DNA of 64,000 nucleotides, taken from the NCBI GenBank assembly GCA_010356995.1, contig ML996704.1, positions 1-64,000 of the forward strand. Direction: 5' to 3'. Under the pieces are notes generated by a model. It ran no database searches. It was given only the letters and a program-made list of their open reading frames with translations, and was not told the origin of the DNA. Below, piece by piece: positions 1-64,000 of this stretch (positions are counted from its first letter, which is position 1; every line of letters starts with the position of its first letter). Source of the DNA: Trichodelitschia bisporula (lineage: Eukaryota; Ascomycota; Dothideomycetes; Phaeotrichales; Phaeotrichaceae). The position numbers and the translations under genes were made by a program.

Positions 1-128
1 GGGGTGCGGGAAGGCTGGCGTGACGTGGCAGCAGCCGCGGGGGAAGATCGCGGGGAGCCAATGAGGTTAAGGCCCGGCATTGGTCTCCCACGACAGCGGA
101 CCGCCACCTTGTTGAAATCTCTACCGCT

Positions 129-1049
129 CTACGAGTTCGCCCATAAGCTATCTTTCCGCAGCCACGCCTTAAAGTCCATCATCTCCGGATGCAACTCGCG
201 ACACTCGTTGACATCCGCTGCATACCCCTCATCGGCAAACCAGCGCACCATGCGCCCGACCTCAGGCACGAACATCAGCGCAGCGCCAAATCCCCACCAT
301 GCAGGCGCAATGTCCTGTCCGGTGACGTGCTTGATGGAGGCGCAGATGCCATCGACATTGAGCTCGTCCCCCGCCAGCGATATTGCCTTGTGATTGAAGT
401 TCTCGGGTGCGGCGAAAATTTTGCTGACGACGGTGCCAATGTCGCGCGTTGCAACCCATTGTAGAGACTTATCGCCGAGTGTCTGCTTGAGCGCGGAGAG
501 GAAGACGCGGGTTGCAAAACCAGGCGCAAGGTTCTGCTCGTTAGCGTTGTTTTTCCAACTGGGGAAAGCACTCACATCCATAAAGGCCACTGGACGTACA
601 ATCGCCCAGCCCATACCAGCCGTCGCATCGCGCAGGTGTTGCTCAACCTCGTTCTTTGTCCCAAAGTGCGCAATGGGGGTCGGAACGCCCCAGCTCGTAG
701 GGCCGCGGTTCACGCTTGCATATACGAACATTCGCACCCCCCTCCGTACACTCTCATCCACCAGCGCCTTCCCCTGCCTGATCTCTCGCTCCACTGTCAC
801 GCCCTTTCCCAGCGACACCTGGACACTAAAAACGCCCCATATCGGCTCTGCGGTAACCGCGGCGGCGGCATCAAACAACGCCGGAACATTGTCCAGATCG
901 CCCTCAACAAGCTGCACTCCCAAACCACGCGCCTTATCTGACTCCGGAGACCGTGTGACACCAAGGACGGTAAACTTCCCCTTCAAAGCACTCACAACTG
1001 CACCACCTTGACGCCCTGTAGCACCAGTAACAAGAATAACCCTCTGCAT
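129..1049 (-). CDS. NmrA-like NAD(P)-binding oxidoreductase/regulator
   Basis: This is a single exon of 306 residues. The N-terminus has the Rossmann dinucleotide-binding motif GATGRQGG (residues 9-16), followed by a conserved acidic stretch (VEGDLDN). The body and length fit the NmrA-like/HSCARG branch of atypical short-chain dehydrogenases, which bind NAD(P) and act either as redox sensors or as oxidoreductases. The open frame continues upstream to 1817, but that part runs through the divergent SnoaL-like gene and is compositionally odd, so I start at the ATG at 1049, where the Rossmann fold begins. The gene is divergent from the SnoaL-like gene, with 132 bp between the starts, which suggests co-regulation. 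NmrA-like enzymes are common in fungal aromatic polyketide clusters. The substrate is unknown. Confidence 0.85.
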   Translation of the reverse strand: MQRVILVTGATGRQGGAVVSALKGKFTVLGVTRSPESDKARGLGVQLVEGDLDNVPALFDAAAAVTAEPIWGVFSVQVSLGKGVTVEREIRQGKALVDESVRRGVRMFVYASVNRGPTSWGVPTPIAHFGTKNEVEQHLRDATAGMGWAIVRPVAFMDVSAFPSWKNNANEQNLAPGFATRVFLSALKQTLGDKSLQWVATRDIGTVVSKIFAAPENFNHKAISLAGDELNVDGICASIKHVTGQDIAPAWWGFGAALMFVPEVGRMVRWFADEGYAADVNECRELHPEMMDFKAWLRKDSLWANS

Positions 1050-1181
1050 CGTTGGGTCTCTCACTCGTGGCAACCGAACAGCTGAAGTATCCTGAACGGC
1101 TCCCCAAACACCCCGCCCCGATCTCCTCAGATCTATAAAACCGCCCGTCTTGCCCACCTTGCCCCGCAAACTCGGCCCACC
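1050..1181. promoter_or_regulatory. Divergent promoter, NmrA-like / SnoaL-like genes
   Basis: This is a 132-bp gap between two divergent starts. A TATA box (TATAAAA, 1134-1140) lies about 42 bp before the plus-strand ATG at 1182. No comparable TATA is visible for the minus-strand gene. The tightness of the gap is the basis for inferring shared regulation. Confidence 0.5.
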
Positions 1182-1727
1182 ATGTCCCACCTCGGCATCT
1201 TCCTGAGCGGTCTTTGCACCGGCCTTTGCGCCGGTCTCGCAGTGGCACTCCTCTGCCCGCAACCCCGCACCCCCACCTTCGTCTCCGTTCTCCTGGCGGC
1301 CTACGGTCCGGACCCGACGCCGCTGATCGCCCGGCTCGCGCCCTCCTTCCGGTACTCTTTGCGCCCGAGCACGCTGGCCGCTCCGCCCCGCAACCGCGAC
1401 GAGATGGTGCACCACGCGGCGATGGTAACAGGGCTTTTCGACGAATTCGCTATGGTTCCGCAGCGGGTCGTCTGCGCGGACAACGAGGCCGTCGTGCTGG
1501 CAACGATGCGAGGCACGTTTACCCCTGACACAGCGGGGCGCATGGGAGTGCCGACGTGGGAGACAGAGTGCGTGCTTCTGGTGCGGTTTGACGGAGCGGG
1601 GCTGGTGGAGGAGATGGTGGAGTTTGTGGACAGCAAGCAAGGGGCACGGATGAAAGAAATGCTTTCTATGGGGCAGGATCGGGGCTCGGATGGGGGTTTG
1701 GGAGTGGAGCAACTTCAGAGAGTCTAG
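1182..1727 (+). CDS. SnoaL-like (NTF2-fold) protein with N-terminal membrane segment
   Basis: This single exon encodes 181 residues. Residues 4-26 are hydrophobic (GIFLSGLCTGLCAGLAVALL), like a signal anchor. The rest (residues about 30-160) has the size and pattern of a SnoaL-like/NTF2 cone: an N-terminal helix with a conserved aromatic, a DEMVHHAAMV helix, then beta strands ending in WETECVLLVRFD and VEEMVEFVDS. Members act as polyketide cyclases or dehydratases, or as accessory proteins of such pathways. The assignment rests on fold-like pattern only, and no catalytic residues can be named with certainty. It is divergent from the NmrA-like gene. The 3' end of its coding region is duplicated immediately downstream. 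Confidence 0.7.
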   Translation: MSHLGIFLSGLCTGLCAGLAVALLCPQPRTPTFVSVLLAAYGPDPTPLIARLAPSFRYSLRPSTLAAPPRNRDEMVHHAAMVTGLFDEFAMVPQRVVCADNEAVVLATMRGTFTPDTAGRMGVPTWETECVLLVRFDGAGLVEEMVEFVDSKQGARMKEMLSMGQDRGSDGGLGVEQLQRV

Positions 1728-1743
1728 AGGACCAGTTATGAGG

Positions 1744-1914
1744 ACCAGAGCGTATGCTTTTAGTGCGGTTTGAACGGGCGGGTCTGATGGAGGACATGGT
1801 GGAGTTGTGGACAGCAATCAAAGGGCGCGGATGACAGTGAAGCTTTTTGAGGGGCAGAACAAGGGCCTGGATGACGGCCTGGGAACGAAGCAATTCAGGG
1901 AGCCTAGAAGGGTC
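1744..1914 (+). pseudogene. Decayed tandem copy of the SnoaL-like gene 3' end
   Basis: By eye this stretch aligns over most of its length with 1563-1730, the last exon part of the SnoaL-like gene. Both copies share the series 'gtgcggtttga', 'atggtggagtt', 'gtggacagcaa', 'cggatga' and 'ggggcag', with small insertions and deletions that break the reading frame. It has no start and no full-length open frame. It probably remains from a tandem gene or 3'-end duplication. Use as an alternative 3' exon is possible but no splice sites support it. Confidence 0.7.
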
Positions 1915-1966
1915 CACCCGAGAAGACTAGAGCGCAGTTACTACGTACAATCAAGGCCAATTATTT

Positions 1967-2550
1967 TCACATCTGTATCTTGTCCAGCCCCGCCTGCCAC
2001 ATGGCCACCACCCCTGTAACCAAAGGGATCGCCAGTCTGTAAAGGTTCAAGCGCATCCACTTTGTCCCCACTTCAAATATCTCATCATCCGCCGCCGCGA
2101 TGCGATCATTCAGTGGCTGCATGTTGATCGCCGAGTGCACAATGACCGTGAAGTGGAGCAGCGCGTTGGCCGCAAAGGGGCGCCAGTCGTGCGTCGTACC
2201 CTGACCGTCAGCCCGCGTACCAAAGTTTAAATCAATGTCATACCACCGTCCGTGGGCCGGCCCACAGCGACCAGGCCGTATATGCATAGCCCACAGTCGT
2301 CAGAGTCGAGAGCGGTCGGAAGAACTGATTGCCAACGACCCAGCAAACGGGCCACTGGCGCGAGAGCAGCTGGATGCGTGCATTGCGGGCGGGGCCGTCC
2401 ATCGGCCAGTGGGCGAGGAGGGCAGGAAGCGTCATGAAGGACTGGGTAACCGCATTGCCTGGACATTAACAGACGACGACAAGCATTGACAAACGCACCC
2501 GCAAGAACAAAGTCGGCAGCGATACAGCCAGCTATGACCAAAGAAGCCAT
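1967..2550 (-). CDS. DUF1772 / anthrone oxygenase-like membrane protein
   Basis: The product has 165 residues from three exons: 2550-2499, 2458-2247 and 2200-1967. The introns are 40 and 46 nt and both obey GT-AG; the second has a CTGAC branch-like site. The spliced product starts with a hydrophobic helix, continues with AGNAVTQSFMTLPALLAHW, a middle segment with WVVGNQFF and YAYTAWSLWAG, and ends WMRLNLYRLAIPLVTGVVAMW. This four-helix pattern with a conserved W..LN..R near the C-terminus and this length is that of the DUF1772 family, which includes fungal anthrone oxygenases that oxidise anthrones to anthraquinones. The start at 2550 gives the first helix. A TATA box lies upstream. Its neighbours (P450, flavin monooxygenase, SnoaL-like, NmrA-like) fit aromatic tailoring. 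The exact substrate is not known. Confidence 0.78.
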
Positions 2551-2618
2551 GAGAGTCAGAGCAATGGTGGTGTTGTAAGGTAGTGGATTTAGATGGGACC
2601 TGAGATGGGGCCGCCGTA

Positions 2619-2626
2619 GTTATATA
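2619..2626 (-). promoter_or_regulatory. TATA box of the DUF1772 gene
   Basis: The minus strand reads TATATAAC here, about 70 nt before the chosen ATG at 2550. It supports transcription in that direction and that start. Confidence 0.5.
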
Positions 2627-2758
2627 CCATGATTGATGTCTACACGCTTCGTATTAACCAATGAAATGATGGCGCCGCCCCCTGTTGGTGTGTATGCTCC
2701 CTTCCGCTTAGGGCCCACGAAGTCACTGCTGGTGCTCCTTCCGTTCTATGCAAAAAAT

Positions 2759-4448
2759 TCAACCCCGACCCCCGATGCCGACACCGACGCCCCCACCCGC
2801 GACCGCCAGCCTCATCCGACGGTCAGTCTCCTCCGCAGTGCGCCAATTGCTCTCGACCAGCCTCGCCCGCGCCGGCGACCGTGGCTCAAACTCCATCTCG
2901 AATGGGTCCGGCTTGATGATCAGCAGGCTGTTGCTCTTATTGAGCGGCACCGGGACGCGGGCGCCGTTGCGAACCTTGAACTTGAGATTGAATGCCCAGC
3001 ACGTGGCGCCGCAGGTCAGCAGCAACTCGTCTTGCGTCAACATCTGCCCGAGGCAGGCACGCTGCCCCCAACCAAAACTCGACATACCCTTAAGGGTAGG
3101 AAACTGGGTTAGTGGCGCCTCATACGTTGGCCAGCCGGACTCAAGCCATCGTTCTGGACGGAAACTGTCTGGGTCGGGGTACTTGGCAGGGTTGCGCAGG
3201 AACGCCCTGGGCAGATTAGCCACGAGGCTCAACGACAAAGCGTGAAAACAAAAGAGGTAAAAATGTTACACACCAGTCGAGGGGAAGAATGCGCGTTCCC
3301 TTAGGTATGAAGCAGTCCCCATAGTAGTCGTCCGCCTCAGTCTCATGCGCAACGCCCGATGGAACATTCGGCTTCCAGCGCATGGTCTCCTTAATGCATG
3401 CACGCAGCGTGGGAAGCGCAGGCGAGTCTTCGAGCGTCAAAAGGCGGTCGCCGCACACGCGGTCGAGCTCGGCCTGCACGCGCATCAACCAGTGCGGGTG
3501 ATGCACCATCGCCATCAGAAAGTACTTCGCCGGCGCGGCTATTGTAAATACGCCAACGAGCGCCAGCATGCCGATGCAGGAAGCCGCCTCTCGGTCGCCC
3601 GAGAGTTTGGCATTTTCAAGGTACTGTCTTGTCCAACAGTGTCGTAATCGCCCCTGACGCAGTTTCGAACGCGACTCCTGCAACCGTTGGTCCCACCACC
3701 CGTCTTGCAGAGCCTGCCGTTGTAGCTCAGCGCGTTTCCACGGATTCACCCACAGCGGCAGGTGCCATAACGGCGTCAGCACGTTCGTGAGTGGCCCGGC
3801 CGGGGACATTTGCGTTAGCAGGCCCCAGGCGAGCTTCGTGTTTGTCTCGCTCAAGTCAGGGTCGTCCCAGGTCAGTGTGCACATGACTTTGGACGCAAGG
3901 TCGTCGATTGTGTCGTAAAAGGCATCAGGCTCGACGAGAAGCCGAAAGAGCCATCGTTTCACCTCAAAAGTTATAATGTCGTAGTATTGCAGGTTAGCGG
4001 CCTCAGTCAATGAAGCGTGGGTCCAGCGGCGCTGGCGAGCCCAGTATTCTGGTGGTCAGCATGGTAGACAATAGGGGGGAAACGCACTGTTCTTCCCCAT
4101 TAGCGGTAGGTACGACATGGACCCGTCGGTACTCTTCGAGTCGAACAGTGAGCGCACAGCTGGGCGGTCCGAGTTGAACTTCGCACGTTTGACCAGCAGC
4201 TCCTCCGCGATCTTCTCATCAGTGACGACCAACACCTTTGCGCCCAGCATCTCCGTGTAATAGATCGGGCCGTACTCATCAGCCCACTCCTTCAGCTTGA
4301 GCCACATGAAGCGGATGGGAAGATCGTGCACGCGACCGAGCCAGGGGAGCTGTGTCGGACCCGGAAAGCGCGACACCTTCCGCCGGAATCGGCAGGCGCC
4401 GACCAGAAGTAACGAAAGAGTGGCAACAGCCAAGCAAACAGGATGCAT
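2759..4448 (-). CDS. Cytochrome P450 monooxygenase
   Basis: The product has 527 residues from exons 4448-4088, 4048-3274 and 3206-2759 (introns 39 and 67 nt). The N-terminal hydrophobic anchor (residues about 1-18) is followed by the proline hinge FPGPTQLPW. The I-helix region lies around GMLALVGVFTIAAPAKY, the K-helix ExxR motif is KETMRW, the meander is FRPERW, and the heme loop FGWGQRACLG has the cysteine ligand near residue 430. This is a complete microsomal class II P450. The I-helix lacks the usual acidic-Thr pair (it reads A-A-P near the expected place), which is seen in some fungal families. The CYP family cannot be assigned here. It is divergent from the FAD monooxygenase, with 315 bp between starts. 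It probably hydroxylates or couples a small aromatic substrate. Confidence 0.9.
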
Positions 4449-4763
4449 TGTACAGGCAACGAAGGAAGCGAGAATATTCGATAACCGACGCGTCTGCCTT
4501 GGGAGGACATCGCAACAGCTATAAGGTTAGCGCACCGATTTGGGCACACCGTACAGTATCCGGCCCCGCTCTCTCGTGCGCGGCCCCGCGAACGTGGCCT
4601 TTTTCCGAGCGGCGCACTATCTTAGTGTGCGGGGGCATCGCAGCCGGAGCTTCTAGACACCGTGTTGTCGGCCGACGGATGGAGTGACCGCGTGGCCATC
4701 GACCCACAGCTGAGCACGTCACTTCTTCTTAACCGCCCGGAACCCCACTGTTCGAACACCACA
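4449..4763. promoter_or_regulatory. Divergent P450 / FAD-monooxygenase promoter with palindromes
   Basis: This 315-bp region separates two divergent starts. It contains the perfect 10-bp palindrome GTCGGCCGAC (4667-4676), a CGG/CCG-type element of the kind zinc-cluster regulators bind. It also contains a near-perfect inverted repeat GCGCACTA-TCT-TAGTGTGC (4612-4630, one mismatch). No TATA box is evident. Operator function is inferred from position and symmetry only. Confidence 0.4.
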
Positions 4764-6350
4764 ATGGCGATCAGCGACACCCCTTCCGATTGCAAGCCGA
4801 TCGGCTCATTTGCTCCCTCCGGCATCGATGTGCTCGTCGTGGGTACTGGTCTCGCTGGACTCACGGCGGCGCTCGAGTGCGTCCGCAAGGGGCACCGCGT
4901 GCGAGTGTTGGAGCGCAATGCGACAATCAACACTGCAGGTAGGTTTTTCTGCTCACAGTGGACTCCCTGACCGGCAGGGGACATGTACTTCATGGGCCTA
5001 AGCGCGACTCGCTTCTTCACCCATTGGCCCGAGATGGAGGCTGAGTTCCGGCGTATCTCGCTCAGCGACGCGTGGATGGAGACATACAAGCACACCGGCG
5101 AGGCCGTGATCCCTGCGAAGAAGGTCGCCGACCGGTTGCGAGCCATGGGCATGGAGCCGCCAGGCTCGTTTCAGATGCGGCCGCTCATCTATGCCATGTT
5201 CGTGCGCCAGCTTGAGGCGCTCAGCATCCACGTGGAGTACAACTGCCGCATTGTCGACTATGAGGAGACCGACGGTAAAGGGGTAGCCATCGCCGAGGAC
5301 GGGCGCCGCTTCGAGGCCGACGTGGTGATCGCGGCTGATGGAGTCGGATCCAAGAGCCAGCGGCTCGTCGGCGGACAAGTGCGCGCGCGCACATCGGGCC
5401 GCGCGATGTGGCGGGCTGCGTTCCCGGCGGAGTACCTCAACGCGAACCCTGCGGTGAAGGAGTTCTTCAACATGGGCGGCCCGAACAAGGACGAGCCAGT
5501 CGTCCGCATCTTCTTGGGGTAGGCCGACCCCTTTTCACAAACCCCGCTGACCAACAGGCCGAACACGTATGGCATGACGCTCACACGCCCTGACACAGCC
5601 ATCTTCGTCATCAACCACGATGCCTTTGGCAGCGAGGCCGAGTCATGGAACCACACCATCGACAAAGAGGTCGTGCTCGTCAACATGGACAAAAACATTG
5701 GTCCGGAGCCGTGGGCGCCCATCTTCAAGGACTTCATTCGTTGCTGCCCGCCGGAAACAGTGCTCGACTTTGAGTTGCTGTGGCGCAACCCGCAGCCGAG
5801 CTGGGCGTCGCCGGGCGCGCGGGTGGTCCAGATTGGTGACAGTGCGCACTCATTCCTGCCGGCGTCGGGCAGCGGCGCGACGCAGGCGATCGAGGATGCT
5901 GTCACGCTTGCGACCTGTCTACAACTCGGTGGCAAAGAGGGTGTGGCGGACGCGGTACGGGCGCATGTATTTCTACGGTGAGTCAGCCCGCCGTCATCTT
6001 CTCTGCTGACTAGCAGCTTCGTGCGCAACGCGTGCGCGCAGAAGCTCGGCTTCTCCAACGCGGAGCTGCTCCAAGACACGGACTGGAGCAAAGTCAAGGA
6101 GAGGCCGCGCACCGCGCAGCCGAAGCATCCCAAGTGGCTGTTCTATCACGATCCCGAGCTGTATGCGTACGAGAATTTTGAGAAGGCGGACAAGGCGGTC
6201 AAGTCGGGGGCCAGGTATCTTACGGATGTGCCCGAGATTCTACCCAACTACCCACCGGGGTACAAGTATGAAGCATGGAACATTGAGCAGATCATGGATG
6301 ACATGAAGGCGGGCAAGCAGGTGGAGCTCGGGGCGGGAGATTGGGAGTAG
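4764..6350 (+). CDS. FAD-dependent aromatic monooxygenase
   Basis: The product has 489 residues from four exons: 4764-4938, 4978-5518, 5558-5977 and 6017-6350. All three introns are exactly 39 nt, each with a CTGAC site close to the acceptor. The FAD-binding motif is VVGTGLAGLTAALE with the acidic end of the Rossmann fold at VLER. The middle motif is VVIAADGVGS (DG motif) and the FAD ribityl motif is QIGDSAHSFLPASGSGATQAIEDA. These define class A flavoprotein hydroxylases of the salicylate hydroxylase/PHBH type, which hydroxylate aromatic rings with NAD(P)H and O2. The start at 4764 has a good context (ACAATGG) just before the FAD domain; the upstream extension from 4662 looks non-coding. It is divergent from the P450. 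Confidence 0.9.
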
Positions 6351-8178
6351 TCTCCTCCTTAGTCCTAGATCTTTTTCTTAGTCGTAGTCCAGCTTAAACG
6401 AGTGAAGTTGATGCATTTGATGTACTGTTCTCACCGTTCACTGAACTACTTGTCACGTGAAGCATCAGCAACATTATCAAACTCGGACATGAAGCTGGCT
6501 CTGGGATAATCTGGTGTCATCAAGCGACGTCGGCTGGAAGACGATGAGTCAGCAACTTGACCAGCGCGTCGGACCGTTGGGGGGATATATATGAGCTCTG
6601 GACCCGCCACGTGGAGGTTGCGACGGATCCCCGCTCGGGAGGGTAAAGAGGATGTAAACTCTGGAGAGCGGGGAGAAGGTCCCCCACCGCAAGGAGTGGG
6701 TCGTAGGTAAGTGCGGTGGCTGCGAAAGAAGTCGCGAGTAAGATAGTTCTAGTGACAAGGAGGACGTTCCGGATCAACCCATCTACAGCGATGCTTTCCA
6801 TAGCTTCGGTAACAACTGCAGCAGGTGCATGTACCTCCGTATTAGGTCCTGGTGTAGTGCATCTGTCAACGGTGAGAGGCGGCTGTCAGTCAACAAAGGA
6901 TGAGGTCGAAGTTAGGTTGGAAGCCGCGGTCCATGCGTGATTGCAACGGCGGGAATGCCCCTGCACCCAAGACGAAGTGGGGTGCGCCCTCCCAACCCAG
7001 GGCCTCCCGAAAAAGGTCTTGGCCACCCTTACACGCAGAAACACCCAGTGAGTACGGCCACGACTTCTTTGCGGTGGGCCGAGGACTGTCCCTTTGTACC
7101 CTAACTACCAGCAAAGCTTTCCACCCTCACTAACCAGTACCCTACTCTCCCTTCTACACGTTATGGGGCGTTGCAACAAAAGGTAATATCCGCCGCATTG
7201 TCACCAAGAGATGCAGTTTGCTGGGCTGCTTCATCGTGGCTTGACGTTGTCGCCTTGTGTTTCCTGCACGCGGTGCCCTTCCCCTTCTTGGCTTCACCTC
7301 CGTCGCACGCTCTCCATACTTGCTTCCTCGTGCTCCAGTTACTGATCCTTTGTGGACCTCATATCCCTTCGTACCTCCTCCCACACATATTTCATGCCTC
7401 CTCCAAGTCTTTGAGCGCCTCGTTCCATCATTCTGGCCTTTTGTGCTGTATGCACGACTCACCATAGTCCAAAGAAAAATGCCGCTCCGACGTCACGCCG
7501 ACCCGATCATGACGCGGCTCTAGGCTTTAGCGCCTAGACCAGGGAAGTTCCCAGACGCGCAAGTTCCGTCGCTGTGCCATCTCGTCTCATGTCGGCGCCT
7601 GATCCTCACCCACCCGGGTGCCGCAATCCCGGTTTGCTGCTATTCACCGACAGAATGGACGAAGCTGGTCCAGATGAAACGCTCTTTTCCTCAACGTCCG
7701 CATGGCCCTTGGCCCCCCTTGGCTATTAACGCCCGGCCTCCGACCCTGCAAAGCAACTGTGAATGCCCATAAACTCTGCCACTTCACTCCCCGATTGTGC
7801 TTCTAATCACCTACTATCAACCTACTGCCAACCTACTGCCGGCCTACTGTCACTGTACATATCCTTCCGATCCGGTTTCCTGCTGTATTACCACCTACAC
7901 CCCCAAATAGCATTCACTGCCCGCTCACTGCTGGCGTCAGCATCCGCCACGATCAAGCCTCAGCCACGCCCACCCGCCAACCAGCGCCACCATCCGCAGC
8001 GCCTCCGCCCCGCATCCCCAGTCCATCGCCGCACATTTCCTGCACGTCGCACTGGGCTGACGGGTGCAAAACGCCACGGCCTGCCGCTAGCCGCGCCGGG
8101 CAGTCCAGTCTCGCAGCCGCGTCATCAGCTTGAATAAAGAGCCCCGCCCCTCCTTCGCCAGTTCCGCAAGCCATCACC
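6351..8178. other. Intergenic region, no gene supported
   Basis: This 1.8-kb stretch separates the cassette from the protease gene. It has only short open frames without family features. It contains the palindromic E-box TCACGTGA at 6453-6460. From about 7500 onward the plus strand becomes C/T-rich, as expected for the leader of the protease gene. Confidence 0.5.
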
Positions 8179-9655
8179 ATGAAGCTCCTCCTCCTGGCCG
8201 CGGTGGCCTCTGTGTCCGCCATCCAGCTTGCCGAGCGCAGTGTGAGTACTTGCTTCCAGGGCTAACAATCGTCGCTAACAACCGCAGTCCGCCGTTCTCC
8301 AACTCGACACCAACCGCCGCAGCATCGCCTCCCCCGCCACGCGCGACCGCCAACGCCTACGCAAGCGCACCGTACAACAGGTACTTGACAATGAGTCGGC
8401 CCTCTACTACGCCAACATCACGCTCGGTACACCCGCCCAAAAGCTCCGCCTCGACATCGATACCGGTAGCAGCGACATCTGGTGCAACTCGGCTGTGTCG
8501 TCACTCTGTCAGCAGGAGCAGGACCAGTGCGACGAGTCCGGCACGTTCAATGCGAACAAATCATCGTCCTACCAGTATGTCAACAGCGCGTTCTATATCC
8601 GCTATGCCGACGGGTCCGCCGCCGCCGGGGACTACGCCAAAGATACGCTCCACTTCGGCGGCCAAGACATCACTGGCGTGCAGTTCGGCATTGGCTACCA
8701 GTCGAGCTCGGCGCAGGGCATCCTTGGCGTCGGCTACCCGATCAACGAGGCGTCGATCGGCACCACCGGCGAGGCGTACACGAACCTACCGGCGCTGCTA
8801 GTCCAAAAGAAGCTCATCAACACGGCGGCGTACAGTTTGTGGCTCAACGACCTCGATGCAAACACCGGCTCGATCCTTTTTGGCGGCGTCGATACGGCCA
8901 AGTATCAAGGTGATCTGCAAACACTCCCGATCATCAAGGAGAGTGGCACGTACCGCGAGTTCGTCATCGCGCTCAGCTCCATCTCCGCCGCTGGACAGAC
9001 GATCCTCAACGACAACCCGATCCCGGTGCTACTCGACTCCGGCAGCAGTCTGTCATACCTGCCAAACAGCCTCGCGCAGGCCATCTTCACCGTGTTTGAC
9101 GCGACGTTTGACCAGCGGGCAGGCGTCGCCGTGGTCGACTGCAGCCTGCGCAACAGCGGTAAGACAGTCGACTTTGTGTTCAGCGGTGTCAAGATCAGCG
9201 TCGGGCTCGACGAGCTCGTCATCATAGAGGAGGTCCGCCGCGGCCGGGAGATCTGCATTCTTGGTATTGTTCCTGCCTTTCGTAAACCCTCCATATCTAA
9301 CCCCACAGGCATCAGCAACGCAGACGACTCAACCGCAGTGTTGGGTGACACGTTCCTGCGCAGCGCGTACGTTGTCTACGACCTCTCGAACAACCAGATC
9401 TCGCTCGCGCCGACGGACTTCAACGCTACAGAGAGCTCCGTCAAGGAGATTGCGTCGGGGTCGAGCGGCGTGCCGGGAGCAAAGCTCGTGGCGACGGCCG
9501 TCTCGACGCTTGCGGTTGCCTCTGGTGGGGCGCGCGGTGTCGGTGGACCGACAGTGACGGCCCTTAACGCTGCGGCTGCCCCGACGGCGGCGAACATTGG
9601 TAAGGTGGCTGCTGTGGTGGCGGCGGGCGCGGCGGGCATGGCGATGGTATTGTAA
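8179..9655 (+). CDS. Yapsin-like GPI-anchored aspartic protease
   Basis: The product has 461 residues from exons 8179-8241, 8288-9263 and 9309-9655 (introns 46 and 45 nt, CTAAC branch sites). Residues 1-15 form a signal peptide (MKLLLLAAVASVSA). A propeptide ends in a dibasic stretch, RLRKR (residues 44-48). Catalytic motifs are DTGSS (Asp79) and DSGSS (Asp271), with the pepsin-type flap tyrosine in YADGS. GILGVGY and SILFGGVD are family signatures. The C-terminus has a Ser/Ala/Gly-rich spacer and a hydrophobic tail (GKVAAVVAAGAAGMAMVL), typical of a GPI signal. The protein is expected at the plasma membrane or wall, processing secreted or wall proteins after basic residues, as yapsins and OpsB-like enzymes do. 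The anchor is inferred from composition. Confidence 0.9.
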
Positions 9656-9999
9656 TGGCATTGCAACATTTGGCGTTAAGGTTACGGCTGCATTTAGGCG
9701 ATTGCATTTGAGCGATTGCATGGCATGGGAGATACACCTAGAGGCTTCATGAATGACATTTATATGACCTACTACGATTTAATCATGACAGTGAGCATGC
9801 TGTGAAAGGCTAGAGACGAAAGATGTTTCCAAAGATATCCCATGGTCAGCATTTCGAGGTGACGTCTCCCATCCCGCCTTGGCCATTCCGTCCCAAGATT
9901 TCCCGTCTGCCCAAATTAGTCACGTGCCTCGACGCGTGTTCGCGATTTCATCTCGCGCAACCCTGTCGTGCCTCTCACCTCTCCATCACTAACACCAAA
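9656..9999. promoter_or_regulatory. Intergenic / RFC4 upstream region with E-box
   Basis: This 344-bp gap holds the protease 3' region and the promoter of the next gene. A CACGTG box (9921-9926, context AGTCACGTGCC) lies about 75 bp before the RFC4 ATG. It matches the preferred site of Cbf1-type bHLH factors, one of which is encoded at 50709-51619. Function is inferred from position. Confidence 0.35.
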
Positions 10000-11152
10000 A
10001 TGCCCGAATCCTCCACCACGGCCGCCCGCAACGGCCTCAAGCCGAGCACAAGCAATGCCCCGTACGAGCTGCCATGGTACGTCCGGTTTCCATCTCCACG
10101 TCCCATCCAGCCCCACTAACCGCCCAAAGGGTCGAGAAATACCGCCCCATCATCCTCGACGATATCGTGGGCAACACAGAGACCATCGACCGCCTCAAGG
10201 TGATCGCAAAAGACGGCAACATGCCGCATGTCATCATCAGCGGCGCGCCGGGCATCGGAAAAACAACCTCAATCCTCTGTCTCGCACGACAACTCCTCGG
10301 CCCCGCGTATAAGGAAGCTGTCCTCGAACTCAACGCCTCCGACGAGCGTGGGATCGACGTCGTGCGCACACGGATTAAGAACTTCGCCCAGAAAAAAGTC
10401 ACCCTCCCCGCCGGGCGGCAGAAGATCATCATCCTCGATGAGGCGGACAGTATGACGAGCGGGGCACAGCAGGCGCTCCGCCGCACAATGGAGATTTACA
10501 GCAATACCACACGCTTTGCCTTTGCGGCCAATGCGAGCAACAAGATCATTGAGCCGTTGCAGAGCCGTTGCGCGATCTTGCGATATGCCCGCTTGACGGA
10601 CGCACAGGTCCTGCGGCGGTTGCAGCAGATTGCTACGGCGGAGAAGGTGGAAGTCACGGATGATGGATTGGCGGCGCTCATCTTCGCGGCCGAGGGCGAC
10701 ATGCGGCAGGCCATCAACAACCTGCAGAGCACGGCGGCGGGCTTTGGGCTGGTGAACGGGGACAACGTGTTCCGCGTCGTGGACTCGCCGCACCCGATCA
10801 AGGTGCAGGCAATGGTGAAGGCGTGCTACGAGGGCAAGATCGATGCGGCGCTGGATAGTCTGAAGGAGCTCTGGGACCTAGGGTACTCGTGCCATGACAT
10901 CATCAGCACGATGTTTCGAGTCACCAAGTCCATACCCGCTCTGTCGGAGCACGCTAAGCTGGAATTCGTCCGCGTATGTACCCTTCTGCATCGTTCCATC
11001 TCCGCTGACACCCTCAGGAAATTGGCTTCACCCACATGCGCATCCTCGAGGGTGTGCAGACCTACCTCCAGCTGTCGGGCTGTCTGGCGCGTCTGTGCAA
11101 GATCAACATGAAGCCGGCGCTTTTCAAGCTGCCGAGCCGTGATATGATATGA
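10000..11152 (+). CDS. RFC4: Replication factor C subunit 4 (clamp loader)
   Basis: The product has 351 residues from exons 10000-10076, 10130-10973 and 11018-11152 (introns 53 and 44 nt). It is an AAA+ ATPase: VEKYRP box (27-32), Walker A GAPGIGKT (64-71), the RFC box NASDERG, Walker B IIILDEAD (125-132), and the SRC sensor/arginine-finger motif in [10 protein letters not shown]. The C-terminal collar domain follows. The pattern [17 protein letters not shown] is that of yeast Rfc4 (human RFC2) rather than Rfc2, 3 or 5. The protein acts in the nucleus within the RFC pentamer that loads PCNA at primer ends, and in the alternative Rad24/Ctf18/Elg1 loaders. The length fits the family. The gene is complete. 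Confidence 0.95.
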
Positions 11153-11324
11153 GGGGCGATGAGCAGCACCATGAGGTCGGATGAGCAACGACCGCGGGTC
11201 AGTAATGACCGCGGGTGAGCAGTGAGCGCGGATGAGCTACGACATGGTCTTATTACCGACCCATTGTACATTCCAAAGCAGATAACCCCGCTGAGATGCT
11301 GACGCCACCGATGCAACCGGGTAT

Positions 11325-12936
11325 CTACATCATCCCCAACGCACTGCTCGCGGCGTAGGCCTGGGAGGGTTAGCGGCGTTACGGCGTGATAGCAGAATGA
11401 AGACTCACCATCGGCTTGATGGGCGGGTGTGGCACCGCTTCGAACTTGTGAAAATCAAGCTTGTAGTCGGAGCCGACGTTGATATAGGCGCCCTTATTTT
11501 CCGTGCTGTCGCAATACCGCGGTGCGGAGAAGACTGTTCATCAGCGTCGTCCGTAATCTCTCGCTCTTGCTGAACTTACCAGTGATACACCGGCCGTCGT
11601 GCTCCACCTCGTACCCCTCCATCCGCACCTCGTGGCTCCGAATCACCGCCTCCAAGCCGTTCCGCTCGCAGAAGCGCTTCGTCACATCCGGCCCAAACTG
11701 CATCCCGACGCCACGCTTGCTCGGCCCGCGACCCGGCTCCTTCTGCGGATCCGTCCAGAGCATCTCCATCATTAAGCCACTCTGCCCGGGCTGGCGCTGC
11801 TTGTGGCGGTTCAGCTTGCGGATGTCGTCGAGGCTGATGTCGTCGTCCGAGAACAGCCCTCCGTGCAGAACCAAGTATTTCTCCCCGATCAGTGTGGCGA
11901 GCGGCAGCGCCGAGAACGACTCTGAGAACACTTTGAACACCCGCTCCGAGTACTTGTGTTTGCACTCGCCCTCGAAGCCGTACATGCGGTTCATATCGTC
12001 CGTCTCGTGGTTGCCACGGTTCAGGAAGAAGGTCGTGGGGTATAGCATCTTGTACGCATACAACAGCAACGCAACCTCCGTGGACCAGCTGCCACGGTCG
12101 ACGAAATCGCCGTTGAAAAGATAGCCATGCGTCGGCGAGGGTCGGCCGCTGAGCCGGAAGATCTCGAGCAGGTCAAAGTATTGTCCATGCGTGTCGCCGC
12201 ACACCGTCAGCTTATGCCCTTCCTTCACAAACGTCTCCACCATAGTCGGCTCGTTGTATACCAAATCCTTAACCGCCAGGATGATCTGGTACACGTATTT
12301 ACGATGGATTTTCTTGCCGTTCTTGAACCGCTCGACCATATCGTCGATGAACTCGAGTGTCATCTCCTTCTCCAGCCGCACGCCGTCATAGTCCGCCTCG
12401 ACCGCCATGTGCTCGAGGTCCAGGCCCTCCGCCGCGGACGGTGCGTCACCGACCTCAATCGCCTTAAGGAAGGCATCGCGCTTGACGACTTTATTGCACT
12501 CGCTAAACTGCAGCTTCGCCTTCGCATCGTTCGGGTTCTTCTTCATCACAATCTTCCAGTCGCGGAGCGCGTCGTGGTGGCGAAGAATGGCCGTGTTAGC
12601 TACGGCACGGCGATAGAAGGCCTGCCCGTCAGCGACGACAGTGCACACTCAGAGCGACATACCTTGACGTTATCGGGATCTAGCTCAATCGCCTTGTCGG
12701 CATCGGCGACCGCCAGGCCGTACATCTCGAGCTTGATGTTCGCCTGCGGGGGTCAGTATGTCGCGTGCCGCCTCAGAAACGCAACCCACCTGTGCGCGGT
12801 TGGTATAGAAGGACGGCTCCTTGTCCCATTTTTCTATAGCTTGGGTATAGAAGGAGATAGCAGTCGGCCAGTCGTGATGCTTGAACGCCTCGTTGCCCTT
12901 CTCCTTGAGGGCGACGGCCTCTTCCTGTGCACTCAT
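11325..12936 (-). CDS. PPT1: Serine/threonine protein phosphatase 5 (TPR-PP5)
   Basis: The product has 476 residues from five exons: 12936-12790, 12743-12663, 12621-11580, 11533-11409 and 11360-11325. Introns are 41-48 nt. N-terminal TPR repeats (residues about 8-110: KEKGNEAFKHHDWPTAISFY, FYTNRAQANIKLEMYG, AFYRRAVANTAI) bind Hsp90. The catalytic domain has the PPP signatures GDTHGQ, GDFVDRG, RGNHET and HGGLF plus the end motif SAPRYCD. The last residues (HPPIKPMAYAASSALGMM) match the autoinhibitory PP5 tail. The enzyme dephosphorylates Hsp90 and co-chaperones or clients in the cytosol and nucleus. The divergent partner is SPT4. Confidence 0.95.
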
Positions 12937-13415
12937 AGTGGGGGCGGGTGCGGGGTGATCTCAGCAGTTGTCGGTGAGGATGTCAGAGACTCGAGATGAG
13001 ATACGACGTCTAAAATAGAATGAGAATCCCGGAAAGGTGATGAGTTCGTACTGTGGTATAGCGGACAGAGAGAGGCGAGTCAAGTGCCGTCAGTGTCGAA
13101 GGGTCGGAGGCGACGCACGGGCCTTCCGATGGTGGAAAGCCATCCGCTCAGGCCAAGCTTTTGCCCGTGAACCGCGGGCGTCTGGAACTTTGCCTCTTGC
13201 GGCGCGAGCTGGTTGACCTCACCTTTGTTTGCAACGACTGTCCACTCCAACGCTCCCGGTCTTGAAGACATTGCAGAGTCCGTCTCCTCGACTTCTGCAC
13301 ACAGCTTCACCCTCCGCCACGCACCACCTTTCATCAACCTCACTATTTCCATCAACCGTGACCCCATCTCCCATCTGCCTCTCCCGCCTCTATCCCCGAC
13401 TCTTCCATAAGCACC
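12937..13415. promoter_or_regulatory. Divergent PPT1 / SPT4 promoter
   Basis: This 479-bp region lies between two divergent housekeeping genes. The SPT4 side (13210-13415) is C/T-rich on the plus strand, as in other leaders of this window. No TATA box or clear operator was recognised. Confidence 0.45.
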
Positions 13416-13850
13416 ATGGCCATGGATCACTCCACACACTTCATGTCCGGCATGCGCAACCTGCGTGCGTGCATGGTCTGCTCCATCATCCTTCCCCAAG
13501 CGGTACGTTCACCAACTGCTCCAGCTCCCCGCTAATCCCCGCAGGAGTTCAACAGCCGTGGCTGCCCGAACTGCGAGACCGTCCTCCAGCTGCGCGGTTC
13601 ACCGGAGACAGTCAACGAGTGCACCTCCTCCAACTACAGCGGCATCCTCGCTCTCACCAACCCAGCGCGCTCCTGGGCCGCGAAGTGGCAGCGTCTGGAC
13701 GGCTACGTTCAGGGCATGTACGCGATCCAGGTCATTGGCGTACTGCCGGACGACATGATTGAGAGCCTGGAGGCTGCGGGGATTCGCTACGTGCCGCGCG
13801 ACGGATCGAGGGATGATGAGGCAGACGGTGAGCGGGATACATTGGGCTGA
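13416..13850 (+). CDS. SPT4: Transcription elongation factor SPT4
   Basis: The product has 130 residues from exons 13416-13502 and 13545-13850 (intron 42 nt with CTAAT near the acceptor). The zinc ribbon is formed by LRACMVCS and GCPNCE (C-x2-C pairs). The conserved TSSNYSGILALTNPARSWAAKWQRLDGYVQGMYAIQV.G.LP block follows. This is the small partner of Spt5 in the DSIF complex, which keeps RNA polymerase II processive and supports heterochromatin function. Residues after about 110 (DGSRDDEADGERDTLG) are an acidic tail. Two ATGs (13416 and 13422) are in frame; I take the first. Confidence 0.93.
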
Positions 13851-16800
13851 GAGGCTGGTTGCGTATTTGGTTGGAGTTAGGCTTTGTTGCTGGTGCTGGC
13901 GTTGTTCCGTGGAAAAGGGATTAGCGTTGCTTCGTGGGATGCTCCCATTTATGCCGGCTGGATATGGCGTTGGTGATGGTGTGTCCAACTTTCCGTATCA
14001 AACTGTTCGTTTGCACTAGCGTCGTCTGCTTTCAGGATCTCGTGCCCCAGCCTCGTGAGCTCTACATCAGAGACATGTTGACTAATCATCGGCCAGAGCT
14101 GACGTAGCGGCCCATCCCCAAACAGGTGCGCTACTAGGTGCGGAATTGAGTCCGCCTTCTTATTCACAGATCTTATGCTGGCGGGCGCGTAAAAAAAAAA
14201 TTTCTCATACAACCGCAGCCCTCATCAAAACTAGCCACGAGGCACATGCTGTGGCATCACAACAAGCGATCCAGCACAGTACAGCTCAGTACAATGCTCA
14301 ACTCTATTTTGCTATTAATCCCATCCAGCGGGGTATCTTATCAGTTGACCATGTGGGAGACCTGCGCGAGATCCTGCATCATTGATATCGGCCATTTCTT
14401 TTCCACCTACCCATATGGGTCAAACTAGTACAGCTGGCATTGACCATTGACATCCATCTGCAGTCACTCCATTAATATCTGCTGTCAACTCGTTGAGGTT
14501 CCACACTCTGATCCGAGCTCTTCGGCTCTCCCCCGTGGTCGTCAACTAAGTGCCCAAATTAGAACCCTTTGAAAAGCCCCGCGCAATATCAGCCAGAATT
14601 AAGCAGTGGCGGATCTGGTGGCTGAACGTGGTCGATATCGCGGACCGCTTGCTGTATTCTGCTTCTTACTTCCGTACCCAGCTGTGTTCATAATCTTCCC
14701 GTCCCCTGCGCGTTCACTGCCCTAGTCCACTTTCTGTACCCGTTCAGTCGATCTCGTCTTTCAATCTCAACCTACTTGTGAATTCTGTCCAAGCGCAGCG
14801 GCCTCTCGCCTACGTATAGTATTCACAATAGTTACCACACGCACCAGCGCGCTTAACGGACCTCGGCGTTTGCGCCCAATATGTCCGACAATTAAGCATG
14901 TTAGAATCGCCGCATTGGGCCGAATATGCCCTTCAGTTTTGGTCCCGGGATTCAACGCTGACGATCTGTAAAACCTCAACCACTGATCAACCAAGACTGC
15001 GAAAGTCTGCCGGCCACAAGGCTTCCATGTCGAGAATGCATCGGGACGGTCCGACGCCGATTGAGCCCTGTAAAGCGCAGTCGAAGATGAAAGCATGTAT
15101 CGAGTAGTAAAACCTGAATCGACGCTGACTACAGCCAAGAACTGTCAGTTCTCGCTTCGTGAAGCTGTTGGTTCTGGGCTGCTGACGAACACCAGGCACA
15201 GAGTCGGCGCCGGCAACACTCAAGGATTTGCAAGCGAGGCAGAGGTTGGGCGAAGATTCTGATCCGAGCTTCATTATCTCTAGTCCTCGGTCCTTATGCG
15301 CGTATCGGGTTCCTGCCTGCATTCAGATGGCTGTGCGTTCCCGATGCTGCTCATATCCATAGTACGTATCTGCGGGCAACCCAACGTAAATGTTCATTCG
15401 TGGTGTATTTCATTGAATACCTTGTGGCAGATGCTCATTCTTCGGGGTGAACAAACTAGATTGCACATGAGGACAGGAAAGTCGGTCATCAATTGTCTGA
15501 TATTGGAGAAAGTAGGAGAGTCTATGCTGCCATTCAAGGCAAGGAAATAAGTGAAGGGCTTGGTCGATCTACGTGACCGATACACATATCTAGCGTCGCC
15601 ACCAGCCAGCATATCACCGTAAATTATAAGGTACAGCGTGTTTGATACCAAAAGAATTCGCTGAACACCAAGGCTGACCGTGAAGCCTTGGCTGGGTTTG
15701 CGCAGCGTCGTAGTATCATCGAGAAGAGCAATTCCAAGCAACTGCAAGCAGTGTATTTCTTGGGAGGACGAGGTATGCTCAGCGGGCATTCGAAGGATGG
15801 AGCTCACGGTTTGAGCGCCCAACTTGCTGTCAATGTTTTCTCTTCGAGCAAAGATGGTGGTCGTTGCACTGGATACGTTAGCAAAAGTTTTTACAAGGAA
15901 TAGCATCCTAGACGGAACCTACTCGGGCAGGCACGACTGTAGACGTTGCCAAAGCTTTGACGTGGCGTTGAGGCTAGTGGCGACATTGGTGTTGGCTCGT
16001 CATCGAAGTTCGGCATGGATGACGTTGTCTTCACGATCCGAGCGGGTAGGCAGCAACGCACCTTCTTCTTGCTCTCAGCTACAACTCACCACATCAGCAG
16101 CACATATCCGCTGCTGCACCAAATAGCCTAGCTTCATCAGCACACCATGCAGCCTCTGGCACCATTCCTCGTCCCCAGCAGCCCACAAAGAAGTATCATC
16201 GCCGATCCCAACGGCCTCTCCCTCGAGAGCAACATGCAAGGCACTGCCAGAGCCATGGGAAATGTACAGTCGCAAGATCACGGCGAAGGCACCCTGTAAC
16301 AACCCAACCCCCTAGTGGCTCGCAATATTCGACAGCGGACAGAGTTGAATCGTTCCAACCAGCTGGATAGCGAATCCGAAGCGCAGAAAGCGACAGCCAG
16401 GTCAAGGTGATGCAGCAGTGTCAAAGGTGAATGGTTGGTCGGATGGAAATACGTTGGGAACGGTTGAGAACTGCTGGTCGATGAAGACTGAGCAGGCCCT
16501 GACTGGACTGGCCGTCACTGGCCATATCAGCTCACCGGCGGGCGGGTTGGTGACCAGCCTCCAGCTCCTCCCAAGCACATGGGAGGCGCAAAAAACAGCC
16601 TTACACTCCCCTAGCGTAGTGGAAGCACAAGCTCACCACGATTTCCCCGCACGTTCGCCGCAATTGTGTGCCTCAGTTCCTGTCTGCAGATTCCCCCGAA
16701 GCCAAGCGGCTGACAGCGGTCTGCATCCCGTCCTCCCCGACATCATCAGCCTGCTGCAGCAGCAACCCAGTTTCACCACGAGCTCCAGGCGCCCGGAATG

Positions 16801-19800
16801 CAGGCCGAACTTCCGCCGCCTGCCGAAGTCGGGCAATATGCTTTCATGACGTTAGGGCAGCCTTGCGCTATGAAATCCGTCCGCAACATCTAGGTCCGCC
16901 CGCAGACTTCGTGACTGCCCAGACGCCTCCACCGGTTCGTTGACCTCCCACCACTTCATCGGGAGCCGAAACGAGTACGACCAAATCACCGGAGACATTA
17001 GACTCGTCGGTCCCGACCCTCGAGGGCCTCAAACACGCTGCGCCGCTCATCTTCTAGATGTAACTCAGTCAGGTGACTTGGTTCCGCTAAACGGAGTAGG
17101 TGTTCCGGTGAGGTGGAAGTGGGCGACGGGGGGCGAGCAGCGAAGCCGGGGATGGGAAAGCATTGTGAGGTTCAAATCCCACGGCTCATGCGAATGGGAC
17201 GCAAATGGGATGCAAATGCACCTGAGAAAATACGCCTGATGATGGTGACCTGATGCCAACGATGCGAGGTGGCTGGGAGTAGAGTCGGCTAGCCGGTACG
17301 GAGGCTGGGTCGGCAGACCGGCCGGGACGGCAGACGGCCGGGAAGAAGCAGTTCCGAGGACCCCGGCAGGGCAAATTGGCAGTGACGACCTGCTGCAGTC
17401 AGTAAGGATCAGTTCCAATGGCATGGTCAACGAATGGCCAACGGCACATCAAGTCCTTGGCCAATTCTCGTCACCCATTCTCGTGCCTATTCTCGTGCCC
17501 CATTATTGTCTCCCCGTCGACCAATTCCAAATCAGTCCAGCATCAGCTCCAGCTCCAGCTGATCGTCGACGCAAACGTCAACACGACGTGCCCTCCCTGC
17601 TCACGTCTCCCTGCACTCGGACCCTGCCGTCCTGCTCATGTTCTCTCCCTTGCTCTCCCACAGTACGTACCGCGAGTCAGCGCGGCAATCAATTTAGGCG
17701 CTGAGGCACGAATATCCGGTCGCGGCTCTTATTAACCCTCAGGCGAAGCTGTCAATGTCAAAGTCACGGGTCGTGCACGCGCATGACTTGCGATCTGGAG
17801 AGGGCGCAAATCTGGCCTCAATTCACCATCCCGGCCGTGTCCCGGGATTTCCCAGCGCCCCGCCCGCTCTGTCGCCATCCCCGTCGGCGATCGCGGCTGA
17901 CAAGTGACAGTCTTTAGGCTGCCCGAAGTAATCATTTGGGCGGCTGCTGGGCAAATGGCAGGGCGCGCGGGTCGGCTAAACCAGTCGGAAGGGCTGCGCG
18001 CCAATATGGTACGCGCTCGACGTTGCTAAACACTTCTTCTGGGGCGGGCCGAAACGGTGACGCGAGAGGCTGGGGTCATGGTTTGCGAGATCTGTCGAGG
18101 GCACAGGGCCGAGTCGCATCTAGTCGTCTCAACGGCCCGTCGGCGACTCGTTGGACGCTGGGTGTCTCGATTGGGGACGGCGTCGCTGCTCGTCTGGTCG
18201 CTGGTCTAGTCGTCTAGTTCTTGTCTCAGCTTCACGCAGCAGCCTCAAGTTGAGCCTCTTCGTCTCCTCGACACTCCGCATAGCAGGGCCGCGCAGCCAG
18301 ATTGCAGCTTCAAATTCAATTACACCAACGAACACTGCCGGGAGAGATCGGCGCCGCCACGATGCGAGTCGCCGTGCGAGGCTGGTGACAAATGACGCAG
18401 AAATCGCTGCATGGGATTTTCGCATTTGGTGGATTTTGCTGATGCTGGCCCTGCTGACCGCTGGGGATGAATTTTGTCAATTTTCTTTCTGCCTTGCTCG
18501 TTTCCCGGTCTGTCGCTCGAGTACCTGTTACATCCAACCCCAGATACGGACGGCCGTTTCAACTTTCGTTTCTTCGGCGCCGGCCGAGGGCAGGGAGTTC
18601 GCTCCCATGTCGCTACGGGGCTTGTCGCGCCCTCGAGGCGCCTTCTCGAAGGCACATCGTTTTCCACGGCCTCGGCGATCGGTGCGACGTCGTGGCTTGC
18701 TTGCGTCAGGTGGGCCGTCGGACTCGCGATGCCCCGTGCTGCACCACACGGGCGTCTCGCGAGGTACATTGTGCAGAGCATGCTGTACAGAGCGTGTCAA
18801 GTACAAGTACAAAAATCATCAACCCGGAGTCCCCGGCGCGTAACTTACTCTCGTCCGCCGCTCAAGAGCCCTCGGCGGGCGCGTCGCCGTCGATTGGCGC
18901 GTACACGCGCCCCGTATCCAATCGGGCTCGGCGTCAAGGAGCGGGCGGCTCTTCGCGCGCAAGGCGTCTGGGGGTAGTTCGCGTAAGGAACATGTTGAGG
19001 GTCACGAGGGTGTTCGTTCAGTAGATATCCCGTTTGGTCGCGGACGAGCCTCCCGTCCCCACCCCCGGCCAAAGAAGCTCGAGATGCGGCGCATAAACCA
19101 AACACGCTCTCGTCTCGCCTTGTTACCCGAAAGTCTTGACGAAGAATCAGCGACAGCGACGGTTGCCACAGCGTGCCAGAGTGCCTGGCCGTCTGCTAGA
19201 TACAAGGTCGAGCCCTGCCAGTTGCTGCTGGCCGGGGGGGTGCATTTTGCGGAGGCGTTGGCCGGCCTAAGGAGTGTGAGGCTGGGGAAAGTGACAACTC
19301 TGGGATGGAGGGGGGCTGGTGGACACAGAAGGGGATTTCCGGGATTGCAGATTTCTACTAGGTGGAGGGTGGAAAGGAGTACCTTGATACTGACTAACAC
19401 TGAGTGAGTGACCGAGGACGAGAGAGCAAAGAGAGAGTCACTCTGCTGAAGCCTCAAGGTCTCCCCCATTTCTCCAAGCCGCCTTTGCAGGGGGTCCCCC
19501 ACCCGCACAGGGTAGATGTTCCGTGGGGCTTCCCTGGTGAGCTTGGACTCATCGGGACAAGGGCGTTGCGCCATCATCGCTGCTAGGGGGAGTGAGGGGG
19601 GGGGGGAAGGTAGAGGCTTGAGGCGCTGTATTGGGCGCTGTAGGGAGTGCTGGGGAGGAACTTCACAGGCTGTTCAGTCTCTCTACACCAGGTCATCTTG
19701 CGGGTCTTTAGGGGGTACCCTCTGGAAGAGGCGCTCAATGGCGGTAGATGGCGCTATTCGTTCGTTGTCGAACGCTGTTGACGACTACTAGCCACCATCG

Positions 19801-21058
19801 TCGTGCACACGCTGCTGACTGGAAATAGACGACAGACGCTGAACCCACTCTACAAACCTACTCCACCACCTCCACAGGACGACGTCGACAGTATAGACAA
19901 CAGAAGCATGCAAAGTACACACGAAGTACCTGGTACCTCAGCTTCCTCTGAATTTCTTCCCCCAGTGCCGCTTCATCATCAGTACCCACTGGCCACCGGC
20001 CCACTCACCGGAAACACCCTTACGGAGATTTACCAGCAAATCTCCCGGTCTAAAATCACCCCTCACTTCCATACCACCACCAACTTCAATCCTCCTCCAC
20101 CATCAACAACCACCAAACCACCCCATGACCCCGCCCTTTGCTATATTGCCAACATCCATCCTTTCACTACTCAAACCCGGTCCAAAGTACCGTGGTACTT
20201 ATCGCGACACCTGTTCTGCTCGACGCGCCCAGTTAGATGGTGGCGGCACTAGCTATATGCACGCAATCCCTTGGAGGTGCATTCGGCCCATGCAATTTCC
20301 AGAGAGCTGCATCACTCACTACTTTTCCGCACACACACGCTCACACAATCCTCTCACCTTTCTCCAGCATTCTCATTCTCTTCTTGCTTGTCGGCCTACC
20401 GACCTCCCACCCCCCCGTCCCTTCCCCTCCCCTCTTCCACCCCCCCCCCCCAATCCTCCCCACCCTTCCTCCCCCCCCAAGGCCCAGGTCCTTTTCTTTG
20501 TTCCTCCGCAGTCTACACCCCAAAGGCCCCAAGCAGCCTTTCAATGGCAGCTCTGCTCCATTCGCAGCTCTGTCTTCTTCCAGCCGCTGCTCCAGCTACC
20601 TGCGCGTCATGACCGTTGCAGCCTTTCCTTTGCTGCCCGCCGAACCCGCCGCCGAACCGCCATCGGAGTCCAACTATCATCCTTTCGTTCTCCCGTTTTA
20701 GAGCTCTGCCCAGTATAACCCAGTACCACTCGATTTCTTCCCCTCGTTTAGCTACATCTTGTCAAACGTTTCTTGCTGCGTTTCTCAAATCATTCAGCCC
20801 CTCGACTGGTCCCCGTGGTCACCAGCGTCAACAGTCACCCCCACCCGCCTCCTCGAACCCCCCCCCCATCCCCCACCCCATCAAAATACCACCACCATCA
20901 CTACCCGCCTTCGCGCCGGCGGTACCGCGCGCATTCTGATGCTCTTGGGCGCGAAGTCGCATTGTCTTCTTGTCCCTCCCTCTGTACTTCTTCCACTTCC
21001 CTTCCCCGGCTGTACATTCGCTCTGCCTGGGTCTCTCCTTCTTTCCCGCTCCCTCGCC
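13851..21058. other. 7.2-kb gene-poor region
   Basis: No gene can be supported with confidence here. At 13.9-16.6 kb the base composition is nearer 50% GC than the neighbouring coding DNA. At 17.3-19.1 kb it is GC-rich with only composition-driven open frames. At 19.8-21.0 kb the plus strand is strongly pyrimidine-rich with a C12 run (20440-20451), which looks like the promoter and leader of the AT-hook gene. I find no transposase, reverse transcriptase or terminal repeats. Confidence 0.5.
14767..16405 (-). other. Unassigned, possibly decayed minus-strand coding stretch
   Basis: Several minus-strand open frames lie in succession at 16405-16075, 15906-15394 and 15322-14767. Between about 16010 and 15790 there are plausible GT-AG introns, for example one ending GCTAACGTATCCAG. 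Reading them gives coding-like peptides such as SMPNFDDEPTPMSPLA and RPPSLLEEKTLTASW. I could not join all pieces into one uninterrupted product and recognise no family. It may be a fast-evolving multi-exon gene, a decayed gene or chance. Confidence 0.25.
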
Positions 21059-22164
21059 ATGTTCCCCGCTAGTCAACAAGACACGCGGGAAAGGCCGTGG
21101 GACGAAAATGAAATAGTCAGTATCACCGCGTTCACGTTCCCCAGTCCTCGGGCTCCCCAAAACTCAAAATTAACATCGGCAGGTTCACCTCGCCTCTGAG
21201 ATCCTCCGGACTTCCTCGGTGTCGCGGAGCGCAAGCGAGATCCTCTTTGACCGCATACGCAGCGACCGCATCGAGCCGAACTGGGAGGACCTGGTACTTC
21301 CTAATGGTGAGATCAGTCAAGCTTCCAGCCTCCCCCAACCGACGCAGTTACTGATGCGCCAAAGCAGGCCGCACTGTTCGATCATGTCAAAACGTATTCT
21401 CGCAGCGCACCAGGACGCCGCGCTCTGCTCCGCTCACTGCGTCCATCATGCCCGCGGCCTCCTCGTCCGAGACTCGCCCGCCCAAACGCCCCCTCCCCAG
21501 CGACACCTACATGCCGACCGGCCGCCGGCCCATCGCCCCCAAGTCGGCCCCCACCTTTCCGCCGCCGCCCGGTGACCCTCGCTTTTCGCACACCTACCCC
21601 TCTCAGCCACCGCAGTCGCCGCTCGCCGACCCCACGCCCGCTCTTGGCGAGCCCCGCAAGAAGCGCGGCCGGCCGACAAAAAAAGAGGCGGAAGAGCGCA
21701 AGCGCCAACAGGCCGAGGAGTTGCGCGCACGCTCCGAGTTCCAGCAGTCCTCGTCCCTGTCCTATCCACCGCAACAGCCGTTGGCACAGACCCCTCTGGA
21801 ACCGTATTCTGTCCCGCCCGGAACTCCAGGCCCCACTTCGTCGACGCCTCAAATACCGCCGCCAGAGGAGACTTCCGGCGGTTCAAACGGGAAACGGCGT
21901 CGCGGGCGTCCAGCGAAGCATCCACCAGAGGAGGCGCCGCCGAGGTTTGACCCCCGACGTGAGAGCCTGCTGCAACAGCCAACAGGGTACGATTCCCCGC
22001 CCCGGGATCGCAGGGCGTCGGTTTCGACGCGCTCAGAGACGACACGTACGCCGCTTGTGGGAGGGCCGGCACTGACGGCGGCCAGGGAGAGTGATGAAGA
22101 GGCGAGAGGAATGAGGAGCCGGACGTGGAACGATACGGTTATGGGAGAGAGAGATGTGAAATGA
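21059..22164 (+). CDS. AT-hook DNA-binding protein
   Basis: The product has 325 residues from exons 21059-21115, 21183-21306 and 21368-22164 (introns 67 and 61 nt). Residues about 12-75 form a small helical domain (RPWDENEIVHLASEILRTSS.., then IEPNWEDLVLPNGRTVRSC) like the Myb/SANT-type N-termini of ascomycete AT-hook proteins. Two AT-hook cores follow in a proline-rich, disordered body: KKRGRPTKKE and KRRRGRPAKHP. A nuclear minor-groove-binding, chromatin-related role is inferred. No orthologue with known function is recognised. The start at 21059 is chosen because the spliced frame reads through all exons; the ATG at 21448 would drop the N-terminal domain. Confidence 0.75.
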
Positions 22165-25100
22165 TGAGGAGACGGAAGTGGTGATGAGAGGGAGAATTAA
22201 TGGGGAGATGGAGATGATTATAAGATGCAGATATGGTGAGACAGATGATTATGAGATGGAGAATGGTGAAGAGCGGATATGATGATCAGACCGAGAAATG
22301 GCGAGGAGACGGAGAACGACAACGACGCTGTAATCATGGCGCTACAAGCCCGGCGCAAGTCACGACGGCGGTCTTTTGCAACATTCGAGGCGTTTTACAT
22401 TTCGACGGCACGATGCTATTTCACGTAGTCACGACGACACCCTCTTTTTTCCCTTCGCAACGATACCATGATGCGTCACCAAAAAAAGGAGCGATGTATG
22501 GCCGTCACCGCATTTGTTTTTATACCTGGGTTTTTCCTTTTCCTCTCATAATATGTTCTGGCATCTTGTCTGTGTTGTATTTCTAATGTTTTATGTACCA
22601 ACAGTCACGGCAGCTGCCCATCTCCCCGAGATGCGGCCAAATGTATATTAGTGCGTGTGCGCACCTCGCGACAAGAAGAGACGGAGTTTATTTCCGGTGC
22701 GGAAATGGGGAGACACTTCGAGCACGGAACCCGGCTGTTGCGCCGGTGATTATGTCCATATGTACTCATATTAACTCGTGGGGAGAATAGACTGGCAGTT
22801 GGCAGCATCAGCATTCCGCGAAAGGAGCATCATTTGAAGAGCGATCTCGCAAGGCGGGAACGTGGCCTCCACGTTCTTACATACCCCGGTTTCCGGCCGG
22901 CCCGCGCGTTTCATGGCAGCACTGCCTGCGTAACCCGGTTGCGAGGGCTAGGGCGGCTGGGCCGCTGTGCGACGAGATCGGGTTGCGATCACTTTGTGCG
23001 AGGATCGCTTGATCTTTACGAGGTGTGCTCGGTTCCTCAGTGAAGATAACGCTGAGTGTGAGGATTGTGGAACCCCCACCCCACGGTCCTCTCCCTTTGG
23101 CAAGCGGGTTTCCGCAGCGTTTCCCGCCCACGTCAAGTCTCCAGCGGCTGGGAAAAGAAATAGCAGCGGCACACGCGGTAGGGCAGTCTTCGCTAAGCAT
23201 CTTGGCTGGCCTCATTTCGCGAATGTGTTCTGTGGCCCTTCTATGCTAATTTCAACGCGATGCGGATCATGGATAGGCACTCCTGCCGGAGCTGCTAGGG
23301 CGGCTTATTTTGTCAAACCCGCCGCGGCTCGTAGGGCTCCTGAGCCGCATGCTCGTGTTCATGGGCCGCGCTTGGAGCGTGCAGCGTTTGGCGCGGCTCC
23401 GCTGATGTAGAGACAAGGAGCATTGCTAGACAAGAAGGAACAAGGAACATGATGTAATGTGCGCATGGTGGGAGGAAAGAACATATGAGGTACTTGGCAT
23501 TAACAGTGTATTTAGTCTCGAGAATCTCTTCCCCTCTCCTCTTCCTCGTCTTCTATCTAACTCTCAACTTTACACCGTAGCCATTGCACGCGTCAAGCCT
23601 ATGCTCCATTACCTGCGGATCGCAAACCCGAGGTAGCAGAGTAAGTGTCCACGAGGAGCAGTGCACGCAGCCTTTCACTCCAAGACTCCTCCTGCAGATG
23701 GCGCAGTCTGATATAGAGGGGCGCCGCGCGGTCATTCCACCAACGACCACCAGCGGAACAACCCGGCCGCCTCGTCGCAAGGCTAAATTGCCCGAAGCCA
23801 GACACGGCCCGCGGACCAATGGTGTGCGCCGGGCGTCAGCCGCGGGCTGGGTCCCGCCCATTCGCCGGCCGCGCGAGTGTGGGAGGTCGGCGGTGATGGG
23901 GGGTGCCATGGGAGCTTAAAGCGACGTCGTGCCTTCGGCGGTGGCTAGCCATCGACATTGACAACGCACACCCACGAGCGATGCTGCACTTGCTGAGGGG
24001 AGGGTGCTTTGGTAAGAAGGGAATGGGATGTTGGGACTCCGATTAAGATTAACTGCACGCACGCCCCCCGGCTTGCAGCAATGGTCTTCCGCAAGGCCGG
24101 CGGTGCATATATGCATATGCACGCAGGCCGCGCCACGCGGGTAGAAAGGGGCTGCGGAGTCTGCGTCTGCGAGCGCGAGTCTGCGTGCGAATCGGCGAGG
24201 GAGCCAGTACGAGAGCCGCTGCAGCTGCTCCAATATTCTACCCGTCATCGTGCATACTAGGCAATATTGCGCGCGTCTACCTCGGGGTGGGTGCGAATGT
24301 CACCAGCGTGGGTAGGGACGCGCGAGGAGCTGCTCTGAGCCCCAGCCGATCGCCACCTGCCGCGCCGGCGGCGGGTATTTGATTTTCTTCCGCTGCGCAT
24401 CCCACCCGCGGGCTGGATATCGAAGCCGCCGCCGCCGGCCCGGCCGTGACACACGGGTTGTGGGAGCGGGATTCCGGGGCTGTGGACGCCGGGGAGGGGA
24501 GGAGTGGGGTGAGGCATTGGAGGGCGATGATTACAATTAAACATGCACGTTGTGGTGAGCTAGTGGAGTGGGCTGGATGGGGAAGGCGGGTGGTGGAGTT
24601 TGTGGCAAGCGTTTTCCACGTGGCGGAGGATGGGCGTGGTCCCCATGGGGGCCGGAGGGTGGGCCGTTGGGGACGGGGGTTTCTGTCTGGGCGTGACGGG
24701 AGCCGCGAGGAGAGGACCACAGCAACAACAACAACGCAACACAACACAAGTATCATACGATACAACGACTCCGCGACGACCTCGCGATCCACAATGCGTT
24801 CCGTTTCCAGTGATTATCACATGAGCCGAAACTCAAAGTCCCCCCGTCCCTCAACACCTAAGCCGCCGCTAACATGCCTTCCAAGCACCCTTCCATGCAG
24901 GTACACATGCACGCCGCCTGCACGACGTGCCCACGACGCGGCACGAACGGCCTGCGCGCAGCGCTGCGCAGCGGAGAAAACCTGCCGAACTGTGCGAGAC
25001 GCGGTCATGCACATGCAGCTCCCGCCGTCGCGCGTTAGGCCCGCGTAAGTGTAATTTGCCTGCCGCGCACTGGGTTCGGCACGCGAGCACGATGGGCCCC

Positions 25101-26757
25101 TTTGTTCGGTTGTGTTGTACGTTTTTTTGAGAGCGGGTGGCTTGGCGTTCTCCCGATCAACTTCTGTGCTTCTTCTGGGACGAATACGGCACTCGACGCG
25201 GGATGTATGCGTCTGGTCTCCTTCTCGTCCCTCTCACTCATCGCGCTGCCGTTTCGCCCTACACAGGGCGTAGTACCTACCTGCGTACCTGCGAACCTGC
25301 GGCTCAGCTGAGCTCCCCAGTCCGTTCAAACCTTCCGCCTCGGTTCTATGCAGGCGCGACTCGTGCTCCTCTCCCCACGATCAAGGCGTGCGCGCGCAGG
25401 ATCGAGGTTACACCCGCCTCCTCACACCTTTCCTCTCAACCTCAATGACCAGATACAGTGAGCAGGTGAAGACGAACGACGGAGATCGTCGCCCTCCTGT
25501 CGCTCTCTTACCCCTCTCATGTACTCAGTCCGAAGTGATATAAGCCCCGATCGCCGCGTGCAGTCTGTGACTAGTATGCGTCCGGACTCCAGCTGCAGCC
25601 ACCATACAGCAGCTGCAGAACGAGCCGCCGGCCCCCCCGCGCCGACGGAGCGACGCCCGCGGTCGCGGGTCGTGTGCTCCCCATGCGAGGGCCGGGGATG
25701 GGGGTGGTGGGTCATGCGTATGCGGGGGAGCTGGGATAGGGGATTGGGCCGGGCTGGGGTGGGCAGTGAGGTGCAGGCTGGGATCGCGTGAATTTGGCTT
25801 CTGTTGGGTTGGGAGTGGAGACTGCGTTGCACGGCGTTGTGGTTCGGGTTTGCAGTCCAGGTCCTCGGATGGCGGCCCAGCTGGATAGCAAGGGGTTGGG
25901 GGGCTACTTAGGTCGCTGCTCCGCTAGGATTTCCTCTCGTTCCATCGCGGACACTCCGACGGCATTGGTCTCGGACAGCTGTCACAAGTCACGCTGCTCA
26001 AACGTTCCGAAGCTTCATTGACCTCCGTAAACTACTGTAGCGCCCCAGCACTAAACGGGCCACCATAATCCGTACAAACATCCTCGCATCCAGCATTTCG
26101 CTGATCATCCTCCCCCCCGTTATCCAAAAGCTGAAGCAATTACATTCAAGAAAGCGGGCCCACAGTTGCCATTAAACACATACAAATGGTGATGTGGCCG
26201 TGATATCGTGTCATGCACGTTTTGCAGCGCCAAACAGTCGCTGCTGGGGAAAAATAGTTGCGAACATTCTAATGTAGGTGTATAGCCTGATTTCGTGCGA
26301 GACGTGTCAGGCAAAACTCGTGAATCATTTCGTTGGATGAAACATGTCTGAAAAAGCAATGCGGTCGTTAGAAATGAAATGGCCATGCGGCATCGTAAAG
26401 TTTGGCAGAGAAGGATAAGAGAAAAGACAGTATTTTGGTGACCGGGTGTGGTCGAGTGCGGTGAGTTCGTTTCAGCGAGTGTGGTGGTGAGTCGTTTCAG
26501 CGAGTGTGGGTCGTTAGTCGACAAATGGTAATTCGTAGATTTAGAGAGAGGCTGAGAGAGCGTGGGAAGCGTAATCTTCAGGGTTGATTGAAAGAGGATC
26601 CAGAGTGGGATGAAACGGCGTGGGATGGTCGCGAGGAGAGAGAGAGCAGGGGGGGGATCGAGAGGTCGTAAGGTAGTGAAATCGCCGGATCGCCCCAAGG
26701 ATGAAGGGATGACCGGATCGACAAGAGATCTGAACAGGGAAGATGGCACAACAGCCA
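22165..26757. other. 4.6-kb gene-poor region
   Basis: No gene is supported here. The first 160 bp are purine-rich with irregular repeats around GATGGAGATG and GATGAGA. A dispersed repeat copy lies at 23411-23530. A CCACGTGG box is at 24616-24623. Open frames here are short or GC-driven and show no family features. Confidence 0.5.
23411..23530. repeat. Dispersed repeat, copy 1
   Basis: This aligns with 59974-60086 in the same orientation. The core is a 26-bp identical block (23442-23467 and 59999-60024), followed by a diverged but alignable stretch containing 'ggagga', 'tacttggcat' and 'tctctt'. It is followed by a C/T-rich tract in both places. It could be a short non-autonomous element or part of a larger degraded repeat; I see no terminal inverted repeats or coding capacity. 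Confidence 0.7.
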
Positions 26758-28916
26758 TCACATTCGCGTCGCGACAACAGCAAGGGCAATCTGGACACGG
26801 TCAGAACAGCACGCACGTCGATCAGGGTCAGTACTCACCACAGCGCCGATGATCAACAGCCCGACCACGGACAATATTCGATTGGCGTTCCGCCACCATC
26901 GCGCCTTCTGGAAGCGCTTCTCGTTCGCAAGGCTGACCTCCGAAACGGCGTTGTGCGCGTACACCTGGCCATGCGCTTCGCCAATCTCCGTGGTACTGTG
27001 GGTCATATCGGGCGAAAGAAACTCGGCGGGTCGCGCGGGGAGAGGCAGGAGGGCACCGAGCATCCACACTGAACTGTCAGCAGCCGAAGACAACAAGATT
27101 AGTGCAGCAACTCACTTAAAGGACAAAGGAATCCGAGGCAAAAGAGCACAACCTGTCTGTTCGTCCGGCCCATCAGCCCGCCAATAAAGGGCTCGTCCAA
27201 CGACGGCGCGCGCCACGGTGTGTACATGGCAGTCGTGCGCCGGTCGCGGTGCAGTTGGGGCGCGTATATCGACGGCGCCGTTGCAGAGCGCTGCCGCTGC
27301 GGCGGCGTCGCGTCCGTCTGCATCGCAGTGTCTACCGTCTCTGCGGTCTCCGCGGTTCCTGTAGTCTCGCTAGTCTCAGGCCGGGGAGCATTCTGGCGCG
27401 GCCGGTTGCGTGGTACGAATATAGTTTGCGGAAAGGTGTCGCTCGTGGGGCTGCTTGTCGTCCCGCTCGTCGCCGTGTCTATTCGTCCGAGAGAAACATC
27501 AACCGAGGATGACGATGTCAGCACTGGCACAGGTTCGCCGTTGGCGTAGTATTGTCTGTTCGTCAGTGCGGGTCGACAGGAAGTGGAGACAGTGACGTAC
27601 CGTGCCCAACACAACTCCCCTCCAAAGCTCATCTGCGACGCATGCGACTGCGCACTGTCCGCCGACCCCGGGCGCGACTCGCGTGCCTGCGCGAACCGAA
27701 ACGAGCGCTGCGCCTTCAGCGTCGGAGACTGCAATTCGCCAAGCGTGTCATCCCCCTCCTCGGAGTCGCGGCCGCGGGCAAACAGCGGCGCCGGAATCGA
27801 GACCTCGCTCGGCGGGCCCGTTAACACGCCACTGCCCACCGAAAACGTGGCCTCTTCGCTCGGCGACGGCAGCACACCCACGCCATCGCTGCCGATCGTC
27901 CGCCGGCGGCGACCCCACGAGTTTCGCGAGTCTAGCGACTGCGAGTTGCGGTCCGACTCGGATGCGATTGTCGACAGGCGCGAGCTCCATTGTTGCACGC
28001 GGAAGGGCACGTCGGTCATTCGCGGGGCGGTGGCCGTCGATGGCCGCGAGACCTCGGCCCACGAGCCGCTCGCGGACGGCGGCCGGACAATGGGATACTG
28101 GAGCCTGCTATCGGGACGCGGGGCGGGTTGGGACGACGAGCGCGGGCGGTCGGCCGCAGATGTGTACGATGCGTCCGAGTAGGCGAGCGACTCGAACGAC
28201 TCTTTCAGCGCCGGGACGCGGCCAGTGCCACTGCTTCGACGGCGGCCAGATCCAAAACCTCTCACCGACGGAGTCGTCGGCGGAGGCGACGATGACGGAA
28301 AGATAACGTAGTTGGCCGAGCGCTTTTTGCTGGTAATGGTCTCTGTCGAGGTCGACGAAGAGAGGGACACTTGCGACTGTTTCGTGGCCAGGGGGGGCTC
28401 ATTGGAGGGAGTCACTGCGCGGATAGTCGGGCGGCTGGGTGCAGCTGCCTTTTCCTCTAATGAATCCCCCTTCGACTCTAATGATGGATCCTCGGGTAGC
28501 GGGGGTAGCGAGGCTCGTGCGCGCTCATCTCCATCATCGGCAAACTGGTCCAGGTAGGGCGAGGTACTGCCAATAAGGGTGCTATCGTCGGAGAGTGCGC
28601 TCGCCGCCGACGCGCGGTGCCTGTGCGAAGCCAGCGGTTCGGGCACCAGCGTCTTGCGGTCGACGGTCTTCGGCGGCGGATTGGCGGGAGAGTTTTCATC
28701 TGAAACGGGACGGCCCCGGTCCGCATAAGGAGTTAAAATTTGCGACGGGTGCGATGGAAACGGCGACTTCGAATAGGCTCCCGGATCGGCAACGATGCGG
28801 ATAGTCGGCGTGCTCGCATTTTTTTCTGAGTCGGAGCGCTGATGCAGCACATTTCGCTTGGGCGAGGCGGGGGAGCGTCTTGGGGATCGCGAAGGGGAGC
28901 GCGAAGCCGTGGACAT
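26758..28916 (-). CDS. Serine-rich protein with C-terminal membrane segments
   Basis: The product has 672 residues from exons 28916-27601, 27555-27116, 27068-26839 and 26790-26758 (introns 45, 47 and 48 nt). About 560 residues are disordered, rich in Ser, Pro and Arg (N-terminus SRSPSRSPRRSPASPKR). The C-terminus is ordered: a hydrophobic hairpin (VVLFCLGFLCPLMWMLGALLPLP, about 570-595), a basic-aromatic linker (FQKARWWRNANRILSVVG) and a final helix (LLIIGAVIALAVVATR). This C-terminal layout is conserved in Pezizomycotina proteins annotated only as serine-rich. No enzymatic function is known to me. The 45-nt intron has no in-frame stop, so retention would add 15 residues. A membrane-anchored scaffold is inferred. 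Confidence 0.82.
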
Positions 28917-31057
28917 TTTGAAAATTACTGTGCGGGGTTCGCAGGTCGATCAAACATTAAACAAAAAGAACAAAAGGCCAAGCCGTGTCAAAAGAGCGAC
29001 GAGAAGATGAACATGCCAAAAGAGCGACTGCCACGAGGGCGAGCGAGAGACTGCACCCTGAGAGTATGAATGTTGAACAGAGTTGAAGAAAGAATTGCAA
29101 GTCCAAAGAGCGCGCCGGCTTTCTCTTCAGAGGAGCTCAGGAGACTCTGGCGGTCAACGAGTGGTCGAGCGCAGACGTGACTATGCAAGCCAATGCATGC
29201 AGGAGTGTCAACTAGCACAACCAACGGCCCCGCCCGTAGCCCTACCGCCAGGCACACAAGTGGTCGTGCGCGGAAATTGGATCTGGAGTGCGTTGGCCTT
29301 CCTGACGATCAATCAAGGCCAACGATGAATAAAGAGTCGGCAAAGACGGACGACAGCGGGAAAGAATCGACAATCGACAAGCGCGGGGAGCGGAGGCGGC
29401 TCGAGATCGAGTTAAGATAAGGAGGCGAACGATGACCGCGCTCGAGAACGCCCTAGTCTTTTTCGCGATGCGCTCGTGGACGCGTTCGTGGGGGCGCGGC
29501 TGTATGAATTGGCCAATCAACGCGCGCCAACTCGCAGCTCTTAAATGAATTTTGAGCACGAGCTGTCGAATCAGCGTCAACTTCCGGATGTGGGGATGCG
29601 CGCGCTGTGGTGAGAACTCAAGGTCCGAGAACCGCCGGTCGATCGTGGGAAGAGCCGCGCAGGAGCTGTGAAACCGTCAGCCATCATATCTGCTTTTAGC
29701 TCGCATGCAGGAGCAGAATGCAGATGCAACATGTTGGCGGGGAGACAAATTCCACTTCAAGCCTTCAAAGGAGGATTATTGAGCCAATACGGATGTTTAT
29801 CGCTTGGGGAATGTCAACAAAGGGCGGAGCAAGACAGGGCGAAGGAGCAAGTGGACCCCAGGATGGACAGGACGGATGCAAGACATTCGACAAAGGAGCA
29901 GCCTAAGACAGCAGGCACGTCACGGCATGAAGAGAAAGGGATCGTACTGGAAGCGTAATGAGGTTGACCGAGATGTTGACTGCTTGTACCGGTACACTTG
30001 CGATGCTCGGGGTGCCGATATCCCGTGATCGTGATGATGTAGTTGATGCCTCAGGCAGAAACGGTTCGAGAAAGCGAGTCGAGAAACAAACGGCGAGAAC
30101 AGACGAAGGAAGCCCCGTTTAGAATAGAGAACCAGAATCACTGAATTCCCCTGAGAGCTTCTTCGTCTACGCCATGTCTCTTCTTATAACTCCGATCCAT
30201 CCCAGCGCGAATCGATCGCTCATCAAGGAACCTCGTTCACGAGTCCTCCACTGGCTCAAGCCGATCCGTCCTGAAACTCTCAGGGAGCCGCCAACGCCTG
30301 GCCTGCTCGGCCGACCACCCAAGGCCTGGCGATGCGTCGCCTTTGAATAGTTTGTGCATGCACCGGCCCTGAGCCTGAAGAATTTGATCATCCTGTGTTG
30401 ACAATGTCCGGTGTTGGCCCTGTGCAATATTGACCTACAATGCGGAGGCACCGCGCGGTGAAGTTCGAAGCTGGTTTGGCCACACAAGAAAGCCACGTAT
30501 TGTCGATTGCAGCATGCAGTCTACATGCAGCCAAAGACAGGCCTCGGCCTCCAGCGATGCGCTCAATATATGTCCCTCAATGTCACACTAGCTTGGGCGG
30601 GCTATATCGCATGAGCGAGAGATGCCACTGATCGGATGCGGACATGCTGCTCATAACAAAGGTATTTTTGTGCTCGTGCTGTGGATGAGATGCGTTCTTC
30701 AGTCGTCATGCTGCAATGCCGTCGATATTGACGGCAACCAGCTGAGTTCCGTCTGGCGTTTGCCGTCTGCAGGTCGTCATCCCACCGCCGTCGTAATGGT
30801 CTGAAAGCCGTCGCGCTGGAAGAGGCAGTTAACAACCAACTTTGATGAAGTGCAGTGAGTGGTGACAAAGGATACACGTGACCGCTTGGCACCCCGAGCT
30901 CGCCTCCACCGCTCCCCGACCAGCAGGCAGCGCCGTCCGTCTACTCCTTATCCCGAGACCGCATCCACCCTCACCACGTTGCCTGTTAGCCTATCGCCCA
31001 AAAACCACTTCCACACCCCAGACTCTACCGTAAAACCCCCGCGTTCAGGTCGCCGCC
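28917..31057. other. Intergenic region, no gene supported
   Basis: This 2.1-kb gap lies between divergent genes. It has no convincing open frame. A CACGTG box (30885-30890) lies about 168 bp before the Rab11 start, and the last 150 bp are C-rich leader on the plus strand. Confidence 0.5.
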
Positions 31058-31934
<877 letters not shown>

Positions 31935-32705
31935 GTTTGCGTGGGCTGTCGCTGTTCGGGTCGGCGTTTGACGATGTGTACTTCTTCTATTACGGCTGTC
32001 TCCCGGGCCAGCAGCTGCTTGCTTGGATGACGGGGGCGACTTGACGATAGTCGGGGCGACGGCGCATGAATATGATGCTCTTTCCTCACGTATTTCAACG
32101 ACATCTGGCTGGGATGGCTGCATGCATGCTGGTATTCTGCGGGTATGCCTAATATGCTTTGTTGATGCTTTGGCGGGAGGTCAGCTGTAGAGAGTAATGG
32201 AGTTTGATGTGCCTTCCGTTGTTCATTCTCTTTGCCAATTCGGTTGTGATGTCACGACCAATGAAACGTGAAACCCATTCTTTGTCCGATACGCCTCAAA
32301 ATCTGTAGAAATCTTTCAAAATCGTACACAAACGCACGAGGCACAAAGTCTCGCCTAATATATCTTCTCATCGGGCTAAAGATACCAATATAAAGAGAGA
32401 ACAAGAGCAGCCCGATCTGAGCATAGCAAGCCTAATAGACCTCACTGCGTAATTCCCCGCATCTCGAGTGGCAAATCCACCAAGTGGTCAGAGCTCCCGC
32501 CAAGCGGATCGCGGAGCATTCAGGTTGCCAGGCAAACAGGCATCGTCCACAAACACCACTCGATTCACGACCATCTGCTTCTACTCCACTCCTCGCCCTC
32601 AAGTCCACCTCTCCCACCTTCCCAACCCCCACTGCACCTCCACCTATCGCAACTCTTCCAAGCAAACGTTCAATAAACGCGCACCTAAATTCACTCGTAT
32701 CCCAA
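31935..32705. other. Intergenic region between YPT31 and the YAG7-like gene
   Basis: This 0.77-kb gap contains the YPT31 3' region and an AT-rich stretch (32230-32420). A C-rich, pyrimidine-rich leader follows from 32560 up to the next ATG. I see no gene. Confidence 0.5.
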
Positions 32706-34265
32706 ATGGCTTCCGACACAGCTACCCACCCGGCCCCGACAAATGAGTCGAAGTCGGCTCGCAAGAAGAAGTCCAAGGCCGAGGCTGCGGGCGCGGGCAA
32801 CGCAAACGGCGGGGGCTATGCGGGTTCTGACGCCGGCGGTACGAAGCCAGATGGGTCTGAAGGCTCCGAGCACCCGATGATCCGCGAGTTGCAGAAGTGA
32901 GTTGGCCGTTGGGGGCCCGGGCAAGCTGACAGTCGTAGGAATATCCGCAACGTCAACAAGAAACTCGTGAGCATCGTCTTTGTGACGCGTTTGCACCCTA
33001 CTAACGCACCCAGAATCTCATGCAGAAAGTTGACAAGATCATCGAAGAAAACCCAGACCAGTCACTCGACGAGCTGGTCGCCGCGCGCAAGATAAACGCC
33101 GACCAAAAGGCTCAGGCCCAGAAGAAGCCTGGCCTTCAGGCTCAGCTGGCGCAGTTTGAGGAACAGCTTGCGCAGTTCAAGAAGTTCGAGGCCGACTTCC
33201 AAGCCCAGGCGACCAAGGACAAGGAGGAGCTGGTCGCTCGACACGCCGAGGAGCTGGCAAAGGTGCGCAAGTCGGCCAAGGCCGAGGCACTCGAAAATGC
33301 TGTAAAATTGTTCAAGGACCGCATGCTGGTGTTCTCGCGCTTCCTATCTGCAGCGGCGCGTCGGCGTGGCAACGAAGAGGAGGACCTCAGCGATGAAGGG
33401 AAAGCCTTCGAGGGTGTCCTGCTGCTGGTGTATGCTGGCGACCACACGGCCGTTGCCGCGGCCCACAAGCTCATCGACGGCGTGGACGAGCTGGTGCCGG
33501 CTATCGACGGCGTGCCAACCACAGTGCCGTGTAAGTGTGATTTCCGTATCGCAGTGTTGTCAGAGCGTAGCTGAGATTGCAGACCACCGCGTTAGGGAGC
33601 TAGCGCTACTCGAGACTCCACTTCCTGAGGAAGTCGCTGAAGCTGCACCCTCCCAGCCGGCGCCCCTGGAGTCGAGCGTCGATCCAACGATCGCTGCTGC
33701 CGGTCTGCACGAACTTGACACTCCTCAGGCGAACGAAACAGACGAAGTGGTCTTGGAGGCTCCTGCCCCGCCAAACGCTAGCGTGTCCACTGCCGGCAAC
33801 CAGGTCGCCGAGGACTTGCTCGAGAAGAAACCCGAGGACAGTCTGGCGGAGAGCTACGAATTCGTCCATCCCGTAGTTGAAACTCCGGCTGCTACCCCGG
33901 CTGCCACTCCGGCTGCCGCTCCATCATCCACCAACAGCGCTCCGGACACACAAACCCCCGGCACCCCTACGACCCCGTCATCGACCCTCGCGGCGGCGGG
34001 TACCCCGGCTCCGCCATCGGCAGTCGGCACGACGAACGGCGACGGCTTTCACGAAGTTGGCAATGGTCGGGGTCGGGGTCGTGGCAACTACATGAACGAT
34101 CGCGGTGACCGTGGTGCCTTCCGCGGTCGTGGCCGTGGCGAGGGTCGCGGTCGTGGCTTCCGTGGCGACTTTCGTGGCCGTGGCCGCGGTTTTAGAGGCG
34201 ATCGTGGACGTGGCCGTGGTGATTCGTCCGCGGGAGGCCAAGCTCCGCCAAAGCCTCCGCAGTAG
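32706..34265 (+). CDS. YAG7-like RGG-repeat protein
   Basis: The product has 472 residues from exons 32706-32896, 32939-32966, 33014-33530 and 33583-34265 (introns 42, 47 and 52 nt). A basic N-terminus (SARKKKSKAE) precedes a conserved helical domain: HPMIRELQKNIRNVNKKLNLMQKVDKIIEENP, then LDELVAARKINADQKAQAQKKPGLQAQ, then a Lys/Glu coiled coil (about 95-160). This is the domain of fungal YAG7-type proteins, with likeness to the caprin dimerisation region. An Ala/Pro/Thr-rich linker with ATPAATPAA repeats leads to a C-terminal RGG domain (about 405-462, many RGRG and FRG units) that should bind RNA. It is probably cytoplasmic and ribosome- or mRNP-associated; this is inferred. Confidence 0.85.
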
Positions 34266-35911
34266 AGGCATGTGTGGATCTTGAGATTCGAGTACCGAGG
34301 TGATTAGCGTTGAACGGGGATTGTCAATATTGAGGAGCGCGGGAGGCTGGAAAAGTGGATCTGTGATGACATACTAATGTACAGGCTCGGTCTTCTCTGT
34401 GTGTACTCCAAGCATTTGACTCTTCATTCGGCATCTTTCGCTTCTATGCCCTGTACCGTGTCTGCTCTACCTGGGTCTATCTGCGTCTGTCTTTTGCTGC
34501 ATTGTTATCATTGCCCTTTTTATCGTCGCCATTGTTTATCATCGCCATTTCATCTGCTATCTGTTATCTGTCATCACCCAGCCGGCGCTGTCTGAGATTC
34601 CCCTTCTTTTGGTCTGGCCTTTTGGGCAGGGCTGGTGTTCTTGGTCATTGGTCGTGTTCTGCTTGTTTTCTGTTTCGGGTGCAGGTGCTGACCCTTGCAC
34701 TCGAGCGGGTGCAAAAAGTGTTTGACTGCTCATCGAAGGCGTTTGCATAGCGCGGAACTGTGTGGAACGAATATACCTAGGTTATTGGGGTCTGTAGGAG
34801 GAACTGGTAGTTACGGGTGGGTGGGATCAGATGTGGCCGGGCAACAGGTGGAGGCGTACGTAGACAAAATCAAGTACTATTTAATGGGGTAAAGGAGAAC
34901 ACGAGGCTGGCCCAAGGCTGAGGTGCAGCTGGTGCAGTGCAGATGGACAGCGGACTGGCTGCCGAGGCCGGGTAGAGTAACCATTGCCAGTGTCAAACAC
35001 GACGAGTTCGTCTCCTCGGCTGTGCTCCGTACCACGATTGAAGTGAGATTGAGGGAATGGTCACGGTCGGCAGAAGTATCACCTCTCGATAGTAACAGAG
35101 CCGCCCCCACTTATCAGTAGACCGGGCCGATGATCTTCGAGTCGTTCGCACCAAAATGTGTGGCTGCACCCCCAGATTGTGGCGGAATAGAGTGATGCAA
35201 GCGCGGATTCAATCTGGGGGAATGCCAAGGCAAACAACGCTTGCAGTGGGGGAATCTGAGTCCTCTGAGAGAAGCACCGCGGACGACAGTGTCTGAAGAG
35301 GTGAATCGCCCATCCGAAGCAGCATTGCTGTAGCATCGCCAAATAAATTACGACATCATCGTTTTTCAGCAAGCGCTCACTCGCTCGCCATGCGAGGGTG
35401 CCTGCACTTTTGCTAGCTGCGATTGCCCCCTCTTTCTGTTCCTCTTCCGTTCCCTCACCCTCACCCTCCCCCTCTTTTTCACCCTGAGGCTCATCTTCAT
35501 CTTCAACCCCATCCTCTACCTCTATTGCGCTGCAAATCTCGACGTCTGCATCTCCGCATTTTTGCACCGTCTCCTCGTTCGCGGTTGATCTATCTCCTCG
35601 GCATATGCAGCATTTGCATCTCGCCACCAAGTTGACCTCCCACCACTCAGATCATCCTTGCAGAGTTGCTGCCTCGCTTGCTTCCCCAGCGCAGCGCCAA
35701 CCTTAGTGCCTGAGGCTCCATCCCGGTCGTGCGATCCGCTCCGCGACATCGTCCAACCTCGACCAGTTCCATCAGTCGACCTAGCCGTTCGTTTCCGCCC
35801 GCATTCTTCGTCGTTCCTCGCGCAAACTGAGAAGTCCATACGATTACCCGTTCCCTGCCCCGCGCTGCAGCTACGGCCCGCGTTCAACCCCTAGCCCCGC
35901 TTGCGCCGACG
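34266..35911. other. Intergenic region upstream of the JmjC gene
   Basis: This 1.65-kb gap has no supported gene. From about 35420 the plus strand is strongly pyrimidine-rich ('ctcaccctccccctctttttcaccc'-like composition), which suggests a long 5' leader of the demethylase gene. The minus-strand open frame at 35079-35630 is the shadow of that tract (Glu/Gly repeats). Confidence 0.45.
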
Positions 35912-40569
<4,658 letters not shown>

Positions 40570-41563
40570 GGAGCGGGCGCGAGATACCGCGCGCTTAGGC
40601 CTGAGCCTGGCCCGGGAACAAAATTCTGACATGGAATAGCGCGTGCATTTGATTGTAGGTAACGAGAGCGTAAGGAGCCGGAGTTCTTGTTGGTTGGTGT
40701 TCTATGGGATTGTGGGGGCGTGGGTGCGAGATAGGCTTGTTCAGATGGATGGATGGGTGGGTGGTGTTAGGTTGATGACACGTTATGTAGATTATGGATG
40801 CGTTTTCCGATACTTTTACTTCTCCTCTGATGTTTGATCCATGATGAGTTTTGTCTCAGTGACGTCTGTTGTGTATGGGGTTGGAGTCGGCTGACCTTGC
40901 GGTCAGCCGACTCCAACCGTGCCAACCTGCAGCATGCAGGTCCGCCACGTGTAACCCGCATACCATGTGTGATGACGAACCCCCTCTCGCAGCCGCACGA
41001 TGCAACACAGGCCCAATGCCGTGCTTTCCCGGCCGGGTGGCCATGTGGCATGGGGCATGCGGCTGAGGGACCTAACCCACGGCAACCCTGTTGGTGGAGT
41101 ATGCGTGGACGCGCGAGACAGGGTGTTTCAGGGGACGATTTAGCAGAACGGCGCCATGTACGGTAGGGGTTCAGCGAGAGTCATATAGTCGCGGGAGAGG
41201 CGATATTCGCCAAGGTTCTTGTATTCTTGTCGGTTCTGAGCATCTTATGTGAGCTCTCATCACGGCCAATTTGACCACACCAATTGCAATAGCGGAGCTG
41301 GAGTCCGGGGAGATGAAGCCGTAGAGTATGACGGCGCTTGAGAGCGGGTTGCCGCATGCTCGGGGTCTGAAAATGGGGATGGCATTGAAGTTCGTGGTCA
41401 TGGAGCTTCGCTTTGGATGTAATCCAGGAGCAAATGAATTATAGATTCGGGTTTGCGAATCGCTATCGAGGAAATGTGAGCGCCTTCAAATGCAGAGTGT
41501 AGTAATGATGCAGTGGTATCTCGCGCCTGGATGACCGCCTCCCATGTTCATCAGATACGCCTT
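40570..41563. other. Intergenic region with perfect hairpin
   Basis: This 1-kb gap lies between convergent genes. It holds the 18-bp inverted repeat at 40879-40918. A minus-strand open frame at 41171-41401 has no family features and is not called. Confidence 0.5.
40879..40918. repeat. Perfect 18-bp inverted repeat with 4-nt loop
   Basis: Arms GGTTGGAGTCGGCTGACC (40879-40896) and GGTCAGCCGACTCCAACC (40901-40918) are exact reverse complements around TTGC. It lies 309 bp after the stop of the demethylase gene and about 650 bp after the stop of the convergent minus-strand gene. There is no T-run to suggest a polymerase III terminator. Confidence 0.9.
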
Positions 41564-42628
41564 TCAACAATCGTGACACACGCCGGACTCCGGTAACACC
41601 TCCTTCGCCTGTCTAGAGAACCAAAGCCAATCCATCCAGCCCCTAGTATACTCCTTCTCATCCCCATCCCAATCCCCATCTCCATCCAAATCCACCTTCC
41701 TCGCCTCCCCCATCCCCTCCTCCGCAATCACACCAATCTTCTCCCACTCCCCATACTCCAGTGCATCCTGACTAAACCTCATCGAAACCAGCGTGCGCAC
41801 TTGCTCATACGGGCTGGGAAAAACCGGATACACAACCCCATTCCCCCCCATCCTCGTCTTCACAAACGGCATCTTCCTCAACGGCAACTCAACCCACCGC
41901 ACATACGTCGAGCACACAAACCGAAACGGGTCCAGCTCCATGTGACATGGACTCCCCGTCCGGAAATGCGCCAGCATAACAGGCTGCACGCCCCACCACA
42001 CATCGCACAGCACAGCGCTGACATCGCAATCCACAAACGCCAGCGACGCGGGACTGCTCCACGCGCCCTTCCCCCGTTCCATCCGTCTCGCGGCAACTAC
42101 ATCTCCAAACGCCTGATTAAACGCATCACACGTCTCCGGCTCATCAATACACGTCCCCTCCCCCGGCAAACTCACAAAACTCCACTCCCGCCACCAATCC
42201 CCCCATCCCCGTTCCCCGCGCGCCCTCCCCCCGACATAAACCCACATCTCCTGCATCGAGTACTCCGCCGTCCAGTCCTCATACAGCTGCATCTGCGCCT
42301 TCCACGCTCCGCTCTGCAACTGCACGGCCTCCGGAATCAACGGATGTACCCTTTCGCTCCATGGCGTAGGCGGGGTGAGCGTCTCAGTGCTTAGATTCCA
42401 CCGCTTGAAGGAGTTGTACGTGCTGTCGACCTGCGCGTACGCGGCCTGCTGGGCGAAGTACACGGCTTCGTGGCGCGAGGCGAGGTGCGTGGTGAGGAGG
42501 CCGGCGAGGATGGGGAGGGCGGCGAGGAGGATGGTGAGGCCGAGGAGTTTGGCTATACGTTTGCAGGTTAGGAGGGAGAGGAAGAGGCGCGCGTAGCGGA
42601 GGAGGGTCCGGAGGTGGAGGAGTTGCAT
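41564..42628 (-). CDS. Hypothetical single-pass membrane protein
   Basis: This single exon encodes 354 residues. A basic N-terminus (LRYARLFLSLLTCKRIAK) is followed by a strong membrane segment at about 27-48 (LLGLTILLAALPILAGLLTTHLA), giving a likely type II topology with a luminal domain. The domain has paired cysteines (CIDEPETC and DCDVSAVLCDVWWG) and the pattern FVDCD...LCD.WWGVQPVML.HFR, which recalls the central strand-helix of thioredoxin folds, but without a CxxC active site. The end is acidic (DLDGDGDWDGDEKEY). Length and codon use support a real gene; the family is not recognised. It is convergent with the demethylase gene. Confidence 0.65.
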   Translation of the reverse strand: MQLLHLRTLLRYARLFLSLLTCKRIAKLLGLTILLAALPILAGLLTTHLASRHEAVYFAQQAAYAQVDSTYNSFKRWNLSTETLTPPTPWSERVHPLIPEAVQLQSGAWKAQMQLYEDWTAEYSMQEMWVYVGGRARGERGWGDWWREWSFVSLPGEGTCIDEPETCDAFNQAFGDVVAARRMERGKGAWSSPASLAFVDCDVSAVLCDVWWGVQPVMLAHFRTGSPCHMELDPFRFVCSTYVRWVELPLRKMPFVKTRMGGNGVVYPVFPSPYEQVRTLVSMRFSQDALEYGEWEKIGVIAEEGMGEARKVDLDGDGDWDGDEKEYTRGWMDWLWFSRQAKEVLPESGVCHDC

Positions 42629-43040
42629 TATTTTGGTGGTTGGCCGTTATTTTCTTTGACGGAGCGGCATCTGCGTTTAAAGGTTGAAGGGCGTGAGCCA
42701 GGGGGCGGGTGGTGGCGCTAGGCTGCCTGGCATGGACCGGAGGTCTATTTTAACGTAGCCTAGGATGCGGGGACTTGCTGGTAAGGGACGGAAATGGGGT
42801 CTGGTTCGGCTTCACGGCTTGCAAGTGGGACTATGAGTTGAGAAAGAAGTTAAGAATGGTTTTAAGAGTTGAAATTCAGGTTCGATGTCATTTTATTTAA
42901 ACTTCTCGGAATAATAGAGACGCCCATCCGTCTTTTTGGACAGTGCGAAGTAAGCCCCTCGTTATCCACCTTGAGCCCGATGTCACCGTCAACAATCACG
43001 CAGGCACGATCAAGATATGGGTAAGACGTAGATTGTAAAG
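42629..43040. other. Intergenic region
   Basis: About 0.4 kb upstream of the hypothetical membrane protein. An AT-rich patch lies at 42840-42920. No gene or clear motif is seen. Confidence 0.5.
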
Positions 43041-43913
43041 CTACGGAGCAAAGATGTTAGGGGCTACGGGTAAGTAGGCCTGGTGTGTGAGTGTGAGTGC
43101 GGCGACTTGGCACAGTGCCAAGCCCCATACAAATCCGGTAATGGTGCGAGCCCATGGAGCAGCAGAACCGGTTGTCATACCGTGACACCCGACACCAGAA
43201 ACACCGAGACCAGCCGCTCTGAGATGGTCTGAAATCAGGAAAATTGTTCCCCAGGCCACTTCTGAGAATGCTGAATTCTGGCGCTGGTTCTCGAGAACGT
43301 TGATGCCTTTTTTGATCGTGAACGTGCAATTCCGTATGATAGCTAATGGCGGAGACAGCTTGTTAATCACACCCGAGAGGGTCACGATGGCGGCGTGGGG
43401 GTTGGAGCGTATGAGGGCGCCGGCGCCGCCTGTCCTGGATAAGCAGCTAGAACTACGAAAGGGCCTACGGGGCCTACTGGAGTCAGCCTGATCGTCACTA
43501 GCCTGCTACACACTAGCTGGTTGCACACTTCGGTCTCAACAGCCCCGACTACGTGCTTGTAGGTAAGAGATGCAGAGTGTGGGGTCGTGCGCAAGTGGCG
43601 CGTAGAAATGACACGGTAGGCGTACTGGCTGTGGATTGAAGGCTTGAAGAACGATGTAGGAGTTTCGCGTGAGTGGTTGTGCATGGACGCAGCGTGAGAG
43701 GCGTGTAGAAATGGCAGTAGGCGTGCTGGCTGCGGATGAAGGCTTGAGAGAGGCTGGGTACTCCGGGCTGATCTGCCGCTGGCGGATCTCGCGTCTTAGG
43801 ACGGCCTTGATAGGCTTGAAGTTTGGATATTCCGTCGACAGCGTGGGCGCAGACTCGATCGAGCCGACTAAGCGAGCGGCGCAGTCGGCGATATCGGGAT
43901 GGACCCTGACCAT
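43041..43913 (-). CDS. Doubtful small multi-exon gene, no family
   Basis: The minus-strand ATG at 43913 has an ideal context (CCCACCATGG) and opens a coding-like peptide (VRVHPDIADCAARLVGSIES). A second coding-like stretch runs from about 43410 to the stop at 43041 (ALIRSNPHAAIVTLSGVINK, then a hydrophobic region near FVWGLALCQVAALTL). Joining them needs one or more introns between about 43560 and 43420; candidate CAG acceptors and a CTGAC site exist, but I could not settle the junctions. The first exon overlaps a 100-bp-period repeat. It may be a lineage-specific small membrane protein, or chance. Confidence 0.3.
43598..43752. repeat. Degenerate two-copy tandem repeat, about 101-bp period
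   Basis: The stretch around 43598-43651 recurs at 43700-43752 (shared 'cgtagaaatg', 'tactggctg/gctggctg' and 'aaggcttga'). The copies differ by several substitutions and short gaps. Confidence 0.65.
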
Positions 43914-44103
43914 GGTGGGGGGGGGGGGGTGGGGTGGAGGTTGCTGCAGTGTAGGCTTACGTATGCGCAATGGCGATAATGAACGACAAGGCGACAGAGT
44001 GCCACGGGTAACTGGGATATCGAGTGCAACTGAATGCGTGACTGAAGTAGGGGTGTGGGGGTGTGGGTGAAGTGGAGTGAAAAGCCTGGTGGGGCGGGAT
44101 ATT

Positions 44104-44540
44104 AGAGGCAGCGGCCCCAGAACCCATAGAGGGATTGGAGACGCCCGTGAGTCCTGGAATAGTCGGGGTAGCGTTATATGTAGGTATGCTGCGAGAGGCA
44201 GCCCCAGAATCCTGGAGGGATTGGAGACGTCCGTGCGGATGGTAAGGCGATTAGAGGGAGCGCCGTCCTAGGGCTGCGCGGGCACCGTGAATCCTGGGAA
44301 TGGAAATGCAGCGGTAAGATTGTGCCGGGCCGCCCACCTCGTAAGGCATCGGCATCTTCCTCAGCTCTTCCGTATAGAGTTTGAGTGACGATGTATGTCG
44401 GAGTGTTGAAGTGTTGAAGTGTTGAAGTGGTGAGGTGGAAAGTGAATAGGGGAGGAAGGTGTGAGATATATGTGGAGAGTTGAAGTGGTGAGGTAGACTG
44501 AGAACAGAGGAGGAAGTTGTGAGATATATATGTTGAGAGA
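44104..44540. repeat. Cluster of degenerate tandem duplications
   Basis: Two separate short duplications are visible. One is centred on 'gagggattggagacg' (near 44130 and 44216). The other is centred on 'ttgaagtggtgaggt' followed by 'gaggaagg/ttgtgagatata' (near 44422 and 44482). Within the second, a 10-bp unit 'gttgaagtgt' repeats three times at 44403-44430. Confidence 0.6.
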
Positions 44541-44699
44541 TAGAGAGGTGGAGATGTTGAGGAGAAGAAGAAGAAGAGCAGTGCGAGGAAGATATTTATC
44601 AAGCAAGTGGAGGTCCGTGCTGACGTGGTTGCCATTCACGGCAGGCGCTATCGGTGGATGCGGAGTCAGCGTCGAACAGTGAGGAAGGCACGAGGGGGC

Positions 44700-44775
44700 A
44701 GTTCCTCACCGCTGCAAAGTCTCAGCCCGATACCGGTATGACGCCGTTTGCAAGGCGTCATCGGTGAGGGAACTT
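44700..44775. repeat. Small foldback element with nested hairpin
   Basis: The outer arms AGTTCCTCACCG (left) and CGGTGAGGGAACT (right, one bulged base) are complementary. Inside, ATGACGCC and GGCGTCAT form a second 8-bp stem near 44739-44763. It is about 75 bp long in all and has no coding capacity. It resembles a miniature inverted-repeat sequence or a structured RNA, but its class is unknown. The tRNA cloverleaf pattern is absent. Confidence 0.55.
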
Positions 44776-44997
44776 GATAGACACCATTCGAAGGCCTCGA
44801 AGGCACTCAATCCCCTTAAGCCTCCTTCAGCCTTGTCCACGGTATATAGCAAGTGATAAGATCGATTCTGCTGAACATAAGCGCTTAAAAACAACACAGG
44901 CCATCAATCATATCCACATCCCATCCCATCCCATCCATCCCACCGCCCAGCAGCGCAAAGAACAAAGCAAAGGGTATCCCCCTCCAACAACAACACA

Positions 44998-47495
44998 TCA
45001 ATAATCCACAAGCGTCAACTTCCTCCCCACCCCCCTCCTCCCCCTAACCTGTTGAACCGGCGTCGCACCCCCAGCCTGCCCCTCCTGCGTCTCCTCCTCC
45101 TCCCTGCTCGCCCTCAGCGCACTCTGCAACAACCCCGCGTCGAAGAAGCCATACCCGCCCAACCCTTCATCATCACTATCAGAACTCACAGCAGACACCC
45201 TGCTACTCCTCAACCCATCACTAAAAATATTCCTTCCCCTCCTCTTCCGCCTCTCACTCGGCTCAGGCGGCGGCAATGAGGGCCTCACACTCGGCGCCCT
45301 CTGCGTTTGCCGGAGCAGTTTCCGCACTTCGAGGAAATACGCCTCGAGGCCTTCCACGAAGCGTTCTGTTTGGCGGTGCTTCGACGAGGCGCAAATCGCC
45401 ACACTCCCATCCTTAATAATATATCCGAGCCCAAACCCATCGCCGGACGTCGGACCGAAGCCAAAGTGCCGTAGGCTCGGGTTGCCGCAGTTGCTCGTGC
45501 TGAGCACAGTAGTATTCATCCGCTCCCACCCCGCATCGCCAAACAGTGCGGGCATATGCGCAAGCGGCGGACTCGAGCGGCCCGACGAACTCGCGCGGAG
45601 CCGCGGTGGCGAACAACTCGTCGTCGGGCTCACCGTCGAACTCGGACTCGGTGACGTAACCGGGCTCGGCGCGTCCCAAAACGCCTCCTGCCCCCGCTGC
45701 CAAAGACAATACAACGCATAAAGATGCCGATCATGCCCCCTCGCCTTCGCACACTCGCGCGTAACCGCAACATGGCGCTCACACGCCTTCCTCAAAGCAT
45801 CAATCTTAGCTTGAGCAGGCTGATCCGCCCAAAACGTGCGCACGAACTCCACGCTCTCGTCCGTGACGGGGCGAATCGCCTCCGTCCTTCCGTGGTAGAA
45901 GGCTTTCGTCATGGCGGGCTCGTACACGCATTCTATCCGCCCGTAGAGCCCGTAGTACGCCGCTTGGAACGCCATTTGCACGAATGCGTCGGGGGAGAAG
46001 CCGCTGCCGGTCATGAGCGTCTTTCCGTAGGCTGAGAAGTCGAGGGTTGCGAATTCGGATTGCTGGATTAGATCCGCGAGACGCGTCTCGGCAAACCGGA
46101 GTGCGGTCCCGAGTTCGGGCTCCATGTCCCACTCGAGTTTATGCGGCGTAGTCTGCGCGTCGCCGAACGACGCGGGGTCGCGCTTGCTCGGGTCCGGGCT
46201 CGTACTCGCCCACAAACTAGGTGCTTGGCCGTTAATCGTGCGCGCAAAGCGCAGAATCGTATCCGTGTACACGTCGCTCGCGAACCGCAGCACGGTGTGC
46301 CCATCCACGCCCGTGTGCTCGAAGTTAATCCCCGCGGACCCGTTCTTGCACACTATGATCTGCAACTTGTCATACCAGCGATTGGTGCACGTGCCGACCT
46401 GGACGCCGCGCTCGACGCGGCTCGTCCCGCAGAGCATGTTCATGCACAGCGCGGACCCGGTGGCCGGCTCGGTGTAATCGAGACACAGGACGAAGAGCGC
46501 GGAGTCGACGATGGAGAGACACTCGCTGTTATTGCTCCCCTCATCCCTTTGCAGGACATCGCGGAGTCCAGACCAGATCTTGCGGTTTTCGGTCGTGAGG
46601 ACGCCGACTGCGCCGCGGGCGGCGTCTTGGATGGGCACCTGTGCTGCATCATCAATAATGACCTGCAGGTTCAGCGCGAGGTTCTTCTCTGAGATGATGA
46701 GGTCGGAGTTATCGTCCAGCACGTCGAACCAGTAGAACTGGCCGTGCGCAAGGACGACGATGTGTTTCGCAGCCGGGTCCTGTCCGATTTGGCAGCCCGC
46801 TTCGGTGGGGATCCGGGCCGTGCCGAAGAGTCGGCTGTACTGGTACATGTCCAGGGGCTGGCCGCGGACGGTGTCGGGAGGGAGTTCCTCCTTGCGGACG
46901 GCGCGGACGAAGGCGAGTGCTGAGACGACGAGGGATGCGGCGCGGGTGACTTGGTTGTTGCGGGCCGGGGTCGGGTCGTCTTCGAGGAGGAAGAAGGGGT
47001 TGAGGTTGAGGACGACGGGGTTGTCGTAGTTGAGGTACGAATCATACCCTGAAAGGGGTCAGCCTTGCCTCCTCAAACAAGTAAAAGAGAGGCACACGTA
47101 CAGAACTGCTCAATATAATTCGCCTTCCCCTTCGCATACTTCCTCAACTTCTCCTGCAACTCGGGCCCATCCCCCCTCAAAAACTCCGCCACCGCCGCCT
47201 TCGTCTCATAATGCTCCTTAGGCGTCTGCAGCGGCCTCAACGAATCAAGATACTTCTGGCACGTGCTTTCCAAATCCGGAATCGGCAGTTCAGGCAGGCT
47301 GTCCTGGCTCGCGAACGTGATTCCCGGCCGTGAAGCCGGGTTCGTATATGCCCCAAGCGGGTTTTTGGAGCTTTCGGGGTAGGCCTGCGCGGAGTCTTTG
47401 GCGGCCTGCGGGGAGCGGGCTGGTTCTTCAGGCATGGTGGCGAGGGCGAGGGTCCCGTTTAGGGAGGTGGGGCGGGTGAAGGTACGGACTGCCAT
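44998..47495 (-). CDS. facC: Carnitine O-acetyltransferase, cytosolic type
   Basis: The product has 814 residues from exons 47495-47102 and 47048-44998 (intron 53 nt). Choline/carnitine acyltransferase signatures are present: the N-terminal LP.PDLE.T..KYL..L.P block, FWYDSYLNYDNPVVLNLNPFF, and the catalytic INFEHTGVDGH (His near 376). STSNCGNPSLRHFGFGPTSGDGFGLGYIIKD is the C-terminal substrate-binding block. There is no C-terminal SKL and no clear mitochondrial presequence, so I assign the cytosolic FacC/Yat1 type that moves acetyl units as acetylcarnitine during growth on acetate. It is longer than the usual 600-650 residues because of a Ser/Pro insert (SPVTSPSPSSTVSP..) and a basic-acidic C-terminal extension. 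The symbol is by inference. Confidence 0.88.
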
Positions 47496-48799
47496 GGTCA
47501 GTCAGGGCGGGGGCATGGGATGTAGGTACGGGTAGCAGTAGCAATGAAACGGGGGAGGCGTGGTGTTCAAGTACTACCCCTAGGCCCTGACACCGGGAGC
47601 TGGTGTCAGGGCCCGGGCGGGTGGAACGTGGTGCGGGATATTCACCGAACACATGGACGAAGGGAAGTCGGGTCAGGACAGGGCGGGACGTACCTCGTGG
47701 GAGCAGCGGGTGTGGCGGGAGATCAAGCCGCGGGCCTTTGCGCGGAGGGCAAGGATCAGCAAGCAGCCTTACGGCTACGGTACAGTACGAAGAGCGGGTG
47801 GGCGTGCGGAATCGCGGGTGAACGATGGAATCTCGTGATTACAGCAGGACCCGTGATGAGGGCAGCGGGGAGGTTGATGGGGCGGAAAAGGAATGCCGCG
47901 GGAGATGCGGTTATGTAGGCAGTGCCGGCGGAGGGATTGCGGTGCGATTTGTACGGGGGCTTTTTGGGGGGCGATGGCGATGGACGTGTGAGCGCGGCTG
48001 AGGGGATGCGCTGGGTGGGCAATTGGTGGGGGCGGGGGAGGGGAATCTGGGGTCTCCACGGGGTGAGGGAGATGCGCGTGTGGGGTGAGAATATGGGGAA
48101 GCGGAAGCGCGGACGAGAGGAAGGTGTTTGAGGAGGGGGAGTTGCCGAGATGGAGCTAGCGGGTGAGGGGATTATCGGAGAGGACTGGGCGGATGGAGGG
48201 CGAAGCTGTGAGGGACTGAACTTGAATTTGGGGTTCGTGATATTGGCCGCTAGGGGAGGTGATGATGATACTGTGGAGTCGTCGTCGAGCTGTCAGAAAT
48301 TAGACATCTGGGCACGAGACAGGACTACCAGACGGAGAAGATGATGCCGTTAACAACAGACACCGTCGACAGAACGGCACGTACCGGTAGCAGTAAAAGA
48401 ACAAGAAGTGAGAAAAGAAGTCAAAAGAGATCACACCATCCCATCTCCCCCACACGAGGTGATCTAACCTCTCACGATCGCCATCCCGTGCTTCCCCGCC
48501 CTCAACCCCGCGATGCAGAGACACCCCCCTCCCCCCATGACGCAGCCGTACAGCCCTTAACGATCCAGACCGCGCTCGGCGCTGCACATGTCTCCCCTCC
48601 GCGCTCAACACCACGCGGGGATCTCCGACTGCCGCATCGGGCGCAAATACCACCACATCTCCCCATCCGTCCTTCGCGACGTCCCTCCCCGCGTTGCGCC
48701 ATCCCGCGCACGCCTCCCCCGCCACCCCCCACGCCCCCTCGCGCGCCGTGCCCAAACACCGCCGCACCGCGTCATGCACACCCCCCCACCACCATCCCA
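47496..48799. promoter_or_regulatory. Divergent carnitine acetyltransferase / RAD57 region
   Basis: This 1.3-kb gap lies between divergent starts. Near 47575-47615 a short inverted repeat, CCTGACACC and GGTGTCAGG, surrounds GGGAGCT. The 400 bp before RAD57 are C-rich. No gene is supported. Confidence 0.4.
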
Positions 48800-49181
48800 A
48801 TGACCGACCTCCTCCGGACACTACCCGATTTCTCAACGGCGCCCTTCTCGCACCTCCTCCCGTCGCTAGATCGCACGCATATCACAACGGCCGATCTCCT
48901 CACCCTCGATGCCGGCGACGTAGCGAAACGGGCACAGCTCCCCCCCGCGGAGGTCGCGAAACTGACGCGGGCAGTGGTTGACGCGCTACACACGGACTTG
49001 GGCGTGGGAGATGGAGTTGGGGATAAAGAGAATGGCGATGCGGGCCGAAAGGGAGATCTCAGTAAAGATGATGGTTTTCGGGCAATCAGCACGCTCGACC
49101 CGGTCCTCGACGATGCGCTGGGCGGCGGCATACCACGCGGCTTCGTAACCGAGATCACAGGCGCGAGGTACATCCCCATAT

Positions 49182-49238
<57 letters not shown>

Positions 49239-50056
49239 ACCACCAACTAACGCCCCCCAGCGGCGCCGGCAAAACCCAATTCCCCCACCCCCTCCTCCTC
49301 TCCTCGCAACTCCCCCCCAACCCCAACCCCCCTTCTACCAGTATCTACATCTCCACCGAAGCCCCCCTCTCCACCCCGCGCCTCGCCCAAATCCTCACCC
49401 ACAACACCGCCCTCCGCACCCTCCCCTCAGCTCACTGCCCCTCCCTCACCAACATCCTCGCCATCCAGACCCCGGACCTCGAATCCCAAGACCACATCCT
49501 TTACTACCAACTCCCCGTCGCCATAGAGCGGCACAGTGCACGCCTCGTAGTCATAGACTCCATCGCCGCAAACTACCGCGCCGAAATCGGCACCCGCGTC
49601 GCCGGTGGGCCGCACCCGCTCGCCCTCCGCCGCGCGCACCTCCAACGCACAGGCGCGCACCTCCGCTCCCTCGCCTTAAAATACAACATCGCAATCGTAG
49701 TCGCAAACCAAGTCGCCGACCGGTTCGAAGCGGAGCTCTCCCCCCGCTCCGGCGGCGACGGTATCACGCCCGACCCGCTTGCATTGGATCATCAGCAGCG
49801 GTGGTTTACAGGCTGGGGAGACGGGCCCACGAGGGGCCAGCCCAAGACGCCGTCCCTGGGGTTGGTGTGGGCGAATCAGATAGCGGCGCGGATAGCGCTG
49901 GTGCGGGAGGAGGAGGGGGAGGGGGAGAGGAGGAGGTGGATGAAGGTTGTGTGGGCGGCGTGGTGTGCGGCGACTACGGGGGAGGGGGTGGAGTATGAGG
50001 TTTGGGGTGGGGGGGTTAGGGGGGTGAGGGAGGAAGGAGGTGTACCCGATGAGTGA
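48800..50056 (+). CDS. RAD57: DNA repair protein RAD57 (Rad51 paralogue)
   Basis: The product has 387 residues from exons 48800-49167 and 49261-50056. The N-terminus (MTDLLRTLPDFSTAPFSHLLPSLDR..LTLD) and STLDPVLDDALGGGIPRGFVTEITGAS are characteristic of ascomycete Rad57. The Walker A motif GASGAGKT (121-128) is created across the exon junction: codon 123 is split AG/C. Walker B is LVVIDSIAANYRAE. The end has LALDHQQRWFTGWGD and TPSLGLVWANQIAARIAL, also Rad57-like. With Rad55 it forms the heterodimer that stabilises Rad51 filaments in homologous recombination. The intron holds a 56-nt poly(C) tract; its 93-nt length keeps the frame open, so a naive single-exon model would insert polyproline into the P-loop. 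Confidence 0.92.
49168..49260 (+). other. RAD57 intron with C56 tract
   Basis: The donor GTACAT and the acceptor CCCCAG flank an uninterrupted C run at 49183-49238 and a CTAAC branch site (49245-49249). The intron is 93 nt, divisible by three, with no stop in the RAD57 frame. The homopolymer length in any assembly is uncertain. Confidence 0.88.
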
Positions 50057-50708
50057 TGGATATTGAGGATGTCTTGAGGACTGAACCATAGTGATTAGTG
50101 ATATCAAGCTGAGAGACGGTAGAGCCTGAGTTGAGTGTCCTGCAAGCTGGCTACTTAGCGAATGGCAGGATATTGGGATTTCATGTATCACATGTCACGA
50201 AGCTTCAGCGACGAAAATGCATTCAACCTAAAAAACCGCACCAGCAACCAAAACACCAAAAACACCAAAAACACCATCACCACCCCCGTGACCACACCAT
50301 CGTGACCACCACGTGCATCTCACGGACCATCTCCCCTTCCACTTCCCCTCCCCACAACGCTCACTAGATTCTTAAACCAGAGCAACGAAAACCCAAACCC
50401 AACTCCTTCCGCCTCCTCATAAACCCAACCCAACCCATCCACCCAAACCAAGCCAAAACCACCCATAACCATCCACAAAGCGAAGCGAAGCGAAGAATTA
50501 AGACGCATCAAAGCCCATACGAAAAAAGTGCCAGGCCATACTTCAATATCACAAAGCAATTCCCATCGAAAAAAAAACGGTCCTATCCACCCCGTCAATC
50601 GATACCCCACCAGCCGAGTATCAGTGAGTAACAACCATCCAGTTTCGTAGCCGACAAAATCACACGCTTCCCACAAGCATCAATACCAAACCCCTCAAAC
50701 CATGACAC
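50057..50708. other. Intergenic region between convergent RAD57 and CBF1-like genes
   Basis: This 0.65-kb gap carries the 3' ends of two convergent genes. The plus strand is rich in A and C (50220-50470), with repeated 'ccaaaa/caaaccc' motifs and three tandem 'gaagc' units near 50479-50495. No gene is seen. Confidence 0.5.
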
Positions 50709-51619
50709 CTACTTCCCGTCTCCAACCTCCACACTCCCCGCCTTCTTAAAGTCCGGCGTAATCCCCGCATTCTCACACGCAGCGCGGTACACCGCCAGCT
50801 CCTCCAGCGCCTGCACCTTCTCCGCCTTGATGCGGTCACAGCTCGCCGACAGCTCGTTGATCGCCTGGTCGAGAAGCAGCTTCTCCAGCGTCCACTTCTC
50901 AATGTTTTGAGATTCGTTATCCTTCAGCTGCGTAATGTACTGCACCGCACGCTGGAGGATCGATCCCTTGTTCTTCTCGCAGCCAGGTACAATCTTGGCC
51001 AGCTCATTGATACCTTCGTTGATGGTCTCGCGACGACGACGCTCGACTTGTGCGCGTTAGCGACACTCCGAATACGAAAACAACGACGAAACCTACCCTC
51101 CTTGTGGTTGTCACGCCGCACACGATGCCACTCCTCACTCCCAACCGCCGGCTTCTGCGTCGGCGTCCCCTGCGGCCCACTCCCAGCCTCCTTCAACTGC
51201 TCCTCAAGCCCATGATACGGCGTACCACCCATAAACGACCCATCAGCCATCTGCTGCGGCGCCTGGTACTGCACGACAAGCGCCTCAGCGACACTGTTCG
51301 GCTGCGGCTGCGGAGCGAGGTTGTAGTGGCTAAGGGCTGCCTGCGCCGTGTCGCTCGCCGAGCTCGTCGCGACGCCCTGGCCTCCAGCACCGGAACCGCC
51401 GTTGGCATGAAGTTCGTGCGCGCCCGAGTTGTGGGCAATCAGCTGGCTCATGGCTTGCTCGTCGTACTCGATGTCGTGGTCCTGCGTCGCCATATCGGAG
51501 CCCCGCGTCGGCGGCGGCGGGTACGCGGGAGCGGGGCGCGCCTCGTGGTGCTCAGCCGCAGCACGCTTACGCTTATTCGAAGAATGATGCGAAGACGTCG
51601 TAGTTTCCTGAGCCATCAT
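50709..51619 (-). CDS. CBF1: CBF1-like bHLH transcription factor
   Basis: The product has 286 residues from exons 51619-51097 and 51046-50709 (intron 50 nt, acceptor AAG). A disordered N-terminus with a basic patch (NKRKRAAAEHHEARP) leads to the bHLH at about 168-220. The basic region DNHKEVERRRRETINEG contains the H-E-R residues that read CACGTG; helix 2 is KGSILQRAVQYITQL. A heptad region follows (about 222-265), so it is bHLH-zipper-like. The GSEEWHRVRRDNHKEVERRRRE block is typical of Cbf1/CPF1. Cbf1 binds RTCACRTG at sulfur-assimilation promoters, and at centromeres in yeasts. The start is the first of two adjacent ATGs. Confidence 0.9.
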
Positions 51620-53526
51620 AGAGGCGGTTCTGCGTCAAAAGATGATGCGGCTGCTGAATGCACGACTGCTTGCTGCGGCTGGCGAGGAGAAAAAAGTTAG
51701 CCATGCTTGCTACGAAAATACAAGGCAATTGTGCCGTGATTGCTCCCCGGCGACGAGCGAGGCCACGACGGGAACAAACACGCGCTGCCCGCTGCACGTA
51801 GCCTGCCCCTCGTTCGCGCGGCCGTTGGGTCGCCTCATGTCGTTGCCAAGAGCAGCGTTGCGCTGCGGACAGCTGATAAGCTGCCTGGTGCTGCACCCCG
51901 CAAACCGCCGTCCACTGGCCCGCACCTCACTCACCCTCACTCACCACTCCACTGCGACGCATCGCAAACGTTGTCGACGCGTATGAGAGCGCGCGATGCA
52001 GCATGCGCAGTGACAGAGGAGGTTCGCAGTGAAGAAGAGGCATTGCGGGCGCATGCGCCGCGGCGGCGGACGGAGACGTAGGCAAGCACAGCGACAACGA
52101 CGACGCGGAGCCCAGGCGCAAAAGCGCAGTCGATCACAGTGATCTCAGCGATCTCAGCGGCTCTCTGCGCGTTGCAAGAGGCGAAAGGCGCGAGCAAACC
52201 GGCGCGGAATGAAGAAAGTGGTGAGGACTTACTCGTGGTGCGCGACTGGATGGTGTCAAGTCACGGGAAGGTGGAAGAAAGCGTGATCTCCAGAAAGAGG
52301 GTCGGGGCGTTGCGAAATGGTGGAGGAAAATGGGTTCAGACGAAGAGGCGGGGGGGTGGTAGGAAAAGAGATTTGGAAAGTGACCGACGCAAATCGACAA
52401 CAAGCTTTGCAAGGCGATGGCAGGGCGATATGGCAAGTTGCGTGAAGAATTATTCACCAGGAGTCGTTGCACATTCACTGATTTCCTCTCCTCTCTCTCT
52501 CTCTCTCTTTCGTTGCTGATGCTGATGGATCGAAGAGGGTATGAGGTTGTCAGGTGATGATGATGAAGGTAACGTGAGAGAGTTTCTTGGAGGGTGGGGG
52601 GGGGGAAAGTGGCAGGTGATGAGGGCGGGAGGGGGAGGGAAGCACGGGGAAGAAAGTCTTGGGAGACGCGGAAAGAGCAAAGGGCCGCGGAAAGAGCAAA
52701 GGGCACGGGGAAACTGGACGGAGGGGACGGAGTGGAGGGAGTGGACGCGTCGGCCTTTCTATTGCCCACCCCCGTGCCCCCCATCCAAGCCGACCAAGTC
52801 GAACCTGACCACTCACATCCAACCAATGATGGCACGCGCTCGCCCATCCCAAGTCGCCGCCAACCCCCTTCGGCCCAAGTCACATGTACCACCCCCCCGT
52901 AAGAGCTTAGTCTCGCCTGACCTTCACGTGAACACCGTCTCATCCGGCCAATCACGGGACTGCCCCGCCCTCCCTCCGCCCTCTTCTCATTTGGCCGACG
53001 ATATTGGGCTGATTTGAGGGCTGACAAAGCGTCGAGTCGGCCTGGATGGCGACTAACTTCGAGCCAAACTCTCGGGCTTCTCGGCTGAAATTGCCGAAAC
53101 ATACGGCTAGATTCCCTTGTTTCCCGTTTTGTCTATCAACAGGTCCGCGGATTGGAAGTCCGCAACAGAAGAGTAAAAGAAGTGGCCCTCGAGTTTCCGT
53201 TCCAAGCTCCATCGCTTTCCCATAGGCCACCAGCCACTTGAACCAGATTCCAAAGAAGATCCACACGCAAGAACGCTATCACGACAATTCGCCCTCCAAG
53301 AAGAATGAACTCATCAGCTCCGCGGGCGATTGCCCTCCATCGCCTGCATCCCTAGCATCCAAATCCTGCCCAGTCCTACACCCAGTCCCACGTCCGACCC
53401 CTATTGCCGTACCAACCCCCCAAACGTCCCCCGCTATTAAACCCATAGACTGAGAAGAGCGCTGTCCCCTTCATAACCTCGTAACCCGTTCCCCAGAAAC
53501 GCCAACGCTCCCGCTCCCAAAACTCA
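51620..53526. other. Intergenic region with CT microsatellite
   Basis: This 1.9-kb gap contains the CBF1-like promoter side and the 3' side of the Mga2-like gene. A CT-dinucleotide tract lies at 52485-52510 (nine clean CT units at 52491-52508). A TTCACGTGAA palindrome, which contains an E-box, lies at 52923-52932. Long GC-driven open frames occur on both strands at 52134-53102 but show no protein features. Confidence 0.5.
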
Positions 53527-56500
53527 TCACGCCTGTACCGGCGCAAGCTGCTCCTGCAACCGCGGCACCACCCGCTCATACACCATATTGCCCAGCTGGC
53601 GCGTCCATGCAACCACAGGCACCGCCGGTAGCTTGTAGCCCGAGTACCACCAGATAATGAGCGAGATGAGCAGCGGGAACTGCAATCCGTTAGCATCTAT
53701 ACCCAACCCCAGCAAAATGCAAAGACTTACCCAAATGTACCACAAATTACGATCATGCTTCGCCGGCGTAAGCTTCTGCTCCCTCAACCGCCTCAACTCC
53801 GCGGCCTCTTCACCACTCGGGCTAATCTTCCCAATATGCACCACCTCTCTTCCGCTGCGCCTAACCGGTCGCGGCGCCACAGGGCGCATCATCGCCGCCG
53901 TCGACGCACTCGCCTCAATCGTCTCCACCAGTTCCGGCGGCTTAGTATCAAAATCGTTATCCGCGCCCTCAGGACAAGCTTCATGGTACGGCGGGGGCGG
54001 ATCAGAGCTCGCCTCAGAGATAGCGTCGGACGCGGGCCGCGCACCATTGTACCGCGCCGGCAGCAGCGAGCTGATGCTCCGCCGCATAGTCGGGAAGTTC
54101 TGCTGGTACTCCTGGATAATGGGCGGGAGCGGCAGCTGCGGCAGGTTCGGCAGATTCCATCGCTGGCCCGTCTGGAGCTGGTTGATCTGTGCTGTGAGTT
54201 GGTCGCGCAGCGCAACCATGATGCCAGTCTCGGCGGCGTTAGCGGCGACGGTGGCGGCGGCGGCGGCCACTACGAGGTCGGCCCGAGACTCGCTGTTGCG
54301 CCGAGAAAATGCAACTGCACCGCTCGCCCGCCGTGATGCTAACCGGGTCTGCAGCGTGACCGGCTCGTCTTCCTCGCTGTCGTCGATCGCCGACTCTGAT
54401 TCCATCGACGAAATAGTGTCGCTGACGTCCGACGACGGCGGGCCCCACAACGAGCGCATCGACACGCTACTGTTCGCGCGGCTGCGCAGGTAAATGGCAC
54501 CCGCGCTGGCGGAGCGGAAGTGGCGGCGCACTTGGCGCAGACACGCCACGACCTCCGGCGACGCAGCAACGTCGATAGCAGTTGATCCCCGCAAGGTGCG
54601 CAGGTTCGTGTCCGCACCGCGCAGAATCACCTTGCGCACAATGGCCGTATGTCCGTTCATAGCGGCCATCATGAGCGGCGTAAAGCCCCCGTTGTCGGCG
54701 ACATCGGGATCCGCACCCCGCGCGAGCAGCCCTGCGACGAGCCTCTCATAGCCAAGACCGCAAGCCAGCGAAAGCATTGTCGCGCCATTCACCCCTTTCG
54801 TATCGAAAAACGGCTCGCCAGGCGAGTCCATCAAATCAATCTTCTGCAGCATCGCCACCACCGCGTCCTCACTGCTGACCATGCTGAGCACATTCGCATT
54901 GAAGCCCGAAGCCTGGCCGCCTGCAAAGCCGCCGCGCATGGATGGATTGAGCCCGAGCAGGTTCTGCGCATACTGCTGTGGATCAGCCAGCGGGCCAAGC
55001 TCCCGCGCGCACGCCGTCTTAATTGCCAGCTCGAACAGCTGATTGCGCCGGTCGTCGATGTAGGTAAAGGTCTCGCGCTGCGTCGGCAGCGGCGAATACC
55101 CCTGCTGCTGCTCCTCGACGAAGCTCACAGGCACGGGTCCCGGCGTGCGGGATGGCGGTAACAGGCAGACTAGCGTGTTCGAGTTCCAGAAGGTCGTCGT
55201 GGTAGCCTTGGCGTCGCCAAACTTGACTTCCAGGTTGCGCGAAAAGTTGCTCCCGAGTAAAATGACGTCAATACCGCCATTCATCGGTCCAGACTGCGGT
55301 GTCACCTTGAGGATGGTCGGCGTTTGTGCAGCTTGTGCCGTCGTCTCCTCCATGGTAAATGCGCTGGCAAACGGTTGGGGCATCGCCGGCATATCCGAAA
55401 AAGCGTTCATCTGCGGGCGCACAAACGATAGTGGACTCGCGGCGCGACTGGGGTGCGCCGAATTAGGCACCGAAAAGTAGCCGTTCTCGGCGTCGCGCAT
55501 CAGGTTGCCGCTAGGCGTCGGCGGGTTGGTGCCAAAGTGATTCTGCGGCATCTGCTGCTGCGCCATGGGCATCGGCCAGTCTTGAACATTGTTCATGCCG
55601 TCTGGCGACATCATTACGCTCGAGCGCGCGAGCGGACTCGTCTGCGGTACACAGGGGTGCTCGGGCGGACCCGGGCGCGTCATTTGCAGCGTGGCCGGCA
55701 GCTTGATCTGCCCGCCCGAGCTCTTACGCTTCTTCTTCGGCCCGAGTTGCGAGGACGGCGACGCGGGCCGCGAGAGCACCGGGATGGCAGGCGCCGTCGG
55801 GCTCATCATGCCAAAGTTCCACTGGTTGTTCTGGGGGTGCTCGACCGACATCGACGGCAGGTCCGTGGCAGAGTGGTAGGCGCGGCCAAGGCCAAAGTCA
55901 GGCAGCCCATTAATGCCGTTCGGCAGGACACCGTTCGGTAAGTTCTGGCCCTGCTGCATAAAGTACTGCGCCTGGTCGAGCGGCAGGCCACCGCCGTTTA
56001 TCGGCGCGTGCGTTTTGTGGTCATCGGTAATGAGAATCGACTGGGACATTTCCTGCGCGACCACGTTACCTTCGTGGTCCTTGATCGTAAATATGACCTG
56101 GAAGCCGAGTTTCTCCGATTGATGCCTGCAATAGCAGGCTATGCGCATGGGCGCGTCGACCTGCTGCGCGACGGGCGAGAAGCGGACAGTATCGGGATAC
56201 TGATCGCATGCGTTCGGCGGATGAAAGTCCTTGTATTCGACCGTGTTGAAGACAATTATGCGGTCTTGCTCGTACTGGTACCAGATGTCTTCGTTTTCCT
56301 GGTTCTTGGCCTTTTTGCGACTCGCGCGCTTCTTTTCACGCCGCACGCAGCCCGAGCATATGCGCACGGGGCCGCCATTCATCGGCGAGTCGGGATCTGC
56401 CGGGTCGGGCTCGCTGCCTTTTTTAGAGTCGTCCATTGACGGGCGGCGGACGGTGCTGTGGGGAATGCCGGAGCGGGCGCGTGCAAGGGCACGCTCTCGG

Positions 56501-57573
56501 TTCGCCGGCTTCTCCATTGCGCTGGTGCAAACGACCATGGTCGAGAGCTCAAGCGTGTCGGGCGTCTTGGGCGTCTCCTTTGCGAGGAACTTTGCTTTTG
56601 AGATGGTTTCGGTCGGTAGATGGAGGCGGCGGATGCCCTTCGGCAGCGGGTCGAGGGTGAGACGGATGTTGATCTGCGTCTCTACACGCGATTTTGTTGC
56701 AAACGGGGAGATACTAAGTTTGGGAGCCTGGCCGACGTCGGTCGGGTTGCACTTCTTGAAGAAGCCCGGTCCCATTCGGGTCGGCTGTGCGAAGCGTTGA
56801 TCGCGGAAGCCGCGTGCCTGTTGGATGTGCGAGCGCCCGTCGGGGGAAAACTCCTGCCTCCACGGCGCGCTCTCCATGGTCGCCGACGGCGGCGTGTTGT
56901 CACGGCTCGACGTGCCGATGCTGAAGGTAGCGGGTGCGCGCGCGCTTCCAAACATCTAGAGAGTTAGCAAGGTGGGCAAAGGCTATGCAGGATGAAAGCT
57001 CACCATCTCGGACGGCTCATACTTGGGCTGCGGCGGAGTCGAAAAGCTCATCGCATTCATGTTCGGCGTCATAGCCATCTTGGGACTGTTCCCTGCGCTC
57101 GTAATGCTAAACCCGTGGAGCGTATTGGCATCAAACCCGTCTTGCAGGTATACTACAGGGTCAACCTTGGGGCGGCGCTTGTCGACTTCCATCGGGCTCA
57201 TGTGGCCATCAAACGTCACGGGCGAGCTGTAGTTACTAAAGTCGTTCGGCGACGAGCTGGCCGGACTCTTGCGTTTGCGGCGGCCCGACGAGTCCGACGA
57301 CGAGTCCTGACATGAGCTTTCAGGTGATGCCGACGACATGGCGGAGCGCTGCTGGACGAACTGCACGGCGGGCGGACGGACGAGCTTCGGCTGGTCGATG
57401 ACGGTGGCGGCGGTCGGGTGCGGCGACGCAATGTACTCGGTGTTCACCCAGGCGTCGATGTCGAACTGATTTGAGGGCGTGGCTGCCGTTCCGGCATCGG
57501 CGTCGTCGAACACTTCGCTGGAGATACCCACCATTGCGGTGGCATTGGGTTTTTGGGTTGATGTGAAGAGCAT
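53527..57573 (-). CDS. Mga2/Spt23-like membrane-tethered transcription factor
   Basis: The product has 1315 residues from exons 57573-57004, 56955-53731 and 53679-53527 (introns 48 and 51 nt). A disordered N-terminus with a basic patch (GRRKRKS) precedes a conserved region at about 240-480 (LSISPFATKSRVETQINIRLTLDPLP, GPVRICSGCVRREKKRASRKKAK, YQYEQDRIIVFNTVEYKDF). An IPT/TIG immunoglobulin-like domain lies at about 730-820 (PTILKVTPQSGPMNGGIDV). Ankyrin repeats follow at about 905-995, then a disordered part and a C-terminal membrane anchor at about 1260-1282 (NLWYIWFPLLISLIIWWYSGY). This is the layout of Spt23/Mga2, ER-anchored factors freed by ubiquitin-proteasome processing to induce OLE1 and other lipid or hypoxia genes. 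The start at 57573 is the first ATG of the open exon; a second ATG lies 13 codons in. Confidence 0.93.
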
Positions 57574-58139
57574 ATTTCGCTCGGAAGGGGGGAGGGGGGA
57601 GTCCAGCGGACTGGAGTCGGCGGGTGAGAGCCGCCTGTACTCGACGGGATGCGCAGCCGAGCAATTCGCAGGCTATCTTGTGGCAGACGACAGGGAAATG
57701 GTAGGGTGTATATCGGGGTTCGATCGGTCGGAATGCTGAAGTCGAGAGAGGTTGTTAGTGCAGGTTGAGGTGTGGTGGGCGTAGAGTGGAGGTGGAAGAG
57801 CAAGCGGCGGTGACAGGCAGACTCGAGCGACACGAAGCAGGGGGGTCGGTGTGCGTGGGCGCGTGAGTGAGCGAGAGTGAACGACGGGACACGCACACAA
57901 GAGACGGGAGGGCGTGAGATATCCACGCACGTTCGCTGTCCGCGTCCGACGGGTTCGACGCAGCAAATTGGTGTTAGTGGAAGGTGAAGCTGGGGGTGAA
58001 ATGGAGGTGCGTCGAGATGAGATGGGAGGTGAGGTTGGCAGTGGAGTTTGGGGGGCCACTGGGGAGAGGAGGAGAGGGTGGAGAGCGAGAGTGAGACTGA
58101 GGCCAGAATTTGCTTGGAGCGAATGGAGAGAGAGTCACT

Positions 58140-58176
<37 letters not shown>
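58140..58176. repeat. G37 homopolymer upstream of the Mga2-like gene
   Basis: There are 37 consecutive G on the plus strand, equal to C37 on the sense strand of the Mga2-like gene, 567 bp before its ATG. It lies in the promoter or the 5' leader. Confidence 0.9.
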
Positions 58177-58178
<2 letters not shown>

Positions 58179-59973
58179 TGCTTGCAGCTCACTCTGCAGT
58201 TCCGCACTCTGAACCGTAAAGGGCAACAAAAGTTTATTATCGTCTGTTCCATTCGTCTTTCCCAAGTGGACTGTGATGTTCCTTTCCATCGTCTACGGAG
58301 GTAGAAGCTGTTCTTCATCTCGTCACTAGCTTTAGCATCGTCAATCAATCACCCGCCTCCTCTCGCCGTCCAAAAGAAGCACTACCACCACAGCCACAAC
58401 CACAACCTCCTCTATCACTACCACCACTCCATCCTTTCATCCTTTCAACCTTACACTGCATTATCACCAAACCCCGCCCGGCCCAGCACGGCGCATCCGC
58501 ATACCTGCACACATCCGCCAACAAGATAGCCCACCTTGCCCAAGCCGCCTCCCCTGCACACTATCCTCATTCTCCCGCCAAAACCCTCCGTCCAGACAGC
58601 AAAATCCCTACCCGCAGCTGCGTTCTTGAAGCGCAATCCCTCCAACCCCATCTGCAAGTCATCGAGGGCCAGGTTCGCGGCGAAGAACGGACATTAATCT
58701 GCCGCCATCCCTCCCCATCACATCCCATCCACGCCGACCAGAATGCTCCATCATCCCCTCGCAGCTCCACCATCAGCAACCATCATGGCACCCAGCCCAG
58801 CATTCGCACCCTTGGCAATGCATGCACCGCACACCTTAGCCTGCCCGTGAAGCGGGCTATCGTCCTTTGAAGCCGTTGAACTGCGTATCGTGCCTGGGCG
58901 CTCACACTAGCAACCCCGCCTTGCACCTCAGCTCAGAAACACCGTCAGGGCCACAACCACATCGCACCCAAATCGCGAGCCCGTGCCACGGGTTTAACCC
59001 CCCCGCTCCCGTAACGCTGTAAACCCCCGCACTCCCGATCCCGTCGGGTACGCAGTCTCGCCACTCGCCGTATGGCACCGCCACCTCAAGCCGCAGCAAC
59101 GAAGAATTCCCGGAGCAGTTCCAGCCTGTCAATGCCATTGAAATTGATCCGGCTGTAGCCTTCATTGCCCGCGCTGCGGTAAGCTGATGGCCGGGATGAC
59201 GATACGTCTCCTTGCGAGGGGTGCGGCTCCGCGGGGCCGGAATCGCCGCGAAAGGGCGCATCCGCCACCCTCGCGTGCTAGCTTTGACAGCGGGAAGCGA
59301 TGCGTGCTCTGTTTATGCGAGACACGGCGATATTGCGTCACGGGACGACTGGGGGGAGAGTCGGAACGCACTCCGGCCAGATATGACCAGCTAGACATGA
59401 GGCAGTTTATAGTAGTTAGGTGTAATCGGAATTGCCTATTGGTGCATTCAAGCTGGGACCTGCACTTGCTAACGTACTGTGGTATGCGGAATGACGCTAA
59501 GCGTCATGACGGCAAGCGTGCCGATCACCGACGTCAAGCCGATCGCCGTGTCCCGGGTTTCGGCTTCATCGTTCTCGGCATGCCGGCTGAGAGGAGCCGC
59601 GTCAGTATTGAGGCCGGTGACATGTTATCGGTTTCCGCCATCTACGCTCGTAGTCAGGGCAGTCAGGGCATACCGGGAGATGCTAACACCATTTATGCAT
59701 TGTATTGTCAGGTCCCGCTTCCCGCAGACCCTTGAACCCTTTGCAGCCCCATTCCACCCGCTCTTGTGTAGTGCAGGCACAACCTCGACACGTCCAATGG
59801 CTACGGAGTGAAGTCAAAAGATTGTAAAAACACGAGAGACAGGAGGGGAATATGGGACGCTCGAGACTGAACATATTATGAGTGTCTAGCATCCTCAGCT
59901 ACTCCTTCCTCCTGTCGTGCACACATGACATCATGTACGCCTTGGTATAGACGTGGAGGGAACACTGATATGG

Positions 59974-60086
59974 GAGAAAGGAGCATACTATTCTCGGGAA
60001 GGAACATGATGTAATGTGCGCATGATTGGAGGAAACAGTGTAGGAGGATACTTGGCATCACGTATTTTAGTTTTCGAAAGTCTCTT
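59974..60086. repeat. Dispersed repeat, copy 2
   Basis: This is the same orientation and order as the copy at 23411-23530, with a 26-bp identical core at 59999-60024. It continues into a C/T-rich tract. Confidence 0.7.
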
Positions 60087-60130
60087 CCTCTCTTCCTCTC
60101 TTCCTCTCTTCCTCTCTTCCTCTCTTCATC
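60079..60130. repeat. Pyrimidine microsatellite (TCTTCCTC units)
   Basis: About six imperfect tandem 8-9-nt units of the form TCTCTTCC directly follow dispersed repeat copy 2. Confidence 0.75.
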
Positions 60131-60460
60131 TCTTTGTCTTTTCACAAATCTTTTGCTTATACCGCGGCCTTATGCGTGTGTCGAGTCTATACTTCCGATG
60201 GGAGGGCAGACAGACTACGAGAATGGGATGCAGACGAACAACGATTTCCTTCCGCGCAATAAGCGCGCTATGTACAGTACACACTTCTAGACCGGGCCAG
60301 ACGGGTATTCCCAACGAACCCCAAGCACCGAACGCCTACCATCCCGTCGCGCCAGCTACAATCACCGCACCTTATATAACCAAACCTCAAACTACACCCA
60401 CCGCGGCACCATACGCCCTACGATCTAATCCAAGTAGGCAAGTACTCAAGCAGCCCAAGA

Positions 60461-62765
60461 TCAAAGCACAACCTCCAACACCCGCTCCCTCAACCTCCCC
60501 ATCTCTCTCTCCCTCTCCTTCAACGCACCCTCCGCCCTCAAACACCGTTCCCGCCAAGCATGCATATCCCCCGCGTCCTCACCCCCTCCCTCAGGCGTTC
60601 CCTCCATCCCCAGCCTTATCGTTCCCTCAACTACCACGTCCCGCATGCTAAACACCCCTCTAACACCCCCCACACTCCCCGCCCACTCAACATCAAAGCT
60701 CTCCCGCACACCCTCCTCCACCTCCCCCTCGCCCCCCTCCTCAACCGGGCTATCATACCCATCCCGTCCCACGCGGAACCGGCGCACGTGCACCATCTTC
60801 CGCTCCCCCGCTCCCCTACCCGGCCCACCCAGCCCCAGCCAACTCGCCACAACCTCCCTCCCCTCCTCCGCAACCCTCATCCGGCCAAGCATAACCGCCG
60901 CGAGGGCCCTAGCCTCCGCACCCTTCATCCGCCTCTCTCGTCCCCTAACCTCCGCGCGGAGCAAATCCGCCGCCAATGCCCTCTGCAAATCCACAACCCA
61001 CCCCGCAACCCCCGGCAACAAGGGCGGCTTCATCCCGCCCCCGCTGACCTGCACCGGCGTCTGCCCGTAGTCAGGCTCAGTCGCGCTGCTCGCGTCGCTG
61101 AAGAACGTGCTTGCCGTGCGGTGGGAGGAGGCCGTGTTCATTCCCGTGCTACTAGCCGTTGGCAGCGTGGCGGGCGTGTAGGCCGTAGTCCCGGTAGCAG
61201 GCGTTGGCGTGGCGGCACTGCCGTTCGTTACGTGAGGTGGGGCAGGAGGCGGAGGGCCGTCCAAGCGGCCGTTTACGAGCAGCGTCGGCGTAACGAGGTG
61301 CACCGGCCCGCCGGTGTGCGGCGGTACTTGCAATTGGAGCCGCTCGGGCCGGCCCGGCGGCGGGGGATTGGGGACGCGGAAGTGCGCCGGTGGGGCCGGG
61401 GGGGCCGGTGATGCGGAAGGAGATGCGCGGGGCGAGGGGCCCGCGGCGGACGGGGTGGAGATGTGGTTTCGGGAAAGGTCAATGGTGGGTCCTTCCTTTG
61501 TCTTTGGATTTGCGGGGAAAGTGACGAAGGGCCCGTCGCGGACGGAGCGGTTGGAGGGCGGCCGGCCGCGTAGCTTGCCGCTCGCTGTCGTCGTACTGCT
61601 GGGCCAGGCGGAAGACACGGCGGGGCCGTGACGGCGGCGGGAGCGCTTAGACGTCGGCGTCAGGGTAGCTGCGTCGTCGAAGTCGGGGTGTGTGGAGAGC
61701 GGGGTGATGGCGGAGAGCGGGTGCGGCGTGGAAGGCGTCTCGTTGCGCCAGCGATAATGCGGGCCCGCGGGCGCCAGTTTCGTCCCCGGCGTGAGCGCGG
61801 ACCACTGGTCAGCGCTGGGGAAGAAGTCGTCCGCCTGGGCGGACATGGGCATTGCGCTCGACGGGCAGGCGGAGTCCGGGTAGTTGAAGGCGACGGAGGT
61901 GTCGAGGTGCGGGCGCTTGGGCTCAATGGCCGACGCGGGGTCCATGTCGTCGTCGTGGTCTTCGGCGCGGCGGCGCCCGCGCTTGGGGCGGAATTTGGGG
62001 TCGAGCGCGCGGATGGCGAGGTCTTCTTCTAGCGGTACGCCGTCGCGTTGGTCTGGGAAGGGGTCGGTGGGCGCGGGGATGGCGCGGAAGTAGCTGTGCG
62101 ATTTGCCCATTAGGTAGTCGAAGAAGGCGTCGATGTGGAGGGCGCGCATCCAGCGCTGCGGTGGGGGGTTAGTCTGGTTATGGTAAGGGGGGGGGGGGGG
62201 GGGGGGGGGGGGTGGGTGGGGGGGGGGGGGGGGGGGGGGGGGGCGGGGTGCATACTTTTAGGCGCACAGAGTACTGCTGCACCTTCTGCGAACTCTGCCC
62301 CTTGTCTGCGGACGGGCGCTCCACGCCCAGCGCCAGCGCTAGCTCGGTCCAGGTCTTCACTTCCTTGGCCTCGTGCTTTTGGATCAGGCCGAAGAGTGCG
62401 TAGGTGCTGAAGCTCTTGCCGTCGGATTTGGGGGGGGAGCGGAATACTTTGCGCAGCTCGGCTGTATCGACGCTCAGTGGGAAGGAGGGGTTGCAGTAGA
62501 GGATGAAGGAGATGTAGGCGGAGTCTAGGGTGTCGTCGCGGACGTCGGGCGGGGGGAGGGCGCGGTCGCGCGGGATGTAGGGCGGTCGGGTCGTGGGGTG
62601 GGGGGAGAGGGGGTTGAAGCGCGGGGAGGGGTTGGAGGGGGTTGAGGGGGTGGCCAGGGGGGGGCGGTCGTAGAGGTGTTGTGCGTGCTGATGTTGTTGC
62701 GGTTGTTGCTGCTGGTGGTGGTGTTGTTGATGCTGGTGGTGGTGTTGTTGATGCTGCTGCTGCTG

Positions 62766-62816
<51 letters not shown>

Positions 62817-62987
62817 GATATCCAGATGCGACGGCGCAGGCAGCGTCCGCGTCACCTCCATTGCATGCTCGACCGGCGACACCGTCTGCCTATACGTCGT
62901 CGCGAAGGGCGGCGGCGCGGTATGCGCCGTGTTATAGGGTGCGTGCGAGGACATGTGCAGCGGATCGTCGGGGGGATTGAAGTCCAT
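60461..62987 (-). CDS. ARS-binding protein 2 (Abp2-domain) homologue
   Basis: The product has 808 residues from exons 62987-62256 and 62155-60461 (intron 100 nt). The first ATG is at 62987 (context AGCCATGG). The N-terminal region carries a 15-Gln run encoded by pure CAG, then a Gln/His-rich stretch. The ordered domain (about 155-270) reads DDTLDSAYISFILYCNPSFPL, then ELRKVFRSPPKSDGKSFSTYALFGLI, then KGQSSQKVQQYSVRLKRWMRALHIDAFFDYLMGK. This is the Abp2 domain of fission yeast ARS-binding protein 2 and its ascomycete relatives. The C-terminal half is Pro/Ala-rich and ends in an Arg/Glu coiled coil. It is expected to bind AT-rich replication-origin DNA in the nucleus; the role outside fission yeast is not established. 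The intron falls inside the domain and holds two G26/C26 runs. Confidence 0.88.
62156..62255 (-). other. ABP2 intron with two C26 runs
   Basis: On the sense strand the intron reads GTATGC, then C26 (62243-62218), a short ACCCA interruption, C26 (62212-62187), then a CTAAC branch and CCGCAG. It separates VRLK from RWMRALH, inside the conserved domain. Confidence 0.88.
62769..62813. repeat. (CTG)15 / (CAG)15 trinucleotide repeat
   Basis: There are fifteen uninterrupted CTG units on the plus strand, read as CAG in the ABP2 coding strand and giving a 15-residue polyglutamine run. Irregular CTG/TTG/GTG triplets flank it at 62680-62768 and encode the Gln/His-rich stretch. Confidence 0.95.
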
Positions 62988-63962
62988 GGCTAGACGGGCG
63001 GAGACGGTGCGCGCGGTGCCATGGGGGTACGGGGAGGCAGAGGGCGATGTCACGACGCTGATAGTGATTGTCCTGGTTATAGCGACGCTGATGGACGTTC
63101 AGACGGGGTCGTGGGCGTAGAGATGCTGTCAAGCGCTTGTGTGTCCGAAGGGATGTTGTTGATGAGGTGTGAAACGAGATTGGGGATGGGAGACGATGGT
63201 GCCGCGCGAAAGTGTGACTTGCGGAGATGAGCGTGCTGCACCTCTAATTGGCCAGTCCGGGCACGTATTTTTAGACGAGCGTGGCCAATCACGCCCACCC
63301 GCTGTTCCTCTTTCAGCCTGTTCACGCACGGTGATGGCGCGGGTGCTGAATCTGGGGCGGATGGCGGCGACGCGCGCAAGTTGCTGCTCGGGTTTTGCGT
63401 CAAGAGGCGTATGGAGGTGGGCAGTGAGTTTCATCGTAGACGCCGAGCGAGACCCAATCAGCGGTGGCGCGCGCGCATGAATCCAATGAGATCGTGTTGG
63501 CCCCAGGCACGGCCCGGCGGCGAGGCGTGAAGGCATTTGTGCAGTGGTCAGGCAGCATGGCGTCAAGGCAGCAAAATCCAACACGTTCAGGCATCACGGC
63601 GTCAAGGCAGCAAAATCCAACACGTTCAGGCATCACGGCGTCAAGGCAGCAAAATCCAACACGTTCAGGCATTCGCGCGTGTAATCGATAAGCGCCCCCC
63701 CTTCCCTTCCGTCACTCGCCCATGAGCTACCGAGGCAAAACGGCTCGTCTCCTCCGTGACGTCCTCGAACCGAGTTGTCCGACAAAACCGACGTTCCGAA
63801 CGCTGACGAAGGACGAGGCACATCGAGATCTAGTTGCGCGAGCTCGGATTCTCCCTTTCTGCTCTCCATCTCCTCCTGCTCAGGTTTTAAAAGCTCTTTG
63901 TCTTGCCAATACAGCGCATCCGCGATCAGACCATCCACACGATCCCCATCCCCACATCCAAC
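62988..63962. other. Intergenic region with minisatellite
   Basis: This is a 1-kb gap between the ABP2 start and the right-edge start codon. It holds the 39-bp minisatellite. A CCAAT motif lies at 63915-63919 (tgCCAATac), about 45 bp before the possible start at 63963. Confidence 0.5.
63551..63667. repeat. 39-bp minisatellite, three copies
   Basis: Three head-to-tail copies lie at 63551-63589, 63590-63628 and 63629-63667. Copies 2 and 3 are identical; copy 1 differs at three positions near its start. The unit contains 'gtcaaggcagcaaaatcc'. It is in the upstream region shared by ABP2 and a possible gene at the edge. Confidence 0.95.
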
Positions 63963-64000
63963 ATGTCCACCACCAACACCCCCCAAGCCACCCAACCCCC
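63963..64000 (+). CDS. Possible 5' end of a gene cut by the window edge
   Basis: An ATG at 63963 in a fair context (CCAACATGTCC) begins an open frame MSTTNTPQATQP that runs off the window. The upstream DNA has promoter-like features: a CCAAT motif and a C-rich leader. Only 12 codons are visible, so no product can be named. Confidence 0.3.
   Translation, partial: MSTTNTPQATQP

Follow-up and report, generated by a model that had tools for sequence, protein, structure and literature searches.

A 56-nt poly-C tract in the RAD57 intron of Trichodelitschia bisporula: probably a tolerated member of a genome-wide class

Introduction

In the dothideomycete Trichodelitschia bisporula, the Walker A motif of a predicted Rad57 protein is divided by an intron carrying 56 consecutive cytosines, which raises the question of whether the tract acts as a length-dependent switch for a repair gene or is simply tolerated because it is intronic; a sequence-only reading of the locus had put forward both. 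Long C/G homopolymers in or near a gene are familiar from the phase-variable contingency loci of bacteria, from which the RAD57 tract differs in sitting in an intron that is predicted to be spliced out.

Here, we consider the tract in ‘the window’ (the whole 64,000-nt stretch analysed, positions 1 to 64,000 of contig ML996704.1, forward strand) and against the complete assembly (GCA_010356995.1). We conclude that the tract probably grew from the C-rich pyrimidine segment that this fungus' introns tend to have just inside the 5' splice site, and that it is probably tolerated rather than serving as a repair switch.

Results

An intron that divides the Rad57 Walker A motif

The gene that carries the tract is, as judged from its predicted product, a Rad57 ortholog (Table 1). 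Its spliced form, of 387 amino acids, has a Rad51-family core with Walker A and Walker B motifs, matches the Pfam Rad51 profile from residue 96 (PF08423, 1.5e-20), and finds S. cerevisiae RAD57 as its best match amongst the sequences of solved structures (PDB; E 7.3e-29), in an alignment that runs ungapped over the intron junction. The 93-nt intron (GT at 49168-49169, AG at 49259-49260) has the hallmarks of a spliceosomal GT-AG intron: a GT donor, a CTRAY branch motif and a YAG acceptor, with homology unbroken across the junction. It cuts codon 123 in phase 2 (AG/C), within GASGAGKT (residues 121-128), and joining of the two halves restores serine 123. The C56 run is uninterrupted, starts at intron position 16 and lies 5' of the branch motif; the placement originally proposed is confirmed. 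By letters and spacing, the branch and acceptor motifs appear canonical; the GTACAT donor is uncommon, occurring in 2 of the 94 introns predicted in a 263.6-kb sample of the genome (see below).

Table 1. Features of the predicted RAD57 gene and its tract-bearing intron (window coordinates).
Feature	Position	Strand	Basis
RAD57 exon 1, from ATG to the AG of codon 123	48800..49167	+	reading frame, gene model, Pfam and structure-sequence match
Spliceosomal intron GTACAT...CAG, 93 nt	49168..49260	+	splice motifs; also recovered by ab initio gene models
5' splice site GTACAT	49168..49173	+	letters
C56 tract	49183..49238	+	run count; between 5' splice site and branch motif
CTAAC branch-site motif	49247..49251	+	letters; spacing to 3' splice site
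3' splice site CAG	49258..49260	+	letters
RAD57 exon 2: remainder of Walker A, Walker B, stop	49261..50056	+	Pfam and structure-sequence match

Long poly-C tracts form a genome-wide class

Across the assembly (25,654,952 bases in 30 contigs), with runs counted on both strands by their left border, there are 1219 runs of C>=10, 301 of C>=15 and 129 of C>=25 (127 if counted by the right border). The C>=25 tracts have a mean length of about 44.6, and the three longest measure 90, 95 and 98, with none >=99 in the genome. Base composition would predict about 2e-6 tracts of C>=25 genome-wide (and about 6e-23 of C56), and even extrapolation of the decay from 10 to 15 yields only about 18. Since runs of A>=15 number just 8, the expansion is specific to C/G and the class lies far above chance. 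Loss of mismatch repair as its cause is unsupported, with A runs unexpanded and matches to MutS_V present in six places.

Tracts avoid predicted exons and favour one strand

Of the 129 C>=25 tracts, 46 were read together with their flanking sequence. Loci of ten kb (20 in all) supplied 22 of these, loci of 400 bases another 20, and the window the other 4; since the choice followed contig order (contigs 1-5 plus the window), the sample is non-random. A gene model self-trained on 263.6 kb of sequence predicted 78 genes and 94 introns, with predicted CDS making up 41% of the sample; the model disallows introns of <42 nt, and is therefore mute on minimum intron length. For the 26 tracts in this sequence, the first model placed 6 in introns, all C-sense (0 G-sense), and none in predicted exons. 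The other 20 were assigned to the nearest gene, with 11 C-sense against 1 G-sense on its 5' side, and 2 C-sense against 6 G-sense on its 3' side. As the noncoding training data of this model contained the tracts themselves, the exercise was repeated with tract-neutral scoring, which gave 1 tract in an exon (in locus L031), 6 in introns, and C:G ratios of 10:1 on the 5' side and 2:6 on the 3' side. Long tracts thus avoid predicted exons (0-1 of 26).

The 20 loci of 400 bp yielded three further tract introns, all C-sense and none G-sense. A motif scan found no G-sense tract intron around any of the 46 tracts, a scan that is incomplete, as it also overlooked one real C-sense intron (L036, with a GTCCGC donor), recovered from the gene model and a match to Vtc1; a further candidate from the same scan, at L054, was dropped as its flanks were judged to be non-coding.

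Several individual tracts deserve mention. A G37 run in the window (58140-58176) has C on the transcript strand and precedes the predicted start of a minus-strand gene (53527-57534) by ~600 nt. At L034, L047 and L050, the sequence flanking a long C tract has the same best-scoring frame on both sides, without stops over 200 nt each way; by the gene models the tracts lie upstream of genes, but any of the three may encode an in-frame polyproline segment, L034 (C75) being the likeliest. At L058, a C25 tract adjoins 10 N, with similar flanking sequence repeated on both sides, which suggests a gap in the assembly or a false duplication.

Eight introns with a common arrangement

Nine of the 46 tracts fall in eight introns, all with C on the transcript strand: those of Rad57 and Abp2 (both in the window), Vtc1 (L036), an MFS transporter (L042), and of the genes at L048, L060, L062 and L065. 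Each of the eight has its first long tract beginning at intron position 11-20, ahead of a CTRAY branch motif whose A lies 9-14 nt from the 3' end of the intron. At L060, the tract abuts the branch motif, with its last C serving as the first C of the motif. The strand bias of 8:0 (two-sided p 0.008) rests on eight introns.

Homology also bridges the junction in Abp2 (PF09441, 144-312, junction at 244), in the MFS transporter (PF07690, 51-450, junction at 206) and in Vtc1 (E 1.8e-58, an ungapped match over residues 1-120 with the junction near residue 11); to judge from these assignments, the four hosts validated by homology, Rad57 included, have no common function. The Abp2 (ARS-binding-protein-2) gene, on the minus strand at 60461-62987, has a 100-nt intron that holds two G26 runs (62187-62243), again with C on the transcript. 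The remaining four introns are supported chiefly by their splice motifs and open reading frames, since L048 gives just a sub-threshold MARVEL match, and L060, L062 and L065 have no Pfam match at 0.01. By eye, rather than by alignment, the eight introns are alike only in their splice signals and tract, and the idea of a shared mobile intron (introner) is unsupported.

Short C runs carry the same bias

Short runs were counted in the 71 of 78 genes with a score of at least 25, together with as much as 400 nt before and 300 nt after each. In the 5-7-nt class, C:G counts are 20:3 in introns, 68:22 upstream and 160:169 in CDS; downstream (<=300 nt, 65 predicted genes) the runs turn G-rich on the coding strand, at 8:37, opposite to upstream. 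For the 8-11-nt class, the counts (1:0 in introns, 5:4 upstream, 1:2 downstream, 9:8 in CDS) are too low to reveal this skew, and those upstream are unskewed. Amongst intronic C runs of 4-11 nt, 48 of 63 lie 5' of the branch motif, G runs totalling 12. In a predicted intron of L031 (9507-9568, reverse-strand coordinates), a C12 lies 3' of the branch motif, between it and the acceptor, where C runs are less common. The long tracts share the local skew of the 5-7-nt class, as expected from growth out of such seeds, so that a gene-specific function is not needed to account for them.

Consequences of retaining the RAD57 intron

If retained at C56, the intron leaves the frame open, to give a protein of 418 amino acids with 31 additional residues, 18 of them prolines from the tract; the earlier description of a stopless intron whose retention adds a run of about 18 prolines is borne out. 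Its further suggestion, that retention would escape nonsense decay, is true at C56 and fails as a general statement, as it applies to one length in three: loss of one base brings the TAA within the branch motif into frame, with a stop at residue 150, whilst gain of one shifts the frame, with a stop at residue 400. The Rad51-profile match of the retained protein survives only 3' of the insertion (from residue 156, 2.5e-15).

Of 82 phase-anchored introns, 28 have a length divisible by three (3n) and 31 lack a stop; 10 combine the two properties. Five of the anchored introns carry C>=25, and just that of Rad57 is both 3n and stopless (1 of 5). Of the unanchored tract introns, L060 is 3n and stopless in one of two open phases, and neither L062 nor L065 has a 3n length. 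The combination of stopless and 3n is thus no rule of the tract-intron class. With 10 of 82 introns sharing it, and Rad57 alone amongst the anchored tract introns, the retained frame has no clear sign of selection; selection for in-frame retention, tried as an explanation, is unsupported, the more so as L060 qualifies in one of its phases.

Folding of the two strands

In a predicted fold of the RAD57 intron with 60 nt on each side, the sense tract stays unpaired (-34.0 kcal/mol). The antisense strand folds at -254.7 kcal/mol when quadruplexes are allowed (ViennaRNA quadruplex model), and at -73.0 kcal/mol without them; this antisense quadruplex folding offers a plausible reason for the strand bias.

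Discussion

Synthesising these findings, we suggest that slippage, or expansion based on recombination, would extend short C seeds into long tracts, which would then survive in places where splicing removes them and the RNA carries the C-rich strand. C-rich RNA may be tolerated because poly-C stays unpaired and pyrimidine-like, where a G-sense transcript would form quadruplexes and disturb splicing. The Rad57 intron would be spliced normally, with the tract acting at most as a spacer or pyrimidine stretch. Working from a single assembly, we infer that the tract has expanded and that its length may be unstable between isolates. What favours tolerated expansion over a repair switch is that the genome holds over a hundred such runs; the suggestion that the tract is tolerated because it is intronic fits the results.

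An alternative that we regard as unlikely, whilst giving it more weight than those that follow, is that the sense poly-C is actively kept as a splicing or 5'-leader element, for a poly-C-binding protein or the spliceosome. The uniform strand and starting position in the eight introns would fit, as would the L060 intron, where just 24 nt are left once the tract is subtracted; since this falls below the shortest intron of 42 nt in the Fusarium core-gene table (in the part of PMC5677156 used here), part of the tract is possibly needed there as a spacer. Against this, the 5-7-nt seeds carry the same bias without expansion, and tracts of C>=25 occur in only 5 of the 82 phase-anchored introns, even though the sample was chosen around such tracts.

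It is improbable that the tract, or its length, is a product of sequencing or polishing error. A possible read-length ceiling is hinted at by the cluster of longest tracts just short of 99, and the flanks of the L058 tract are repeated beside its 10-N gap; for these reasons, exact tract lengths should be taken with caution. Errors, however, would not be expected to shun exons or to favour one gene strand, and in four genes the flanking exons join in frame with homology.

Slightly less probable again is a repair-gene switch, in which tract length governs retention and a polyproline segment in the P-loop reversibly inactivates Rad57. The intron is indeed 3n and stopless at C56, sits within Walker A and, on retention, costs the protein its Rad51-profile match 5' of the insertion (from residue 156, as opposed to 1.5e-20 from residue 96 for the spliced form). 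The wider picture does not support the proposal: the tracts are a genome-wide class whose other homology-validated hosts are unrelated in function, stopless 3n introns are not rare, at a third of tract lengths retention would end in an early stop, the branch and acceptor motifs appear canonical, and the retained frame shows no clear sign of selection. If true, such a switch would matter for genome stability; the evidence favours an ordinary intron. Least probable of all is that RAD57 is a length-sensing node, with tract length tuning RAD57 splicing and Rad57-dependent recombination in turn affecting the stability of the 129 long G/C tracts, which would couple tract expansion to repair capacity in a feedback; recombination is cited, in the background of PMC2211496 (seen in part), as preventing G/C-tract deletions in dog-1 worms.

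Returning to tolerated expansion, the closest parallel lies in the tracts of Caenorhabditis maintained by DOG-1/FANCJ. According to the portion of PMC2211496 drawn on here, the 396 poly-G/poly-C tracts of C. elegans measure 18-32 bp, and just 4 fall in exons; intragenic tracts have G on the non-coding strand in 84 cases versus 47, their location within introns is unbiased, and in those tested, one per chromosome, length was unchanged between two wild isolates. In both systems, G/C homopolymers are strongly over-represented, mostly intronic or near genes, rare in exons, and within genes have G preferentially on the template strand. In the fungus, the uninterrupted C>=25 tracts, all longer than the 18-bp minimum in the worm, likewise occur far above chance, mainly in introns or intergenic sequence and rarely in exons, with G on the template strand in genes (26 tracts classified, 46 scanned for introns). 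We therefore regard these tracts as of the same kind, but longer (up to 98), stricter in strand (8:0 in the introns read) and, in the sample read, confined within introns to a narrower position near the 5' splice site.

Matches to the DEAD_2 helicase domain occur at only two places in the fungal genome (G000:C5:1316191 and G000:C5:758965). Helicases with this domain presumably include Rad3-like and Chl1-like proteins, with a FANCJ-type protein as a further candidate kind.

The position of the tract also recalls the polypyrimidine tract of fungal introns. In Fusarium, 83% of these fall in the stretch from the 5' splice site to the branch site, and five other fungi are reported to show a 5' preference as well (PMC5677156, citing Kupfer 2004, as far as the part consulted goes). 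C56 shares this majority position, 5' of the branch motif, and is pyrimidine on the transcript. It departs from the definition given in that part of the source (six or more nt, at least three T, no A; observed lengths 6-25 nt) in being pure C, 56 nt long and with zero T. G or C runs of >15 nt are on record from some filamentous fungi, where G/C accounts for 80 of 298 mononucleotide repeats >15 nt, in a survey that, in the portion available, covers predicted coding sequences and not introns or strand (PMC2621210). In moulds, a pyrimidine-rich stretch precedes the transcription start in core promoters such as that of xylP (PMC9703631, in part); it resembles our upstream tracts in being C-rich on the coding strand upstream of genes, and differs in being short, of mixed C/T and tested for activity. 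Amongst the matches listed from the open literature (titles and the starts of abstracts), none describes long poly-C tracts in fungal introns, which does not prove that a description is absent.

Finally, what we consider worth keeping is that a compact fungal genome carries poly-C of up to 98 nt, and that, in the part read, the transcript strand is the C strand and the tracts are placed close to the 5' splice site within introns, or else upstream of genes. This pattern makes testable the expansion of G/C homopolymers, the limits that the strand of transcription may set upon it, and the homopolymer load that a short fungal intron tolerates.
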